Positions 1-64,000 of a DNA stretch of 64,000 nt are shown in pieces; position 1 is the first letter of the stretch; each line of letters begins with the position of its first letter. The translations under genes and the position numbers were made by a program. The notes beneath the pieces are model-generated. The model was not told where the DNA came from. It made no database searches and was given only the letters and a program-made list of their open reading frames with translations. Origin of the DNA: Volvox africanus (lineage: Eukaryota > Chlorophyta > Chlorophyceae > Chlamydomonadales > Volvocaceae); the NCBI GenBank assembly GCA_030268105.1, contig BSDZ01000103.1:2670501-2734500 (forward strand). The letters run 5' to 3'.

Positions 1-496
1 CGAGTTCCACAGGTTGCGGTTGCAGAAAGTCGTGGATGTACCACCGGTCCTTGTGTTTTCGTACTGCTATTGCATGGCCTGGGAGGTGTACGAGGAAGCC
101 CCAGTTGCGTGCGTGTTCTGGCAGTTGGTGTAGTACGCTGCTTAACGTCACGTTGGGTTTTATTTGCTGTCCACTCCCTATGAAGGCAACATGCCGGTGT
201 GCAGAGTCATTTCTTTGCTGTGCAGTTCGCACCGGCACGTTGTAGCGTAGGTATGGATTGATTGCCAGCGTTGAGAAGTTGCCTGTGTTTTGGTTGTGGG
301 TTAGTCGCCATGTGGCGGCTGCATTGTGGAGTTCCCGGTCAGCCATGTGTTGCAGGATTGTATGACAGTATTGCAGTACATGCTGTGGGTCGATGTACGG
401 TCCCCCTAGTAGGTTGTTTATGGCGTGGATCATGCAGAGCTCTTTCTGCTGTTGCTCGTGGTAAAGGGTGTCATCTGGGTTGTGCAGGTTTGTCAT
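1..496 (-). CDS. Josephin-domain deubiquitinase-like protein, partial
   Basis: Reading down from an ATG at 496 gives 165 codons without a stop, running off the left edge. Residues 12-29 read YHEQQQKELCMIHAINNL, the Josephin signature whose Cys (residue 21) is the nucleophile. A GHAIAVR motif places the catalytic His at residue 141, and WYIHD gives an Asp at residue 156. The 15-residue spacing equals His119-Asn134 of ataxin-3. Josephins are papain-fold proteases that cut ubiquitin chains. An LTR begins 3 nt upstream of the ATG, so the promoter or an earlier exon may be displaced. It could be a host gene of the JOSD type or cargo of a transposon outside the window. The domain call is firm; the gene's context is unknown. 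Confidence 0.82.
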   Translation of the reverse strand, partial: MTNLHNPDDTLYHEQQQKELCMIHAINNLLGGPYIDPQHVLQYCHTILQHMADRELHNAAATWRLTHNQNTGNFSTLAINPYLRYNVPVRTAQQRNDSAHRHVAFIGSGQQIKPNVTLSSVLHQLPEHARNWGFLVHLPGHAIAVRKHKDRWYIHDFLQPQPVEL

Positions 497-499
497 TAT

Positions 500-1313
500 T
501 GTTGTATGCCGGTTCGATCACCACTTGCACCGAAGTAGATCGCATTATATTCGAGCATTACGAAGCATGATATAATCATATTAGCATGATATATTTGAGT
601 ATATCTAGCTAATCAGGCATGTCACATTATCATCTATGACATCACGCTGTCGGTCAACATGTTTGACTCGATGCTGATATTAATGCGCAATCTATCCGTT
701 GGTATAATATTCCGCGTAATAATGCTTTGAATATTATTACCTCATCTGTGTCATAAACCATACGCGTATGCAAGAATGCGATGATCGCGATGGTTGGGTC
801 GGCAACCAAATATCGATATTCAGACCTTCGCATATTGCATGCGTTGCATTCATTAATATCACGGATTACGCGGTATTTAGAATAGTGCTACGAAGGTACT
901 CACACTTGAGATCAAAATCCAGTGAGACCTGTACTGCACATCGGTATCACGACGTGATAGGTGCAAGGACGGCCGCCTAGAGACCGAAGTCGGCTCAATG
1001 CTACTTTGGACTAAGTACCCGAGTACTTAACTCAATCTAATTCGTATACATACGTTTTATGCATTTATATTCGGCCTGAGCTATTCTAGCATAGCATCTT
1101 CAGCCGGATGATGAACATTGCCTGCGGGGTCTGACGGCAGACTTCTAATTTGCAACTGAAGATCATTGTAAGTTGAATCTTTCCTTATCTTTAAGTCTTC
1201 CGCTGTCATGTTGCTTGCACTGAAGTGTCTTGCTGTTCGTAAGCACCATGCACGTGTAGTTAACGCTCAGACGTGCAGATTCAGTGCATGATTGAAGAAG
1301 GAAGGATACAACA
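500..1313 (+). repeat. LTR family A, 5' LTR of element A1
   Basis: Starts TGTTGTATGCC and ends GGATACAACA, 814 bp, the reverse complement of the LTRs at 5327, 8380, 19723 and 43560. It contains the family's AT-rich inverted repeat and the second hairpin near 808-822. A primer binding site follows, so this is a 5' LTR for a + strand element. No matching 3' LTR is seen. Confidence 0.9.
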
Positions 1314-1317
1314 AATT

Positions 1318-1332
1318 TGGTATCGAGACAGG
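1318..1332 (+). other. Primer binding site of A1
   Basis: TGGTATCGAGACAGG lies 4 nt after the LTR end. The same 12-nt core follows the 5' LTR in families A, B and D. It begins like the plant initiator-Met site (TGGTATC) but then differs, so the primer tRNA is not certain. Confidence 0.8.
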
Positions 1333-1392
1333 TTCGTTGCCTGACTGTCTCATGGTGCTAAATCGGAAGTAAGTTCTCGCTTTGGTGGAAGT

Positions 1393-1458
1393 CCTCTAGA
1401 CATCTTTGCCAAAGAACTTGGACGTGCCATTTTGGACACCGTTGCTTCTGGTTTGTGA
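1393..1458 (+). pseudogene. Remnant of the leader mini-ORF of A1
   Basis: This stretch translates as PLDIFAKELGRAILDTVASG followed by L and TGA. It matches the C-terminal part of the 31-codon leader frame intact at 19560-19655 and 63260-63355. The ATG end is lost here, but the stop position is kept. Confidence 0.7.
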
Positions 1459-1642
1459 TTGTTGCTGTTCTTTTCTAGTTTCCTGCATTTGTTGTGGGAG
1501 CTTGCGCTCTGAGTTGCAGGTGAATTTAGCTGTCCGGCACTGCTTGCGATATTTCCTGGTTATAATCTACATTCTGATCAGTGGAGACTTTGATCGCACG
1601 GACTACTAAGATTGGGACCAGCTTAGCACGTATTCGCTATAC

Positions 1643-2735
1643 TTGCTCGCCATCCTGAAGAGTACTGTCGCCACTACGACTATGGATGGAGCTGTGGATC
1701 AACAGGGTCTGCTGTCGCCTCAAATACAGGACCACACCAGTATCCCTGAGGTGATGAAACTCACGATCCCTGTGCCTAAGCTTCATATTGCGTATGATGA
1801 GAAGCCTAGGACCCCCGGACGTAGTGTTGCTGATGCAACTCGTGCATATGTGCGCGATACTAACAAGTACCTGCAGGCGGTCCATGGTGGTGGAAATGAT
1901 GGTATTAAATGTCTCTTCGTTGGCAACACCCTCTCGGGCGCGGCGAAAGACTGGTATGACGAGTGGACCACTGCACGGAGTGACTTCACGTTCGATGAAT
2001 TGATTGCTGCATTGCTTGCACGATTTGCTACTGAGGTACATGCACGTAATGTTGAGGCCCGTAAGGCATTAGCACAAGGCACATATTACATGCGTGCACA
2101 TGAAAATGTACCTGCGTACCAGTCACGCTTCGAAGCACTAGTGACACCCATTGCGAACTTCTCCGAGGATGATCGCATCTTTTGGTTTCATCACGGCCTG
2201 ACGAAGACTCTGTCAAAATGGTGTGCTGCTGATTTATCTGGAGAACCGTTCCAGACGTACGATGCCTTGGTAAAATTTGCTCGGGTAACTGAGGTACGTT
2301 TCCTCGCTGGTCAGGATGATTCTATACCTACCCCACGTGCAAATACTATGCAAGCACAGGATCCGACTGATGAAGCTGTAACCAACGATCATGACCTTGG
2401 TGCTGCGCGCCCTACGACGGCTGCGACGGTCATGCGCACAGAGCGGCGCCACGGTGCTCGTGGTGGTTCAGGCACCGGGGCCCGTGGATCAGCGGGCGCA
2501 GGCCCAAGCTCTGGTCCAGACAAGAGCAAAAAGCGGGGAGGTGCGCCGTCAGCGGCTGCAGTGCAAAACTCCCACCCCCGTGCAAAGCGGATGCGCACGG
2601 AGGACCCCTTCTTGCCGAAGTGGGATTGCAAGCGCTCTGAGCTGGAGCGTCGGAAGACGGCCAATGTGTGCTAAAGGTGTACGGCGGACCACCTCACGAA
2701 GGATTGCCCATTGTTGCCGCCTTTGGCCGTGTGAC
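1643..2735 (+). pseudogene. gag: Chromovirus Gag, element A1 (stop in zinc knuckle)
   Basis: The open frame holds the capsid-like core (CLFVGNTLSGAAKDWYDEWT, then YQSRFEALVTPI) and a basic, Gly/Ser-rich C-terminal part. Gag packages element RNA into cytoplasmic particles. A TAA at 2672-2674 replaces the codon after the first zinc-knuckle Cys; the frame continues as RC-TAD-H-LTKD-C to about 2735. The junction at 1670/1671 (AGTACTGTCG then CCACTACG) lacks an intron of about 250 nt present in A2, A4, B2 and B6. There is no ATG at the N-terminus of this frame; the first in-frame one is the MDGA start at 1682. Confidence 0.85.
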
Positions 2736-2744
2736 CAAGGTAGG

Positions 2745-3935
2745 GGATTGCCCGGATTGATGTGGAGTTGATTCCACCCGGAATGCTGAACAAACGTGTA
2801 GTTGGTGGTCGTTTGTATGACCAGCTATGAAGGCATTGTTGTCTTCTGGTCCTTGAAAGGTGCCGTTATGTTCATCCCCTCATCTTTATGTGAGCTGTTC
2901 GTACAGCTTACTTTGTACAGGAGTACACATCAATATCCAGACACCGCTGCATGTGTTTTGTTCCCTGCCTATATCCAGCGCAAGGCTGAGGCTCTGCTAA
3001 AGGGTGTGCAGCGTGTCTCCTGGTTTGCACCGGGCATCGTGCTGTTTGATGGTGTGGATATGGAGGGAATGCCAGTTCCGTTGCCCGGACTGTCCTATTC
3101 TACTGACGTTTGGTAGGAACCTCCTGCTGAGGGCTTTGCTAGCTTTCAGCCCGCCCTGGGAGTTCCGCTGTTGTCCGCAAAGTCGGTTCCAACATGTGAT
3201 TGTGTCCCAGTTATTCAGGTCGGTCTTGCTGGCCGTACACTGAAGGCACTTGCCGTGCCATAGACGACTTCACCTATTATGCAGAGGTGAATGCAGTGGG
3301 ATGCCCCCACACTCGTTGAATTGTCTCCCAGCTATTCAGGTCGGTCTTGCTGGCCGTACACTGAAGGCACTTGCCGTGCCATAGATGACTTCACCTATTA
3401 TGCAGAGGTGAATGCAGTGGGATGCCCCCACAGTGGTCGGATTGGGTACAGGTTACTCTCATGTATGGGAGTAAATGTCCCGTTGCTGGGCAGGATTACC
3501 CTTAACCTGTTGCTAGGTCCTCTGCGTGTTGTGACCCATCCGTACGTGCTGAAAATCTTGCTGACACTGCGCCGTACATATTGGGGTCTTTGACATTACT
3601 GTAGTACCATGCGTGCTTCGACATTGCAGTCTGCCACCCTTATGCAAAGGGGACTCTGTCGAAGGGTACCAGATGTCACACGAGAGGGGGGCGGAACTGA
3701 GGCGGTGCCTATGGTTAACTTTGCTGCGACCGCAATGGGCGCGCAAACTGAACCCAAGCCAGTCATGTGTGAGGGAGCTGTTCGTATGCCACGACAGGGT
3801 GCCCATGGACTGCTTGTTAGGCCTTGGTTGCATTTGCAATGCCACCACTGCGCAGACTTCTGTGGATCCTGAGATCGAAGCCTTGCTGCATGGACATGCG
3901 AACATCTTTCATGATGTCCCTGTAGTATCCTGAGG
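2745..3935 (+). pseudogene. pol: Decayed Pol N-terminal domain and protease, element A1
   Basis: Many stops and frameshifts break this region, but pieces match the intact copies: HPLIFM near 2870, DDFTYYAEVNAVG near 3270 and 3390 (equivalent to the DDFISVAEVNALG protease segment), and DPEIEALLHGHANIFHDVP near 3865-3920. RT, RNase H and most of integrase are missing, so the element has a large internal deletion after about 3935. Confidence 0.8.
3201..3442 (+). repeat. 121-bp direct tandem duplication inside the A1 protease remnant
   Basis: The sequence from TGTGTCCCAG at 3201 is repeated from TGTCTCCCAG at 3322 with only a few differences. It is a two-copy tandem duplication in an already dead gene. 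Confidence 0.88.
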
Positions 3936-4059
3936 TATCTACAGGTCATGTTAAAGATTGGACCGCCGACGGTCATCTTTCGATTGGGCCTTTGTAGGCT
4001 GACACAACAGTACCTGAAGTACAACCTGTAGCAAGACCCATGTACAAGTTGGGTCCACT

Positions 4060-4273
4060 ACGATGGATGAAGTGCAGTGCCAGGCGACTGATTTGCCTGC
4101 TATGGGTATGCTTCACCCCACGTTCCATGTATCCCTCGTATGTCTTACTGTGGTACAGAACCTGCCCCTGAGCTTGCTAACACCCCTGCAGCGGTTTAAC
4201 CAGTCCTGGAGACCTGGATCGCTGGTAAACGGAAGGTTTACAACGTGGAGCGGGTGTTAGATTATCGTACTTG
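4060..4273 (+). pseudogene. pol: Integrase C-terminal remnant of A1
   Basis: Fragments read HPTFHVSLV, then GTEPAPELANTPAA and VLETWIAGKRKVYNVERVL, matching the GPY/F-to-chromodomain linker of the B-type integrases. The chromodomain itself is cut off at about 4273, where LTR C sequence starts. Confidence 0.8.
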
Positions 4274-4274
4274 C

Positions 4275-4440
4275 AGGTGCGAAGGTCCGAATATCGCTAT
4301 TCTAACTAACTATCACAAGCATCGCATTCCCTTGTGCACGCCTTATCCATGATACGAATGATGCAATAATATATCGAATATTATTACCTGATGGATTATG
4401 CCATAATGATGTACTGCATCGATGTTGACTCTACGTCAAG
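4275..4440 (-). repeat. Fragment of LTR family C
   Basis: This 166-bp piece is the reverse complement of about 37670-37830 inside the full LTR C copies. It joins the A1 remnant to the tRNA array with no target duplication, so it marks an old rearrangement. Confidence 0.8.
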
Positions 4441-5326
4441 CGTTCTGCGATGTGCTTCAGCGCGGCCTGGTTAGCTCAGTCGGTAGAGCGCAAGGCTCTT
4501 AACCTTGTGGTCGTGGGTTCGAGCTCCACATTGGGCGTGCGAGGGTGGAGAGAATGGAGAGATTGAGAGTGGACGACAGTTGGCGGATGCGAGGAGTATT
4601 GGAAGCACGAACACTTTTCAGCTAGGATGCAACCTCCTCTCACTGCCAGCTTGCCTACCTACCCCAGGGGGGGGGTAGGTAGGCAACAGGAACAGGACCT
4701 AAACATCCTCACCCTCTCAATAGGTTGGATACATAGGGTAAGAGGGACGACAACACCAGCTGAGGCAAAAGAGAGGCCACTCCGTGACCAGCGGCCTCAG
4801 TCTCTGATGGAACGAATACGTGAGGAGGTACAACATGTGGCAACTACCTAACAAACAAAGCAAGGATCCAGGTGGCAAACCAGTGACCAGCACGCAACAC
4901 AGCGACCAGTGACCAGCACGCAACACAGCAAAGATTCATATTTTGATCAGCAGGAGGTATATAGAAAAATAAGTATAAATAAATATATACATATATGCAT
5001 TACATAAATACATATAAGAGTTTAGGGATTTAGGGTTTTAAAAAAAGAAACCCAATACATACAATACATATACGATTTTACAAAGGTTGCATGGTGACTG
5101 TTTCGACATCCATCCCTGCAGGATGTCATTGACCACTGACGCTCTGCACACATGAGGCAGCAGTGTGCAGTACACAAGCTAAAGAACGCGACTGTGAGAC
5201 AACCTGTGAGAGAACCTGCCTGCTGGGATATGTAGTAAATGTACATTAGCAGTGTGCAAGAGGTAGGGTGAGGGCTTGTGGCTGTAATATCCTGCCTGGG
5301 GGCTTTACGGGTTGTATCCAGGATGG
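4441..5326 (+). repeat. tRNA-Lys array unit, left part (interrupted)
   Basis: Matches the repeat unit seen at 36475-37340, including the tRNA, the hairpin, a 26-bp duplication near 4890, a (TTTAGGG)2-like stretch near 5023 and the GGGTTGTATCCAGGATGG end. It stops at GATGG (5322-5326), where an A-family LTR begins. The unit resumes at 44643 after the same five bases (GATGA there). Confidence 0.85.
4465..4537 (+). tRNA. tRNA-Lys(CTT), decayed copy
   Basis: A 73-nt cloverleaf with anticodon stem CAAGG/CCTTG and loop CTCTTAA gives anticodon CTT. Compared with the other copies it has C4 to T in the acceptor stem and a C-to-T change in the T stem, which weaken pairing. It is probably a degraded copy. 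Confidence 0.85.
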
Positions 5327-6131
5327 TGTTGTATCCTTCCTTCTTCAATCATGCACTGAATCTGCACGTCTGGATGTTAGCTAAGTGCACAACAAGCTTA
5401 CGAACAGCAAGGCGATCCAATGCGCGGAAAGTGACAGCGGTAGACTCAACAATAAGGAAAGATCCAACTTACAATAGTCTTCGTTACAAATGGGTAGTCT
5501 GCCGTCAGACCCCGCGGGCAATGTTCATCACTCGGCTGCAGATGAGATGCTAGAATAGCTCAGGCCGAATATAAATGAGTATAACGTATGTATGCGAATT
5601 AGATAGAGTTAAGTACACGGGTACTTAGTCCAAAATAGCATTGAGCCAACTTCGGTCTCTAGGCGGCCGTCCTTGCACCTATCACATCGCGATACCGATG
5701 CACAGTACAGGTCTCACTGGATTCCAATCTCAAGTGTGAGTACCTTTGTAGCACTGTTCTAAATATCGTGTCATCCATGATATTAATGGATGCAATGCAT
5801 GCAACATGCGAAGGTCCGAATATCGATATTTGGTTGCCGACCCAACCATCGCGATCATAGCCTTCTCGCATACACGTATGGTCTATGACGAAAATGAGGT
5901 AATAATATTTAAAGTATTATTACGTGATATAAAATGCCAATGGATAGATCACGCATTAATTATCAACCACGAGTCAAACATGTTGACTGACAGCGCGATA
6001 TTGTAGATGATAATGCGACATGCCTGATTAGCTAGATATACTCATGCTAAAATAATCATATCATGCTTCATGATGCTCAAATGGCTTACAGTCCACTCTG
6101 GTATAAACGGCGATCGAACCGGCGTACAACA
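5327..6131 (-). repeat. LTR family A, left (3') LTR of A2
   Basis: Runs from TGTTGTATCC to GGCGTACAACA, 805 bp. On its right is the polypurine tract, seen on this strand as ACTATCCCCCCTCCC (6132-6146). That order makes it the 3' LTR of a minus-strand element. Confidence 0.92.
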
Positions 6132-6139
6132 ACTATCCC

Positions 6140-8379
6140 CCCTCCCATATGCAGCGTCCTCACTGCATCAAACAGCATCGACTGCAGAGATCATTGGGTC
6201 TGCGTGGCACATAAACGAGCTTCCTCCAATAGGGGCTTCATTTCTGGCGAGAAATTACGCGTCGGCTCCCAAGAGTTATGCTCGCTAGAATAACCAGTCC
6301 ACTTGACCAGATATTTGTGCACTTTCAGCTTTCGTCGTTGTCGACCTATACGGCAAACCCGATAATCCAGTATCCAAATCATACACCTTTTGCTTGCCTG
6401 CGATCCAGGTCTCGGGGCCGGGGTCCATTACCGCAGGGGCTTTGGTGTCGTTTGTGACAGGCGTTGTGCTGTGATAAGGACGGATGAGTGAAGTATGAAA
6501 CGTGGGGTGGATATTCATGTCAGAGGGTAGGGATAGCTCCACAGCTACATTCCACAGCTACCATGTGAACAACGGGATATGGGCCAATCCAGCGAGGTAG
6601 CAATTTTCGGGAACCGTTGGCGAGCGAACGCAAATCCTTAGTGCTCAATAATACCATTTGCCCCACCGAAAATGTTACGTCTCGTTTGGATTTATTATAG
6701 TAGTCCATCGTCCGTTGTTGTGCCGCGTCCAAACATGCCTTCGCATCTGTCATGCGGGATAGGAACGACTTGGCAAAGGTTTTAGCCGCCAGAATTTTTA
6801 TCTCCAACTCTCGCCACACGGGTAGCGCAGGATGGAATCCGTAATTTAGAAGAAGGGGCTTTGACCTGTTGTGCGGTTAACAGCATTGTTAAGCGCAAAT
6901 TCTGCCGAAGTCAGAAACGTATCCCAAACAGAGGGTGTGTGTCCCGCGAAATTTCTCAACATATCGCCCAGCGTGCGATTGGTGTGTTCAGTTTGCCCAT
7001 CAGATTGTGGATGATATGCTGTGCTCAAATGAATGCGCATACCGACGAGTTGACATAGCGCTTCCCAAAACTTAGACGTGAATTGACCACCGTGATCGGA
7101 TATTACATTTTTAGGAACGCCGTGTAATCGGACCACGTTATCGAAAAAAAATCGTGCTGTTTGCTCAGCGGTGCAAAACGAGGTGCAGGGGGCTAAGTGA
7201 ACCATCTTGGTCAAGCGATACTGCTTTATTTTGCTGACATAAACTGCACCTTTGCACAAAGTTTTCCGCATCCTTCACCACGCACGGCCACCAAACGAGC
7301 GCCGTACCAGCTCTGCCAATCGTGTGCTTCCAGGATGTCCTGCTAACGGGTCCTCGTGGAACCGAGCATGAATATCGTAGCGTAAAATCAAATCACACAA
7401 ATCACACAAATCGTCGTTCGGCACGACGATTTGTGTGGTCGAACCATCCATCCGCAGCCACAAATCGTTGCACTTGTGCAAATGTTCCACATTGCTTGGA
7501 GAAGCAAACCATGGATCCACTTCATACGCCATCTTGAGTTGTTGCATGAGGTCCGCTGCTATCGGCACCTCCTGACTGCGCGAACGAGTAACCGGTGCTG
7601 CCAGAATTGCAGCATGTAATGAGGGGTGGCGACTGAGGGTGTCAGCAATATTAATTCTGCCGGCGATATACTCCCATGTACAGTCGAAACGAGATAGATA
7701 CTCCATCCACCGGGCTTGTCGTCGGTTAAGCGTGGGGACACTCTGTAAGAATGTCAGCGGTTTGTGGTCGGTCTTCAATGTAAAAGGGCGGCCTTCGAGG
7801 TAACAGCGCCATTCCTTTAAAGCATGTAGAACTACCAACAGCTCCTGCTCTCCGGTCGTGTATCGGGTCTCTGCACCCGAGAATTTCTTACTCGTGACGA
7901 TTCGCTTGAGCTCTTCGAATGCCCGCTGACACACGGGTGTCCAGGCCTCGAGGGAAGCAAAACCTCCTTTCTTCGTTAGATTAGTAAGCGGGGCCGCAAT
8001 AATGGAGTATTTATTAATAAACTTACGGAAGTAGTTGGTCAAACCTAAGAACTGGCGTAGTTCGGTGAGGTTCTGAGGTGCGGGCCACTCGCGAACCACA
8101 GCTACCTTCCGTGGGTCCATCCTTATCCCAGTGGCCGACACGATGTGGCCCAAATACTCCACCTGAGGCTGCGCCCAAAAACACTTGGCACGTTTAGCAA
8201 ACAATTGCTCCCACTTCATCACCTCAAGCACAAGCTTGAGATGCTTCAGGTGCTCCTCACGCGTTTTAGAATATATTAAAATATTGTCCAAATAACAGAC
8301 GACGAACCTGTCGATATACAGTCTGAACATGCGATCCATCACTGCTTGAAATGTGGCGGGCGCATTAGTAAGTCCAAAC
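6140..8379 (-). pseudogene. pol: A2 Pol: RT C-terminal half, RNase H, integrase, chromodomain (broken)
   Basis: From right to left come an RT piece with YLDNILIYS (the catalytic YLDD has become YLDN), the RT thumb, RNase H pieces, an integrase core piece (VISDHGGQF, DGQTEHTNR), the GPY/F region and a chromodomain (YLVKWTGYSSEHNSWEP). A deletion near 7890 joins ELKRIVTS to KKFSGAE, removing the first RNase H Asp. Another near 7270 removes most of the integrase zinc finger and the first core Asp. Several frameshifts follow. It is clearly inactive. Confidence 0.9.
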
Positions 8380-9193
8380 TGATGTATCCTTCCTTCTTCA
8401 ATCATGCATTAGATCTGCACGTCTGGATGTTAGCTGAGTGCATACCGAGCTTACGAACAGCAAGGCAATCCAATGCGAGTAATGGACAGCGGAAGACTTA
8501 ATGATAAGGAAAGATTCAACTTACAATGTTCTTCAATTGCAAATTAGAAGTCTGCTGTCAGACCCCGCGGGCAATGTTCATCACTCAGCTGCAGATGGGA
8601 TGCTAGAATAGCTCAGGCCGAATATAAATGAGTATAACGTATATATGCAAATTAGATAGAGTTAAGTACTCGGGTACTTAGTCCAAAGTAGCATCAAGCC
8701 AACTTCAGTCTCTAGGCGGCCGTCCTCACACCTATCATGTCGCGATACCGATGTGCAGTACAAGTCTCACTGGATTCCGATCTCAAGTGTGAGTACCTTT
8801 GTAGCACTGTTCTAAATACCGCGTAATCCGTGATATTATTGGATGCAACGCATGCAATATGCAAAGGTCCGCATATCGATATTCGGTTGCCGACCCAACC
8901 ATCGCGATCGTCGCCTTCTCGCATACGCGTATGGTTTATGACGTAAATGAGGTAATAATATTTAAAGTATTATTACGTGATATAAAATGCCAATGGATAG
9001 ATCGCACGTTAATTATCAGCTTCGAGTCAAACATGTTGACCGACAGTGCAATATCATAGATGATAATGCAGCATGCCTGATTAGCTAGATATACTCGTAT
9101 ATATCATGCTAATATGATTGTATTATGCTTCATAATGTTCGAATGCATTGCGGCCTATTTCGGTGCAAACGATGATTGAACTGGCGTACAACA
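8380..9193 (-). repeat. Solo LTR of family A inside A2 RT
   Basis: An 814-bp LTR starting TGATGTATCC (one change from TGTTGT) and ending GTACAACA. It is flanked by CAAAC on both sides (8375-8379 and 9194-9198). The RT sequence reads on across the insertion, so this is a solo LTR left by recombination. Confidence 0.93.
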
Positions 9194-9888
9194 CAAACGA
9201 CAAGACCCTGTACTCGAAGTGGCCAAAGGGGGTCCGAAAAGAGGTTTTCGGAATATCAGAAGCAGCAATGTGTATCTGATCATACCCTTGTTGAAGGTCA
9301 ATCGAGGAAAAATAAGCTGAGCCTTTGAGCTTATTGAGCCGGTCATCGATGTGCTGCAAAGGGTAGCGATTTTTAATCGTGGTTGCGTTCAAGCCCCGAT
9401 AATCAATGCACATGCGCAACGTCCCATCCTTCTTACCGACAAACAATATCGGCGCAGAAAATGGCGATGTGCTGGGCCGAATCATACCCTTTGCGAGCAG
9501 ATCCCCCACTTGCCGCTTCACTTCATCCAGCTCCAACGGGCTTAACCTGTACATAGGTTGTGAAACGGGTTGTGCTCCGGGCACAAGAGGGATCGTATGG
9601 TCAACAGGTCGCATAGGTGGGAGCCCTGGGATGTCACCAAAGACATCAGCATATTTATGCAGGAGGGCTTCGACCTCAAGATCCTTCACGGTGGACTGCG
9701 CGGTGGTAGCATTCGATTGCACCTGTGGCCTCACAAGCAACACATGGGCGCCTTTCCGTATCATCCGATCGGTTTCTTTGCGCCCAATTAGCTTGGGTTC
9801 TTGATTTCGGCGGACAATCGCCGCCAAAGCGAAATTAACCTCAGGCTCCGCAACAGTTCCGCCCTCCTCTGGTGTGACATCTTGGTAC
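9194..9888 (-). pseudogene. pol: A2 Pol: protease-RT linker and RT N-terminal half
   Basis: Contains [11 protein letters not shown], the [20 protein letters not shown] linker and RT blocks ([20 protein letters not shown], then [14 protein letters not shown]). It is cut on one side by the solo LTR and on the other by element D. The same gene continues at 17068. Confidence 0.88.
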
Positions 9889-9893
9889 GACAG

Positions 9894-10315
9894 TGTTGTA
9901 TATGGTACCCACGAAGGGTGGTATCAAAAGATACCGGTTGTTGTGCCAGAGCCCGATTAAGTAGAGCCGCCGACTAGGTCGTACTTGAGAGACCATAAGG
10001 CCTCGAACCGGGCGTGACCTTCAGAAGTCACCATTACAACCGGAGATTCAGTGAACCAGGAACCAGATGTTCCACCATTTACCATTCAGGCGGTAAATGG
10101 CCCATTCCATACAGGTTATGGAGTAACTGACAGGTTCGGATGTTTCAGGAAATCAGTTAGCATTGGTCGTCGACAGCCGAGACCAAATCCACAAATCGAA
10201 TGCCAGATGGGAACATGAAACAGTTAATCTGATAATAAAATATATTATATCATTAAATATTAAACAGATAATTATTATACTTAATGAATTACCAAAATGC
10301 ATTAAGGATACAACA
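9894..10315 (-). repeat. LTR family D, left (3') LTR
   Basis: TGTTGTATATGG to AAGGATACAACA, 422 bp, about half the length of A, B and C LTRs. The polypurine tract follows it on the right. Confidence 0.93.
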
Positions 10316-10332
10316 ATTGTTCCCCCTCTAGA
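10316..10332 (-). other. Polypurine tract of element D
   Basis: On the minus strand this is AGAGGGGGAACAAT next to the 3' LTR, the expected second-strand priming site. A and B elements carry GGGAGGGGGGATA(G/A)T in the same place. Confidence 0.7.
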
Positions 10333-10384
10333 TGCAGCGTCCCGATGCATGAAACGAGAGCAGACAGGTTGAGGTAGGACAGCG

Positions 10385-13300
10385 TCAGAGAGGTCCGTCC
10401 TTAGACTGTGCCCGCAGCCTAGCTTCATCAAGCAGGGGTTTCATGTCAGGGGTGAAGTTACGTGCCGGTTCCCAGCTATTGTGCTCAGACGAATACCCAG
10501 ACCACTTAACCAGGTACTCATGTACGTTACGCTTACGCCTGCCTTTGCCAACACGTCGTGCACGGTAATCCAGGATACGTTCGACAGCATACAGGGTCTG
10601 CTTACCTGATAACCAGGTAGAGGGATTAGCTTCCGTAACAGGAGGGATGCTATCGTTAGCCTCAGGCAGAGTACCCCGATATGGACGTATGAGAGATACA
10701 TGAAATGTGGGATGAATGCGTAGGTCAGATGGGAGTTGTAACTCTACAGCCACCGACCCTACCATGCGTACGACAGGATAAGGCCCCACAAAGCGCGGTA
10801 ATAACTTGCGAGACCCATCAGCCAGGGAACGAAGGTTCTTCGTGCTCAACATAACCAGCTGGCCCTTGGTGAACGTGACGTCCTTTTTGGACTTGTTATA
10901 ATAGTCCATAGCCCGTTGCTGTGCAGCTTCCAGGCAAGCTTTAGCGTCAGTTAGACGGGACACGAAAGACTTAGCAAACGTTTTTGCAGCTGGAACATTT
11001 ACGTCCAACTCCCGCCAAACAGGCAAAGCAGGGTTAAAACCGTAATTCAGGAAAAACGGACTATTACCAACGGACCGGTTAGTAGCATTATTAATGGCAA
11101 ACTCAGCAGCGGTTAGGTAGGTATCCCATGCAGTAGGGGTGCGTCCTGCAAAGTTACGGAGCATATCACCCAGGACACGGTTAACACGCTCTGTTTGCCC
11201 ATCAGATTGGGGGTGGTAGGCGGTGGACAGGTTCACCCGCATTCCTACCAGAGTCCCCAGGGCGCCCCAAAACTTACTTGCAAATTGAGTGCCGCGGTCA
11301 GATACCACGGACTTGGGGACCCCATGCAAACGTACCACATTGTCGAAAAATAGACGGGCCGTTTGCTCAGCTGTGCAGGATGATGTCGTGGGGGCCAGGT
11401 GGACCATCTTGGTGAAACGGTCGACCAGGACCAGCACGGCATCGTATCCTCCCTCAGTTTTGGGCAGCGCAACAATAAAGTCCATAGAGACGCCTTCCCA
11501 CGGAGCGTCAGGAATAGGAAGAGGTTGGAGATGCCCATGTGCTTTACCAGACTGGGCCTTATTGCGCTGGCACAGGTCGCAACAGAGGACATAATTTTCG
11601 GTGTCCTTAGCCATGCGGGGCCACCAGAATTGACGCCGCAAAAGCTCTAGTAACCGCGTGCAGCCAGGATGCCCAGCAAGAGGGCCGTCATGAAAACGTG
11701 AGAGAAGTTCACGACGTAATGAATCGTCGTTAGGTATGACAATCTGACGGTGGGATCCTTCCGATCGGATCAATAAGCCATGCTCCTGTACCAAGTGCCC
11801 CGTGTTGTTGTGAATTGTGAACCACGGGTCGGCTGCATAAGCCTGTTTCAAGCGCTTGGTAAAATCGGAGGGCACGAAGTTAGGTTTTGCCTGAGACCTA
11901 CTACGTGTGCTTACCGCCAGAATGGCTGCATGCAGTGAGGGGTGCCTACTGAGAGCATCAGCTATGTTAAGTGAGCCGCTCAGGTACTCCCAATCAAAGT
12001 TAAACCGTGCCAGGTATTCCATCCAGCGGGCCTGGCGTCGGTTAAGGGAGGGCACACCTTGCAGAAACGTAAGGGGTTTGTGATCAGTCTTGAGGGCAAA
12101 AGGCCGGCCCTCAAGGTAACATCGCCATTCCTTCAAGGCATGTAGGACCGCCAGAAATTCCTGTTCCCCAGTGGTATAACGGGTTTCAGCCCCCGAAAAC
12201 TTCTTACTCGTGTATGCAATGGGGCGTCCCTGCTGCAACAGAACTGCCCCCGTCCCATGTATAGATGCATCAGTTATGACCTCTACACGGAACGGCAATG
12301 AGTAGTCAGGGAAGTGCAGGATAATATCATCAGAGATAGCACGCTTCAAAGCATCAAAAGCTTCTTGGCATGCGGGGGTCCAGGCCTCAGGTGAAGAGAA
12401 GGCTCCCTTACGTGTGAGGTTTGTTAGCGGTGCAGCAATGACTGAGTAGCGCTCTATGAACTTACGAAAGTAGTTGGTCAGGCCCAAAAACTTACGCAGT
12501 TCCTGAAGGTTGGAGGGCACTGGCCAATCCCGAACAACAGCAGTTTTCCGGGGGTCCATCCGTATGCCACCCTGAGACACTATATGCCCCAGATACTCCA
12601 CCTGTGGTTGTGCCCAGTGGCACTTAGAACGCTTAGCATACAGCTGCTCACACCGCAGAACCTCAAAGACCAGGCGGAGGTGTTGTATGTGCTCCTCACG
12701 GGTCTGTGAAAACACCAGGATATCGTCCAGATAACAGATGACGAATTTGTCGATGTATGGCCTGAAGATGCGGTCCATGACGGCTTGGAACGTTGCAGGG
12801 GCGTTCGTCAGTCCGAAACTAAGGAAGGTATATTCAAAATGGCCAAACGGCGTACGGAAAGCCGTTTTAGGGATGTCAGATTCTGCTATACGAATCTGAT
12901 TATACCCCTGCTGGAGGTCAATAGAGCTAAAGAATGCAGAATCTTTTAGCTTATCCAGCAGATCATCGACACGTGGGAGGGGGTAACGGTTCTTAACTGT
13001 TGCGGCATTTAACCCCCTATAGTCAATGCACATTCTCAGAGTCCCATCCTTCTTTCCCACAAACAGAATAGGGGCGGAGTATGGGGATGTGCTTGGCCGT
13101 ATCATACCTTTTTTCAGCAGCTCAGTAACCTGTCGTTTGACCTCGTCCAGCTCCAAGGGGCTTAGCCGATACATGGGGCGGGAAACGGGTACTGCACCAG
13201 GCACCAAAGGTATGGTGTGATCCACAGGCCGCATTGGAGGCTTACCAGGGACCTCCTGGAATATATCTGCATATTCCTGTAACAGGGCCTCAAGCTCAGG

Positions 13301-14455
13301 GTCAGTGGCATCAGCTGAGATAGAAGTTGCATTCAGGTGCAACTTGGGCCGTACTAGTAAAGCATGAGCCCCCTTGCGAATCATGCGAACTGCTGCTTTT
13401 CTGCCAACAACTTCAGGTTCAGTGTGCTGACAGATAGCAGTGGTTGCATAATTAAAGCAAGGCGCAGGTGTCATCTGATCTGGTGGCTGTCCGGCAGTAG
13501 TAAAGGGTACCTTGCAAACTAAAGTCCCCTTGCGCAGGCGCAAAGACTTAGACTCATAGTCAAGGACAGCCCCATACTGTGCTAGGGTGGAAGAACCCAA
13601 GATATACGTGGCAGCATCAGTTAGCTCAGGCAACACGTATGGGCGGACATTTAACCTTAAAGGACCTGCAGATAGACGAAGATTAACCTGCCCCAAGATA
13701 GCCTGCTTACCCCCATCAGCAAGGGTAACTTCTGACCAGGAGCATGGGCTAGGTTTCAGGCCAAGCTGCGTAACCACTGATGCCGAAATGAAATCATCAC
13801 TGGCTCCAGAGTCGGCTAGGGCGGTGAACGTACGACCTGCCGTACTTAAGGTGATCAGAGGTACGCCAGCACCTATCAGGGCAGCAGCTTTAGGCAAGCA
13901 GAGAACTGAAATACAGGGTTCAGTCTCAGGCAAGCCCTCCTGAACCGATTTAGGAGCAGCAAACCAGACGTCAACAGAGTATGGGCTTCCAGGGAGCTGA
14001 ACGACCTCACCTGCCATATCAAGGCTATGGAAAAGAGCCGTCCCTGGATTAAACCTTAAGACCCGTTGCATTCCCGACAGAAAAGAAGGGTTGCGTCAGG
14101 ACACATACTCAGGCAGCAAGATGCATGCTGAGGTATCAGGGTGTTGACGTTTGCATGCCCTAAAGTGAGCTAATTGCTTCTCTAGCTCGCAGAGTGAAGA
14201 GGGAGTGAACAAGATAGTATGCCCACCCAAGTTAGCGGAGGATAGGGGGCGACCTTGAGGCTCAAAAAGATTACAAAAGCCATCAAAGCCGGCACGGACA
14301 GTTCGTGCATCAAAAGAAAAACGTCTCCCTATCACCTGCTCCACTTGGTTTAAAACAGAGGGCAAAAGAGCCCGTACTGCACGGCACTTTGCTACCATCT
14401 GGCCCACAACAAAGACCCCAGGTGGTGATCCCTCTATACCAGCCTGGGCAAGTTC
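10385..14455 (-). CDS. pol: Pol polyprotein, element D (Gag readthrough product)
   Basis: It stays in the gag frame after UAG 14456-14458. A conserved N-terminal domain of unknown function comes first (about 14100-14400), with one in-frame TGA at 14096-14098. From Met 14071 there are 1228 codons. Protease DSGA is at 87-90; RT YLDD at 447-450; RNase H at D601, E638, D663 and D705. The integrase zinc finger is H794, H801, C831, C834, and the catalytic triad D864, D925, E961 (D-D-35-E). GPY/F lies near 1096-1130 and the chromodomain at about 1160-1205, with cage residues Y1161, W1190 and Y1193. Pol copies and integrates the element; the chromodomain probably guides it to methylated chromatin. 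The TGA may be a single lethal mutation or a second readthrough site. Confidence 0.93.
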
Positions 14456-14458
14456 CTA
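14417..14458 (-). promoter_or_regulatory. UAG readthrough signal between gag and pol, element D
   Basis: The gag stop is CAC-UAG-GAA. After 7 nt comes CCCAGG, pairing with CCUGGG 20 nt later (14443-14448 and 14417-14422); an inner UGGU/ACCA extends the stem with one bulged C. Gag and Pol are in the same frame with no other stop until 14098. The same layout occurs in A2, A4, B1 and B4 with CCCGGG-type arms. Confidence 0.75.
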
Positions 14459-15835
14459 GTGGTCCTTACCCTTATTTTTCTCCGCCCCCAGCATTGGGCA
14501 GGAGTCGACCCTATGTTGGTCGGAACCGCAACGGAGGCACATCCCATGTTGTTTACGAAAATGGAACTCCCGTCTAGTACATTTGAATGTGGTTAGATAC
14601 TCCGCCAGGTTCTGCTTAGGCCCCTTCTTCTGCACGTGGCCCCCTTTTGGGGCCAAGTGCCTCCCCTGCTGTCCGCCGCCCCTCTTAGACTTACCGGCGC
14701 CCTTAATCTGCCGCGGCTGATCCTCGTGCCCGGTGATGCCTGGACGAACGGATGCAGCCCGCGGTTTTTTGGTCGGGGGCGCCGGGGTCTCCTCGTCAGG
14801 GTCGTCGCAGGCCATGTCCTGTACCGACAGCATGTTCATTTTGGGACGGGCCAGTTTGTCAGATTCCCGTCGGGCCAGTAACCTAAGTTCAGCTCCCAGG
14901 GAGAACTGAACCAAGTCTGTATATGACTTAAAGGTTTTACCCGACAGGTCAGTTGCACAGTCCCCACCAAGGTCGGATGAGAGGCCCTGCTGAAACCAAA
15001 ACACACGCTCACTATCAGACAGGTCCGCAATGGGCGTGACAAGAGCCTCAAAGCGGCTCTGATAGGCAGAGACAGTTTCTCCAGGGCGCATGCGGTATTT
15101 GCCAGCATTTAATTTCAGGCGTGCCTCAGTGTCACGTGACTGGACCTGGGGTGCAAAACGGACAAGCAGTGCTTCTAGCAGTTCCTCAGATGTATAGGAA
15201 TCCCTTGCGTTAGTCCATTGATCGTGCCATAATCTTGCCGCGCCTTCAAAGGCAGTGGCCAAGAAAAGACGGCGCGTAGAGTCCTGTTGACCCCCACGGG
15301 CTGTGGCAAAGTAGTTCCTAACATTACGGACAAAGGCCCGTGTTAGAGGCGCAGCAACTCGTCCTAAATCAGAAAGCTTAACATCCATAGGGATATTCAG
15401 CTTAGGCACTGCGATCGCTATTTTTATCACCTCGTCCTCATGTCCAGTATGAGGAGGCCCAGGTGGCCTGGAAAAGGTGCCCGCAACAGCAGCACAAGTT
15501 GTTGTGGCAGCAGCGGGAGCCATCCCAGGAATATCCACGGCACCAGGTGTCAAATGGTTTGACACTACAGCAGGGCCATGAACATAAAAAGGGGATGGGG
15601 CATAAATAGGTGATGTAGGTGCCTCAGGGGATGCTGTGCCGCCTTGCCTGGGAATAGGTGAAGGCTGGTTCGGAAGGTCGATACCACCTGCCACAGCAGC
15701 ATTTGGTGGCTGTGTCAACCTAGAGAGCCATTCCCACCTATTCGCTTGGCTAGCATTAGCAGCAATCCGGCCAACAAACTGAAAGGTGTTGGCAGCAAGA
15801 GCCGAGACAGCATTCGCTAAGTTCGAGGCTTGCAA
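14456..15835 (-). CDS. gag: Gag, element D
   Basis: A 459-codon frame counted from a TTG; the frame is open further upstream without an obvious ATG, which fits a start supplied by an upstream exon. A Pro/Ala-rich N-terminal part leads to a capsid-like core (PKLNIPMDVKL, RLFLATAFEGAARLWHDQWT, YQSRFEALVTPIADLSDSE). Next comes a basic region and one canonical zinc knuckle CLRC-GSDQ-H-RVDS-C near residue 433. Gag forms the particle and binds RNA. It ends in UAG with the readthrough stem-loop. No internal stop was seen, so it is probably functional if its 5' end is made correctly. Confidence 0.88.
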   Translation of the reverse strand: MQASNLANAVSALAANTFQFVGRIAANASQANRWEWLSRLTQPPNAAVAGGIDLPNQPSPIPRQGGTASPEAPTSPIYAPSPFYVHGPAVVSNHLTPGAVDIPGMAPAAATTTCAAVAGTFSRPPGPPHTGHEDEVIKIAIAVPKLNIPMDVKLSDLGRVAAPLTRAFVRNVRNYFATARGGQQDSTRRLFLATAFEGAARLWHDQWTNARDSYTSEELLEALLVRFAPQVQSRDTEARLKLNAGKYRMRPGETVSAYQSRFEALVTPIADLSDSERVFWFQQGLSSDLGGDCATDLSGKTFKSYTDLVQFSLGAELRLLARRESDKLARPKMNMLSVQDMACDDPDEETPAPPTKKPRAASVRPGITGHEDQPRQIKGAGKSKRGGGQQGRHLAPKGGHVQKKGPKQNLAEYLTTFKCTRREFHFRKQHGMCLRCGSDQHRVDSCPMLGAEKNKGKDH

Positions 15836-16385
15836 ATTGTATGCCTGAAAGCCTAACAGATCGAACTGCGAGTGACTGTTCTGGCGAAAGGCAAAGCAAA
15901 GGCAAGGACCAGGGCCTACCCAACGCTTGGATGCCTTCGATGAACTTCAAAAATTTTGAAGTCCGCGCGTGAAGTTGATTTGCGATGGATCGGAGTGACT
16001 GGGCAGAAGTGCCGCTCCGACGGGTCTGAGGTGTTGGCACTGCAGAAGCACTCACGGCGGTTGGAACAAACACAATACCTTTCAAGTAATAGAGATATAT
16101 ATGTATTAGTGGAAGCCGAAGTGAATTCACGAAGTCGACTCCTCGTTGGATTCGATGTGAAGGTACTATCGAACCCGCAACTACAGGGATTCCTCAGCAA
16201 AACTGCAATACAAGTTCTAGATAGAAAGCAGTGTTGCAGGAAGATATTACCTAACAGAGAAGGCAGAATTGTCTAGGTCGCGAGCCACGTTGACCGCGAC
16301 TAACTTAGAGATTGACTTTAACAGAAAGCACAGCCAAACTCACAGAGAGCAGGTTTTAAGTGTCACTAGACTAATTTCGTGAATA

Positions 16386-16493
16386 TTACAGACCGGTGGT
16401 AGCCGCAGCGAAAATGGTGGCGCTCAGCTCCTCAGGCAATGTCTCCATGTCCAGAGGGATGTCGGCAGGAGGGAGATCGTGGTCGATGTCCAT
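16386..16493 (-). CDS. Leader mini-ORF of element D (35 codons)
   Basis: ATG at 16493 to TAA at 16386. It reads MDIDHDLPPADIPLDMETLP, then ends AAATTGL-stop. Families A and B have a frame in the same place with the same PLD, E-L and AA-x-x-GL-stop pattern but otherwise different sequence, which points to selection on the peptide. It may be a true short peptide, or the first exon of gag ending at the GGT codon (G|GTCTGTAA). Confidence 0.55.
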   Translation of the reverse strand: MDIDHDLPPADIPLDMETLPEELSATIFAAATTGL

Positions 16494-16623
16494 TTATAAA
16501 AGGGCAGCTTGAGTGGCTTGAGCGCGTTGCGCGGTTAGAGTGGCTTGAGCAGTTACCACAGAAAGACTTGAGAAGGCTTGAACGATTTCAGCGGAAGACT
16601 TGACGAGACGTCCCAGGGAGGAA

Positions 16624-16637
16624 CAGTCTCGATACCA
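16624..16637 (-). other. Primer binding site of element D
   Basis: On the minus strand, TGGTATCGAGACTG follows the 5' LTR after AGC. It has the same 12-nt core as the A and B elements although the LTRs are unrelated in length. Confidence 0.8.
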
Positions 16638-16640
16638 GCT

Positions 16641-17062
16641 TGTTGTATATGGTACCCACGAAGGGTGGTATCAAAAGATACCGGTTGTTGTGCCAGAGCC
16701 CGATTAAGTAGAGCCGCCGACTAGGTCGTACTTGAGAGACCATAAGGCCTCGAACCGGGCGTGACCTTCAGAAGTCACCACTACAACCGGAGATTCAGTC
16801 AACCAGGAACCAGATGTTCCACCATTTACCATTCAGGCGGTAAATGGCCCATTTCATACAGGTTATGCAGTAACCGACAGGTTCGGATGTTTCAGGAAAT
16901 CGGTTAGCATTGGTCGTCGACAGCCGAGACCAAATCCACAAATCGAATGCCAGATGGGAACATGAAACAGTTAATCTGATAATTAAATATATTATATCAT
17001 TAAATATTAAACAGATAATTATTATACTTAATGAATTACCAAAATGCATTAAGGATACAACA
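16641..17062 (-). repeat. LTR family D, right (5') LTR
   Basis: A 422-bp partner of the copy at 9894, followed by target duplication GACAG. Differences are visible near 10040/16787, 10060/16800 and 10110/16852. Confidence 0.93.
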
Positions 17063-18015
17063 GACAGGAAAGGTACCTTAGTCAATAGGTTCCCTTTGCA
17101 CAAACTAAGTGTGGTGGACTCCATATCGATGCGCGCGCGGTACTGCCGTAATGTCGCGGCACCCAAAATGTACTGTGCCGTCTCCGAGAGACCTTGTAGC
17201 ACATACGGTTGGGCCCTAACACGCAGAGGGCCTATCGATAGGCTCAGGGTGATCCTGCCCATGATGGGATGCTTACCTCCATCAGCGAGGGTAACCTGTG
17301 CACAATCAGACGACTGAGGGGTCCACCCCAATGCGTTCACCTCCTTTGCCGAGATGAAGTCGTCGCTGGCGCCGGTATCCACGAGCGCCTTCATTAATCG
17401 ACCACCGAGGCCGATCTCGATGATAGGGACACGATTCCCTGTCGGAGTCGACTCCGCAGAAAGTAGAAGTGACCCTATAGCAGGCTCGAACCTGGTAGAA
17501 TCCAAAAGAGGGGCCTCAAACCAAACTTCAGCAGCATAAGATAGTTTGGGTAAGGTCGTCGGTTTACCCGTCACATCCACACCATTGAACAAAGCAGTGT
17601 CCGACTCGACTCGGAGGACACATTGCATACCTTCCAGCAGCGACGCGGCCTTGCGTTGACTAAAAGAAGGGATTAATATGCAAGCTGCAGTGTCCGGATT
17701 CTGACGGCGGTATCTCCTATACCTGGCGAGCTGTTTGCATAGCTCGTGAAAAGATGAAGGGATAAATAAAGTAACATGACCGGATAAATCGAGGGAAGAA
17801 AGAGGACAGCGCGGTGCAAACAAGTTACACAGCGAGTCAAAATGATTTAGTCCCGTGCGACCATCAAGCGAAAAACGTCGCCTGATAGCGTGCTCTATTT
17901 GTCCAAAAATGGAAGGTAAAAGAGCCTTCACAGCCGGACGCAACAACGGCCAGCGGCCACGTACACTTTCTTCAGACCCGGGAGGAGTCCCTTCCTCCGC
18001 ATCCCGGGCAACTTC
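17063..18015 (-). pseudogene. pol: A2 Pol N-terminal domain and protease (cut by element D)
   Basis: This is in the same frame as the A2 gag, directly after UAG 18016-18018. It holds the conserved pol N-terminal domain (RRRFSLDGRTG, VTLFIPSSFHELCKQLA, NPDTAACILIPSF) and the protease, ALVDTGASDDFISAKEVNALG around 17345-17400. The frame is open across this stretch and stops only because D is inserted at GACAG. The rest of the gene is at 9194-9888 and 6140-8379. Confidence 0.88.
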
Positions 18016-18018
18016 CTA
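17977..18018 (-). promoter_or_regulatory. UAG readthrough signal, element A2
   Basis: ACU-UAG-GAA, a 7-nt spacer, then CCCGGGA pairing with UCCCGGG (18002-18008 and 17977-17983). Both arms and the spacer length match A4 (arms 41010-41016 and 40985-40991). Confidence 0.7.
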
Positions 18019-19254
18019 AGTCATCTTAGGCACAAAAGGCAGTAACAGAGGGCAATCACGAGTAGGGTGCTCTCCCGCACACCTCAGGCAAAGATTAGCG
18101 AACGTCCGATGATCAAACTCCAAATGTCGGCATTCCCACTTTTGCATATATGGATCTTCGGTCCGGGGCTTTTTAACACTAGGAGCCGTGTTCTGCATTG
18201 TCACTACAGTTGGCGTGCTCCCTCTTCGTTTCCCTTTTGCGTGGCCCGAGCTTGGCCCAGCTCCTGCGGACCCACGGTTACTTGGGTTTTGGCGTCCGCG
18301 AGCATCATACCGTCGTTCCTTCCGAGCGGTAGTCGCGGCCACCACGGGGTGTTGACGATCAGGACCCTGGTCCATCGGTGTCGACTCCGAAGGTGGTTCC
18401 TGCGCTCGCATTGCATGAATGCGAGGATTAAGCTGTTTAACGTCTTTACCAGCCAAATTCCGAACCTCCGCACCTCTAGCAAAAGTTACTAAGGCATCAT
18501 AAGACTGGAAAGGAACCCCACTAAGGTCGGTAGCGCACCATCGTGCGAGGGATTCGGTAAGACCACGATGAAACCAAAGGATGCGATCCTCCTCAGGGAA
18601 GTTAACAATAGGAGTTATCAGGGCCTCAAAACGCGACTGATAAGCAGGAACGGTTTCATGTGGACGCATATGGTATGTACCTTGCGCCAGCGTCTTACGA
18701 GCCTCATTACTACGCGAGTGAACTTCGGTAGCAAAGCGAGCGAGGAGAGCATCAATCAGATTATCGAACGTATACTTGACTCTAGCAGTTGTCCACTCGT
18801 CATACCAATCCTTCGCAGCACCCTCAAGGGTATTTCCAACGAACAGGCATTTAATGGAGTCGCATCCCCCACCGTGCACCGCTTGCAGATATTGCCTAGC
18901 GTCACGAACATAGGCCCGTGTCCTATCCGTGACACTATGTCCTGAACTCTTTGCCTTATCGTCAGTGGATATGTTAAGCTTAGGCACGGGGATGGTCAAT
19001 TTTATTACCTCCGGTATTCCGACGGGTTCTTGAACCGCGGGTGTTACCGGAGCCCGTTGCACTCCAGCTCCTTCGCTCATTGTAGCCGCTGCCGACAGTG
19101 GTACAATCAAGTGCGACGGGGACTGGAGGACAATAGGATCTGACATAAGACGAGTCCTGACAGTATCGGGATCAACGAAAGCAGTTCTAGCGGCGAGACC
19201 GCCGTCAGGCTGACTTGCGGTGCCCAGATAAGAACTATCTTCGCGTCCTGACAT
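18016..19254 (-). CDS. gag: Gag, element A2 (unspliced form)
   Basis: An open frame from MSGREDSS at 19254 to UAG at 18016, with an in-frame Met three codons further upstream at 19263. The core reads KCLFVGNTLEGAAKDWYDEW and YQSRFEALITPI. The knuckle is CLRC-AGE-H-PTRD-C, with three residues rather than the usual four between the second Cys and His. The first 55 or so codons lie inside a retained intron (19089-19345). The MSGRED start belongs to unspliced RNA; spliced RNA would join an upstream exon at codon VAATMSEG. The gene is uninterrupted and may encode intact Gag. Confidence 0.85.
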   Translation of the reverse strand: MSGREDSSYLGTASQPDGGLAARTAFVDPDTVRTRLMSDPIVLQSPSHLIVPLSAAATMSEGAGVQRAPVTPAVQEPVGIPEVIKLTIPVPKLNISTDDKAKSSGHSVTDRTRAYVRDARQYLQAVHGGGCDSIKCLFVGNTLEGAAKDWYDEWTTARVKYTFDNLIDALLARFATEVHSRSNEARKTLAQGTYHMRPHETVPAYQSRFEALITPIVNFPEEDRILWFHRGLTESLARWCATDLSGVPFQSYDALVTFARGAEVRNLAGKDVKQLNPRIHAMRAQEPPSESTPMDQGPDRQHPVVAATTARKERRYDARGRQNPSNRGSAGAGPSSGHAKGKRRGSTPTVVTMQNTAPSVKKPRTEDPYMQKWECRHLEFDHRTFANLCLRCAGEHPTRDCPLLLPFVPKMT

Positions 19255-19345
19255 GGAACACATGGAACTTATACTTATAAACAGGAATTTACTAAAAGAC
19301 CTGTAAACAAGCTATCACAAGAGGAATTTTCGATTACTCATGTAC
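19089..19345 (-). other. Gag-leader intron, present in A2
   Basis: 257 nt, donor GTCG|GTACATGAG and acceptor CGGCAG|CGGCTACA. Removing it gives GTC GCG GCT ACA, matching the intron-less A1 (GTC GCC ACT ACG). Its interior is the N-terminal coding part of the unspliced gag. Homologous introns lie at 34709-34958, 42929-43182 and 63572-63827. Confidence 0.72.
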
Positions 19346-19559
19346 CGACAGAACTCCCAAGTAATTCGAGAAGAAAGGCGATGTAATCCGTAAGGCCGTC
19401 TTTTATCTCAGTGGTTTTCTAAATCAGGGCCTTGATCTGTTCCGTGTTTAGATGTTGTCCAGCCAACACTGAGTCCAGCGATGGCGCACGTTCACCTGCA
19501 ACTCACAGTGGAACCTCACAATGAGAATGCAGCAACTAGTTATCAACAGATGTCTAGGT

Positions 19560-19655
19560 TTACAAACCAGAAGCGGCAGCGTCCAAGACGGCACGGCCGA
19601 GATCCTCAGTGAAGGTGTCTAAAGGGCTGCGGTGAGTGTCGTCGTCGCTCGCCAT
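19560..19655 (-). CDS. Leader mini-ORF of A2 (31 codons)
   Basis: MASDDDTHRSPLDTFTEDLG leads into RAVLDAAASGL-stop. The same length and stop are found in A4 (43397-43492), B2 (35175-35270) and B6 (63260-63355). An in-frame splice from its GGT codon (TCTG|GTTTGT) to TTGCAG|GTGAACG near 19465 is possible. Confidence 0.6.
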   Translation of the reverse strand: MASDDDTHRSPLDTFTEDLGRAVLDAAASGL

Positions 19656-19703
19656 CGTGAGAACCTACTTCCGATGAGGGACAATGAGACAGTCGTGAAT
19701 TTA

Positions 19704-19718
19704 CCCGTCTCGATACCG
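19704..19718 (-). other. Primer binding site of A2 (mutated)
   Basis: On the minus strand it reads CGGTATCGAGACGGG, so the first base of the usual TGG is changed. It adjoins the LTR at 19723. Confidence 0.7.
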
Positions 19719-19722
19719 AATT

Positions 19723-20536
19723 TGTTGTATCCTTCCTTCTTCAATCATGCATTAGATCTGCACATCTGGATGTTAGCTGAGTGTATACCAAACTTACGAA
19801 CAGCAAGGCAATCCAATGCGGGTAATGGACAGCGGAAGACTCAACGATAAGGAAAGATTCAACTTACAATGTTCTTCAATTGCAATTTAGAAGTCTGCCG
19901 TCAGACCCCGCGGGCAATGTTCATCACTCGGCTGCAAATGAGATGCTAGAATAGCTCAGGCCGAATATAAATGAGTATAACGTATGTATGCGAATTAGAT
20001 AGAGTTAAGTACACGGGTACTTAGTCCAAAGTAGCATCGAGCCGACTTCGGTCTCTAGGCGGCCATCCTCGCACCTATCACATCGCGATACCAATGTGCA
20101 GTACAGGTCTCACTGGATTCCAATCTCAAGTGTGAGTACCTTTGTAGCACTGTTCTAAATACCGTGTAATCCGTGATATTAATGGATGTAGTGCATGCAA
20201 TATGCGAAGGTCCGAATATCGATATTCGGTTGCCGACCCAACCATCACGATCGTCACATTCTCGCATACGCGTATGGTTTATGACGTAAATGAGGTAATA
20301 ATATTTAAAGTATTATTACGTGATATAATATGCCAATGGATAGATCGCACGTTAATTATCAGCTTCGAGTCAAACATGTTGACCGACAGCGCGATGTTGT
20401 AGATGATAATGCAGCATGCCTGATTAGCTAGATATACTCAAGTATATCATGCTAATATGATTGTATTATGCTTCATAATGCTCGAATGCATTGCGACCTA
20501 CTTCGGTGCAAACAGTGATTGAACCGGCGTACAACA
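19723..20536 (-). repeat. LTR family A shared by A2 and A3
   Basis: An 814-bp LTR. On its left is a primer binding site (5' LTR of A2). On its right is a polypurine tract, ACTATCCCCCCTCCC at 20537-20551 on this strand (3' LTR of A3). No 5-bp duplication flanks it. One LTR shared by two bodies suggests LTR-LTR recombination in a tandem pair. Confidence 0.85.
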
Positions 20537-20551
20537 ACTATCCCCCCTCCC

Positions 20552-21169
20552 ATATGCAGCGTCCTCGCTGCATCGGACAGCATCGACTGCAGAGATAATT
20601 GGGTCTGCGTGGCACGTAGGCGAGCTTCCTCCAATAGGGGCTTCATTTCTGGCGAGAAGGTACGCATCGGCTCCCATGTATTATGCTGGCTAGAATAGCC
20701 AGTCCATTTGACCAGATACTCGTGCACCTTCCGCTTTCGTCATTGTCAACCAATGCGACAAACCCGATAATCCAATATTCGTTCCACATCATACACTTTT
20801 TGCTTGCCTGCGATCCAGGTCTCGGGACCGGGGTCCATTACTGCACGGGCATCGGTGTCGTTTGTAACGGGCATCGTGCCGCGATAAGGGCGGATGAGGG
20901 AAATATGAAATGTGGGATGGATATTCATGTCAGAGGGTAGGGATAGCTCCACAGCTACATTCCCTACCATGCGAACAACGGGATATGGACCAATCCAGCA
21001 AGGTAGCAATTTACGGGAACAATCGGTGAGTGAACGCAAGTTCTTGGTGCTCAATAATACCATTTGCCCCACCGAAAATGTTATGTCTCGTTAGGATTTA
21101 TTATAATAGTCCGTCGTCCGTTGTTGTGCCGCGTCCAAACATGCCTTCGCGTCTGTCATGCGGGATAGG
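20552..21169 (-). pseudogene. pol: A3 integrase C-terminus and chromodomain
   Basis: Contains GPYPVVRMVGNVAVELSLPS and HEYLVKWTGYSSQHNTWEP. A frameshift near 20745 separates the chromodomain from the GPY/F part. The gene is interrupted at CGGGATAGG (21169) by element B1 and resumes at 27714 with ATAGGAAAGACTTGG. Confidence 0.88.
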
Positions 21170-22001
21170 TGTTGTACCTCTCCTTCGGTTTGCTCATAAG
21201 TATCTGCGCGTCTCAAGGCTTTCGACACCGATGCGCGAGCACTTGCAAGTACAGCAAGGCAAGCGAGAGCAAACAGAGACAGCGGACGACTTCAAGACAA
21301 AGAGAGATATAACTTACAGTCTTACAGATCGTAGCGATGCAATGGACGAAATCGCCATCAGCGCCGGAAGCAAGCAATCATCACGCGGCGGTGATAAGCG
21401 AAGTTTAGGCTTAGCTCGGGCTAAGTAGAAGAGCGTATAGCAATAATAGTATAGAACACACGAGTGTTCTCCGGTATCGAATGTCTTATCTTACTTAGCC
21501 GTCCTCGCATCTGTTATACTCGCAGCATCGCAATGTCATATGATTCACACTAGGAGGCCGATCCTAAGTGTGACAACCCTACTGCGTATAGGCGATGTCC
21601 AAGCACAACAACCGATAAGCCTTTCCGGCATTCGCATGATGCAAGGGTCCGGATAACGATATCCGGTTGCAGGGCATGTGTCGCGACGAGTGCGGCGCTC
21701 TCAACGTGTGCTGTAATGAAGTAATATTATATCAGATAATATTACTTATCGTTTCGTAGCACGAGCATAATGCGCACTTCAATGCTTCGGGCTTTCATGC
21801 ATGCTAGGCGGATTTGCCATGATGCGATGTCGCGATGGATAATGACAACATGCCAAATGCATATATAAATGTACACGAATACATTTATATCATGCAAGTT
21901 CATTCATATGCATTGATCGTTTATGTGTTCATCAAAATAGCACTTCGCCTCGTACATCGCATTGACCTACACATCGGCGGGAAGCAAACCGTGGCACAAC
22001 A
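21170..22001 (-). repeat. LTR family B, left (3') LTR of B1
   Basis: TGTTGTACCTCTCC to GTGGCACAACA. It contains two strong hairpins (21546-21572 and 21641-21670) and an AT-rich palindrome around 21718-21748. The polypurine tract follows. Confidence 0.93.
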
Positions 22002-22063
22002 ATTATCCCCCCTCCCATATGCAGCGTCCTCGCTGCTTCATACAGCATCGACTGCAGGGGTCA

Positions 22064-25000
22064 TTGGGCTTGCGTGGCACGTTTGCGGGCTTCTCCGAGC
22101 AGAGACTTCATGTCCTGCGAGAAGTTGTGTGCGGGTTCCCACGAGTTGTGCTCGCTGGTATACCCTGTCCACTTGACCAAGTACTCGTGTACTGTCCGCT
22201 TATGTCGGTGTTGGCCCACACGCCATAATCTAACACCCGCTCCACATCGTAAAACATCTGTTTACCAGTGATGCAGGTCTCAAGAACTGGTTCAATCACT
22301 GCAGGGGCGTTAGCAGGCTCAGGGATGGGTTCCGTACCATGATAAGGACGGACAAGCGATACGTGAAACGTGGGGTGAATGGTCATATCAGCGGGCAATG
22401 CAAGCTCAACAGCTACATTCCCGACCATGCGCATGACAGGATATGGACCAATCCAGGGGGGTAAGAGTTTTCGGGATTCATCGGCCAAGGTACGCGAATT
22501 CTTGGTGCTTAGCAACACGAGTTGCCCTTCCGAAAACGCTACATCCTGCTTGGATTTGTTGTAGTACTCCGTCGTTCGTTGCAGCGCTGCGTCCAAACAC
22601 GCCTTCACGTCTGTGATACGGGACATAAAAGACTTGGCGAAGATCTTAGCAGCAGGCACGTTCACCTCCAACTCACTCCACACGGGTAGCGCAGGATGAA
22701 ATCCGTAGTTAAGAAAGAACGGACTTTTGCCTGTGGAGCGGTTAACAGCGTTGTTAAGCGCGAATTCTGCCGCAGTCAAAAACGTATCCCAAACGAGGGG
22801 TGTGCGACCAGCATAATTGCGCAACATATCACCCAACGTGCGGTTTGGGCGTTCGGTTTGACCATCAGTCTGCGGGTGGTACACCGTGCTCAGGTTGACG
22901 CGCATGCCAACTAGCTTGCAGAGCGCTTCCCAAAACTTAGACGTGAACTGTCCACCGCGGTCCGAGATCACGTTTTTGGGAACACCGTGTTATCGAACCA
23001 CATTGTCGAAAAACAATCATGCCGTTTGCTCAGCCGTGCAGGATGATGTGCATGGTGCTAGGTGGACCATCTTAGTCAGACGATCGACCATTACGAACAC
23101 CGCATCATATCCCCCCTCAGTTTTGGGCAGCGTGACTTCGAAGTCCATGGAAACACTTTCCCAAGGCGCATCCGGGACAGGGAACGGTTGCAACAACCCA
23201 TGGCCCTTACCGGACAAAGCCTTATTGTGCTGGCACAGACTGCATGTCTGTACGAAGTTCGCCGCATCCTTAGCCAAGCGAGACCACCAGAATGAACGTT
23301 GCACCAACTCGACCAACCGCTTGCTACCAGGGTGTCCTGCTAACGGGTCCTCGTGGAACCGCGCAAGGATATCGTAGCATAGCGCGTCGTCGTTCAGAAC
23401 GACGATTTGTGTAGCTGCCCCCTCCGTCCGTAGCCAAAGGCCATTCTGCTTGCGAAGGTTTTCTACATTAGCCGGCTCCGAGAACCAGGGGTCTGTGTTG
23501 TAGGCAACCTTCAACCGCTTCGCGAGGTCCGTCGCGATCAGCACCTCCTCGTTACGCGGTCGCACGACGGGCGCTGCCAAAATTGCAGCGTGTAGCGACG
23601 GATGTCGACTGAGAGCATCGGCAATATTAAGTTTACCAGAAATGTACTCCCAGGTGCAGTCGAACCTAGCTAGGTATTCCATCCACCTAGCCTGACGGCG
23701 GTTCAACGTCAGAACGCTTTGCAAAAACGTTAGGGGCTTGTGGTCAGTCTTTAAAGTAAATGGGTGTCCCTCGAGGTAACAGCGCCATTCTTTTAAAGCA
23801 TGCAGCACTGCCAGAAGCTCCTGTTCCCCGGTGGTGTAGCGAATCTACGCACCAGAAAACTTCTTACTCGTGAAGGCGATCGGTTGCCCTTCCTGTAACA
23901 ATACAGCACAGCTTCCAAGTACTGAGGCATCAGACACCACCTCAACACGAAACGGCAACGAGTAATCAGGGAATGCAAGGGTGACATCTTCGGCAACGAT
24001 TCGTTTGAGCTCTTCGAATGCCCGCTGGCATTGCGACGTCCACGACTTGAGCGAAACAAAAACGCCTTTGCGAGTTAAGTTAGTAAGCGGGGCCGCAATG
24101 ATGGAATATTTTCAATGAACTTACGGAAATAATTGGTCAAGCCAAGGAACTTACGCAGCTCCGTGAGGTTCTGAGGCGCGGGCCAATCGTGAACCACGGC
24201 GACCTTCCGCGGATCCATCTTCACACCGGTGGCCGACACAATGTGGCCCAAATATTCCACCTGAGGCTGCGCCCAAAAGTATTTGGCGTGTTTAGCAAAC
24301 AATTGCTCCCGCCTCATCACGTCGAGCACGAGCCGAAGATGCTCCAAGTGCTCCTCGCGCGTCTTAGAATAAACCAAGATGTCATCCAGGTAGCAAACAA
24401 CAAACCTGTCGATAAACGGCCTAAACATTCGGTCCATGACCGCCTGAAACGTCGCAGGGGCATTAGTCAACCCAAACGATAGGACCGTATACTCGAAGTG
24501 ACTGAAGGGCGTCCGAAAAGCGGTTTTCGGAATATCAGAGGCAGCGATGCGAATCTGATTATAGCCCTGTTGTAAGTCAATCGAGGAAAAATATGCCGAG
24601 CCCTTCAGCTTATCCAACAGGTCGTCAACGCGTGGCAAAGGGTAGCGATTTTTCACCGTACTCGCATTCAACCCCCGATAATCGATGCACATGCGCAAGG
24701 TCCCATCCTTCTTACTGACAAACAAATTCGGTGCAGAATACGGGGATGTACTGGGGCGTATCATACCCTTTGCGAGCAAATCCGTCACCTGGCGCTTCAC
24801 CTCGTCCAGCTCCAATGGACTGGGCCGTAGGCTGCACTCCAGGCATGAGAGGGATTGTGTGATCAACAGGACGCATAGGTGGCAGCCCAGGGATATCTTT
24901 AAAGACGTCCTCATACTGCGACAGTAGGGCCTCAACCTCAGGATCCACAGAAGTCTGCACGGTGGTGGCATTGCACCCCACCCGTGGCCTCAAAAGCAGT

Positions 25001-26034
25001 CCGTGGGCACCCTTCTGTAACAAATGGACGGCTTCCTTACGCCCGGCTAGCTCCGGTTCGATTCGCGCGGCCATTGCGGTCACGGCGAAATTAACCATAG
25101 GCACTGCCTCAGCTTTGCCCTCCTTTGGTGTGACATGTTCGAACGACAGGAAAGGTACCTTAATCGACAGAGTACCCTTGCACATATGCAGGGTTGCGGT
25201 CTCCATGTCGATGCGCACGCGGTACTGTCATAATGTCGAAGACCCCATTATGTACGGTGCAGTCTCTGCTAAGCCCTGCAGCACGTACGGCCGGGTCACA
25301 ACACGCAAAGGGCTTAACGATAGGCTAAGGGTGATCCTGCCCACGATGGGATGCTTACCCCCGTCGGCAAGGGTAACCTGTGGACAATCAGACGACTCTG
25401 GGGTCATCCCCAGCGCATTCACCTCTGCGACAGAGATGAAGTCGTCGCTGGCACCGGTGTCAACGAGTGCCTTCAGAGTACGGCCATTTAAACCGATCTG
25501 AACCAGCGACTGCCCGGCAGATAACGTCAGTGCACTTAGGGCGGGTTCGGAACTTACGGAACCCTCGTCAGGAGCTTCGTACCAAACGTCAACCGAGTAG
25601 GATATCCCTGGCCACGGAGCCAGCATACCCTCCCGATCCACACCGTTAAACAAAACGGTGCCCGGCTCGAACCGGTGGACACACCGCATACCCCTTAACG
25701 ATGCCTCTGCCTTGCACCGACAGAAAGCAGGGAGTAATACACATGTGGCGGTGCCCGGATATTGACGCCTACACCTCATGCATACGGCCAACTGTTCCGA
25801 CATCTCACGCAGAGACGAGGGGATGAACAAAACCACGTGATTAGACAGATCGATAGACGACAGGGGACGGCGTGGTGTAAACAAATTACACAACGGATCG
25901 AAGCAGAGAAGTCCCGTGCGTCCGTCAAGCGTGATGTGTCGCGCAATGACTCGCTCGATGTGACCAAGTACGCAAGGCAACAATGCCTTAATGGCTGGCA
26001 GTAAGGATGACCACCGACCACATGTTAGTTCAGA
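22064..26034 (-). pseudogene. pol: B1 Pol (broken)
   Basis: All Pol regions are recognisable: N-terminal domain and protease (25228-25983, DTGASDDFIS), RT with YLDD (about 24400), RNase H (TDHKPLTFL), integrase zinc finger and core (ISDRGGQF, DGQTERPNR) and GPY/F. A deletion near 22215 destroys the start of the chromodomain. Frameshifts or stops occur at about 22990, 23850, 24105, 24830 and 25225. Residual motifs are very close to B4 and B2. Confidence 0.9.
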
Positions 26035-26037
26035 AAT

Positions 26038-26079
26038 CCCGGGCGGTGCCCCCTCCGCAGGAACCCGGGCAAGCCCCTA
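26038..26079 (-). promoter_or_regulatory. UAG readthrough signal, element B1
   Basis: AAA-UAG-GGG, a 7-nt spacer, CCCGGG (26064-26069) pairing with CCCGGG (26038-26043). The loop keeps the CCUGCGGAGGGGG sequence of B4. Confidence 0.68.
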
Positions 26080-26812
26080 TTTCGGCTGAGGTACAAACGG
26101 CGGCAGCAACGGGCAATCCTTGGTAGGATGGCTCTCCGCGCACCGTAGACAAACATTGGCCGCTTTCCGACACTCGAACTCGGAACATAAACGAGTCGTC
26201 CGTGTGAGTCCGCTTCGCATTGGGGTCAGAGCGCTGTGCGGCTGCCGACGACGGCGCGCCCCCACGCTTCCTGCTTTTAGCTGGGTCCGAGCTCGGACCT
26301 GCTCCTCCTGACCCGTGGACACCTGAGCTAGCGCCCCTGCGCGCCTTGTGTTGCCGGCTGCTACGTCGCATCGTGGCAGTAGGCGCGGGGTGGGTAGCTC
26401 CAAGTTCCTGGTCCAGAGCTACAGCTTCCCCAAGCGGATCCTCAGGGATGGCAGCGTGCCCTTGTGATTGAGGTAATGGCAGAACCCGTGGTCCAGCAGT
26501 GTTGTCCATATTCGTATTAACGACAGTACTCTTGAGAAGATTCAGCAACCTCAGCAAGTACTGGCCCAGCTGAGTCCGAATCTCCGTAGTTTGGGCGATA
26601 AGAGTCGCCAACTGGTCCGGACGAAAGCCGGTCTCAGTCGTCGCGGCAAGCAATGCCGGAGCGCTGAGATTACCTGCGACCCAGAGCGTACACTCACACA
26701 ACAAGTGCAGCAATCTAGACAAAAGCAAACAAACAATTACAAACCGGAAGCGGCCTAGGTCTTCGGTGAAGGTATCTAGCAGTCCTCGTGGTTCGTCGCT
26801 GGAACTCGCCAT
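26077..26812 (-). pseudogene. gag: B1 gag and leader (capsid core deleted)
   Basis: The leader frame starts MASSSDEPRG at 26812, but a 20-nt deletion between direct GCCGC repeats shifts it. Next comes ALLAATTETGFRPDQLATLI up to LLKST, joined directly at 26521/26520 to VVNTNMDNTAG; this is the exact spliced form of the intron retained in B2 and B6. After AAIPE the sequence jumps to DPLGEAVALDQ, so the capsid core is gone. The C-terminal basic region and short knuckle (CLRCAESHPTKDC) remain, with a further frameshift near 26190. Confidence 0.82.
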
Positions 26813-26861
26813 AGAGAGAACCTACTTCCGATTTGACACAAACAGACAGTTAGGCAACGAA

Positions 26862-26876
26862 CCTGTCTCGATACCA
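26862..26876 (-). other. Primer binding site of B1
   Basis: TGGTATCGAGACAGG on the minus strand, four bases from the 5' LTR. Confidence 0.82.
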
Positions 26877-26879
26877 ATT

Positions 26880-27713
26880 TGTTGTACCTCTCCTTTGGGT
26901 TTGCTCATAAGTATCTGTGCGTCTGAAGGCTTTCGACACCGATGTGCGAGCACTTGCAAGTACAGCAAGGCAAGCGAGAGCAAACAGAGACAGCGGAAGA
27001 CTTCAAGACAAGAAGAGATATAACTTACAATCTTACAGACCGAAGCGATGCAATGGACGTAATCGCCGTCAGCGCCGGAAGCAAGCAATCATCACGCGGC
27101 GGTGATAAGCGAAGTTTAGGCTTAGCTCGGGCTAAGTAGAAGAGCGTATAGCAATAATAGTATAGAACACACGAGTGTTCTCCGGTATCGAATGTCTTCT
27201 TTTGCTTAGCCGTCCTCGCATCTGTTATACTCGCAGCATCGCAATGTAATATGATTCACACTAGGAGGCCGATCCTAAGTGTGACAACCCTACTGCGTAT
27301 AGGCGATGTCCAAGCATAACAACCGATAAGCCTTTCCGGCATTCGCATGATGCAAGGGTCCAAATAACGATATTTGGTTGCAAGGCATGTATCGCGACGG
27401 GTGCGGCGCTCTCAACATGTGCTGTAATTAAGTAATATTATCTCAAATAATATTACTTATCGTTTCGTAGCACGAGCATAATGCGCACTTAAATGGTTCA
27501 GGATTTCATGCATGCTAGGCGGATTTGCCATGATGCGATGTCGCAATGGATAATGGTGACATGCCAAATACATATATAAATGTATACGAATACATTTATA
27601 TCATGCAAGTTCATTCATATGCATTGATCGTTTATGCATTCATCAAAATAGCACTTCTGCTCGTAGGGTCGCATCGACCTAGGCATCGGCGGGAAGCGAA
27701 CTGTGGCACAACA
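26880..27713 (-). repeat. LTR family B, right (5') LTR of B1
   Basis: 834 bp. Its hairpin at 27352-27381 has the AA/TT form of the stem, whereas the left LTR has GG/CC. The two LTRs of one element therefore differ at both sides of the stem. Confidence 0.92.
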
Positions 27714-29654
27714 ATAGGAAAGACTTGGCAAAGGTTTTAGCCGCAGGGATATTTATCTCCAACTCTCGCCACACGGGTAGCGCAGGATGGAATCCATAAT
27801 TCAGAAAGAAAGGGCTTTGACCTGTAGAGCGGTTAACAGCATTGTTAAGCGTGAATTCTGCAGAAGTCAGAAATGTATCCCAAACAGAGGGTGTGCGTCC
27901 CACGAAATTTTGTAACATATCGCCCAACGTGCGGTTTGTGCGTTCAGTTTGCCCATCGGATTGTGGATGATATGCTGTGCTCAAATGAACGCGCATGCCG
28001 ACGAGTTGACATAGCGCTTCCCAAAACTTAGACGTTAATTGACCACCGCGATCGGATATCACATTTTTAGGAACGCCATGCAATTGTACCACGTTATTGA
28101 AAAATAATCGTGCTGTTTGCTCAGCGGTGCAAGACGAGGTGCAGGGGGCTACGTGAACCATCTTGGTCAAACGATCGACCATAACGAACACCTAGTCGTA
28201 TCCCCCCTCAGTTTTGGGCAGCGCGACTACGAAGTCCATAGAAACACTTTCTCAAGGGGCATCTGGTATAGGTAAAGGTTGTAATAAACCCTGGCCCTTA
28301 CCGGATAGTGCTTTATTGCGCTGGCATAAACTGCACCTTTGCACGAAGTTTTCCGCATCCTTCACCACGCGCAGCCACCAGAACGAGCGTCATACAAGCT
28401 CTGCCAGACGCGTACTTCCAGGATGTCCTGCTAACCGGTCCTCGAGGAACCGTGCAAGAATATTGTAGCGCAAAGCGTCGTCGTTTGGTACGACGATTTG
28501 TGTGATCGAGCCATCCTTCCGTAGCCACAAATCGTTGCGCTTGTGCAAATGTTCCACATTTCTTGGTGAAGCAAACCATGGATCGGCCTGATACGCCATC
28601 TTGAGTCGTTGCGCGAGATCCGTTGCCATCGGCACCTCCTGACTGCGCGAATGAGTAACCGGCGCTGCCAGAATCGCAGCATGTAATGATGGATGTCGAC
28701 TAAGGGCGTCAGCAATATTAATTCTGCCAGCGATATACTCCCACGTACAGTTGAAACGAGACAGATATTCCATCCACCGGGCTTGTCATCGGTTAAGCGT
28801 GGGGACACTCTGCAAGAATGTCAGCGGTTTGTGGTCGGTCTTCAGTGTAAAAGGGCGGCCTTCGAGGTAACAGCGCCATTCCTTCAAAGCATGTAGAGCC
28901 GCCAACAGCTCTTGCTCTCCGGTCGTATATCGGGTCTCCGCACCCGAAAACGTTTTACTCGTGAAGGCGATTGGTCGTCCTTCCTGCAACAATACAGCGC
29001 CACTTCCATGCAAGGAAGCATCTGACACAACTTCAACACGAAACGGCAACGAGTAATCAAGGAAAGAAAGTGTAACGTCGTCGGCGACAATTCACTTGAG
29101 CTCTTCGAATGCCCGCTGACACGCAGGTGTCCAGGCCTCTAGCGACGCGAAACCTCCTTTCCTCGTTAGATTTGTAAGTGGGGCCGCAAGGATAGAGTAT
29201 TTATTAATAAACTTACGAAAATAGTTGGTCAAACCTAAGAACTGGCGTAGTTTGGTGAGGTTCTGCGGCGCAGGCCACTCGCGAACCACAGCTACTTTCC
29301 GTGGGTCCATCCTTATTCCAGTGGCCGACACGATGTGGCCCAAATACTCCACCTGAGGCTGCGCCCATGAACATTTGGCGCGTTTAGCAAACAATTGCTC
29401 CCACTTCATCACCTCAAGCACGAGCTCGAGATGCTTCAGGTGCTCCTCGCGCGTTTTGGAATATATCAAAATATCGTCCAAATAACAGACGACGAACCTG
29501 TCGATATATGGTCTGAACATGCGATCCATCACTGCTTGAAATGTGGCGGGTGCATTAGTAAGTCCAAACGACAAGACCGTGTACTCAAAGTGACCAAAGG
29601 GGGTCCGGAAAGCGGTTTTCGGAATATCAGAAGCAGCAATCCGTATCTGATTAG
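27714..29654 (-). pseudogene. pol: A3 Pol: RT, RNase H and integrase remainder
   Basis: Continues the A3 integrase after B1 (FAKSFL, then DGQTERTNR, VISDRGGQL), followed by the zinc-finger region, RNase H (TDHKPLTFL) and RT with YLDDILIYS near 29480. It is broken by a stop near 28193, a degraded stretch near 28385 and stops near 28785 and 29090. It ends abruptly in RT at 29654, where a truncated LTR B begins. Confidence 0.88.
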
Positions 29655-30280
29655 ATCATCACGCGGCGGTGAATAGCGAAGTTTAGGCTTAGCTCGGGCT
29701 AAGTAGAAGAGCATATAGTAATAATAGCGTAGAACACATGAGTGTTCTCCGGTATCGAATGTCTTCTTTTGCTTAGCCATCCTCGCATCTGTTATACTCG
29801 CAGCATCGCAATGTCATATGATTCACACTAGGAGGCCGATCCTAAGTGTGACAACCCTACTGCGTATAGGCAATGTCCAAGCATAACAACCGATAAGCCT
29901 TTCCGGCATTCGCATGATGCAAGGGTCCGAATAATGATATTCGGTTGCAAGGCATGCATCGCGACAAGTGTGGCGCTCTCAACGTGTGCTGTAATGAAGT
30001 AATATTATATCAAATAATATTACTTATCGTTTCATAGCACGAGTATAATGTGCACTTCAATGATTTGGTATTTCATGCATGCTAGGCAGATTTGCCATGA
30101 TGCGATGTCGCGATGGATAATGATAACATGCCAAATGCAAATATAAATGTATGCGAATACATCTATATCATGCAGGTTCATTCATATGCAATAGTCATTC
30201 ATGCGTTCATCAAGATAACACTTCGCCTCGCAGGGTCGCATCGACCTACGCATCAGCGGGAAGCAAACCGTGGCACAACA
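29655..30280 (-). repeat. LTR family B, truncated left LTR of B2
   Basis: It starts inside the LTR at ATCATCACGCGG (about 205 bp missing) and ends GGCACAACA, then the polypurine tract. The hairpin near 29927-29944 has the GA/TC form of the stem (CCGAATA/TATTCGG). Confidence 0.88.
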
Positions 30281-30339
30281 ATTATCCCCCCTCCCATATG
30301 CAGCGTCCTCGCTGCTTCATACAGCATCGACTGCAGGGG

Positions 30340-33300
30340 TCATTGGGCTTGCGTGGCACGTTTGCGGGCTTCTTCGAGCAGGGGCTTCATGTCCTGCGAG
30401 AAGTTGCGTGCCGGTTCCCATGAGTTGTGCTCGCTGGTATAACCTGTCCACTTGACCAAGTACTCGTGTACTGTCCGCTTACGTCGGTGTCCGCCCACAC
30501 GATGCGTGCGATAATCTAACACCCGCTCCACATCGTAAAACTTCTGTTTACCAGCGATCCAGGTCTCGAGAACTGGTTCGATCGCTGCGGGGGCGTTAGC
30601 AGGCTCAGGGACGGGTTCCGTACCACGATAAGGACGGACAAGCGATACGTGAAACGTGGGGTGAATGGTCATCTCAGCGGGCAATGCAAGCTCCACAGCC
30701 ACATTCCCAACCATGCGCACGACAGGATATGGACCAATCCAGCGGGGTAAGAGTTTTCGGGATCCGTTGGCCAAGGTACGCATGTTCTTGGTGCTTAGCA
30801 ACACGAGTTGCCCTTCCGAAAACGTCACATCCTGTTTGGATTTGTTGTAGTATTCCGTCGTTCATTGCTGCGCCGCGTCCAAACACGACTTCACGTCTGT
30901 GATTCGGGACATAAAAGACTTGGCAAAGATCTTAGCAGCAGGCACGTTCACTTCCAACTCATGCCTCACGGGTAGCGCGGGATGAAACCCGTAGTTAAGG
31001 AAGAACGGACTTTTGCCTGTAGAGCGGTTAACAGCGTTGTTAAGCGCGAATTCTGCCGCAGTCAAAAACGTATCCCAAACGAGGGGTGTGCGACCAGCAT
31101 AATTGCGCAACATATCACCCAACGTGCGGTTTGGGCGTTCGGTTTGACCATCAGTCTGCGGGTGGTACGCTGTGCTCAGGTTGACGCGCATGCCAACTAG
31201 CTTGCAGAGCGCTTCCCAAAACTTAGACGTGAACTGTCCACCGCGGTCCGAGATCACGTTTTTGGGAACCCCGTGTAACCCAACCACATTATCGAAAAAC
31301 AAACGTGCGGTTTGCTCAGCCGTGCAGGATGATGTGCATGGTGCTAGGTGAACCATCTTAGTCAGACGATCGACCATTACGAACACCGCATCATATCCCC
31401 CCTCAGTTTTTGGCAGCGCGACTACGAAGTCCATGGAAACACTTTCCCAAGGCGCATCCGGGACAGGCAACGGTTGCAACAACCCATGGCCCTTACCGGA
31501 CAAAGCCTTATTGCGCTGGCACAGACTGCATGTCTGTACGAAGTTCGCCGCATCTTTAGCCAAGCGAGACCACCAGAATGAACGTTGCACCAACTCGACC
31601 AACCGCTTGCTACCAGGGTGTCCTGCTAACGGGTCCTCGTGGAACCGCGCGAGGATATCGTAGCGTAGCAAGTCGTGGTTCGGAACGACGATTTGCGTAG
31701 CTGCACCCTCCGTCCTTAGCCAAAGGCCATTCTGCTTGCGAAGGTTTTCTACATTAGCCGGCTCCCAGAACCAGGCATCTGCGTTGTAGGCAACCTTCAA
31801 CCGCTCTGCGAGGTCTGTCGCGATCGGCACCTCCTCGTTATGCCGTCGCACGACGGGCGCTGCTAAAATTGCAGCGTGTAGCGACGGATGTCGACTGAGA
31901 GCATCGGCAATATTCAGTTTACCAGAAATGTACTCCCAGGTGCAGTCGAACCTAGCTAGGGTTCCATCCACCTAGCCTGACGGCGGTTCAACATCGGAAC
32001 GCTTTGCAAAAACGTTAGGGGCTTGTGGTCAGTCTTTTAAATAAATGGGCGTCCCTCGAGGTAACAGCGCCATTCCTTTAAAGCATGCAGCACTGCCAGA
32101 AGCTCTTGTTCCCCGGTGGTGTAACGAATCTCTGCACTAGAAAACTTCTTACTCGTGAAGGCGATCAGTTGCCCTTCCTGTAACAATACAGCGCCGCTTC
32201 CAAATACTGAGGCATCAGACACCACCTCAACACGAAACGGCAACGAGTAATCAGGGAATGCAAGGGTGACATCTTTGGCAACGATTCGTTTGAGCTCTTC
32301 GAATGCCCGCTGGCATTGCGACGTCCACGACTTGAGCGAAACAAAAACACCTTTGCGAGTTAAGTTAGTAAGCGGGGCCGCAATAATGGAATATTTTTCA
32401 ATGAACTTTCAAAAATAATTGATCAAGCCAAGGAACTTACGCAGCTCCGTGAGGTTCTGAGGCGCGGGCCAATCGCGAACCACGGCGACCTTCCGCGGGT
32501 CCATCTTCACACCAGTGGCCGACACAATGTGGCCCAAATATTCCACCTGAGGCTGCGCCCAAAAGCAATTGGCGCGTTTAGCAAACAATTGCTCCCGCCT
32601 CATCACGTCGAGCACGAGCCGAAGATGCTCCAAGTGCTCCTCACGCGTCTTAGAATAAACCAAGATGTCATCCAGGTAGCAAACAACAAACCTGTCGATA
32701 AACGGCCTAAACATTCGGTCCATAACCGCCTGAAACGTCGCAGGGGCATTAGTCAAACCAAACGATAGGACCGTATACTCAAAGTGACTGAAGGGCGTCC
32801 GAAAAGCGGTTTTCGGAATATCAGAGGCAGCGATGCGAATCTGATTATAGCCCTGTTGTAAGTCAATCGAGGAAAAATAAGCCGAGCCCTTCAGCTTATC
32901 CAACAGGTCGTCAACGCGTGGCAAAGGGTAGCGATTTTTCACCGTACTCGCATTCAACCCCTGATAATCGATGCACATGCGCAAGGTCCCATCCTTCTTA
33001 CTGACATACAAATTCGGTGCAGAATACGGGGATGTGCTGGGGCGTATCATACCCTTTGCGAGCAAATCCGTCACCTGGCGCTTCACCTCGTCCAGCTCCG
33101 ATGGACTCAACCTGTACATTGGCTGGGCCGTAGGCTGCACTCCAGGCATGAGAGGGATTGTGTGATCAACAGGACGCATAGGTGGTAGGCCAGGGATATC
33201 TTTAAAGACGTCCTCATACTGCGACAGTAGGGCCTCAACCTCAGGATCCACAGAAATCTGCGCGATGGTGGCACAACAGCCCACCCGCGGCCTCAAAAGC

Positions 33301-34339
33301 AGTCCGTGGGCACCCTTCTGTAACAAATGGACGGCTTCCTTACGCCCGGCTAGCTCCGGTTCGATTTGCGCGGCCATTGCGGTCACAGCAAAATTGACCA
33401 TAGGCACTGCCTCAGCTTCGCCCTCCTTTGGTGTGACATGTTCGAACGACAGGAAAGGTACCTTAATCGACAGAGTACCCTTGCACATATGCAGGGTTGC
33501 GGTCTCCATGTCGATGCGCACGCGGTACTGTCATAATGTCGAAGACCCCATTATGTACGGTGCAGTCTCTGCTAAGCCCTGCAGCACGTACGGCCGGGTC
33601 ACAACACGCAAAGGGCTTAACGATAGGCTAAGGGTAATCCTGCCCACGATGGGATGCTTACCCCCGTCAGCAAGGGTAACCTGTGGACAATCAGACGACT
33701 CTGGGGTCAACCCCAGCGCATTCACCTCTGCGACAGAGATGAAGTCGTCGCTGGCACCGGTGTCAACAAGTGCCTTCAGAGTACGGCCATTCAAACCGAT
33801 CTGAACCACTGGGACACGGTTATCTACGAGCGACTGCCCAGCAAATAACGTCAGTGCACTTAGGGCGGGTCCGTAACCTACGGCACCCTCATCAGGAGCT
33901 TCGTACCAAACGTCAACCGAGTAGGATGTGCCTGGCCACGGAGCCAGCGTACCCTCCCGATCCACACCATTAAACAAAACGGTGCCCGGCTCGAACAGGT
34001 GGACACGCCGCATACCCCTTAACGATGCCTCTGCCTTGCGCCGACAGAAAGCGGGGAGTAATACACATGCGGCGGTGCCTGGATATTAGATTGGATAAAA
34101 CGCCTACATCTCCTATAAACGGCCAACTGTTCCGACACCTCACGCACAGACGAGGGGATGAACAAAACCACGTGGTTAGACAGATCGATAGACGACAGGG
34201 GACGGCGAGGTGTAAACAAATTACACAACGGATCGAAGCAGAGAAGTCCCGTGCGTCCGTCAAGCGTTATGCGTCGCGCAATGACTCGCTCGATGTGTCC
34301 AAGTACGCAAGGCAACAATGCCTTCACGGCTGGCCGTAA
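30340..34339 (-). pseudogene. pol: B2 Pol (broken)
   Basis: The chromodomain (YLVKWTGYTSEHNSWEP), GPY/F, integrase (DGQTERPNR, ISDRGGQF, zinc finger CSLCQRNK), RNase H, RT (YLDDILVYS), protease (DTGASDDFIS) and N-terminal domain are all present. Breaks: a stop near 30829-30870, an indel near 31960, a stop near 32036, a stop near 32408 (FRKF to FLKI), one TGA near 33530 and an insertion near 34088 (ATTAGATTGGATAA). It is nearly identical in sense to B4 and probably derives from the same insertion. Confidence 0.88.
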
Positions 34340-34364
34340 GGATGACCACCGACCACGCGTTAGT

Positions 34365-34871
34365 TCAGAGCAAAGCGGCGATCATCTCGTCAAAAGTATA
34401 GTCGCCCCGGGCGGTGGTCCATTCGCGATACCAGTCCTTCGCTGAGCCCTCGAGGGTGTTACCAACGAAGAGACACCTGATACCGTCATTATTGCCACCA
34501 TGAACAGCCTGGAGATACTTTTTAGCGTCACGCACGTGCGCACGAGTTGCATCCGCTATGCTATGTCCTGATGTCTTTTCAGTTAGCGAGATATTGAGCC
34601 TAGGAACGGGAATTGACAATCTCATCACCTCAGGGATGTCATCATGCCCTCGAGCTTGAGGTAATGGCAGAACCCTTGTTCCAGCAGTGTTGTCCATATT
34701 GGTGTTAACTGCTGAATGCGGCACAATTAAGTGAGCAGGGGTCTGAAGGACAAGGGGATCTTGAGTGGCTCGCGCGCCAACAGTCTCAAGATCTCTATCT
34801 CTAGCAGCCACAACAAAATCGGGTTGGCTAGCTAGGCTAGTGTGCGGCGTATCGTCGTGTTCCGCGGACAT
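34365..34871 (-). pseudogene. gag: B2 Gag N-terminal part (C-terminal half deleted)
   Basis: MSAEHDDTPHTSLASQPDFV (the unspliced start) leads into IPEVMRLSIPVPRLNISLTE and CLFVGNTLEGSAKDWYREW. Sequence jumps at about 34364 from FDEMIAALL to the pol N-terminal domain, removing the rest of gag, the knuckle and the UAG signal. The retained intron spans 34709-34958. Confidence 0.82.
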
Positions 34872-34958
34872 GGAGCACTAAACGATACCCTAGGTTTGCG
34901 TAATAGAAGCCGACTTCTATCGCAAAGGCAAGAGTACAAAGCGATTCGGTGAGCCTAC
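34709..34958 (-). other. Gag-leader intron, present in B2
   Basis: 250 nt, donor GTCG|GTAGGCTCA and acceptor CAGCAG|TTAACACC. Removing it yields GTCGTTAACACC, which B1 shows directly as GTCGTTAATACG. Confidence 0.75.
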
Positions 34959-35174
34959 CGACAGTACTCTTGAGAAGATTCAGTAAGCTCAGCAAGTACT
35001 TGCCCAGCTGAGTCCTGATCTCCGTAGTTTGGGCAATGAGAGTCGCCAACTGGTCCGGACGAAAGCTGGTCTCAGTCGCTGCGGCAAGCAAGGCCGGTGC
35101 ACTGAGATTACCTGCGACTCAGAGCGCACACTTACACAACAAGTGCAGCAATCTAAGTAAAAGCAATTAAACAA

Positions 35175-35270
35175 TTACAAACCGGAAGCGGTGGCGTCCA
35201 AAACGGCACAGCCTAGGTCTTCGGCAAAAGTATCTAGCGGTCCTCGTGGTTCGTTGCTGGAACTCGCCAT
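35175..35270 (-). CDS. Leader mini-ORF of B2 (31 codons)
   Basis: MASSSNEPRGPLDTFAEDLG leads into CAVLDATASGL-stop. ATG and TAA positions match A2, A4 and B6. Confidence 0.58.
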   Translation of the reverse strand: MASSSNEPRGPLDTFAEDLGCAVLDATASGL

Positions 35271-35319
35271 AGAAAGAACCTACTTCCGATTAGACAAAGA
35301 GAGACAGTTAGGCGACGAA

Positions 35320-35334
35320 CCTGTCTCGATACCA
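35320..35334 (-). other. Primer binding site of B2
   Basis: TGGTATCGAGACAGG on the minus strand next to the 5' LTR. Confidence 0.82.
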
Positions 35335-35337
35335 ATT

Positions 35338-36160
35338 TGTTGTACCTCTCGTTCGTGTTTGCTCATAAGAATCTGCGCGTCTGAAGGCTTTCGACACCGA
35401 TGCGCGAGCACTTGCAAGTACAGCAAGACAAGCGCAAGCAAACAGAGACAGCGGAAGACTTCAAACAAGAAGAGGTATAACTTACAGTCTTACAGATCGA
35501 AGCGGTGCAATGGACGTAATCGCCGTCAGCGCCGGAAGCAAGCAATCATCACGCGGCGGTGATAAGCGAAGTTTAGGCTTAGCTCGGGCTAAGTAGAATA
35601 GCGTATAGCAATAGTAATGTAGAAAACACAAGTGTTCTCCGGTATCGAATGTCTTGTCTTGCTTAGCCGTCCTCGCATCTGTTATACTCGCAGTATCGCA
35701 ATGCCGTACGATTCACATCAGGAGGCCGATCCTAGATGTGACAATCCTACTGCGTATAGGCGATGTCTACGCATAACAACGTATAAGCCTTTCCGGCATT
35801 CGCATGATGCAAGGGTCCGGATAACGATATCCGGTTGCAGGGCATGTGTCGCGACGAGTGCGGCGCTCTCAACGTGTGCTGTAATGAAGTAATATTATAT
35901 CAGATAATATTACTTATCGTTTCGTAGCACGAGCATAATGCGCACTTGAATGCTTCGGGCTTTCATGCATGCTAGGCGGATTTGCCATGATGCGATGTCG
36001 CGATGGATAATGACAACATGCCAAATGCATATATAAATGTACACGAATACATTTATATCATGCAGATTCATTCATAAGCAATGTGTTCATCACAATAGCA
36101 CTTCGCCTTGTAGGATCACATCGACCTACGCATCGGCGGGAAATTAACCGTAGCACAACA
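35338..36160 (-). repeat. LTR family B, right (5') LTR of B2
   Basis: 823 bp, ends TAGCACAACA and is followed by TATGT, the array sequence. Its first hairpin (35714-35740) carries the CACATC/GATGTG form. Confidence 0.92.
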
Positions 36161-36490
36161 TATGTGAGGAGGTACAACATGTGGCAGCTACCTAACAAGC
36201 AAAGCAAGGATCCAGGTGGCAAACCAGTGACCAGCACGCAACACAGCAAAGATTCATACTTTGATCAGCAGGAGGTATATAGAAAAATAAGTATAAATAA
36301 ATATATACATATATGCATTACAAGGCAGGTTCTGGTACCGTTGGGTCAGCAGGCAGGGTCAACCTGATTTGTACGAAGATGAATGGCGGTACGCTGGGTT
36401 GCGTTGGGTGATTGTTAGGTTGTTAGACGGGTGTGTTATGGGTGTGTTGTTAGCAAGCGGGGGCGGCGATCTGCGATGTGCCTCAGCACG

Positions 36491-36563
36491 GCCCGGTTAG
36501 CTCAGTCGGTAGAGCGCAAGGCTCTTAACCTTGTGGTCGTAGGTTCGAGCCCCACATTGGGCG
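36491..36563 (+). tRNA. tRNA-Lys(CTT)
   Basis: 73 nt, acceptor GCCCGGT/ATTGGGC, D stem GCTC/GAGC, anticodon CTT, discriminator G, A and B boxes present. One T-stem change (GTAGG for GTGGG) causes a mismatch. Confidence 0.9.
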
Positions 36564-36676
36564 TGCGAGGGTGGAGAGAATGGAGAGATTGAGAGTGGAC
36601 GACAGTTGGCGGATGCGAGGAGTATTGGAAGCACGAACACTTTTCAGCTAGGATGCAACCTCCTCTCACTGCCAGC

Positions 36677-36711
36677 TTGCCTACCTACCCCAGGGGGGGG
36701 TAGGTAGGCAA
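36677..36711. repeat. 15-bp perfect hairpin in the array unit
   Basis: TTGCCTACCTACCCC and its exact complement are separated by AGGGG. Copies are seen near 4650, 46160 and 56360. At 38939 and 54100 the right arm is lost (AGGGGGGGACTAGG). Confidence 0.9.
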
Positions 36712-37501
36712 CAGGAACAGAACCTAAACATCCTCACCCTCTCAATAGGATGGATACATAGGGTAAGAGGGACGACAACACCAGCTGAGGCAAAAGAGAG
36801 GCCACTCCGTGACCAGCGGCCTCAGTCTCTGATGGAACGAATATGTGAGGAGGTACAACATGTGGCAGCTACCTAACAAGCAAAGCAAGGATCCAGGTGG
36901 CAAACCAGTGACCAGCACGCAACACAGCGACCAGTGACCAGCACGCAACACAGCAAAGATTCATACTTTGATCAGCAGGAGGTATATAGAAAAATAAGTA
37001 TAAATAAATATATACATATATGCATTACATAAATACATATAAGAGTTTAGGGATTTAGGGTTTTAAAAAAAGAAACCCAATACATACAATACATATACGA
37101 TTTTAAAAAGGTTGCATGGTGACTGTTTCGACATCCATCCCTGCAGGATGTCACTGACGCTCTGCACACATGAGGCAGCAGCGTGCAGTACACAAGCTAA
37201 AGAACGCGACTGTGAGACAACCTGTGAGAGAACCTGCATGCTGGGATATGTAGTAAATGTACATTAGCAGTGTGCAAGAGGTAGGGTGAGGGCTTGTGGC
37301 TGTAATATCCTGCCTGGGGGCTTTACGGGTTGTATCCAGGATGGAACGTGCATGCTCATCTATCGATTATGTGGTAGGCCTCTTGAGATGCTGAGCAGGT
37401 GCTTCTGCACCTTTATATTGTGTTGGCGTGTTCTGGTTATGTACGATGAAGACTACGGGCCTTTCGGGCCTTTGCTTAGGTGAATATATAAGCCCTATAT
37501 A

Positions 37502-38314
37502 TGTTGTACCACTGTTTGATCGTCGCCCATGCAGAGGTAGACTCGAGTCCACCGAAGTATGAGCAAACGTGACATAAGCATACTAGTGTGATATATCCGC
37601 GTATATCTAGCTAGATTAACATCCCTCACCGTTACTTGTGGCATCACGCTGTCAGTCACGTACGTTTGACGTAGAGTCAACATCGATGCAGGACATCATT
37701 ATGGCATAATCCATCAAGGAATAATATTCGATATATTATTGCATCATTGGTATCATGGATAAGGCGTGCACAAGGGAATGCGATGCTTGTGATAGTTAGT
37801 TAGTTAGAATAGCGATATTCGGACCTTCGCACCTTACATACGTTGCAACCGTTTATCTCATGAATTACGCAATAATCAAAAGAGTGCTTTGCTAGTACTC
37901 ACACTTGGGATCGGGATCCAGTGTGACTTGTACTGCACATCAGCATCGCGAGCATGATAGGTGTGAGGACGGCCGCCTAGAGACCGATGTCTAATCAAGT
38001 ACTACTTTGGATAAGTACTCGCATACTTATCTCCATTCTATATACATACATACGTTCTATCTATTAAAGATTGGCCTGAGCAATTTCTGCATAGCACCAT
38101 CAGCCGTATGATGAACGCTGCCCGCGGGGTCTGACGGCCGACTACCCTTTGGCAATTGTAAATCGTTGTAAGTTGAATCTTTCCTTGCTCTGAAGTCTTC
38201 CACTGTCACACTACTCGCATCTGTGTGCTTTGCTGTTTGCTAGCACCTCGGCACTATAAGCTAACACTCAGACGTGCAGATTTAGTGCATGAGCGAAGAA
38301 GAAGGGATACAACA
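37502..38314 (+). repeat. Solo LTR family C
   Basis: TGTTGTACCACTG to GGGATACAACA, 813 bp, flanked by ATATA on both sides (37497-37501 and 38315-38319). Related in layout to A and B. It lies at the same place in each complete array unit. Confidence 0.9.
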
Positions 38315-38755
38315 ATATATACGACAGAGATACAGCAGTGGCCCTGCTTGGAAACTCACAAGCTCTACCTGCTGGCCCTGCTTGGAAACATGTGGTGCGT
38401 ATAGTCCTGCGTACATCACAGCTGAGCAAGCATGCAGGGTGTAGCTAGGTGCAGCGTGTCTTCACGACGTGTGTATGTGAAAACAACAGCCCATACGAGA
38501 TGGGGTAATAGCATGCACGTACCTGGCTCTCCCTCACTGTGGTATGACTGTAGTTTCATGCTGGACATTATTCGTTTGCGGCCTCCAAGGCAGGTTCTGG
38601 TACCGTTGGGTCAGCAGGCAGGGTCAACCTGATTTGTACGAAGATGAATGGCGGTACGCTGGGTTGCGTTGGGTGATTGTTAGGTTGTTAGACCGGTGTG
38701 TTATGGGTGTTTTGTTAGCAAGCGGGGGCGGCGATCTGCGATGTGCCTCAGCACG

Positions 38756-38828
38756 GCCCGGTTAGCTCAGTCGGTAGAGCGCAAGGCTCTTAACCTTGTG
38801 GTCGTGGGTTCGAGCCCCACATTGGGCG
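38756..38828 (+). tRNA. tRNA-Lys(CTT)
   Basis: Perfect cloverleaf: anticodon stem CAAGG/CCTTG, loop CTCTTAA, T stem GTGGG/CCCAC, discriminator G. TTTT about 75 nt downstream could end Pol III transcription. Confidence 0.93.
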
Positions 38829-39102
38829 TGCGAGGGTGGAGAGAATGGAGAGATTGAGAGTGGACGACAGTTGGCGGATGCGAGGAGTATTGGAAGCACG
38901 AACACTTTTCAGCTAGGATGCAACCTCCTCTCACTGCCAGCTTGCCTACCTACCCCAGGGGGGGGACTAGGAACAGAACCTAAACATCCTCACCCTCTCA
39001 ATAGGATGGATACATAGGGTAAGAGGGACGACAACACCAGCTGAGGCAAAAGAGAGGCCACTCCGTGACCAGCAGCCTCAGTCTCTGATGGAACGAATAT
39101 GT

Positions 39103-39936
39103 TGTTGTACCTCTCGTTCGCGTTTGCTCATAAGTATTTGCACGTCTGGAGACTTTCAACACCGATGCGCGAGCACTTGCAAGTACAGCAAGGCAAGCGA
39201 GAGCAAACAGAGACAGCGGAAGACTTCAAGACGACGAGAGATATAACTTACAGTCTTACAGATCGGAACGATGCAATGGACGAAATCGCCATCAGCGCCG
39301 GAAGCAAGTAATCATCACGCGGCGGTGATTAGCGAAGTTCAGGCTTAGCTCGGGCTAAGTAGGATAGCGTATAGTAATAATAGCGTAGAACACACGAGTG
39401 TTCTCCGGTATGGAATGTCTTCTTTTGCTTAGCCGTCCTCGCATCTGTTATACTCGCAGCATCGCAATGTCGTACGATTCACACTAGGAGGCCGATCCTA
39501 AGTGTGACAACCCTACTGCGTATAGGCGATGTCCAAGCATAACAACCGATAAGCCTTTCCGGCATTCACATGATGCAAGGGTCCAAATAACGATATTTGG
39601 TTGCAAGGCATGCATCGTGACGAGTGCGGCGCTCTCAACGTGTGCTGTAATTAAGTAATATTATATCAAATAATATTACTTATCGTTTCATAGCACGAGT
39701 ATAATGCGCACTTCAATGATTCGGTATTTCATGCATGCTAGGCGGATTTGCCATGATGCGATGTCGCGATGGATAATGATAACATGCCAAATGCATATAT
39801 AAATGTATGCGAATACATTTACATCATGCAGGTTCATTCATATGCAATAGTCATTCATGCGTTCATCAAGATAACACTTCACCTCGTAGGGTCGCATCGA
39901 CCTAGGCATCGGCGGGAAACGAACCGTAGCACAACA
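39103..39936 (-). repeat. LTR family B (B3), recombinant flanks
   Basis: An 834-bp LTR with TATGT on its left (39098-39102) and TCCGT on its right, which is A4 pol sequence. Different flanks suggest exchange between two B insertions. Confidence 0.88.
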
Positions 39937-41023
39937 TCCGTATCATCCGATCGGTTTCTTTGCACCCAATTAGCTTGGGTTCTTGATTTCTGTGGACGAT
40001 TTCCGCTAAATCGAAATTAACCTCAGGCTCTGCAACAGTTCCGCCCTCCTCTGGTGTGACATCTTGGTACGACAGGAAAGGTACCTTAGTCGATAGGTTC
40101 CCTTTGCACAAACTAAGTGTGGTGGACTCCATATCGATGCGCACGCGGTACTGCCGTAATGTCGCGGCACCCAAAATGTACTGTGCCGTCTCTGAGAGAC
40201 CTTGTAGCACATACGGTTGGGCCCTAACACGCAGAGGGCCTATCGATAGGCTCAGGGTGATCCTGCCCATGATGGGATGCTTACCTCCATCAGCGAGGGT
40301 AACCTGTGCACAATCAGACGACTGAGGGGTCAACCCCAAAGCATTCACCTCCTTTGCCGAGATGAAGTCGTCGCTGGCGCCGGTATCCATGAGCGCCTTC
40401 ATCAGTCGGCCTCCAAGGCCGATTTCAATGATAGGGACACGATTCCCTGTCGGAGTCGACTCCACAGAAAGTAGAAGTGACCCTATAGCAGGCTCGAACC
40501 TGGTAGAATCTAAAAGAGGGGCCTCAAACCAAACGTCAGCAGCATAAGATAGTTTAGGCAGTACCGTCGGTTTACCCGTCACATCCACACCGTTAAACAA
40601 AGCGGTGCCCGACTTGAATCGGAGGACACATTGCATACCTTCCAACAGGGACACCATTTTATGTTGGCTAAAAGAGGGAATTAATATGCAAGCTGCAGTG
40701 TCCGGATTTCGATGGCGGTACCTCTTATACCTGGTGAGCTGCTCGCACAGCTCACGGGAAGATGAAGGGATAAATAGAGTAATGTGGCCAGACAGATCAA
40801 GGGAAGAAAGAGGGCAGCGCGGTGCAAATAAATTGCACAGCGGGTCGAAATGGTTTAGTCCCGTGCGCCCGTCGAGTGAAAAACGTCGCTAGATAGCCCG
40901 CTCGATTTGTCCAAAAACAGAAGGTAAAAGAGCCTTTACAGCCGGACGCAACGACGGCCAGCGGCCACGTTCACTTCCTTCAATCCCGGGAGAAGTCCCT
41001 TCCTCCACATCCCGGGCAACTTC
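39937..41023 (-). pseudogene. pol: A4 Pol N-terminal domain and protease
   Basis: In frame with the A4 gag after UAG 41024-41026. The N-terminal domain (HITLFIPSSSRELCEQLTRY) has stops near 40888 and 40660; the protease carries a DTGASDD site (40365-40380). It ends at RMIR where LTR B3 begins. Confidence 0.85.
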
Positions 41024-43092
41024 CTAAGTCGTCTTGGGCACGAAAGGTGGTAACAGAGGACATTCGCGAGTAGGATGCTCTCCCGCACACCTCAAGCAAA
41101 GATTAGCGAACTTCCGACGGTCAAACTCCGAACATCGGCACTCCCACTTTTGCATATACGGATCCTCTGTCCGGGGCTTCTTAACACTAGGAGCTGCGTT
41201 CTTCATTGCAGCTACAAACACAGTGCTCCCTCTTTGCTTTCCTTTCACATGGCCCGAGCTTGGCCCAGCTCCCGCAGACCCACGATTACTTGGGCTTTGG
41301 CGTCCGCGAATATCATACCGTCTTTCCTTCCGAACGGTATTCACGGCCGCCGCGGGGCGTTGACGATCGAAACCCTGGTCCTTCGGTGTCGACTCTGAAG
41401 GTGGTTCCTGCACTCACATCACGCGAATGCAAGGATTAAGTTGTTTAGCGTCCTTGCCAGCCATATTCCGAACTTCTGCACCTCTAGCAAAAGCTACTAA
41501 GGCATCATAAGATTGGAATGGAATTCCATTGAGGTCAGTGGCACACCATTGCGCAAGGGATTCGGGAAGACCACGATGAAACCAAAAGATACGATCCTCC
41601 TCAGGAAAGTTAACGATAGGAGTTATCAGTGCCTCAAAGCGGGACTAATAAGCAGGAACGGTCTCGTGTGGACGCATATGGTACGTGCCTTGTGCCAGCG
41701 TCTTACGAGCCTTGTTGCTACGCAAGTGAACTTCCGTAGCAAAGCGGGCGAGGATAGCATCGATCAGGTTCTCAAACGTGTATTTGACTGTCGCAGTTGT
41801 ACATTCGTCATACCAATCCTTTGCGGCACCCTTGAGGGTATTCCCAACGAACAGGCATTTAATAGAGTCGCATCCCCCGCCGTGCACCGCTTGCAGATAT
41901 TGCCTAGTGTTGCGAACGTAAGCCCGTGTCCTATCCGCGACACTATGCCCTGAATTCTTTGCCTTTTCGTCAGCGGAAATATAAAGTTTAGGCACGGGGA
42001 TGGTCAATTTCATTACCTCCGGTATTCCGACGGGTTCTTTGTTGTGCCACGGTTCGTTTCCCGCCGATGCGTAGGTCGATGCAACCCTACAAGCCGAAGT
42101 GCTATTTTGATGAACGCATGAACGATCACTGCATATGAATGAACTTGCATGATGTAAATGTATTCGTATACATTTATATATGCATTTGGCATGTCATCCT
42201 TATCCATCACGACATCGCATCATGGCAAATCCGCCTAGCATGCATGAAAGCCCGAATCATTGAAGTGCGCATTATGCTCGTGCTACGAAACGATAAGTAA
42301 TATTATTTGAGATAATATTACTTCATTACAGCACACGTTGAGAGCGCCGCACCCGTCGTGATGCATGCCTTGCAACTGAATATCGTTATTTGGACCCTTG
42401 CATCATGAGAATGTCGGAAAGGCTTATCGGTTGTTATGCTTGGACATCGCCTATACGCAGTAGGGTTGTCACACTTAGGATCGGCCTCCTAGTGTGAATC
42501 ATATGACATTGCGATGCTGCGAGTATAACAGATGCGAGGACGGCTAAGCAAGATAAGACATTTGATACCGGAGAACACTTGTGTGTTCAACATTACTATT
42601 GCTATACGCTCTTCTACTTAGCCTGAGCTAAGCCTAAACTTCGCTTATCACTGCCGCGTGATGATTGCTTGCTTCCGGCGCTGATGGCGATTTCGTCCAT
42701 TGCATCACTTCGATCTGTAAGACTGTAAGTTATATCTCTCTTCGTCTTGAAGTCTTCCGCTGTCCTGTTTGCTCTCGCTTCCCTTGCTATACTTGCAAGT
42801 GCTCGCGCATCGGTGTCGAAAGCCTCCAGACGCGCACATTCTTATGAGCAAACACGAAGGAGAGGTACAACATTCTTGAACCGTGCGTGTTACCGGAGCC
42901 CGTTGTGCTCCAACTCCTTCACTAGCCGCTGCCGACAGTGGTACAATTAAGTGTGAAGGGGTCTGAAGAACAAAGGGATCGGACATAATACGAGTCCCGA
43001 CGGTATCGGGATCGACAAAAGCAGTTCTAGCGGTAAGACCGCCGTCGGGCTGGCTGGCGGTGCCCAGATAGGAACTATCTTTGCGTCCCGAC
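41024..43092 (-). pseudogene. gag: A4 Gag, interrupted by a reversed solo LTR B
   Basis: Unspliced start MSGRKDSSYLGTASQPDGGL at 43092. The solo LTR at 42040-42872 (TSD TTCTT) splits it. The core (CLFVGNTLKGAAKDWYDECT) and short knuckle CLRC-AGE-H-PTRE-C remain; stops occur near 41645 and 41414. It ends in UAG with the CCCGGGA/UCCCGGG stem (40985-41016). Confidence 0.87.
42040..42872 (+). repeat. Solo LTR family B, reversed
   Basis: TGTTGTGCCACGG to GAGGTACAACA, 833 bp, flanked by TTCTT (42035-42039, 42873-42877). Opposite in orientation to the other B LTRs before 62369. Confidence 0.94.
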
Positions 43093-43182
43093 ATGAAGCA
43101 CGAACTTATACGGGTGAACAGGAATTTACTAAAAGATCTGTGAGCAAAGTAACGCAAGAGGAATTTGCGACTATTCACGTAC
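42929..43182 (-). other. Gag-leader intron, present in A4
   Basis: 254 nt, donor GGTACGTGAA and acceptor CGGCAG, matching the A2 intron at both ends. Confidence 0.68.
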
Positions 43183-43396
43183 CAACAGAACTCCCGAGTT
43201 AGCCGAGGAGAAAAGCAATGTAGTCCGTAAGGCCGTCTTTCATCTCAGCGGTTTTCTAAATCAGGGCATTGATCTGATCCATATTTAAGTGTTGTCCAGC
43301 CAACACTGAGTCCAGCGTTGGCGCACGTTCACCTGCAACTCACAGTGCAAGCTCGCAACGAGAATGCAGCACCTAGTTATTACCAGATGTCTAGGA

Positions 43397-43492
43397 TTAC
43401 AAAACGGACGCGGCGGCGTCCAGGACGGCTCGGCCAAGATTCTCAGCGAAGGTGTCTAAAGGGCTGTGGCGCGTGTCGTCGTCGCTTGCCAT
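43397..43492 (-). CDS. Leader mini-ORF of A4 (31 codons)
   Basis: MASDDDTRHSPLDTFAENLG leads into RAVLDAAASVL-stop. Downstream, the candidate second exon has a TAG shared with A2 (CTGATTTAGAAA on the minus strand). Confidence 0.55.
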   Translation of the reverse strand: MASDDDTRHSPLDTFAENLGRAVLDAAASVL

Positions 43493-43540
43493 CGCAAGAA
43501 CCTACTTCCAATGAGGGACAATGAGACAATCGTGAATTTA

Positions 43541-43555
43541 CCCATCTCGATACCA
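43541..43555 (-). other. Primer binding site of A4
   Basis: TGGTATCGAGATGGG on the minus strand, next to the LTR at 43560. Confidence 0.78.
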
Positions 43556-43559
43556 AATT

Positions 43560-44373
43560 TGTTGTATCCTTCCTTCTTCAATCATGCATTAGATCTGCAC
43601 GTCTGGATGTTAGCTGAGTGCATACCAAGCTTACGAACAGCAAGGCAATCCAATGCGGGTAATGGACAGCGGAAGACTCAACGATAAGGAAAGATTCAAC
43701 TTACAATGTTCTTCAATTGCAAATTAGAAGTCTGCCGTCAGACCCCGCGGGCAATGTTCATCTCTCGGCTGCAAATGAGATGCTAGAACAGCTCAGGCCG
43801 AATATAAATGAGTATAACGTATGTATGGGAAATAGATAGAGTTAAGTACACGGGTACTTAGTCCAAAGTAGCATCGAGCCGACTTTGGTCTCTAGGTGGC
43901 TGTCCTCTCACCTATCACGTCGTGATACCGATGTGCAGTACAAGTCTCACTGGATTCCGATCTCAAGTGTGAGTACCTTCGTAGCACTATTCTAAATACC
44001 GCGTAATCCGTGATATTAATGGATGTAGTGCATGCAATATGCGAAGGTCCAAATATCGATATTCGGTTGCCGACCCAAACATCGCGATTGTCGCCTTCTT
44101 GCATACGCGTATGGTTTATGACGTAAATGAGGTAATAATATTTAAAGTATTATTACGTGATATAATATGCCAATGGATAGATCGCGTGTTAATTATCAGC
44201 TTCGAGTCAAACATGTTGACCGACAGCGTGATGTTGTAGATGATAATGCAGCATGCCTGATTAGCTAGATATACTCGAGTATATCATGCTAATATGATTG
44301 TATTATGCTTCATAATGCTAGAATGCATTGCGACCTACTTCGGTGCAAACAGTGATTGAACCGGCGTACAACA
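43560..44373 (-). repeat. LTR family A, right (5') LTR of A4
   Basis: 814 bp, complete. The next five bases TCAGA belong to another LTR A fragment. Confidence 0.9.
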
Positions 44374-44642
44374 TCAGACCCCGCAGGCAATGTTCATCAT
44401 ACGGCTGAAGATGCTATGCTAAAATAGCTCGGGCCGAATTCAAGTGCATATAATGTATGTATCTGAATTAGATTGAGTTAAGTACATGAGTCGAACATGT
44501 TCATGATAATGATAATGCGACATGCCTGATTAGCTAGATATACTCGAGTATATCATGCTAATATAATCATATCATGCTTCATGATGCTCAAATGGGTTAC
44601 GGTCTACTTCAGTGTAAACGGTGATCGAACCCGTGTACAACA
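44374..44642 (-). repeat. LTR family A fragment, outer right end
   Basis: It starts inside the LTR at TCAGACCCCGC, lacks an internal part near 44488, and ends GTGTACAACA. It is followed by GATGA, matching GATGG at 5322. Confidence 0.85.
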
Positions 44643-46581
44643 GATGAAACGTGCATGCTCATCTATCGATTATGTGGTAGGCCTCTTGAGATGCTGAGCA
44701 GGTGCTTCTGCACCTTTATATTGTGTTGGCGTGTTCTGGTTATGTACGATGAAGACTACGGGCCACCGAAGTATGAGCAAACGTGACATAAGCATACTAG
44801 TGTGATATATCCGCGTATATCTAGCTAGATTAACATCCCTCACCGTTACTTGTGGCATCACGCTGTCAGTCACGTACGTTTGACGTAGAGTCAACATCGA
44901 TGCAGGACATCATTATGGCATAATCCATCAAGGAATAATATTCGATATATTATTGCATCATTGGTATCATGGATAAGGCGTGCACAAGGGAATGCGATGC
45001 TTGTGATAGTTAGTTAGTTAGAATAGCGATATTCAGACCTTCGCACCTTACATACGTTGCAACCGTTTATCTCATGAATTACGCAATAATCAAAAGAGTG
45101 CTTTGCTAGTACTCACACTTGGGATCGGGATCCAGTGTGACTTGTACTGCACATCAGCATCGCGAGCATGATAGGTGTGAGGACGGCCGCCTAGAGACCG
45201 ATGTCTAATCAAGTACTACTTTGGATAAGTACTATACGCATACTTATCTCCATTCTATATACATACATACGTTCTATCTATTAAAGATTGGCCTGAGCAA
45301 TTTCTGCATAGCACCATCAGCCGTATGATGAACGCTGCCCGCGGGGTCTGACGGCCGACTACCCTTTGGCAATTGTAAATCGTTGTAAGTTGAATCTTTC
45401 CTTGCTCTGAAGTCTTCCACTGTCACACTACTCGCATCTGTGTGCTTTGCTGTTTGCTAGCACCTCGGCACAATAAACTAACACTCAGACGTGCAGATTT
45501 AGTGCATGAGCGAAGAAGAAGGGATACAACAATATATACGACAAAGATACAGCAGTGGCCCTGCTTGGAAACTCACAAGCTCTACCTGCTGGCCCTGCTT
45601 GGAAACATGTGGTGCGTATAGTCCTGCGTACATCACAGCTGAGCAAGCATGCAGGGTGTAGCTAGGTGCAGCGTGTCTTCACGACGTGTGTATGTGAAAA
45701 CAACAGCCCATACGAGATGGGGTAATAGCATGCACGTACCTGGCTCTCCCTCACTGTGGTATGACTGTAGTTTCATGCTGGACATTATTCGTTTGCGGCC
45801 TCCAAGGCAGGTTCTGGTACCGTTGGGTCAGCAGGCAGGGTCAACCTGATTTGTACGAAGATGAATGGCGGTACGCTGGGTTGCGTTGGGTGATTGTTAG
45901 GTTGTTAGACCGGTGTGTTATGGGTGTGTTGTTAGCAAGCGGGGGCGGCGATCTGCAATGTGTCTCAGCACGGCCCGGTTAGCTCAGTCGGTAGAGCGCA
46001 AGGCTCTTAACCTTGTGGTCGTGGGTTCGAGCCCCACATTGGGCGTGCGAGGGTGGAGAGAATGGAGAGATTGAGAGTGGACGACAGTTGGCGGATGCGA
46101 GGAGTATTGGAAGCACGAACACTTTTCAGCTAGGATGCAACCTCCTCTCACTGCCAGCTTGCCTACCTACCCCAGGGGGGGGTAGGTAGGCAACAGGAAC
46201 AGAACCTAAACATCCTCACCCTCTCAATAGGATGGATACATAGGGTAAGAGGGACGACAACACCAGCTGAGGCAAAAGAGAGGCCACTCCGTGACCAGCA
46301 GCCTCAGTCTCTGATGGAACGAATATGTGAGGAGGTACAACATGTGGCAGCTACCTAACAAGCAAAGCAAGGATCCAGGTGGCAAACCAGTGACCAGCAC
46401 GCAACACAGCGACCAGTGACCAGCACGCAACACAGCAAAGATTCATACTTTGATCAGCAGGAGGTATATAGAAAAATAAGTATAAATAAATATATACATA
46501 TATGCATTACATAAATACATATAAGAGTTTAGGGATTTAGGGTTTTAAAAAAAGAAACCCAATACATACAATACATATACG
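44643..46581 (+). repeat. tRNA-Lys array unit (left of the LINE)
   Basis: Resumes the unit at GATGAAACGTGCATGC. About 100 bp including the start of LTR C is deleted at 44764 (GGGCC then ACCGAAG), so the LTR C here is 44765-45531. It ends at the 13-bp target duplication of the LINE (46569-46581). Confidence 0.87.
45973..46045 (+). tRNA. tRNA-Lys(CTT)
   Basis: Sequence identical to the intact copy at 38756. Confidence 0.93.
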
Positions 46582-46582
46582 C

Positions 46583-46936
46583 TCACTCTCCAGGGCCAGG
46601 GCACAAGAGCATACCTCAAACAGCCACACCCTCACCAGAACCCAACAAAACAAAATTCGCAAGCAGCGACTGACCCACCTGCCAGAGGAGGTACGAGCCC
46701 AGCGGCACATGGCCCAAACAGAGAGGGCAAGGCAAGCCCGGAAGGCCAAACTAGCCTTGCAACGGAAGGAGAGGGAGTCAACGGTATCAGGTGGTATAAC
46801 CAAGGAGGCACTCCGACCACGGCGGACACCCACTCGGCGTCCCCGGCAAACCAAAAACAACCCCAACCCATCCCAGGACATGGACTGCGATGGGAAGGAG
46901 TATGACCCCCCCAACCGGGAAACCCAAGCCGAATAA
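46583..46936 (+). CDS. LINE ORF1 C-terminal part
   Basis: Open with no stop from the element's 5' edge; the first ATG is at 46709 (75 codons to TAA). The peptide is very basic and Arg/Lys/Gln-rich (RARQARKAKLALQRKERE) and probably binds nucleic acid, as ORF1 proteins do. No zinc knuckle is left. Its TAA (46934-46936) shares its last A with the ORF2 ATG. Confidence 0.7.
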   Translation, partial: SLSRARAQEHTSNSHTLTRTQQNKIRKQRLTHLPEEVRAQRHMAQTERARQARKAKLALQRKERESTVSGGITKEALRPRRTPTRRPRQTKNNPNPSQDMDCDGKEYDPPNRETQAE

Positions 46937-49900
46937 TGTCCAGAGGCAACAAGAGAAGTCAGCGGCAGGGAGCTATCTCAGGGCATCCACTGCGCATAGC
47001 CACGCACAATATGCGAGGGCTTCTGGCCTCTCATGGCAGTCGACTTCAGGCAGCGGTACGTCAATGGGCTGAGCAGCGGCTGGATGTTGTATGTCTGCAG
47101 GAAACCCACCACACTACCCTCCAGCACCAATGCCTGTTTGAACGGGATCTTCGTTATGCCACCAAACAGATCCACACACAAAACTGGAAGATAGCAGCCT
47201 ACTCTTGGTCTAACTCGACGCACACAGCAGGAGTGCTCATCCTCATCAGACAGGGGCTAGCTTCAGCTCTGGCACCTAAACTGGCAACACCCCAGCATAC
47301 ATGTACGAGAGGCCGTTTCACCGACTGTATCCTCCACTGGGGGGGACACCGCCTGCACATCTGCAATATCTACCTCCCACCTGGCACTACCTCGATGGCT
47401 GCGGAAACCCGGCGACAACTCTTCGAGAACGCCCTGGCTGCCACCACAACGCAAGCCATGGAGGACAATAGGGACACCACCCTTATCTGGGCAGGAGACT
47501 TCAACTTTGTGGAAAACCCAGAGTGGGACTCGTCCGCAGGAAGAGATGGGCGTCAAGCAGATAGGCCTATCACTGAGATGCGGCAGCGGGCAGGCCCACA
47601 GATGGTAGATACCCACCGATACCTCCACCCAAGGCGCCGTGACTTCACTCACCTGTACCATGCACCCACCCCAGGCGGTTCACGCCTAGATCGCATCTAC
47701 ATCAATGAAGCCAAGCTGCCGTACCTATGCCATACAGCCATCTCCTTCCACACAGCCTCAGACCACCGTCTTGCCACACTTCATCTCCTACCTTGCAAAA
47801 ATGAGGTCAAGGGCCCAGGCATCAAGCGTATACGCATGGCCTTCACTGACCATGAGGATTTGGCTACAAGCATGGCGGAGTGGATCCGGAACCAATGCCA
47901 AGAGGCACCCTCAGTCGAAGAGAATCCGGGCAACCTTATTGCTTGGTGGCCTGGTTTTAAACGCCGACTAACCTTCCTAGCACACCAACTCAACAAGGTA
48001 GCGCAACAGCGCAGACAGCAGCCAGGTGCTCATACCCAGGAGGCCTACCTTGGGGTCCAACAGGCCCAACAAGCCCTCGATACTATGCCGCACTCACCAC
48101 ACCTACTACAGCAGCTCATAGATGCCCAAGCAAGACTGGCTAGGGTGCATATTGAGGACAACGCCAGGGTGGCAAAAAAGACCCGGGTCCACTGGTTACA
48201 CGCAGGAGAGCGTCCTGGCCCAGCTCTGACAACCTTCCTGCAAACCCAAATCCAGGACCAGCAAACAGCCCCAGTGGCACTCCAGGCACACTCAGGCCGA
48301 CTGGTCACTAATCCAGCACAGCTACCACAGGTCGTAGCGGACTTTTGGGCAGGGGTATGCAGAGCCCCAGACTTCACCACTCCTGAAGATCGCCAGTCAG
48401 TGCTAACCCAGTTAGCAGCAGCCAACATCCGACTCCCTGAGGAAGCTGACGAAGTGGCTGGGTCCCCGACCATTGCTGTGACTGAGCTGGGTTTCGCACT
48501 GAAGAAGAGCCAGCCAGGCAAAGCACCCGGATGGGATGGCATCCCAACGGATCTGTACCGCAAGTTCTGGCCAGAGATTGGCCATACCATGGCAGCCCTC
48601 TTCACGGCTATCGGCAAAACAGGGCAGGTGCCAACAGGCTTTCTGGATGGTATCATTAAGGTGCTTTACAAGAAGGGAGACCCCAAACAGCCTGGTAACT
48701 ACCGCCCTATCACACTGCTTTGCTCGGACTACCGCTTGCTGGCCAAGGTGCTGGCAAATCGCCTAGGGCCAGCCCTGGGACGAATCATTAGCCCTGAGCA
48801 GTCAGCTTTTCTGCCCAAGAGGCTCATCGGGGCCAGTGTTCTCTTTCTACGCCATCTGCCTCATCTCTTACGGAAATTGAACCGCCAAGGTCTGCTGGCC
48901 TTCCTGGACTTCGCAAAAGCTTATGACACAGTGGACCGCAACTTCCTGATGGGGGCGATGGAGGCGATGGGAGCAGGCCCACAGCTTTGCAGTTGGACCC
49001 GGATATTGCTTAGCAACACGCGGGCAAGAGCCATGGTGAACGGTTTCAAATCCAGGCTTGTTCAAATGGAAGCAGGGGTAAGACAGGGTTGCCCTCTAGC
49101 ACCCCTGCTGTATCTCTTTGTTGCCCAGGCCTTGTTCAGCTGGCTAAAGAGCCAAGAGATAGGCCTCCGCCTATTGCCTTCAGATGAAGACAGGGTCACA
49201 GCCTGTCAGTTTGCTGATGATGCAGAAGTGGCCCTTGAAGGAGAGGAATCCGTGCCAGCCTTCCTTGAAGCCATGGATACTTTTGCCCGGGCATCAGGTC
49301 AACGCCTGAACCTGGATAAGATGGAAATCCTACCCATAGGGGCTGTGGACGACCACCATCAGGGAAGCACAATAAATGGCCTGAAGGTGGTCACCACTGC
49401 GACAGCCCTTAACTTGCCAATGGACAACCAACTGCAGCCGCCCCAACCAGACTGGCCGGAGATGCTAGCCCTGGCCTACACGAGGATGCAACGCCTAGCC
49501 CATTATCCGCTCTCTGCCTTTGGTCGGGCTGCAGCAGTCTCCAACTATTGCCTGCAAACAGTCACTTGGCATATGGAGCATGGTGGACCACCTCCAGATA
49601 CCACTCTGACCTACATTGAACGCTTAGCTGCTCGCCTTGTAGATCGGAAACAGGGCCCAGAAGACCAGGGCCAGCGCTTCACTGGAGTACCTAGCAGACT
49701 CTTGGTGGGACACCCATCAACTGGTGGTTTTGGCCTACTGCCCCTCAGGCAACACATTCGGGCAAGACAAGCCATGTGGGCAGTGCGATTCATCCGAGGG
49801 GCCCTGATGGCCAGGAGAGAGAGAGAGAGGGTAATGCTTCTGGACACGGCGATGAATACGGTTGCTGAAGAAGAGGAAGAGCCAGTTACTAGTGGTAATG

Positions 49901-51585
49901 TTCGAAGCCTCCACCCCTGGATCCGGACCCTGGCCACCTACCTGGAGATCACCCATCCGGCCTTTAAACCTTGGGCCCTTACCACTGCCCAGGCAACTGG
50001 GCCCTGGCTGGGTGGAGAGACCTTGCCTGAGGAGATCAGCCGAATTGTAGGGGCTTTAGGGCACCTCCCACCACTAGAAGATGTCAGCAACCCACCTTTA
50101 GCCCCTGGAGACTGGTGCTGGGCGGCTGCTCTCTGGGGAAATCCTTTGCTGCCCAACAATTCGGACAATGGGGGAAGCATCAATGGTAACAACCACCGCC
50201 CAGGCCTGGAAACCCGTCACCCACTGATGGCTTCATGCAGAAAACTGCTCACAGTTGGGGACCTGGTAAGGGTGTACGACATGCTGGAGCATGACCAAAT
50301 ACCCCTCCCTCAGTACATGACCTGGCTAGACTGGACCCAACAGTTTCTAGACCCCTCAGCTAGCCCCACCCAACTGCGAGACAAGGAGTCTACCCGTATG
50401 GCTCTCTCGGCTCTATGCAACGATATCAGCCCGGCATGGATAGCAGCAGCACGGAAGGTAGTCAACCGCTTACAACCCCAACAGCCGGACAGGGTGGAGG
50501 ACAGAATGCAGCAGCAGATGCCAGCACCACCAGACCGCACCACAGTCATGGCCATGATCGTCAGGCGTTTGGGCTGGAGATTGCCAGGGGACTCGGGTAT
50601 AGTGCCTCTCTACAACCTCACGGTAAGCCAAGCTACTCAGCTGCAAGGGGTTTCAACAGCGGAGGAGCGATTGGAGCTCTTGTCAGCTTTTGTGCAGGAG
50701 GCGCAAGGGATGCCAACAGACGGTCCAGCTCCTCCCTGTCCTGTCACTAACCTCCAGCGCTTTCAGGCAACCCTAGACAGGCTGTGGACAGCAGTTCGGT
50801 GGGAAAATAAAAACAAAGAGACGCTGTGGCGTTTGGTGGTCGATGGGATACCCATACCTGGCAACACACATCTTTCCAGGGTGCCCATCAAACCATGTGG
50901 GTGTGGCAGCTATGGAGCTGATACTGATCAACCTTGCTCCCCACGCCTGCACCACTTCTGGGAGTGCCCTATAGCCAAGGCGGTGCGAGAACAGATTGAC
51001 AGACATCTGCCATTGCCGACATCAGCCACCATTGAAGGGGGCTTGACCAGGCAACAGCTATGGCTTGTCCAAGCACCTCCCGGTTGCGAGCAGGCCCCAT
51101 GGGACGTGATAGCTTTGGCAGCCTTATCTTCTATGGAATATGGCAGGCACTGTCTCCGGGCGGCAACAAGAGAACACAGGCCACAGTGGCCTTCTACCCA
51201 CAGACGGCGGCAGCAACAACAGACCCACACAGCAGAGCAGGGACCCCGTCAACGGGCTATTACTGACTTCTTCAACCGTTCAGGGGGGTTCCCTCAAGAG
51301 GAAGAGGAAGATGCCAACACCCATCCAATCATCTCTACGACACAGCCAGCAATGGACACTCCAACACAAACAGCAACCTCACCCCTGGACCGTGCACAGG
51401 CCCGTACAGTTGCCGACTTTTGGGCACGCTTGCATTCTTTTGCAGCGTTGGGAATACCTCACTATGGCTGGGATCAAGTGGGACCACAACATCCCATCCT
51501 AGCCATAGTTGGCACGCAAATGCGGTGTGCAGATCCGGTTGACATCACCAACCATGGAGCAGCAAGAACAGAGCAGGGGCTTTAG
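46936..51585 (+). CDS. LINE ORF2: AP endonuclease, reverse transcriptase, C-terminal zinc motif and PIP box
   Basis: 1549 codons, uninterrupted. The N-terminal AP-like endonuclease shows THNMRG near 25, QETHH near 55, GDFNF near 188 and SDHR at 275-278. RT follows with PGKAPGWDGIPTD (near 530), GNYRPITLLC, SAFLPKR, FLDFAKAYDTVDR, RQGCPLAPLLY and the active site FADD at 759-762. A Cys/His cluster (CGCGS, C, HHFWEC) lies near 1320-1345. A PIP box QRAITDFF is at 1439-1446. ORF2 nicks the target DNA and copies the element RNA there. The start is the AUG of a UAAUG overlap with ORF1. The length and integrity suggest recent activity. Confidence 0.95.
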   Translation: MSRGNKRSQRQGAISGHPLRIATHNMRGLLASHGSRLQAAVRQWAEQRLDVVCLQETHHTTLQHQCLFERDLRYATKQIHTQNWKIAAYSWSNSTHTAGVLILIRQGLASALAPKLATPQHTCTRGRFTDCILHWGGHRLHICNIYLPPGTTSMAAETRRQLFENALAATTTQAMEDNRDTTLIWAGDFNFVENPEWDSSAGRDGRQADRPITEMRQRAGPQMVDTHRYLHPRRRDFTHLYHAPTPGGSRLDRIYINEAKLPYLCHTAISFHTASDHRLATLHLLPCKNEVKGPGIKRIRMAFTDHEDLATSMAEWIRNQCQEAPSVEENPGNLIAWWPGFKRRLTFLAHQLNKVAQQRRQQPGAHTQEAYLGVQQAQQALDTMPHSPHLLQQLIDAQARLARVHIEDNARVAKKTRVHWLHAGERPGPALTTFLQTQIQDQQTAPVALQAHSGRLVTNPAQLPQVVADFWAGVCRAPDFTTPEDRQSVLTQLAAANIRLPEEADEVAGSPTIAVTELGFALKKSQPGKAPGWDGIPTDLYRKFWPEIGHTMAALFTAIGKTGQVPTGFLDGIIKVLYKKGDPKQPGNYRPITLLCSDYRLLAKVLANRLGPALGRIISPEQSAFLPKRLIGASVLFLRHLPHLLRKLNRQGLLAFLDFAKAYDTVDRNFLMGAMEAMGAGPQLCSWTRILLSNTRARAMVNGFKSRLVQMEAGVRQGCPLAPLLYLFVAQALFSWLKSQEIGLRLLPSDEDRVTACQFADDAEVALEGEESVPAFLEAMDTFARASGQRLNLDKMEILPIGAVDDHHQGSTINGLKVVTTATALNLPMDNQLQPPQPDWPEMLALAYTRMQRLAHYPLSAFGRAAAVSNYCLQTVTWHMEHGGPPPDTTLTYIERLAARLVDRKQGPEDQGQRFTGVPSRLLVGHPSTGGFGLLPLRQHIRARQAMWAVRFIRGALMARRERERVMLLDTAMNTVAEEEEEPVTSGNVRSLHPWIRTLATYLEITHPAFKPWALTTAQATGPWLGGETLPEEISRIVGALGHLPPLEDVSNPPLAPGDWCWAAALWGNPLLPNNSDNGGSINGNNHRPGLETRHPLMASCRKLLTVGDLVRVYDMLEHDQIPLPQYMTWLDWTQQFLDPSASPTQLRDKESTRMALSALCNDISPAWIAAARKVVNRLQPQQPDRVEDRMQQQMPAPPDRTTVMAMIVRRLGWRLPGDSGIVPLYNLTVSQATQLQGVSTAEERLELLSAFVQEAQGMPTDGPAPPCPVTNLQRFQATLDRLWTAVRWENKNKETLWRLVVDGIPIPGNTHLSRVPIKPCGCGSYGADTDQPCSPRLHHFWECPIAKAVREQIDRHLPLPTSATIEGGLTRQQLWLVQAPPGCEQAPWDVIALAALSSMEYGRHCLRAATREHRPQWPSTHRRRQQQQTHTAEQGPRQRAITDFFNRSGGFPQEEEEDANTHPIISTTQPAMDTPTQTATSPLDRAQARTVADFWARLHSFAALGIPHYGWDQVGPQHPILAIVGTQMRCADPVDITNHGAARTEQGL

Positions 51586-52244
51586 GGCAGGAGTTTTGAG
51601 GAGGAGGTTCTGTGGGAGGAAAGGGGGAGAGTGAGGGAGGTAGAGACAAGGAGAGGACGGTCTAGATCTTGAGGAGGGGAAGGGAGAGGGTGGAGGGTTT
51701 CGTGGCTAGAGGTTCCTGTGTCCAGGCTTCGGGGCCTTAGGGTTTTAGGGGGGTTCAGCGAGAGAGGTCTTTCCTTGTTGTGCAGTTCAGGTGTCTGCGG
51801 GGCCAGCTTTGGGTGGGGCCGGAAGGCTTTCTAGGGGGGCGCCAGTTCGGCTTGTCATCCCCCCCTCCGCCTCTTGTTGGGTTCTTCTGGCTTGGCTGTG
51901 GAAGGGTGTGCTTTCCTGCTGATGCTTCTCCTCTGAGGGGAACTGTGTGTGTCTGCCAGGCTCCTGTCTAGTCAGTGTCGGGTTAGAGGAGAGGTTTCCC
52001 CGTCCTTTGAGCAGCTAGGTGTCCCCCGTTTTCTGTTGGGCCTTCCTGTGGTTTCTTGGTAGCCCTGAGTGCTCTGTGAGTGGCCAGGCGAGAGCCTATG
52101 AGGGCTCGCTGGCCCTAGTGAGAGGGGGAGCACGTGGCAGGACAGACAGACAAAGCCACGTGTTCCTCCCCTGCGCTGTGGCTCGGTCCGGTCAGGACCC
52201 CCGGTGCTCGTCTTTGAAGGGCGAGTCGCCCACAGTGTAACACC
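51586..52244 (+). other. LINE 3' untranslated region
   Basis: G-rich sense strand, no supported gene. It ends CCACAGTGTAACACC just before the target duplication; there is no A-tail or obvious short tandem repeat. Confidence 0.7.
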
Positions 52245-52659
52245 CAATACATATACGATTTTAAAAAGGTTGCATGGTGACTGTTTCGACATCCATCCCT
52301 GCAGGATGTCACTGACGCTCTGCACACATGAGGCAGCAGCGTGCAGTACACAAGCTAAAGAACGCGACTGTGAGACAACCTGTGAGAGAATCTGCATGCT
52401 GGGATATGTAGTAAATGTACATTAGCAGTGTGCAAGAGGTAGGGTGAGGGCTTGTGGCTGTAATATCCTGCCTGGGGGCTTTACGGGTTGTATCCAGGAT
52501 GGAACGTGCATGCTCATCTATCGATTATGTGGTAGGCCTCTTGAGATGCTGAGCAGGTGCTTCTGCACCTTTATATTGTGTTGGCGTGTTCTGGTTATGT
52601 ACGATGAAGACTACGGGCCTTTCGGGCCTTTGCTTAGGTGAATATATAAGCCCTATATA

Positions 52660-53472
52660 TGTTGTACCACTGTTTGATCGTCGCCCATGCAGAGGTAGAC
52701 TCGAGTCCACCGAAGTATGAGCAAACGTGACATAAGCATACTAGTGTGATATATCCGCGTATATCTAGCTAGATTAACATCCCTCACCGTTACTTGTGGC
52801 ATCACGCTGTCAGTCACGTACGTTTGACGTAGAGTCAACATCGATGCAGGACATCATTATGGCATAATCCATCAAGGAATAATATTCGATATATTATTGC
52901 ATCATTGGTATCATGGATAAGGCGTGCACAAGGGAATGCGATGCTTGTGATAGTTAGTTAGTTAGAATAGCGATATTCAGACCTTCGCACCTTACATACG
53001 TTGCAACCGTTTATCTCATGAATTACGCAATAATCAAAAGAGTGCTTTGCTAGTACTCACACTTGGGATCGGGATCCAGTGTGACTTGTACTGCACATCA
53101 GCATCGCGAGCATGATAGGTGTGAGGACGGCCGCCTAGAGACCGATGTCTAATCAAGTACTACTTTGGATAAGTACTCGCATACTTATCTCCATTCTATA
53201 TACATACATACGTTCTATCTATTAAAGATTGGCCTGAGCAATTTCTGCATAGCACCATCAGCCGTATGATGAACGCTGCCCGCGGGGTCTGACGGCCGAC
53301 TACCCTTTGGCAATTGTAAATCGTTGTAAGTTGAATCTTTCCTTGCTCTGAAGTCTTCCACTGTCACACTACTCGCATCTGTGTGCTTTGCTGTTTGCTA
53401 GCACCTCGGCACTATAAGCTAACACTCAGACGTGCAGATTTAGTGCATGAGCGAAGAAGAAGGGATACAACA
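52660..53472 (+). repeat. Solo LTR family C
   Basis: Flanked by ATATA on both sides, as at 37502. Confidence 0.9.
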
Positions 53473-53913
53473 ATATATACGACAGAGATACAGCAGTGGC
53501 CCTGCTTGGAAACTCACAAGCTCTACCTGCTGGCCCTGCTTGGAAACATGTGGTGCGTATAGTCCTGCGTACATCACAGCTGAGCAAGCATGCAGGGTGT
53601 AGCTAGGTGCAGCGTGTCTTCACGACGTGTGTATGTGAAAACAACAGCCCATACGAGATGGGGTAATAGCATGCACGTACCTGGCTCTCCCTCACTGTGG
53701 TATGACTGTAGTTTCATGCTGGACATTATTCGTTTGCGGCCTCCAAGGCAGGTTCTGGTACCGTTGGGTCAGCAGGCAGGGTCAACCTGATTTGTACGAA
53801 GATGAATGGCGGTACGCTGGGTTGCGTTGGGTGATTGTTAGGTTGTTAGACCGGTGTGTTATGGGTGTGTTGTTAGCAAGCGGGGGCGGCGATCTGCAAT
53901 GTGTCTCAGCACG

Positions 53914-53986
53914 GCCCGGTTAGCTCAGTCGGTAGAGCGCAAGGCTCTTAACCTTGTGGTCGTGGGTTCGAGCCCCACATTGGGCG
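53914..53986 (+). tRNA. tRNA-Lys(CTT)
   Basis: Intact copy, same as 38756; the upstream flank has the CAATGTGTCTC variant also seen at 45956. Confidence 0.93.
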
Positions 53987-54915
53987 TGCGAGGGTGGAGA
54001 GAATGGAGAGATTGAGAGTGGACGACAGTTGGCGGATGCGAGGAGTATTGGAAGCACGAACACTTTTCAGCTAGGATGCAACCTCCTCTCACTGCCAGCT
54101 TGCCTACCTACCCCAGGGGGGGGACTAGGAACAGAACCTAAACATCCTCACCCTCTCAATAGGATGGATACATAGGGTAAGAGGGACGACAACACCAGCT
54201 GAGGCAAAAGAGAGGCCACTCCGTGACCAGCGGCCTCAGTCTCTGATGGAACGAATATGTGAGGAGGTACAACATGTGGCAGCTACCTAACAAGCAAAGC
54301 AAGGATCCAGGTGGCAAACCAGTGACCAGCACGCAACACAGCGACCAGTGACCAGCACGCAACACAGCAAAGATTCATACTTTGATCAGCAGGAGGTATA
54401 TAGAAAAATAAGTATAAATAAATATATACATATATGCATTACATAAATACATATAAGAGTTTAGGGATTTAGGGTTTTAAAAAAAGAAACCCAATACATA
54501 CAATACATATACGATTTTACAAAGGTTGCATGGTGACTGTTTCGACATCCATCCCTGCAGGATGTCACTGACGCTCTGCACACATGAGGCAGCAGCGTGC
54601 AGTACACAAGCTAAAGAACGCGACTGTGAGACAACCTGTGAGAGAACCTGCATGCTGGGATATGTAGTAAATGTACATTAGCAGTGTGCAAGAGGTAGGG
54701 TGAGGGCTTGTGGCTGTAATATCCTGCCTGGGGGCTTTACGGGTTGTATCCAGGATGGAACGTGCATGCTCATCTATCGATTATGTGGTAGGCCTCTTGA
54801 GATGCTGAGCAGGTGCTTCTGCACCTTTATATTGTGTTGGCGTGTTCTGGTTATGTACGATGAAGACTACGGGCCTTTCGGGCCTTTGCTTAGGTGAATA
54901 TATAAGCCCTATATA

Positions 54916-55731
54916 TGTTGTACCACTGTTTGATCGTCGCCCATGCAGAGGTAGACTCGAGTCCACCGAAGTATGAGCAAACGTGACATAAGCATACTAG
55001 TGTGATATATCCGCGTATATCTAGCTAGATTAACATCCCTCACCGTTACTTGTGGCATCACGCTGTCAGTCACGTACGTTTGACGTAGAGTCAACATCGA
55101 TGCAGGACATCATTATGGCATAATCCATCAAGGAATAATATTCGATATATTATTGCATCATTGGTATCATGGATAAGGCGTGCACAAGGGAATGCGATGC
55201 TTGTGATAGTTAGTTAGTTAGAATAGCGATATTCAGACCTTCGCACCTTACATACGTTGCAACCGTTTATCTCATGAATTACGCAATAATCAAAAGAGTG
55301 CTTTGCTAGTACTCACACTTGGGATCGGGATCCAGTGTGACTTGTACTGCACATCAGCATCGCGAGCATGATAGGTGTGAGGACGGCCGCCTAGAGACCG
55401 ATGTCTAATCAAGTACTACTTTGGATAAGTACTATACGCATACTTATCTCCATTCTATATACATACATACGTTCTATCTATTAAAGATTGGCCTGAGCAA
55501 TTTCTGCATAGCACCATCAGCCGTATTATGAACGCTGCCCGCGGGGTCTGACGGCCGACTACCCTTTGGCAATTGTAAATCGTTGTAAGTTGAATCTTTC
55601 CTTGCTCTGAAGTCTTCCACTGTCACACTACTCGCATCTGTGTGCTTTGCTGTTTGCTAGCACCTCGGCACTATAAGCTAACACTCAGACGTGCAGATTT
55701 AGTGCATGAGCGAAGAAGAAGGGATACAACA
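54916..55731 (+). repeat. Solo LTR family C
   Basis: Shares the TACTATACGC insertion with the copy at 45230, not with its neighbour at 53160. Confidence 0.9.
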
Positions 55732-56172
55732 ATATATACGACAGAGATACAGCAGTGGCCCTGCTTGGAAACTCACAAGCTCTACCTGCTGGCCCTGCTT
55801 GGAAACATGTGGTGCGTATAGTCCTGCGTACATCACAGCTGAGCAAGCATGCAGGGTGTAGCTAGGTGCAGCGTGTCTTCACGACGTGTGTATGTGAAAA
55901 CAACAGCCCATACGAGATGGGGTAATAGCATGCACGTACCTGGCTCTCCCTCACTGTGGTATGACTGTAGTTTCATGCTGGACATTATTCGTTTGCGGCC
56001 TCCAAGGCAGGTTCTGGTACCGTTGGGTCAGCAGGCAGGGTCAACCTGATTTGTACGAAGATGAATGGCGGTACGCTGGGTTGCGTTGGGTGATTGTTAG
56101 GTTGTTAGACCGGTGTGTTATGGGTGTGTTGTTAGCAAGCGGGGGCGGCGATCTGCGATGTGCCTCAGCACG

Positions 56173-56245
56173 GCCCGGTTAGCTCAGTCGGTAGAGCGCA
56201 AGGCTCTTAACCTTGTGGTCGTGGGTTCGAGCCCCACATTGGGCG
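56173..56245 (+). tRNA. tRNA-Lys(CTT)
   Basis: Intact copy, same as 38756. Confidence 0.93.
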
Positions 56246-56528
56246 TGCGAGGGTGGAGAGAATGGAGAGATTGAGAGTGGACGACAGTTGGCGGATGCGA
56301 GGAGTATTGGAAGCACGAACACTTTTCAGCTAGGATGCAACCTCCTCTCACTGCCAGCTTGCCTACCTACCCCAGGGGGGGGTAGGTAGGCAACAGGAAC
56401 AGAACCTAAACATCCTCACCCTCTCAATAGGATGGATACATAGGGTAAGAGGGACGACAACACCAGCTGAGGCAAAAGAGAGGCCACTCCGTGACCAGCA
56501 GCCTCAGTCTCTGATGGAACGAATATGT

Positions 56529-57352
56529 TGTTGTACCTCTCGTTCACGTTTGCTCATAAGTATTTGCACGTCTGGAGACTTTCAACACCGATGCGCGAGC
56601 ACTTGCAAGTACAGCAAGGCAAGCGAGAGCAAACAGAGACAGCGGAAGACTTCAAGACGAAGAGAGATATAACTTACAGTCTTACAGATCGGAACGATGC
56701 AATGGACGAAATCGCCATCAGCGCCGGAAGCAAGTAATCATCACGCGGCGGTGATTAGCGAAGTTCAGGCTTAGCTCGGGCTAAGTAGAATAGCGTATAG
56801 CAATAGTAATATAGAACACACGAGTGTTCTCCGGTATCGAATGTCTTGTCTTGCTTAGCCGTCCTCGCATCTGTTATACTCGCAGTATCGCAATGCCGTA
56901 CGATTCACATTAGGAGGCCGATCCTAGATGTGACAATCCTACTGCGTATAGGCGATGTCTACGCATAACAACGTATAAGCCTTTCCGGCATTCGCATGAT
57001 GCAAGGGTCCGGATAACGATATCCGGTTGCAGGGCATGTATCGCGATGAGTGCAGCGCTCTCAACGTGTGCTGTAATGAAGTAATATTATATCAGATAAT
57101 ATTACTTATCGTTTCGTAGCACGAGCATAATGCGCACTTCAATGCTTCGGGCTTTCATGCATGCTAGGCGGATTTGCCATGATGCGATGTCGCGATGGAT
57201 AATGACAACATGCCAAATGCATATATAAATGTACACGAATACATTTATATCATGCAGATTCATTCATATGCAATGTGTTCATCACAATAGCACTTCGCCT
57301 TGTAGGATCACATGATCCTACGCATCGGCGGGAAACTAACCGTAGCACAACA
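56529..57352 (-). repeat. LTR family B, left (3') LTR of B4
   Basis: TGTTGTACCTCTCG to TAGCACAACA, 824 bp, then the polypurine tract (AATTACCCCCCCTCCC on this strand). Confidence 0.93.
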
Positions 57353-57411
57353 ATTACCCCCCCTCCCGTATGCAGCGTCCTTGCTGCATCATACAGCATC
57401 GACTGCAGGGG

Positions 57412-60400
57412 TCATTGGGCTTGCGTGGCACGTTTGCGGGCTTCTTCGAGCAGGGGCTTCATGTCCTGTGAGAAGTTGCGTGCTGGTTCCCATGAGTTGT
57501 GCTCGTCGGTATACCCTGTCCACTTAACCAAGTACTCGTGTACTGTCCGCTTACGTCGGATTCGGCCCACACGACGCGCGCGATAATCTAACACCCGCTC
57601 CACATCGTAAAACTTCTGTTTACCAGCGATCCAGGTCTCGGGAACTGGTTCGATCGCTGCGGGGGCGTTAGCAGGCTCAGGGACGGGTTCCGTACCACGA
57701 TACGGACGAACAAGCGATACGTGAAACGTGGGGTGAATGGTCATATCAGCGGGCAATGCAAGCTCCACAGCCACATTCCCAACCATGCGCACGACAGGAT
57801 ACGGACCAATCCAGCGGGGTAAGAGTTTTCGGGATCCGTCGGCCAAGGAACGCAAGTTCTTGGTGCTTAGCAACACGAGTTGCCCTTCCGAAAACGTCAC
57901 ATCCTGCTTGGATTTGTTGTAATATTCCGTCGTTCGTTGCTGCGCCGCGTCCAAACATGACTTCGCGTCTGTGATTCGGGACATAAAAGACTTGGCAAAA
58001 AGTTTAGCAGCAGGCACGTTCACTTCCAACTCACGCCACACGGGTAGCGCGGGATGAAATCCGTAGTTGAGAAAGAACGGACTTTTTGCCTGTTGAGCGG
58101 TTCACAGCGTTGTTAAGCGCGAATTCTGCCGCAGTCAAATACGTATCCCAAACAAGTGGTGTGCGACCAGCATAATTGCGCAACATATCACCCAACGTGC
58201 GATTTGTGCGTTCGGTTTGACCATCAGTCTGCGGGTGATACGCCGTGCTTAGGTTGACGCGCATGCCAACTAGTTTGCAGAGCGCTTCCCAAAACTTAGA
58301 CGTGAACTGCCCACCGCGGTCCGAAATCACATTTTTGGGAACCCCGTGTAACCGAACCGCATTGTCAAAAAACAAACGTGCGGTTTGCTCAGCCGTGCAG
58401 GATGATGTGCATGGTGCTAGGTGAACCATCTTAGTCAGACGATCGACCATTACGAACACCGCATCGTATCCCCCCTCAGTTTTGGGCAGCGCGACTACGA
58501 AGTCCATGGAAACACTTTCCCAAGGCGCATCCGGGACAGGCAACGGTTGCAACAACCCATGGCCCTTACCGGACAAAGCCTTATTGTGCTGGCACAGACT
58601 GCATGTCTGGACGAAGTTCGCCGCATCCTTAGCCAAACGAGGCCACGAAAAGGAACGTTGCACCAAGTCGATCAATCGCTTGCTACCAGGGTGTCCTGCT
58701 AACGGGTCCTCGTGGAACCGCGCAAGGATGTCGTAGCGTAGCGCATCGTCGTTCGGAACGACGATTTGCATAGCTGCACCCTCCGTCCGTAGCCAAAGGC
58801 CATTCTGCTTGCGAAGGTTTTCTACATTAGCCGGGTCCGCGAACCAGGCGTCTGCGTTGTAGGCAACCTTCAACCGCTCCGCAAGGTCCGTCGCGATCGG
58901 TACCTCCTCGCTACGCGGCCGCACGACGGGCGCTGCCAAAATTGCAGTGTGTAGCGACGGATGTCGACTGAGAGCATCGGCAATATTCAATTTACCAGAA
59001 ATATACTCCCAGGTGCAGTCGAACCTAGCTAGGTATTCCATCCACCTAGCCTGACGGCGGTTCAACATCGGAACGCTTTGCAAAAACGTTAGGGGCTTAT
59101 GGTCAGTCTTTAAAGTAAACGGGCGTCCCTCGAGGTAACAGCGCCATTCCTTTAAAGCATGCAGCACGGCCAGAAGCTCCTGTTCCCCGGTGGTGTAGCG
59201 AATCTCCGCACCAGAAAACCTTTTACTCGTGAAGGCGATCGGTCGCCCTTCCTGTAACAATACAGCGCCGCTTCCAAATATTGAGGCATCAGACACTACC
59301 TCAACACGAAATGGCAACGAGTAATCAGGGAATGCAAGGGTGACATCTTCGGCAACGATTCGTTTGAGCTCTTCGAATGCCTGCTGGCGACGTCCACGAC
59401 TCGAGCGAAACGAAAACGCCTTTGTGAGTTAAGTTAGTAAGCGGGGCCGCAATGATGGAATATTTTTCAATGAACTTTCGGAAATAATTGGTCAAGCCAA
59501 GGAACTTACACAGCTCCGTGAGGTTCTGAGGCGCGGGCCAATCGCGAACCACGGCGACCTTCCGCGGGTCCATCTTCACACCGGTGGCCGACACAATGTG
59601 GCCCAAATATTCCACCTGAGGCTGCACCCAAAAGCATTTGGCGCGTTTAGCAAACAATTGCTCCCGCCTCATAACGTCGAGCACAAGCCGAAGATGCTCC
59701 AAGTGCTCCTCGCGCGTCTTAGAATATACCAAGATGTCATCCAGGTAGCAAACAACGAACCTGTCGATAAACGGCCTAAACATTCGGTCCATAACCGCCT
59801 GAAACGTCGCAGGGGCATTAGTCAAACCAAACGATAGGACCGTATACTCAAAGTGACGGAAGGGCGTCCGAAAAGCGGTTTTCGGGATATCAGAGGCAGC
59901 GATGCGAATCTGATTGTAGCCCTGTTGTAAGTCAATTGAGGAAAAATAAGCCGAGCCCTTCAGCTTATCCAACAGGTCGTCAACGCGTGGCAAAGGGTAG
60001 CGATTTTTCACCGTATTCACATTTAACCCCCGGTAATCAATGCACATGCGCAAGGTCCCATCCTTCTTACCGACAAACAAAATCGGTGCAGAATACGGGG
60101 ATGTACTGGGGCGTATCATACCCTTCGCGAGCAAATCCGTCACCTGGCGCTTCACCTCGTCCAGCTCCAATGGACTCAACCTGTACATTGGCCGGGCCGT
60201 AGGCTGCGCTCCAGGCACGAAAGGGATTGTGTGATCAACAGGACGCATAGGTGGTAGGCCAGGGATATCTTTAAAGACGTCCTCATATTGCGACAGTAGG
60301 GCCTCAACCTCACGATCCGCAGAAATCTGCGCGGTGGTGGCACAACAGCTCACCCGCGGCCTTAAAAGCAGTCCGTGGGCACCCTTCCGTAACAAACGGA

Positions 60401-61469
60401 CGGCCTCCTTACGCCCGACAAGCTCTGGTTCGATTCGCGTGGCCATTGCAGTCACAGCGAAATTAACCATAGGCACCGCCTCAGTTTCGCCCTCCTTTGG
60501 TGTGACATGTTCGAAGGACAGGAAAGGTACCTTAATCGACAGAGTACCCTTGCACATATGCAGGGTTGCGGTCTCCATGTCGATGCGCGCGCGGTACTGC
60601 CGTAATGTCGACGACCCCATTATGTACGGTGCAGTCTCTGCTAAGCCCTGCAGCACGTACGGCCGGGTCACAACACGCAAAGGGCCTATCGATAGGCTAA
60701 GGGTAGTCCTGCCCACGATGGGATGCTTACCCCCGTCAGCAAGGGTAACCTGTGGACAATCAGACGACTCTGGGGACAACACCAGCGCATTCACCTCTGC
60801 GACAGAGATGAAGTCGTCGCTGGCACCGGTGTCAACAAGTGCCTTCAGAGTACGGCCATTCAAACCGATCTGAACCACAGGGACACGGTTATCTACGAGC
60901 GACTGCCCAGCAGACAACGTCAGTGCACTTAGGGCGGGTCCGTAACCTACGGCACCCCCGTCAGGAGCTTTGTACCAAACGTCAACCGAGTAGGATGTGC
61001 TTGGCCACGGAGCCAGCGTACCCTCCCGATCCACACCATTAAACAAAACGGTGCCCGGCTCGAACCGGTGGACATGCCGCATACCCCTTAACGATGCCTC
61101 TGCCTTGCGCCGACAGAAAGCAGGGAGTAATACACATGCGGCAGTGCCTGGATATTGACGCCTACATCTCCTGTATATGGCCAACTGTTCCGACATCTCA
61201 CGCAGAGACGAGGGGATGAACAAAACCACGTGGTTAGACAGATCGATAGACGACAGGGGACGGCGAGGTGTAAACAAATTACACAACGGGTCGAAGCAGA
61301 GAAGTCCCGTGCGTCCGTCAAGCGTGATGCGTCGCGCAATGACTCGCTCGATGTGTCCAAGTACACAAGGCAACAATGCCTTAACGGCTGGCCACAAGGA
61401 TGACCACCGACCACGCGTTAGTTCAGAAATCCCAGGTGGTGCCCCCTCCGCAGGAACCCGGGCAAGCCC
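57412..61469 (-). pseudogene. pol: B4 Pol (two frameshifts)
   Basis: In frame with gag after UAG 61470-61472. The N-terminal domain covers 61080-61400 (VVLFIPSSLREMSEQLAIYR). The protease DTGASDDFIS is near 60800-60840, RT YLDDILVYS near 59725, then RNase H (DASIFGSG, TDHKPLTFL), the integrase zinc finger (CSLCQHNK), the core (MDFVVAL, ISDRGGQF, DGQTERTNR), GPY/F and the chromodomain (YLVKWTGYTDEHNSWEP). A 5-nt loss near 59388 and one extra T in a T run near 58083 break the frame. Otherwise the catalytic residues are all kept. Confidence 0.92.
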
Positions 61470-61472
61470 CTA
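61431..61472 (-). promoter_or_regulatory. UAG readthrough signal, element B4
   Basis: AAA-UAG-GGG, a 7-nt spacer, CCCGGG (61457-61462) pairing with CCUGGG (61431-61436) through one G-U pair. Confidence 0.7.
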
Positions 61473-62368
61473 TTTCGGCTGAGGTACAAACGGCGGCATT
61501 AGCGGGCAATCCTTCGTGGAATGACTCTCCGCACACCGTAGACAAACGTTGGCCAATTTTCGACGCTCGAATTCGGAATGATTGCAATTCCATTTTGGCA
61601 TATACGTGTCGTCCGTGCGAGTCTGCTTCGCATTGGGGACGGAACGCTGTGCGGCTGCCATCGACGGCGCACCACCACGCTTCCTGTTTTTAGCCGGGTC
61701 CGAGCTCGGACCTGCTCCTCCTGACCCATGGACACCCGAGCTAGCGCCCCCGCGCGCCTGGCGTTGCCGGTTGCTGCGTCGCGTCGCGGCAGTAGGCGTG
61801 GGGCGGGTCGCTCTGAAGTCCTGGTCAAGAGCTACGGCTTCCCCAAGCGGATCCTGCACTTGCACGGCATTTGCACGAGGGGCAGACTTGACTTCTTCCT
61901 CACCGGCAAGGAGTCGTATCTCCGTGCCCTTAGCAAAAACGACCAAAGCATCATACGACTTGATCTGCGCTCCAACCAAGTCAGTAGCGCACCATTTAGC
62001 CAAAAGTTTCGTCAGGCCTCGCCTAAACCAAAAGACACGCTCGGATTCAGTGAGGTCAGCAATGGGAGTCACAAGTGCTTCGAAGCGTGACTGGTACGCA
62101 GGTACATTTTCATCCCGACGCATGTGGTAGCTACCGGCTGCCAAAACCTTACGAGCTTCCACATCGCGTGCTTGAACCTCAGTAGCGAATCGTGCGAGCA
62201 AAGCGGCGACCAACTCGTCAAAAGTATAGTTGCCCCGGGCGTTGGTCCAATTGCGATACCAGTCCTTCGCTGAGCCCTCGAGGGTGTTACCAACGAAGAG
62301 ACACCTGATACCGTCATTATCGCCACCATGAACAGCCTGGAGATACTTTTTAGCGTCACTCACGTACG
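61470..62368 (-). pseudogene. gag: B4 Gag, N-terminus cut by B6
   Basis: The frame runs from VSDAKKYLQAVHG at the break through CLFVGNTLEGSAKDWYRNWT, YQSRFEALVTPI and a Gly/Ser/Arg-rich part to the short knuckle CLRC-AES-H-STKD-C and UAG. No internal stop. The 5' part of gag and the leader lie on the far side of the B6 insertion, beyond the window. Confidence 0.88.
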
Positions 62369-63192
62369 TGTTGTGCTACGGTTCATTTCCCGCCGACGCG
62401 TAGGTCGACGCGACCCTACGAGGCGAAGTGCTTTTGTGATGAACGCATTGCATATGAATGAATCTGCATGATATAAATGTATTCGCATACATTTATATAT
62501 GCATCTGGCATGTTGTCATTATCCATCGCGACATCGCATCATGGCAAATCCGCCTAGCATGCATGAATAACCGAAGCATTGAAGTGCGCATTATGCTCGT
62601 GCTACAAAACGATAAGTAATATTATCTGATATAATATTACTTCATTTAAGCACACGTTGAGAGCGCCGCACTCGTCGCGATACATGCCCCGCAACCGGAT
62701 ATCGTTATCCGGACCCTTGCATCATGCGAATGCCGGAAAGGCTTATACGTTGTTATGTGTAGACATCGCCTAGACGCAGTAGGGTTGTCACATCTAGGAT
62801 CGGCCTCCTAATGTGAATCGTACGGCATTGCGATGCTGCGAGTATAACAGATGCGAGGACGGCTAAGCAAGATAAGACATTCGATACCGGAGAACACTCG
62901 CGTGTTCTATATTACTATTGCTATACGCTATTCTACTTAGCCCGAGCTAAGCCTGAACTTCGCTAATCACCGCCGCGTGATGATTGCTTGCTTCCGGCGC
63001 TGACGGCGACTTCGTCCATTGCATAGTTCCGATTCGTAAGACTGTAAGTTATATCTCTCTTCGTCTTGAAGTCTTCCGCTGTCTCTGTTTGCTCGCGCTT
63101 GCCTTGCTGTACTTGCAAGTGCTCGCGCATCGGTGTCTAAAGTCCCCAGACGTGCAGATACTTATGAGCAAACGCGAACGAGAGGTACAACA
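62369..63192 (+). repeat. LTR family B, 5' LTR of B6
   Basis: TGTTGTGCTACGG to GAGGTACAACA, 824 bp, the reverse complement of the other main B copies. Confidence 0.93.
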
Positions 63193-63195
63193 ATT

Positions 63196-63210
63196 TGGTA
63201 TCGAGACAGG
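63196..63210 (+). other. Primer binding site of B6
   Basis: TGGTATCGAGACAGG three bases after the LTR. Confidence 0.83.
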
Positions 63211-63259
63211 TTCGTTGCCTAACTGTCTCTCTTTGTCTAATCGGGAGTAGGTTCTTTCT

Positions 63260-63355
63260 ATGGCGAGTTCCAGCGACGAACCTCGAGGACCGCTAGATAC
63301 TTTTGCCGAAGACCTAGGCCGCGCCGTTTTGGACGCCGCCGCTTCCGGTTTGTAA
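63260..63355 (+). CDS. Leader mini-ORF of B6 (31 codons)
   Basis: MASSSDEPRGPLDTFAEDLG leads into RAVLDAAASGL-stop. It may be exon 1 of gag: G|GTTTGTAATTG (63348) to GTCGCAG|GTAATC (63419) removes 71 nt and joins in frame to NLSAPALLAAATETGVRPD, a region that has no ATG of its own. Confidence 0.62.
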   Translation: MASSSDEPRGPLDTFAEDLGRAVLDAAASGL

Positions 63356-63571
63356 TTGTTTAATTGCTTTTGCTTAGATTGCTGCACTTGTTGTGTAAGT
63401 GTACGCTCTGAGTCGCAGGTAATCTCAGTGCACCGGCATTGCTTGCCGCGGCGACTGAGACCGGCGTTCGTCCGGACCAGTTGGCGACTCTCATCGCCCA
63501 AACTACGGAGATCAGAACTCAGCTGGGCAAGTACTTGCTGAGTTTACTGAATCTTCTCAAGAGTACTGTCG

Positions 63572-63827
63572 GTAGGCTCACCGAACTGTTTTGTACTCTT
63601 GCCTTTGCGATAGAAGTCGGCTTCTATTACGCAAAACTAGGGTATCGTTTCGTGCTCCATGTCCGCGGAACACGACGATACGCCGCACACTAGCCTAGCT
63701 AGCCAACCCGATTTCGTTGTAGCTGCTAGAGCTTCGGATAGAGGTCTTGAGACTGTTGGCGCGCGAGCCACTCAAGAGCCCCTTTTCCTTCAGACCCCTG
63801 CTCACTTAATTGTGCCGCATTCAGCAG
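63572..63827 (+). other. Gag-leader intron, present in B6
   Basis: 256 nt, donor GTCG|GTAGGCTCA and acceptor TTCAGCAG|TGAACACA. Splicing gives LLKST-VVNTNMDN, exactly as in B1. The intron has an ATG at 63659 that opens an in-frame alternative Gag N-terminus. Confidence 0.78.
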
Positions 63828-64000
63828 TGAACACAAATATGGACAACACTGCTGGACCAAGGGTTCTGCCATTACCTCAAGCTCGAGGGCATGATGACAT
63901 CCCTGAGGTGATGAGATTGTCGATTCCCGTTCCTAGGCTCAATATTTCGCTGACCGACAAGACACCAGGGCATAGCATAGCCGATGCAACTCGTGCGTAC
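63659..64000 (+). CDS. gag: Gag, element B6 (unspliced start), partial
   Basis: MSAEHDDTPHTSLASQPDFV continues through LQTPAHLIVPHSAVNTNMDN into IPEVMRLSIPVPRLNISLTD and ADATRAY at the window end. The first 56 or so codons lie in the intron. It is homologous in protein sense to the A2 start (MSGRED, then SHLIVPLSAAAT), so the alternative N-terminus is shared by families A and B. Confidence 0.8.
   Translation, partial: MSAEHDDTPHTSLASQPDFVVAARASDRGLETVGARATQEPLFLQTPAHLIVPHSAVNTNMDNTAGPRVLPLPQARGHDDIPEVMRLSIPVPRLNISLTDKTPGHSIADATRAY

Follow-up and report, generated by a model that had tools for sequence, protein, structure and literature searches.

Retroelements must divide a single RNA between translation, packaging and splicing, and how they do so is an open question on which the gag introns of Volvox bear. 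The window analyzed here (the whole stretch of 64,000 nt from Volvox africanus contig BSDZ01000103.1) contains many Ty3/gypsy chromovirus copies, some of which carry a segment of 250 to 257 nt that is exactly missing in others. A first-pass annotation took this segment for an intron that, when retained, encodes an alternative Gag N-terminus. Which proteins can one such element make, and from which RNAs?

Chromovirus Copies in the Window and the Genome

The elements with the segment are Volvox chromoviruses, that is, Ty3/gypsy elements with a chromodomain. Domains for asp protease, RVT_1, RNaseH, H2C2, rve, SH3_Tf2-1 and Chromo were found at window positions 10388-14071 (minus strand), in an element related to copy B6 and not in B6 itself. 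Their protease-RT-RNaseH-integrase order, together with the chromodomain, is that of a Ty3/gypsy chromovirus. In Pfam comparisons, Retrotrans_gag scored above cut-off in gene models P0003, P0007 and P0011, and a Ty3_capsid match lay below its cut-off. Protein searches for relatives returned, among the matches listed, V. africanus proteins, one V. reticuliferus protein (P0006, whose N-terminus looks unrelated by eye), the metagenome proteins P0008 and P0010, and further P0011 and P0054. A literature search with most subscription journals outside its coverage turned up nothing published about the element or about the splicing of gag in Volvox. The window also holds a non-LTR element ORF of 1549 aa with endonuclease and reverse transcriptase domains (46936-51585, plus strand).

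Junctions were searched genome-wide (140,993,249 bases, 126 contigs) with up to 3 mismatches tolerated. Element copies were taken from best-match lists with 40 matches scored per search; the sample leans towards the queries, and family sizes are therefore lower bounds. Rows L051, L065, L069, L076 and L077 were unparsed, L033, L064 and L099 were omitted, and L035 and L070 had no acceptor, leaving 97 rows. For 7 of these the parsing yielded no start of the upstream frame N1 (see below) or no introns, leaving 90 rows for the N1 counts. Gene models are predictions whose tags are those of cluster representatives, and families C and D were compared as proteins, not as DNA. The available part of PMC10291315 describes a transcriptome-assisted gene prediction, with StringTie and TransDecoder used for part of the models, and the deposition of RNA-seq from V. 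africanus 1101-NZ-11.

Intron 2 and Its Precise Losses

The segment, called intron 2 below, was confirmed on the coding strand with GT...AG ends in copies A2 (19089-19345, minus, 257 nt), A4 (42929-43182, minus, 254 nt), B2 (34709-34958, minus, 250 nt) and B6 (63572-63827, plus, 256 nt). It is precisely absent from A1 (junction 1670/1671, plus) and B1 (junction 26520/26521, minus), as the first-pass annotation had reported, and the flanks can be aligned across all six copies. The copy alignment placed both losses at homologous bases; junctions that differ between A1 and B1 would have spoken against splicing. The grouping of A1 with A2 and A4 had to be given up, since A1 belongs to a separate lineage with its own intron-bearing relatives. 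Among the intron-bearing copies parsed, GT-AG ends were found in 27 of 28 B, 6 of 9 A1-type and all 22 A2-type copies. The single B exception has a GC donor (L029). The three A1-type exceptions (L068, L072, L074) have an acceptor other than AG, which might explain why intron 2 was kept there.

Genome-wide and with up to 3 mismatches, segment-less junctions were found at 14 places for the B type and 27 for the A1 type. Half of the B-type places have no extra CAG, with GTCG joined to TGAAC or TGAAT (5 places) or to TTAAT (2 places). At the other 7, GTCG (GACG in one case) is joined to CAGTGAAC, with the extra CAG. These two classes are the two products of the tandem NAGNAG acceptor, TTCAG/CAG/, seen in intron-bearing B copies. 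The A1 type shows one product, and a tandem acceptor is absent from its intron-bearing relatives. The reversed control patterns had no match (0 for each), and with such recurrence chance is no contender. In a comparison with L067, L071 or L073, 23 of 24 segment-less A1-type copies had a junction that was exactly GT-AG, and the remaining one, L060, has a base change beside the donor; L066 was unsuited as a reference, having an A where A1-type rows have a G before the donor. The junctions of L009 (= B1) and L016 were GT-AG on realignment to another reference. For the A2 type, one search pattern with up to 3 mismatches found 0 DNA copies without intron 2, though a spliced A2 gene model (P0053) exists, and A2 was dropped as a further case of intron 2 loss.

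Was intron 2 lost once or many times? A tree was built from 20 late B copies over 1980 nt with introns excluded; L009, L011 and L016 were left out because their capsid region is absent, and L009 and L016 belong to an older subfamily. The AU test on the 20 late copies rejected one clade for the CAG class (n = 7, p = 1.2e-5), for the TGAA class (n = 4, p = 5e-6) and for all 11 segment-less copies (p = 0.007). No two of the 14 segment-less B copies have a common flank upstream of the LTR, indicating separate insertions. The AU tests and the differing flanks rule out a single origin of intron 2 loss in B. One segment-less copy, L012, has 81 nt of flank in common with the intron-bearing L001 (= B6) and appears to be inserted in the intron 2 segment of another B element. 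The 24 A1 segment-less copies form one clade inside their intron-bearing relatives (FastTree, supports not considered), which makes one loss followed by amplification likely. Most of them have their own flank; the whole flank is common to L041 and L042 and to L056 and L057, part of it to L040 and L045 and to L044 and L061, and L049 and L062 could not be judged. Recurrent precise GT-AG losses in B and A1 types bear out the proposal that spliced RNA was reverse transcribed. As judged from the sequence, the segment is thus a spliceosomal intron that also codes.

Introns 1 and 3

Two further alternative introns, beyond the one first noticed, flank intron 2. The layout can be followed in B6 (plus strand), whose internal region starts with a PBS-like sequence, GGTATCGAGACAGG (63197-63210), placed next to the LTR end as judged in other copies; we take it to resemble an initiator-Met PBS. 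Exon 1 (63260-63347) holds a start codon and the first 29 codons of N1, and is followed by intron 1 (63348-63418, 71 nt, GTTTGT...TCGCAG) and by exon 2 (63419-63571), which encodes the rest of N1 to ...LLKSTV. Intron 2 comes next, then exon 3 (63828-63907; VNTNMDNTAG...IPE), common to both forms. Intron 3 starts at 63908 with the donor GTGATGAG, holds the capsid coding region and continues beyond the window end at 64000; it measures 603 nt in the relative L106. The same layout from PBS to segment was seen in B and A2 copies, namely an ATG with an open frame of 88 nt, an intron 1 of 67-72 nt with GTTTGT...GCAG ends, and an exon 2 of 150-154 nt ending at the segment donor.

Intron 1 is retained in B2 (35112-35182, minus), B1 (26674-26744, minus), A1 (1451-1519, plus) and A2 (19496-19567, minus, 72 nt); its equivalent in A4 (43333-43404, minus) has the donor TT and not GT. 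Because A1 and B1 keep it, neither is a copy of fully spliced RNA, and this reading of the two copies was ruled out. Elsewhere intron 1 is precisely absent at 7 B places, all with 0 mismatches, and in one A2-type copy (L081).

Bounded by splice sites, intron 3 is itself coding sequence in the Gag frame and divisible by 3 in length, with 603 nt in B and 609 nt in A1 and A2. It is present with GT...AG ends and in frame in A1 (1751-2359, plus) and A2 (18400-19008, minus), and is removed in the A1-type model P0046 and the A2-type model P0053. Precise absences were found at 23 places (up to 3 mismatches), 10 of which were inspected. Introns 2 and 3 are both missing from two of the inspected copies, L016 and L009 (= B1, junction CCTGAG/GATCCG at 26440/26441, minus), and all three introns from one, L011; all 7 others keep introns 1 and 2. 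In B1 the capsid coding region is thereby also absent, with GT-AG ends. A comparison of L105, which holds L011, with the intron-bearing L106 revealed five gaps of at least 8 nt; three are GT-AG (71, 256 and 603 nt), and the other two (680 and 678 nt) are not. The B splice forms present as DNA comprise the form with all three introns, those without intron 1 only (intron 3 partly read), intron 2 only or intron 3 only, the one without introns 2 and 3, and the one without any. The splice forms kept as genomic copies, including both tandem-acceptor products, make the reverse-transcribed RNAs readable from DNA.

Several single copies show other rearrangements. In L040 and L059 (A1 type), 406 nt are absent between another donor and the intron 3 acceptor, out of frame, pointing to an alternative or cryptic 5' splice site. 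In L105 the intron-free copy belongs to a tandem array, ordered LTR-internal-LTR-internal, in which intron 1 is kept by the second internal part. The gap of about 680 nt in L106 lies at the start of RT around 3006, its ends are not GT-AG, and because of it this intron-bearing B copy looks non-autonomous.

Two Conserved N-Termini

Without intron 1 and the segment, exons 1 and 2 and Gag form one open frame, which joins N1 (about 80 aa) to VNTNMDN.... N1 is open in 37 of 41 B, 14 of 18 A2-type and 1 of 31 A1-type copies parsed, the A1 exception being the outlier L078; the window copies A2 (in exon 2) and A4 have stops in it. The second N-terminus, N2 (about 57 aa), lies inside intron 2 and would begin Gag if the intron were retained. 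In B6 it spans 63659-63827 (MSAEHDD...HLIVPHSA), and in A2 it reads (MCS)MSGREDSSYLGTASQPD.... Starting from an internal ATG, N2 covers the 3' two thirds of the intron. It reaches the acceptor without a stop and continues in the frame of Gag in 26 of 28 B, 6 of 9 A1 and 17 of 22 A2 intron-bearing copies parsed. N2-like N-termini also occur in other families of the JP strain (P0007, P0048).

The claim that the intronic ATG frame is conserved as protein and in frame with Gag withstood the analysis, the frame being open in 49 of the 59 intron-bearing copies parsed and dN/dS lying below 1. Between families, each represented by copies chosen for their open frames, the ratio was 0.23-0.53 for N2, not the value near 1 expected of a non-coding frame, and 0.20-0.40 for N1, for which the A1 side is L078 alone. 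Two within-family N2 pairs reached 0.58-0.59. The Gag part after the acceptor gave 0.10-0.36 between families where the ratio was defined, and N2 is less constrained. Synonymous change was in excess by Fisher test for both N2 (p = 8e-6 to 5e-4) and N1 (p = 2e-8 to 1e-4), with three pairs each. By these substitution patterns, both N-termini are under purifying selection. Raw identity was dropped as coding evidence because the N2 part (0.62-0.69) is not clearly more conserved than the 5' part of the intron (0.56-0.63).

Both N-termini are kept in B, A2 and, by gene models, families C and D, while A1 has lost N1. With the N1 frame dead, A1-type elements cannot make the second N-terminus; since A1 is also found segment-less at 27 places, its mobility seems to require neither N1 nor N2, unless help comes in trans. 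In the A1 lineage (window 1200-2674, L039-L063), N1 has decayed and segment-less copies were amplified without N1 and N2.

The start codons are arranged so that intron 1 could decide which one is used. When intron 1 is retained, N1 of an unmutated B copy ends after 31 codons, and a Gag without intron 2 could start only at the ATG after the junction. Read from base 450, L106 first has a frame of 28 codons and then the 31-codon frame of the N1 start, which closes within intron 1; no further ATG occurs before that of N2. With intron 1 out and intron 2 in, the N1 frame extends to 120 codons and overlaps the N2 start in a different reading frame. ATGs between the two starts are also rarer than expected, with means of 0.4, 1.7 and 1.75 against 3.5, 7.0 and 4.4 in 20 B, 6 A1 and 16 A2 copies, respectively, which are related copies. 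Ten copies with a broken N2 were omitted from this count, and L081 and L091 were included with intron 1 not parsed (it is absent in L081). The depletion may partly reflect codon constraint.

Gene Models and the N1-NC Protein

Public gene models offer a second view of the spliced products. P0013 (234 aa, 21 members) consists of N1, a linker and NC with introns 1-3 out, the architecture of the frame in L105, and P0014 (1 member) carries the extra A of the CAG acceptor. In P0011 (28 members) introns 1 and 2 are out, the CAG is kept and the capsid is in; P0005 (11 members), which also has the capsid, begins with the first ATG downstream of the acceptor. The A2 model P0053 is an N1 form without capsid, and the A1 model P0046 starts after the acceptor, again without capsid. 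In the JP strain, the tags Vafri_7019, Vafri_12727 and Vafri_9260 each cover two capsid-less proteins, one of 231 aa with N1 and one of 214 aa with N2; a locus tag is common to the two members of each of the pairs P0018/P0023, P0019/P0021 and P0020/P0026. The two forms also occur in family D (P0041, 33 members; P0048, 11 members, N2 start), and family C has N2-start models (P0007, P0023 and others). Among the matches listed in ranked protein searches, no public model has an N2 start of B or A2, the N2 models being seen only in C and D, and N2 use in B, A1 and A2 therefore rests on conservation.

These models change part of the earlier picture, in which spliced and unspliced RNA of one element yield two Gag proteins with different N-termini. 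The conserved N2 frame agrees with it, but the spliced N-terminus turned out to be N1, made of two upstream exons, and needs intron 1 out as well. The capsid is absent from every examined model with a complete or nearly complete N1, except P0011. Hence the usual second product may be a capsid-less N1-NC and not a second Gag.

Helices are predicted for N1-NC, which also contains a basic part and a CX2CX3HX4C knuckle. The AlphaFold model of P0013 (6 sequences) is weak, with a mean pLDDT of 50 and three helices whose block means are 57-75 over residues 11-80. No solved structural relative was convincing (3 matches at E 0.25-0.87), and Pfam gave no domain for P0013, P0020 or P0041 at E up to 0.1. 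KRTR at 183 and LGNYLLSLLNL at 65 of P0013 fit loose motifs for nuclear import or export, and a three-leucine pattern found no leucine zipper. In L105, L106 (2207-2209) and window copy A2 (near 18016, minus), Gag ends with TAG and pol is in the same frame, suggesting stop-codon readthrough.

A Splicing Model and Its Alternatives

In all likelihood, the segment is intron 2 of three alternative gag-region introns, with unspliced RNA coding for N2-capsid-NC and fully spliced RNA for N1-NC. The unspliced RNA would serve as genome and as Gag messenger. On it the N1 start would open a 31-codon frame ending in intron 1, and the next ATG would be the N2 start inside intron 2, giving a Gag composed of N2, capsid and NC. 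In the fully spliced RNA, N2 and the capsid would be removed and N1, predicted with moderate confidence to be helical, would be joined through a short linker to NC in a protein of about 234 aa. Partly spliced RNAs would exist besides these two, and spliced RNAs would occasionally be reverse transcribed into precise intron-less DNA copies, of which the A1 type was then presumably amplified. We infer that one element uses both RNAs and that a choice is made between the N1 and N2 start codons. A fuller scheme is possible, and we hold it tentatively: a switch in which keeping intron 1 yields Gag from N2, while removal of introns 1-3 yields an N1-NC that acts back on the unspliced RNA as a regulator of the Rev or CERV kind, evolved independently in the green lineage. 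Both N-termini would serve this switch in B, A2, C and D (the last two by gene models), N1 having been lost in A1, and genomic DNA would be an archive of the splice forms. A general switch sits less easily with the A2 type, for which the one search pattern used found no intron-2-less DNA copy, with the spread of A1 after its loss of N1 and, in the segment-less clade, of N2, and with the N1 stops of window copies A2 and A4 and the changed intron 1 donor of A4.

Could the absences instead be deletions between short repeats, at the DNA level or by slippage of reverse transcriptase? There is microhomology at the ends (3 nt for introns 1 and 3, 1 nt for intron 2 of B), and ordinary deletions do occur, of 680 nt in L106, 678 nt in L105, 1051 nt in L099, 66 nt in L075 and 56 nt in L031. 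Yet none of these five is GT-AG, whereas the deletions that recur across copies are. Diverged lineages have moreover lost homologous introns at corresponding bases, B and A2 in the case of intron 1 and B and A1 in that of intron 2. The two B classes differ by exactly the CAG of the NAGNAG acceptor, and gene models splice the same sites; we give deletion hardly any credence. It is improbable, if less extremely so, that intron 2 is an ordinary intron, with splicing the sole meaningful path and the intronic frame a decaying relic of an older Gag N-terminus. The examined B and A2 models, in which intron 2 is either removed or lies ahead of the start (P0005, P0011, P0013-P0016, P0053), and the spread of A1 without the segment would suit such a relic. 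It is harder to reconcile with N2 frames that are mostly open, with dN/dS well below 1 between lineages, or with N2-start models in families C and D. The capsid also lies within intron 3, so that constitutive removal of all three introns would leave no particle protein.

A separate, shorter transcript from an internal promoter could supply the N2 start, making N1 and N2 alternative first exons. Two annotated forms under one tag could be just that, and no long conserved frame was recognised in the 5' part of intron 2. Transcription of the genomic RNA necessarily begins within the LTR in such elements, however, and this RNA would contain the N2 frame anyway, and we regard this origin as rather unlikely. 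The main rival for the purpose of intron 3, compatible with splicing itself, is that its removal brings Pol nearer to the start in a capsid-less Gag-Pol messenger, N1 being a leader peptide. With gag ended by TAG and pol in frame (L105, L106, A2), spliced RNA could make N1-NC-Pol by readthrough; purifying selection on N1 itself argues for more than a leader, and we put the chances of this rival as low, though not negligible.

Comparison with Known Systems

An exitron is a coding sequence that is also an intron. Intron 3 resembles one in that it codes in the frame of Gag and has been removed from some of the forms; intron 2 differs, since as a whole it is not fully coding. The preferred reading, with N2-capsid-NC from unspliced and N1-NC from fully spliced RNA, recalls several retroviral and retrotransposon proteins. 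Rev and Tat of lentiviruses are small regulatory proteins from multiply spliced RNA, glycoGag of MLV is a Gag with an alternative N-terminus, and p22 of Ty1 is a truncated Gag with regulatory action. The likeness to Volvox lies in the kind of product, and no homology is claimed.

Among plant LTR elements, Ogre belongs to Ty3/gypsy and has its intron near the gag-pro/RT border, not at the gag start or in the capsid. It is like the Volvox element in having a functional intron, and few LTR elements of the plant lineage are known to use introns, according to the accessible text of PMC12786077. Closer in their use of splicing are BARE1 of barley (PMC3735527) and EVD of Arabidopsis (PMC8892269), for which the available portions of the reports describe a facultative intron and unspliced and spliced RNAs for different proteins; both are Ty1/copia elements, in contrast to the Ty3/gypsy element of Volvox. 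BARE1, as far as that portion of PMC3735527 extends, has one intron of 104 nt just after gag, which favours Gag production and encodes no alternative Gag N-terminus. In the same text, PCR on barley DNA yielded no shorter product of the spliced size; in Volvox, by contrast, DNA copies without introns are common.

The nearest parallel is CERV of Cer1 from Caenorhabditis elegans. In the accessible sections of PMC10309623, CERV comes from a multiply spliced mRNA whose first exons are in the gag frame, and is needed for export of the unspliced RNA. Like the Volvox element, Cer1 is an LTR element of the Ty3/gypsy kind, and CERV has predicted N-terminal helices and a cysteine-rich part, as N1-NC does. 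CERV also has a basic NLS-like motif, for which the KRTR of P0013, fitting a loose pattern, is a candidate counterpart. With 517 aa CERV is the larger protein, and an exon downstream of pol supplies its large C-terminal half (PMC10309623), whereas in Volvox the splice-only part is N-terminal (N1) and the C-terminus is NC; the two are likened by architecture, not by sequence. The analogy makes an N1-NC regulator plausible, and we would venture as a guess that N1-NC might, by analogy with CERV of Cer1, act on the export, stability or packaging of unspliced RNA. If so, green algae too would harbor elements controlled in the retroviral manner by a protein made from spliced RNA only.
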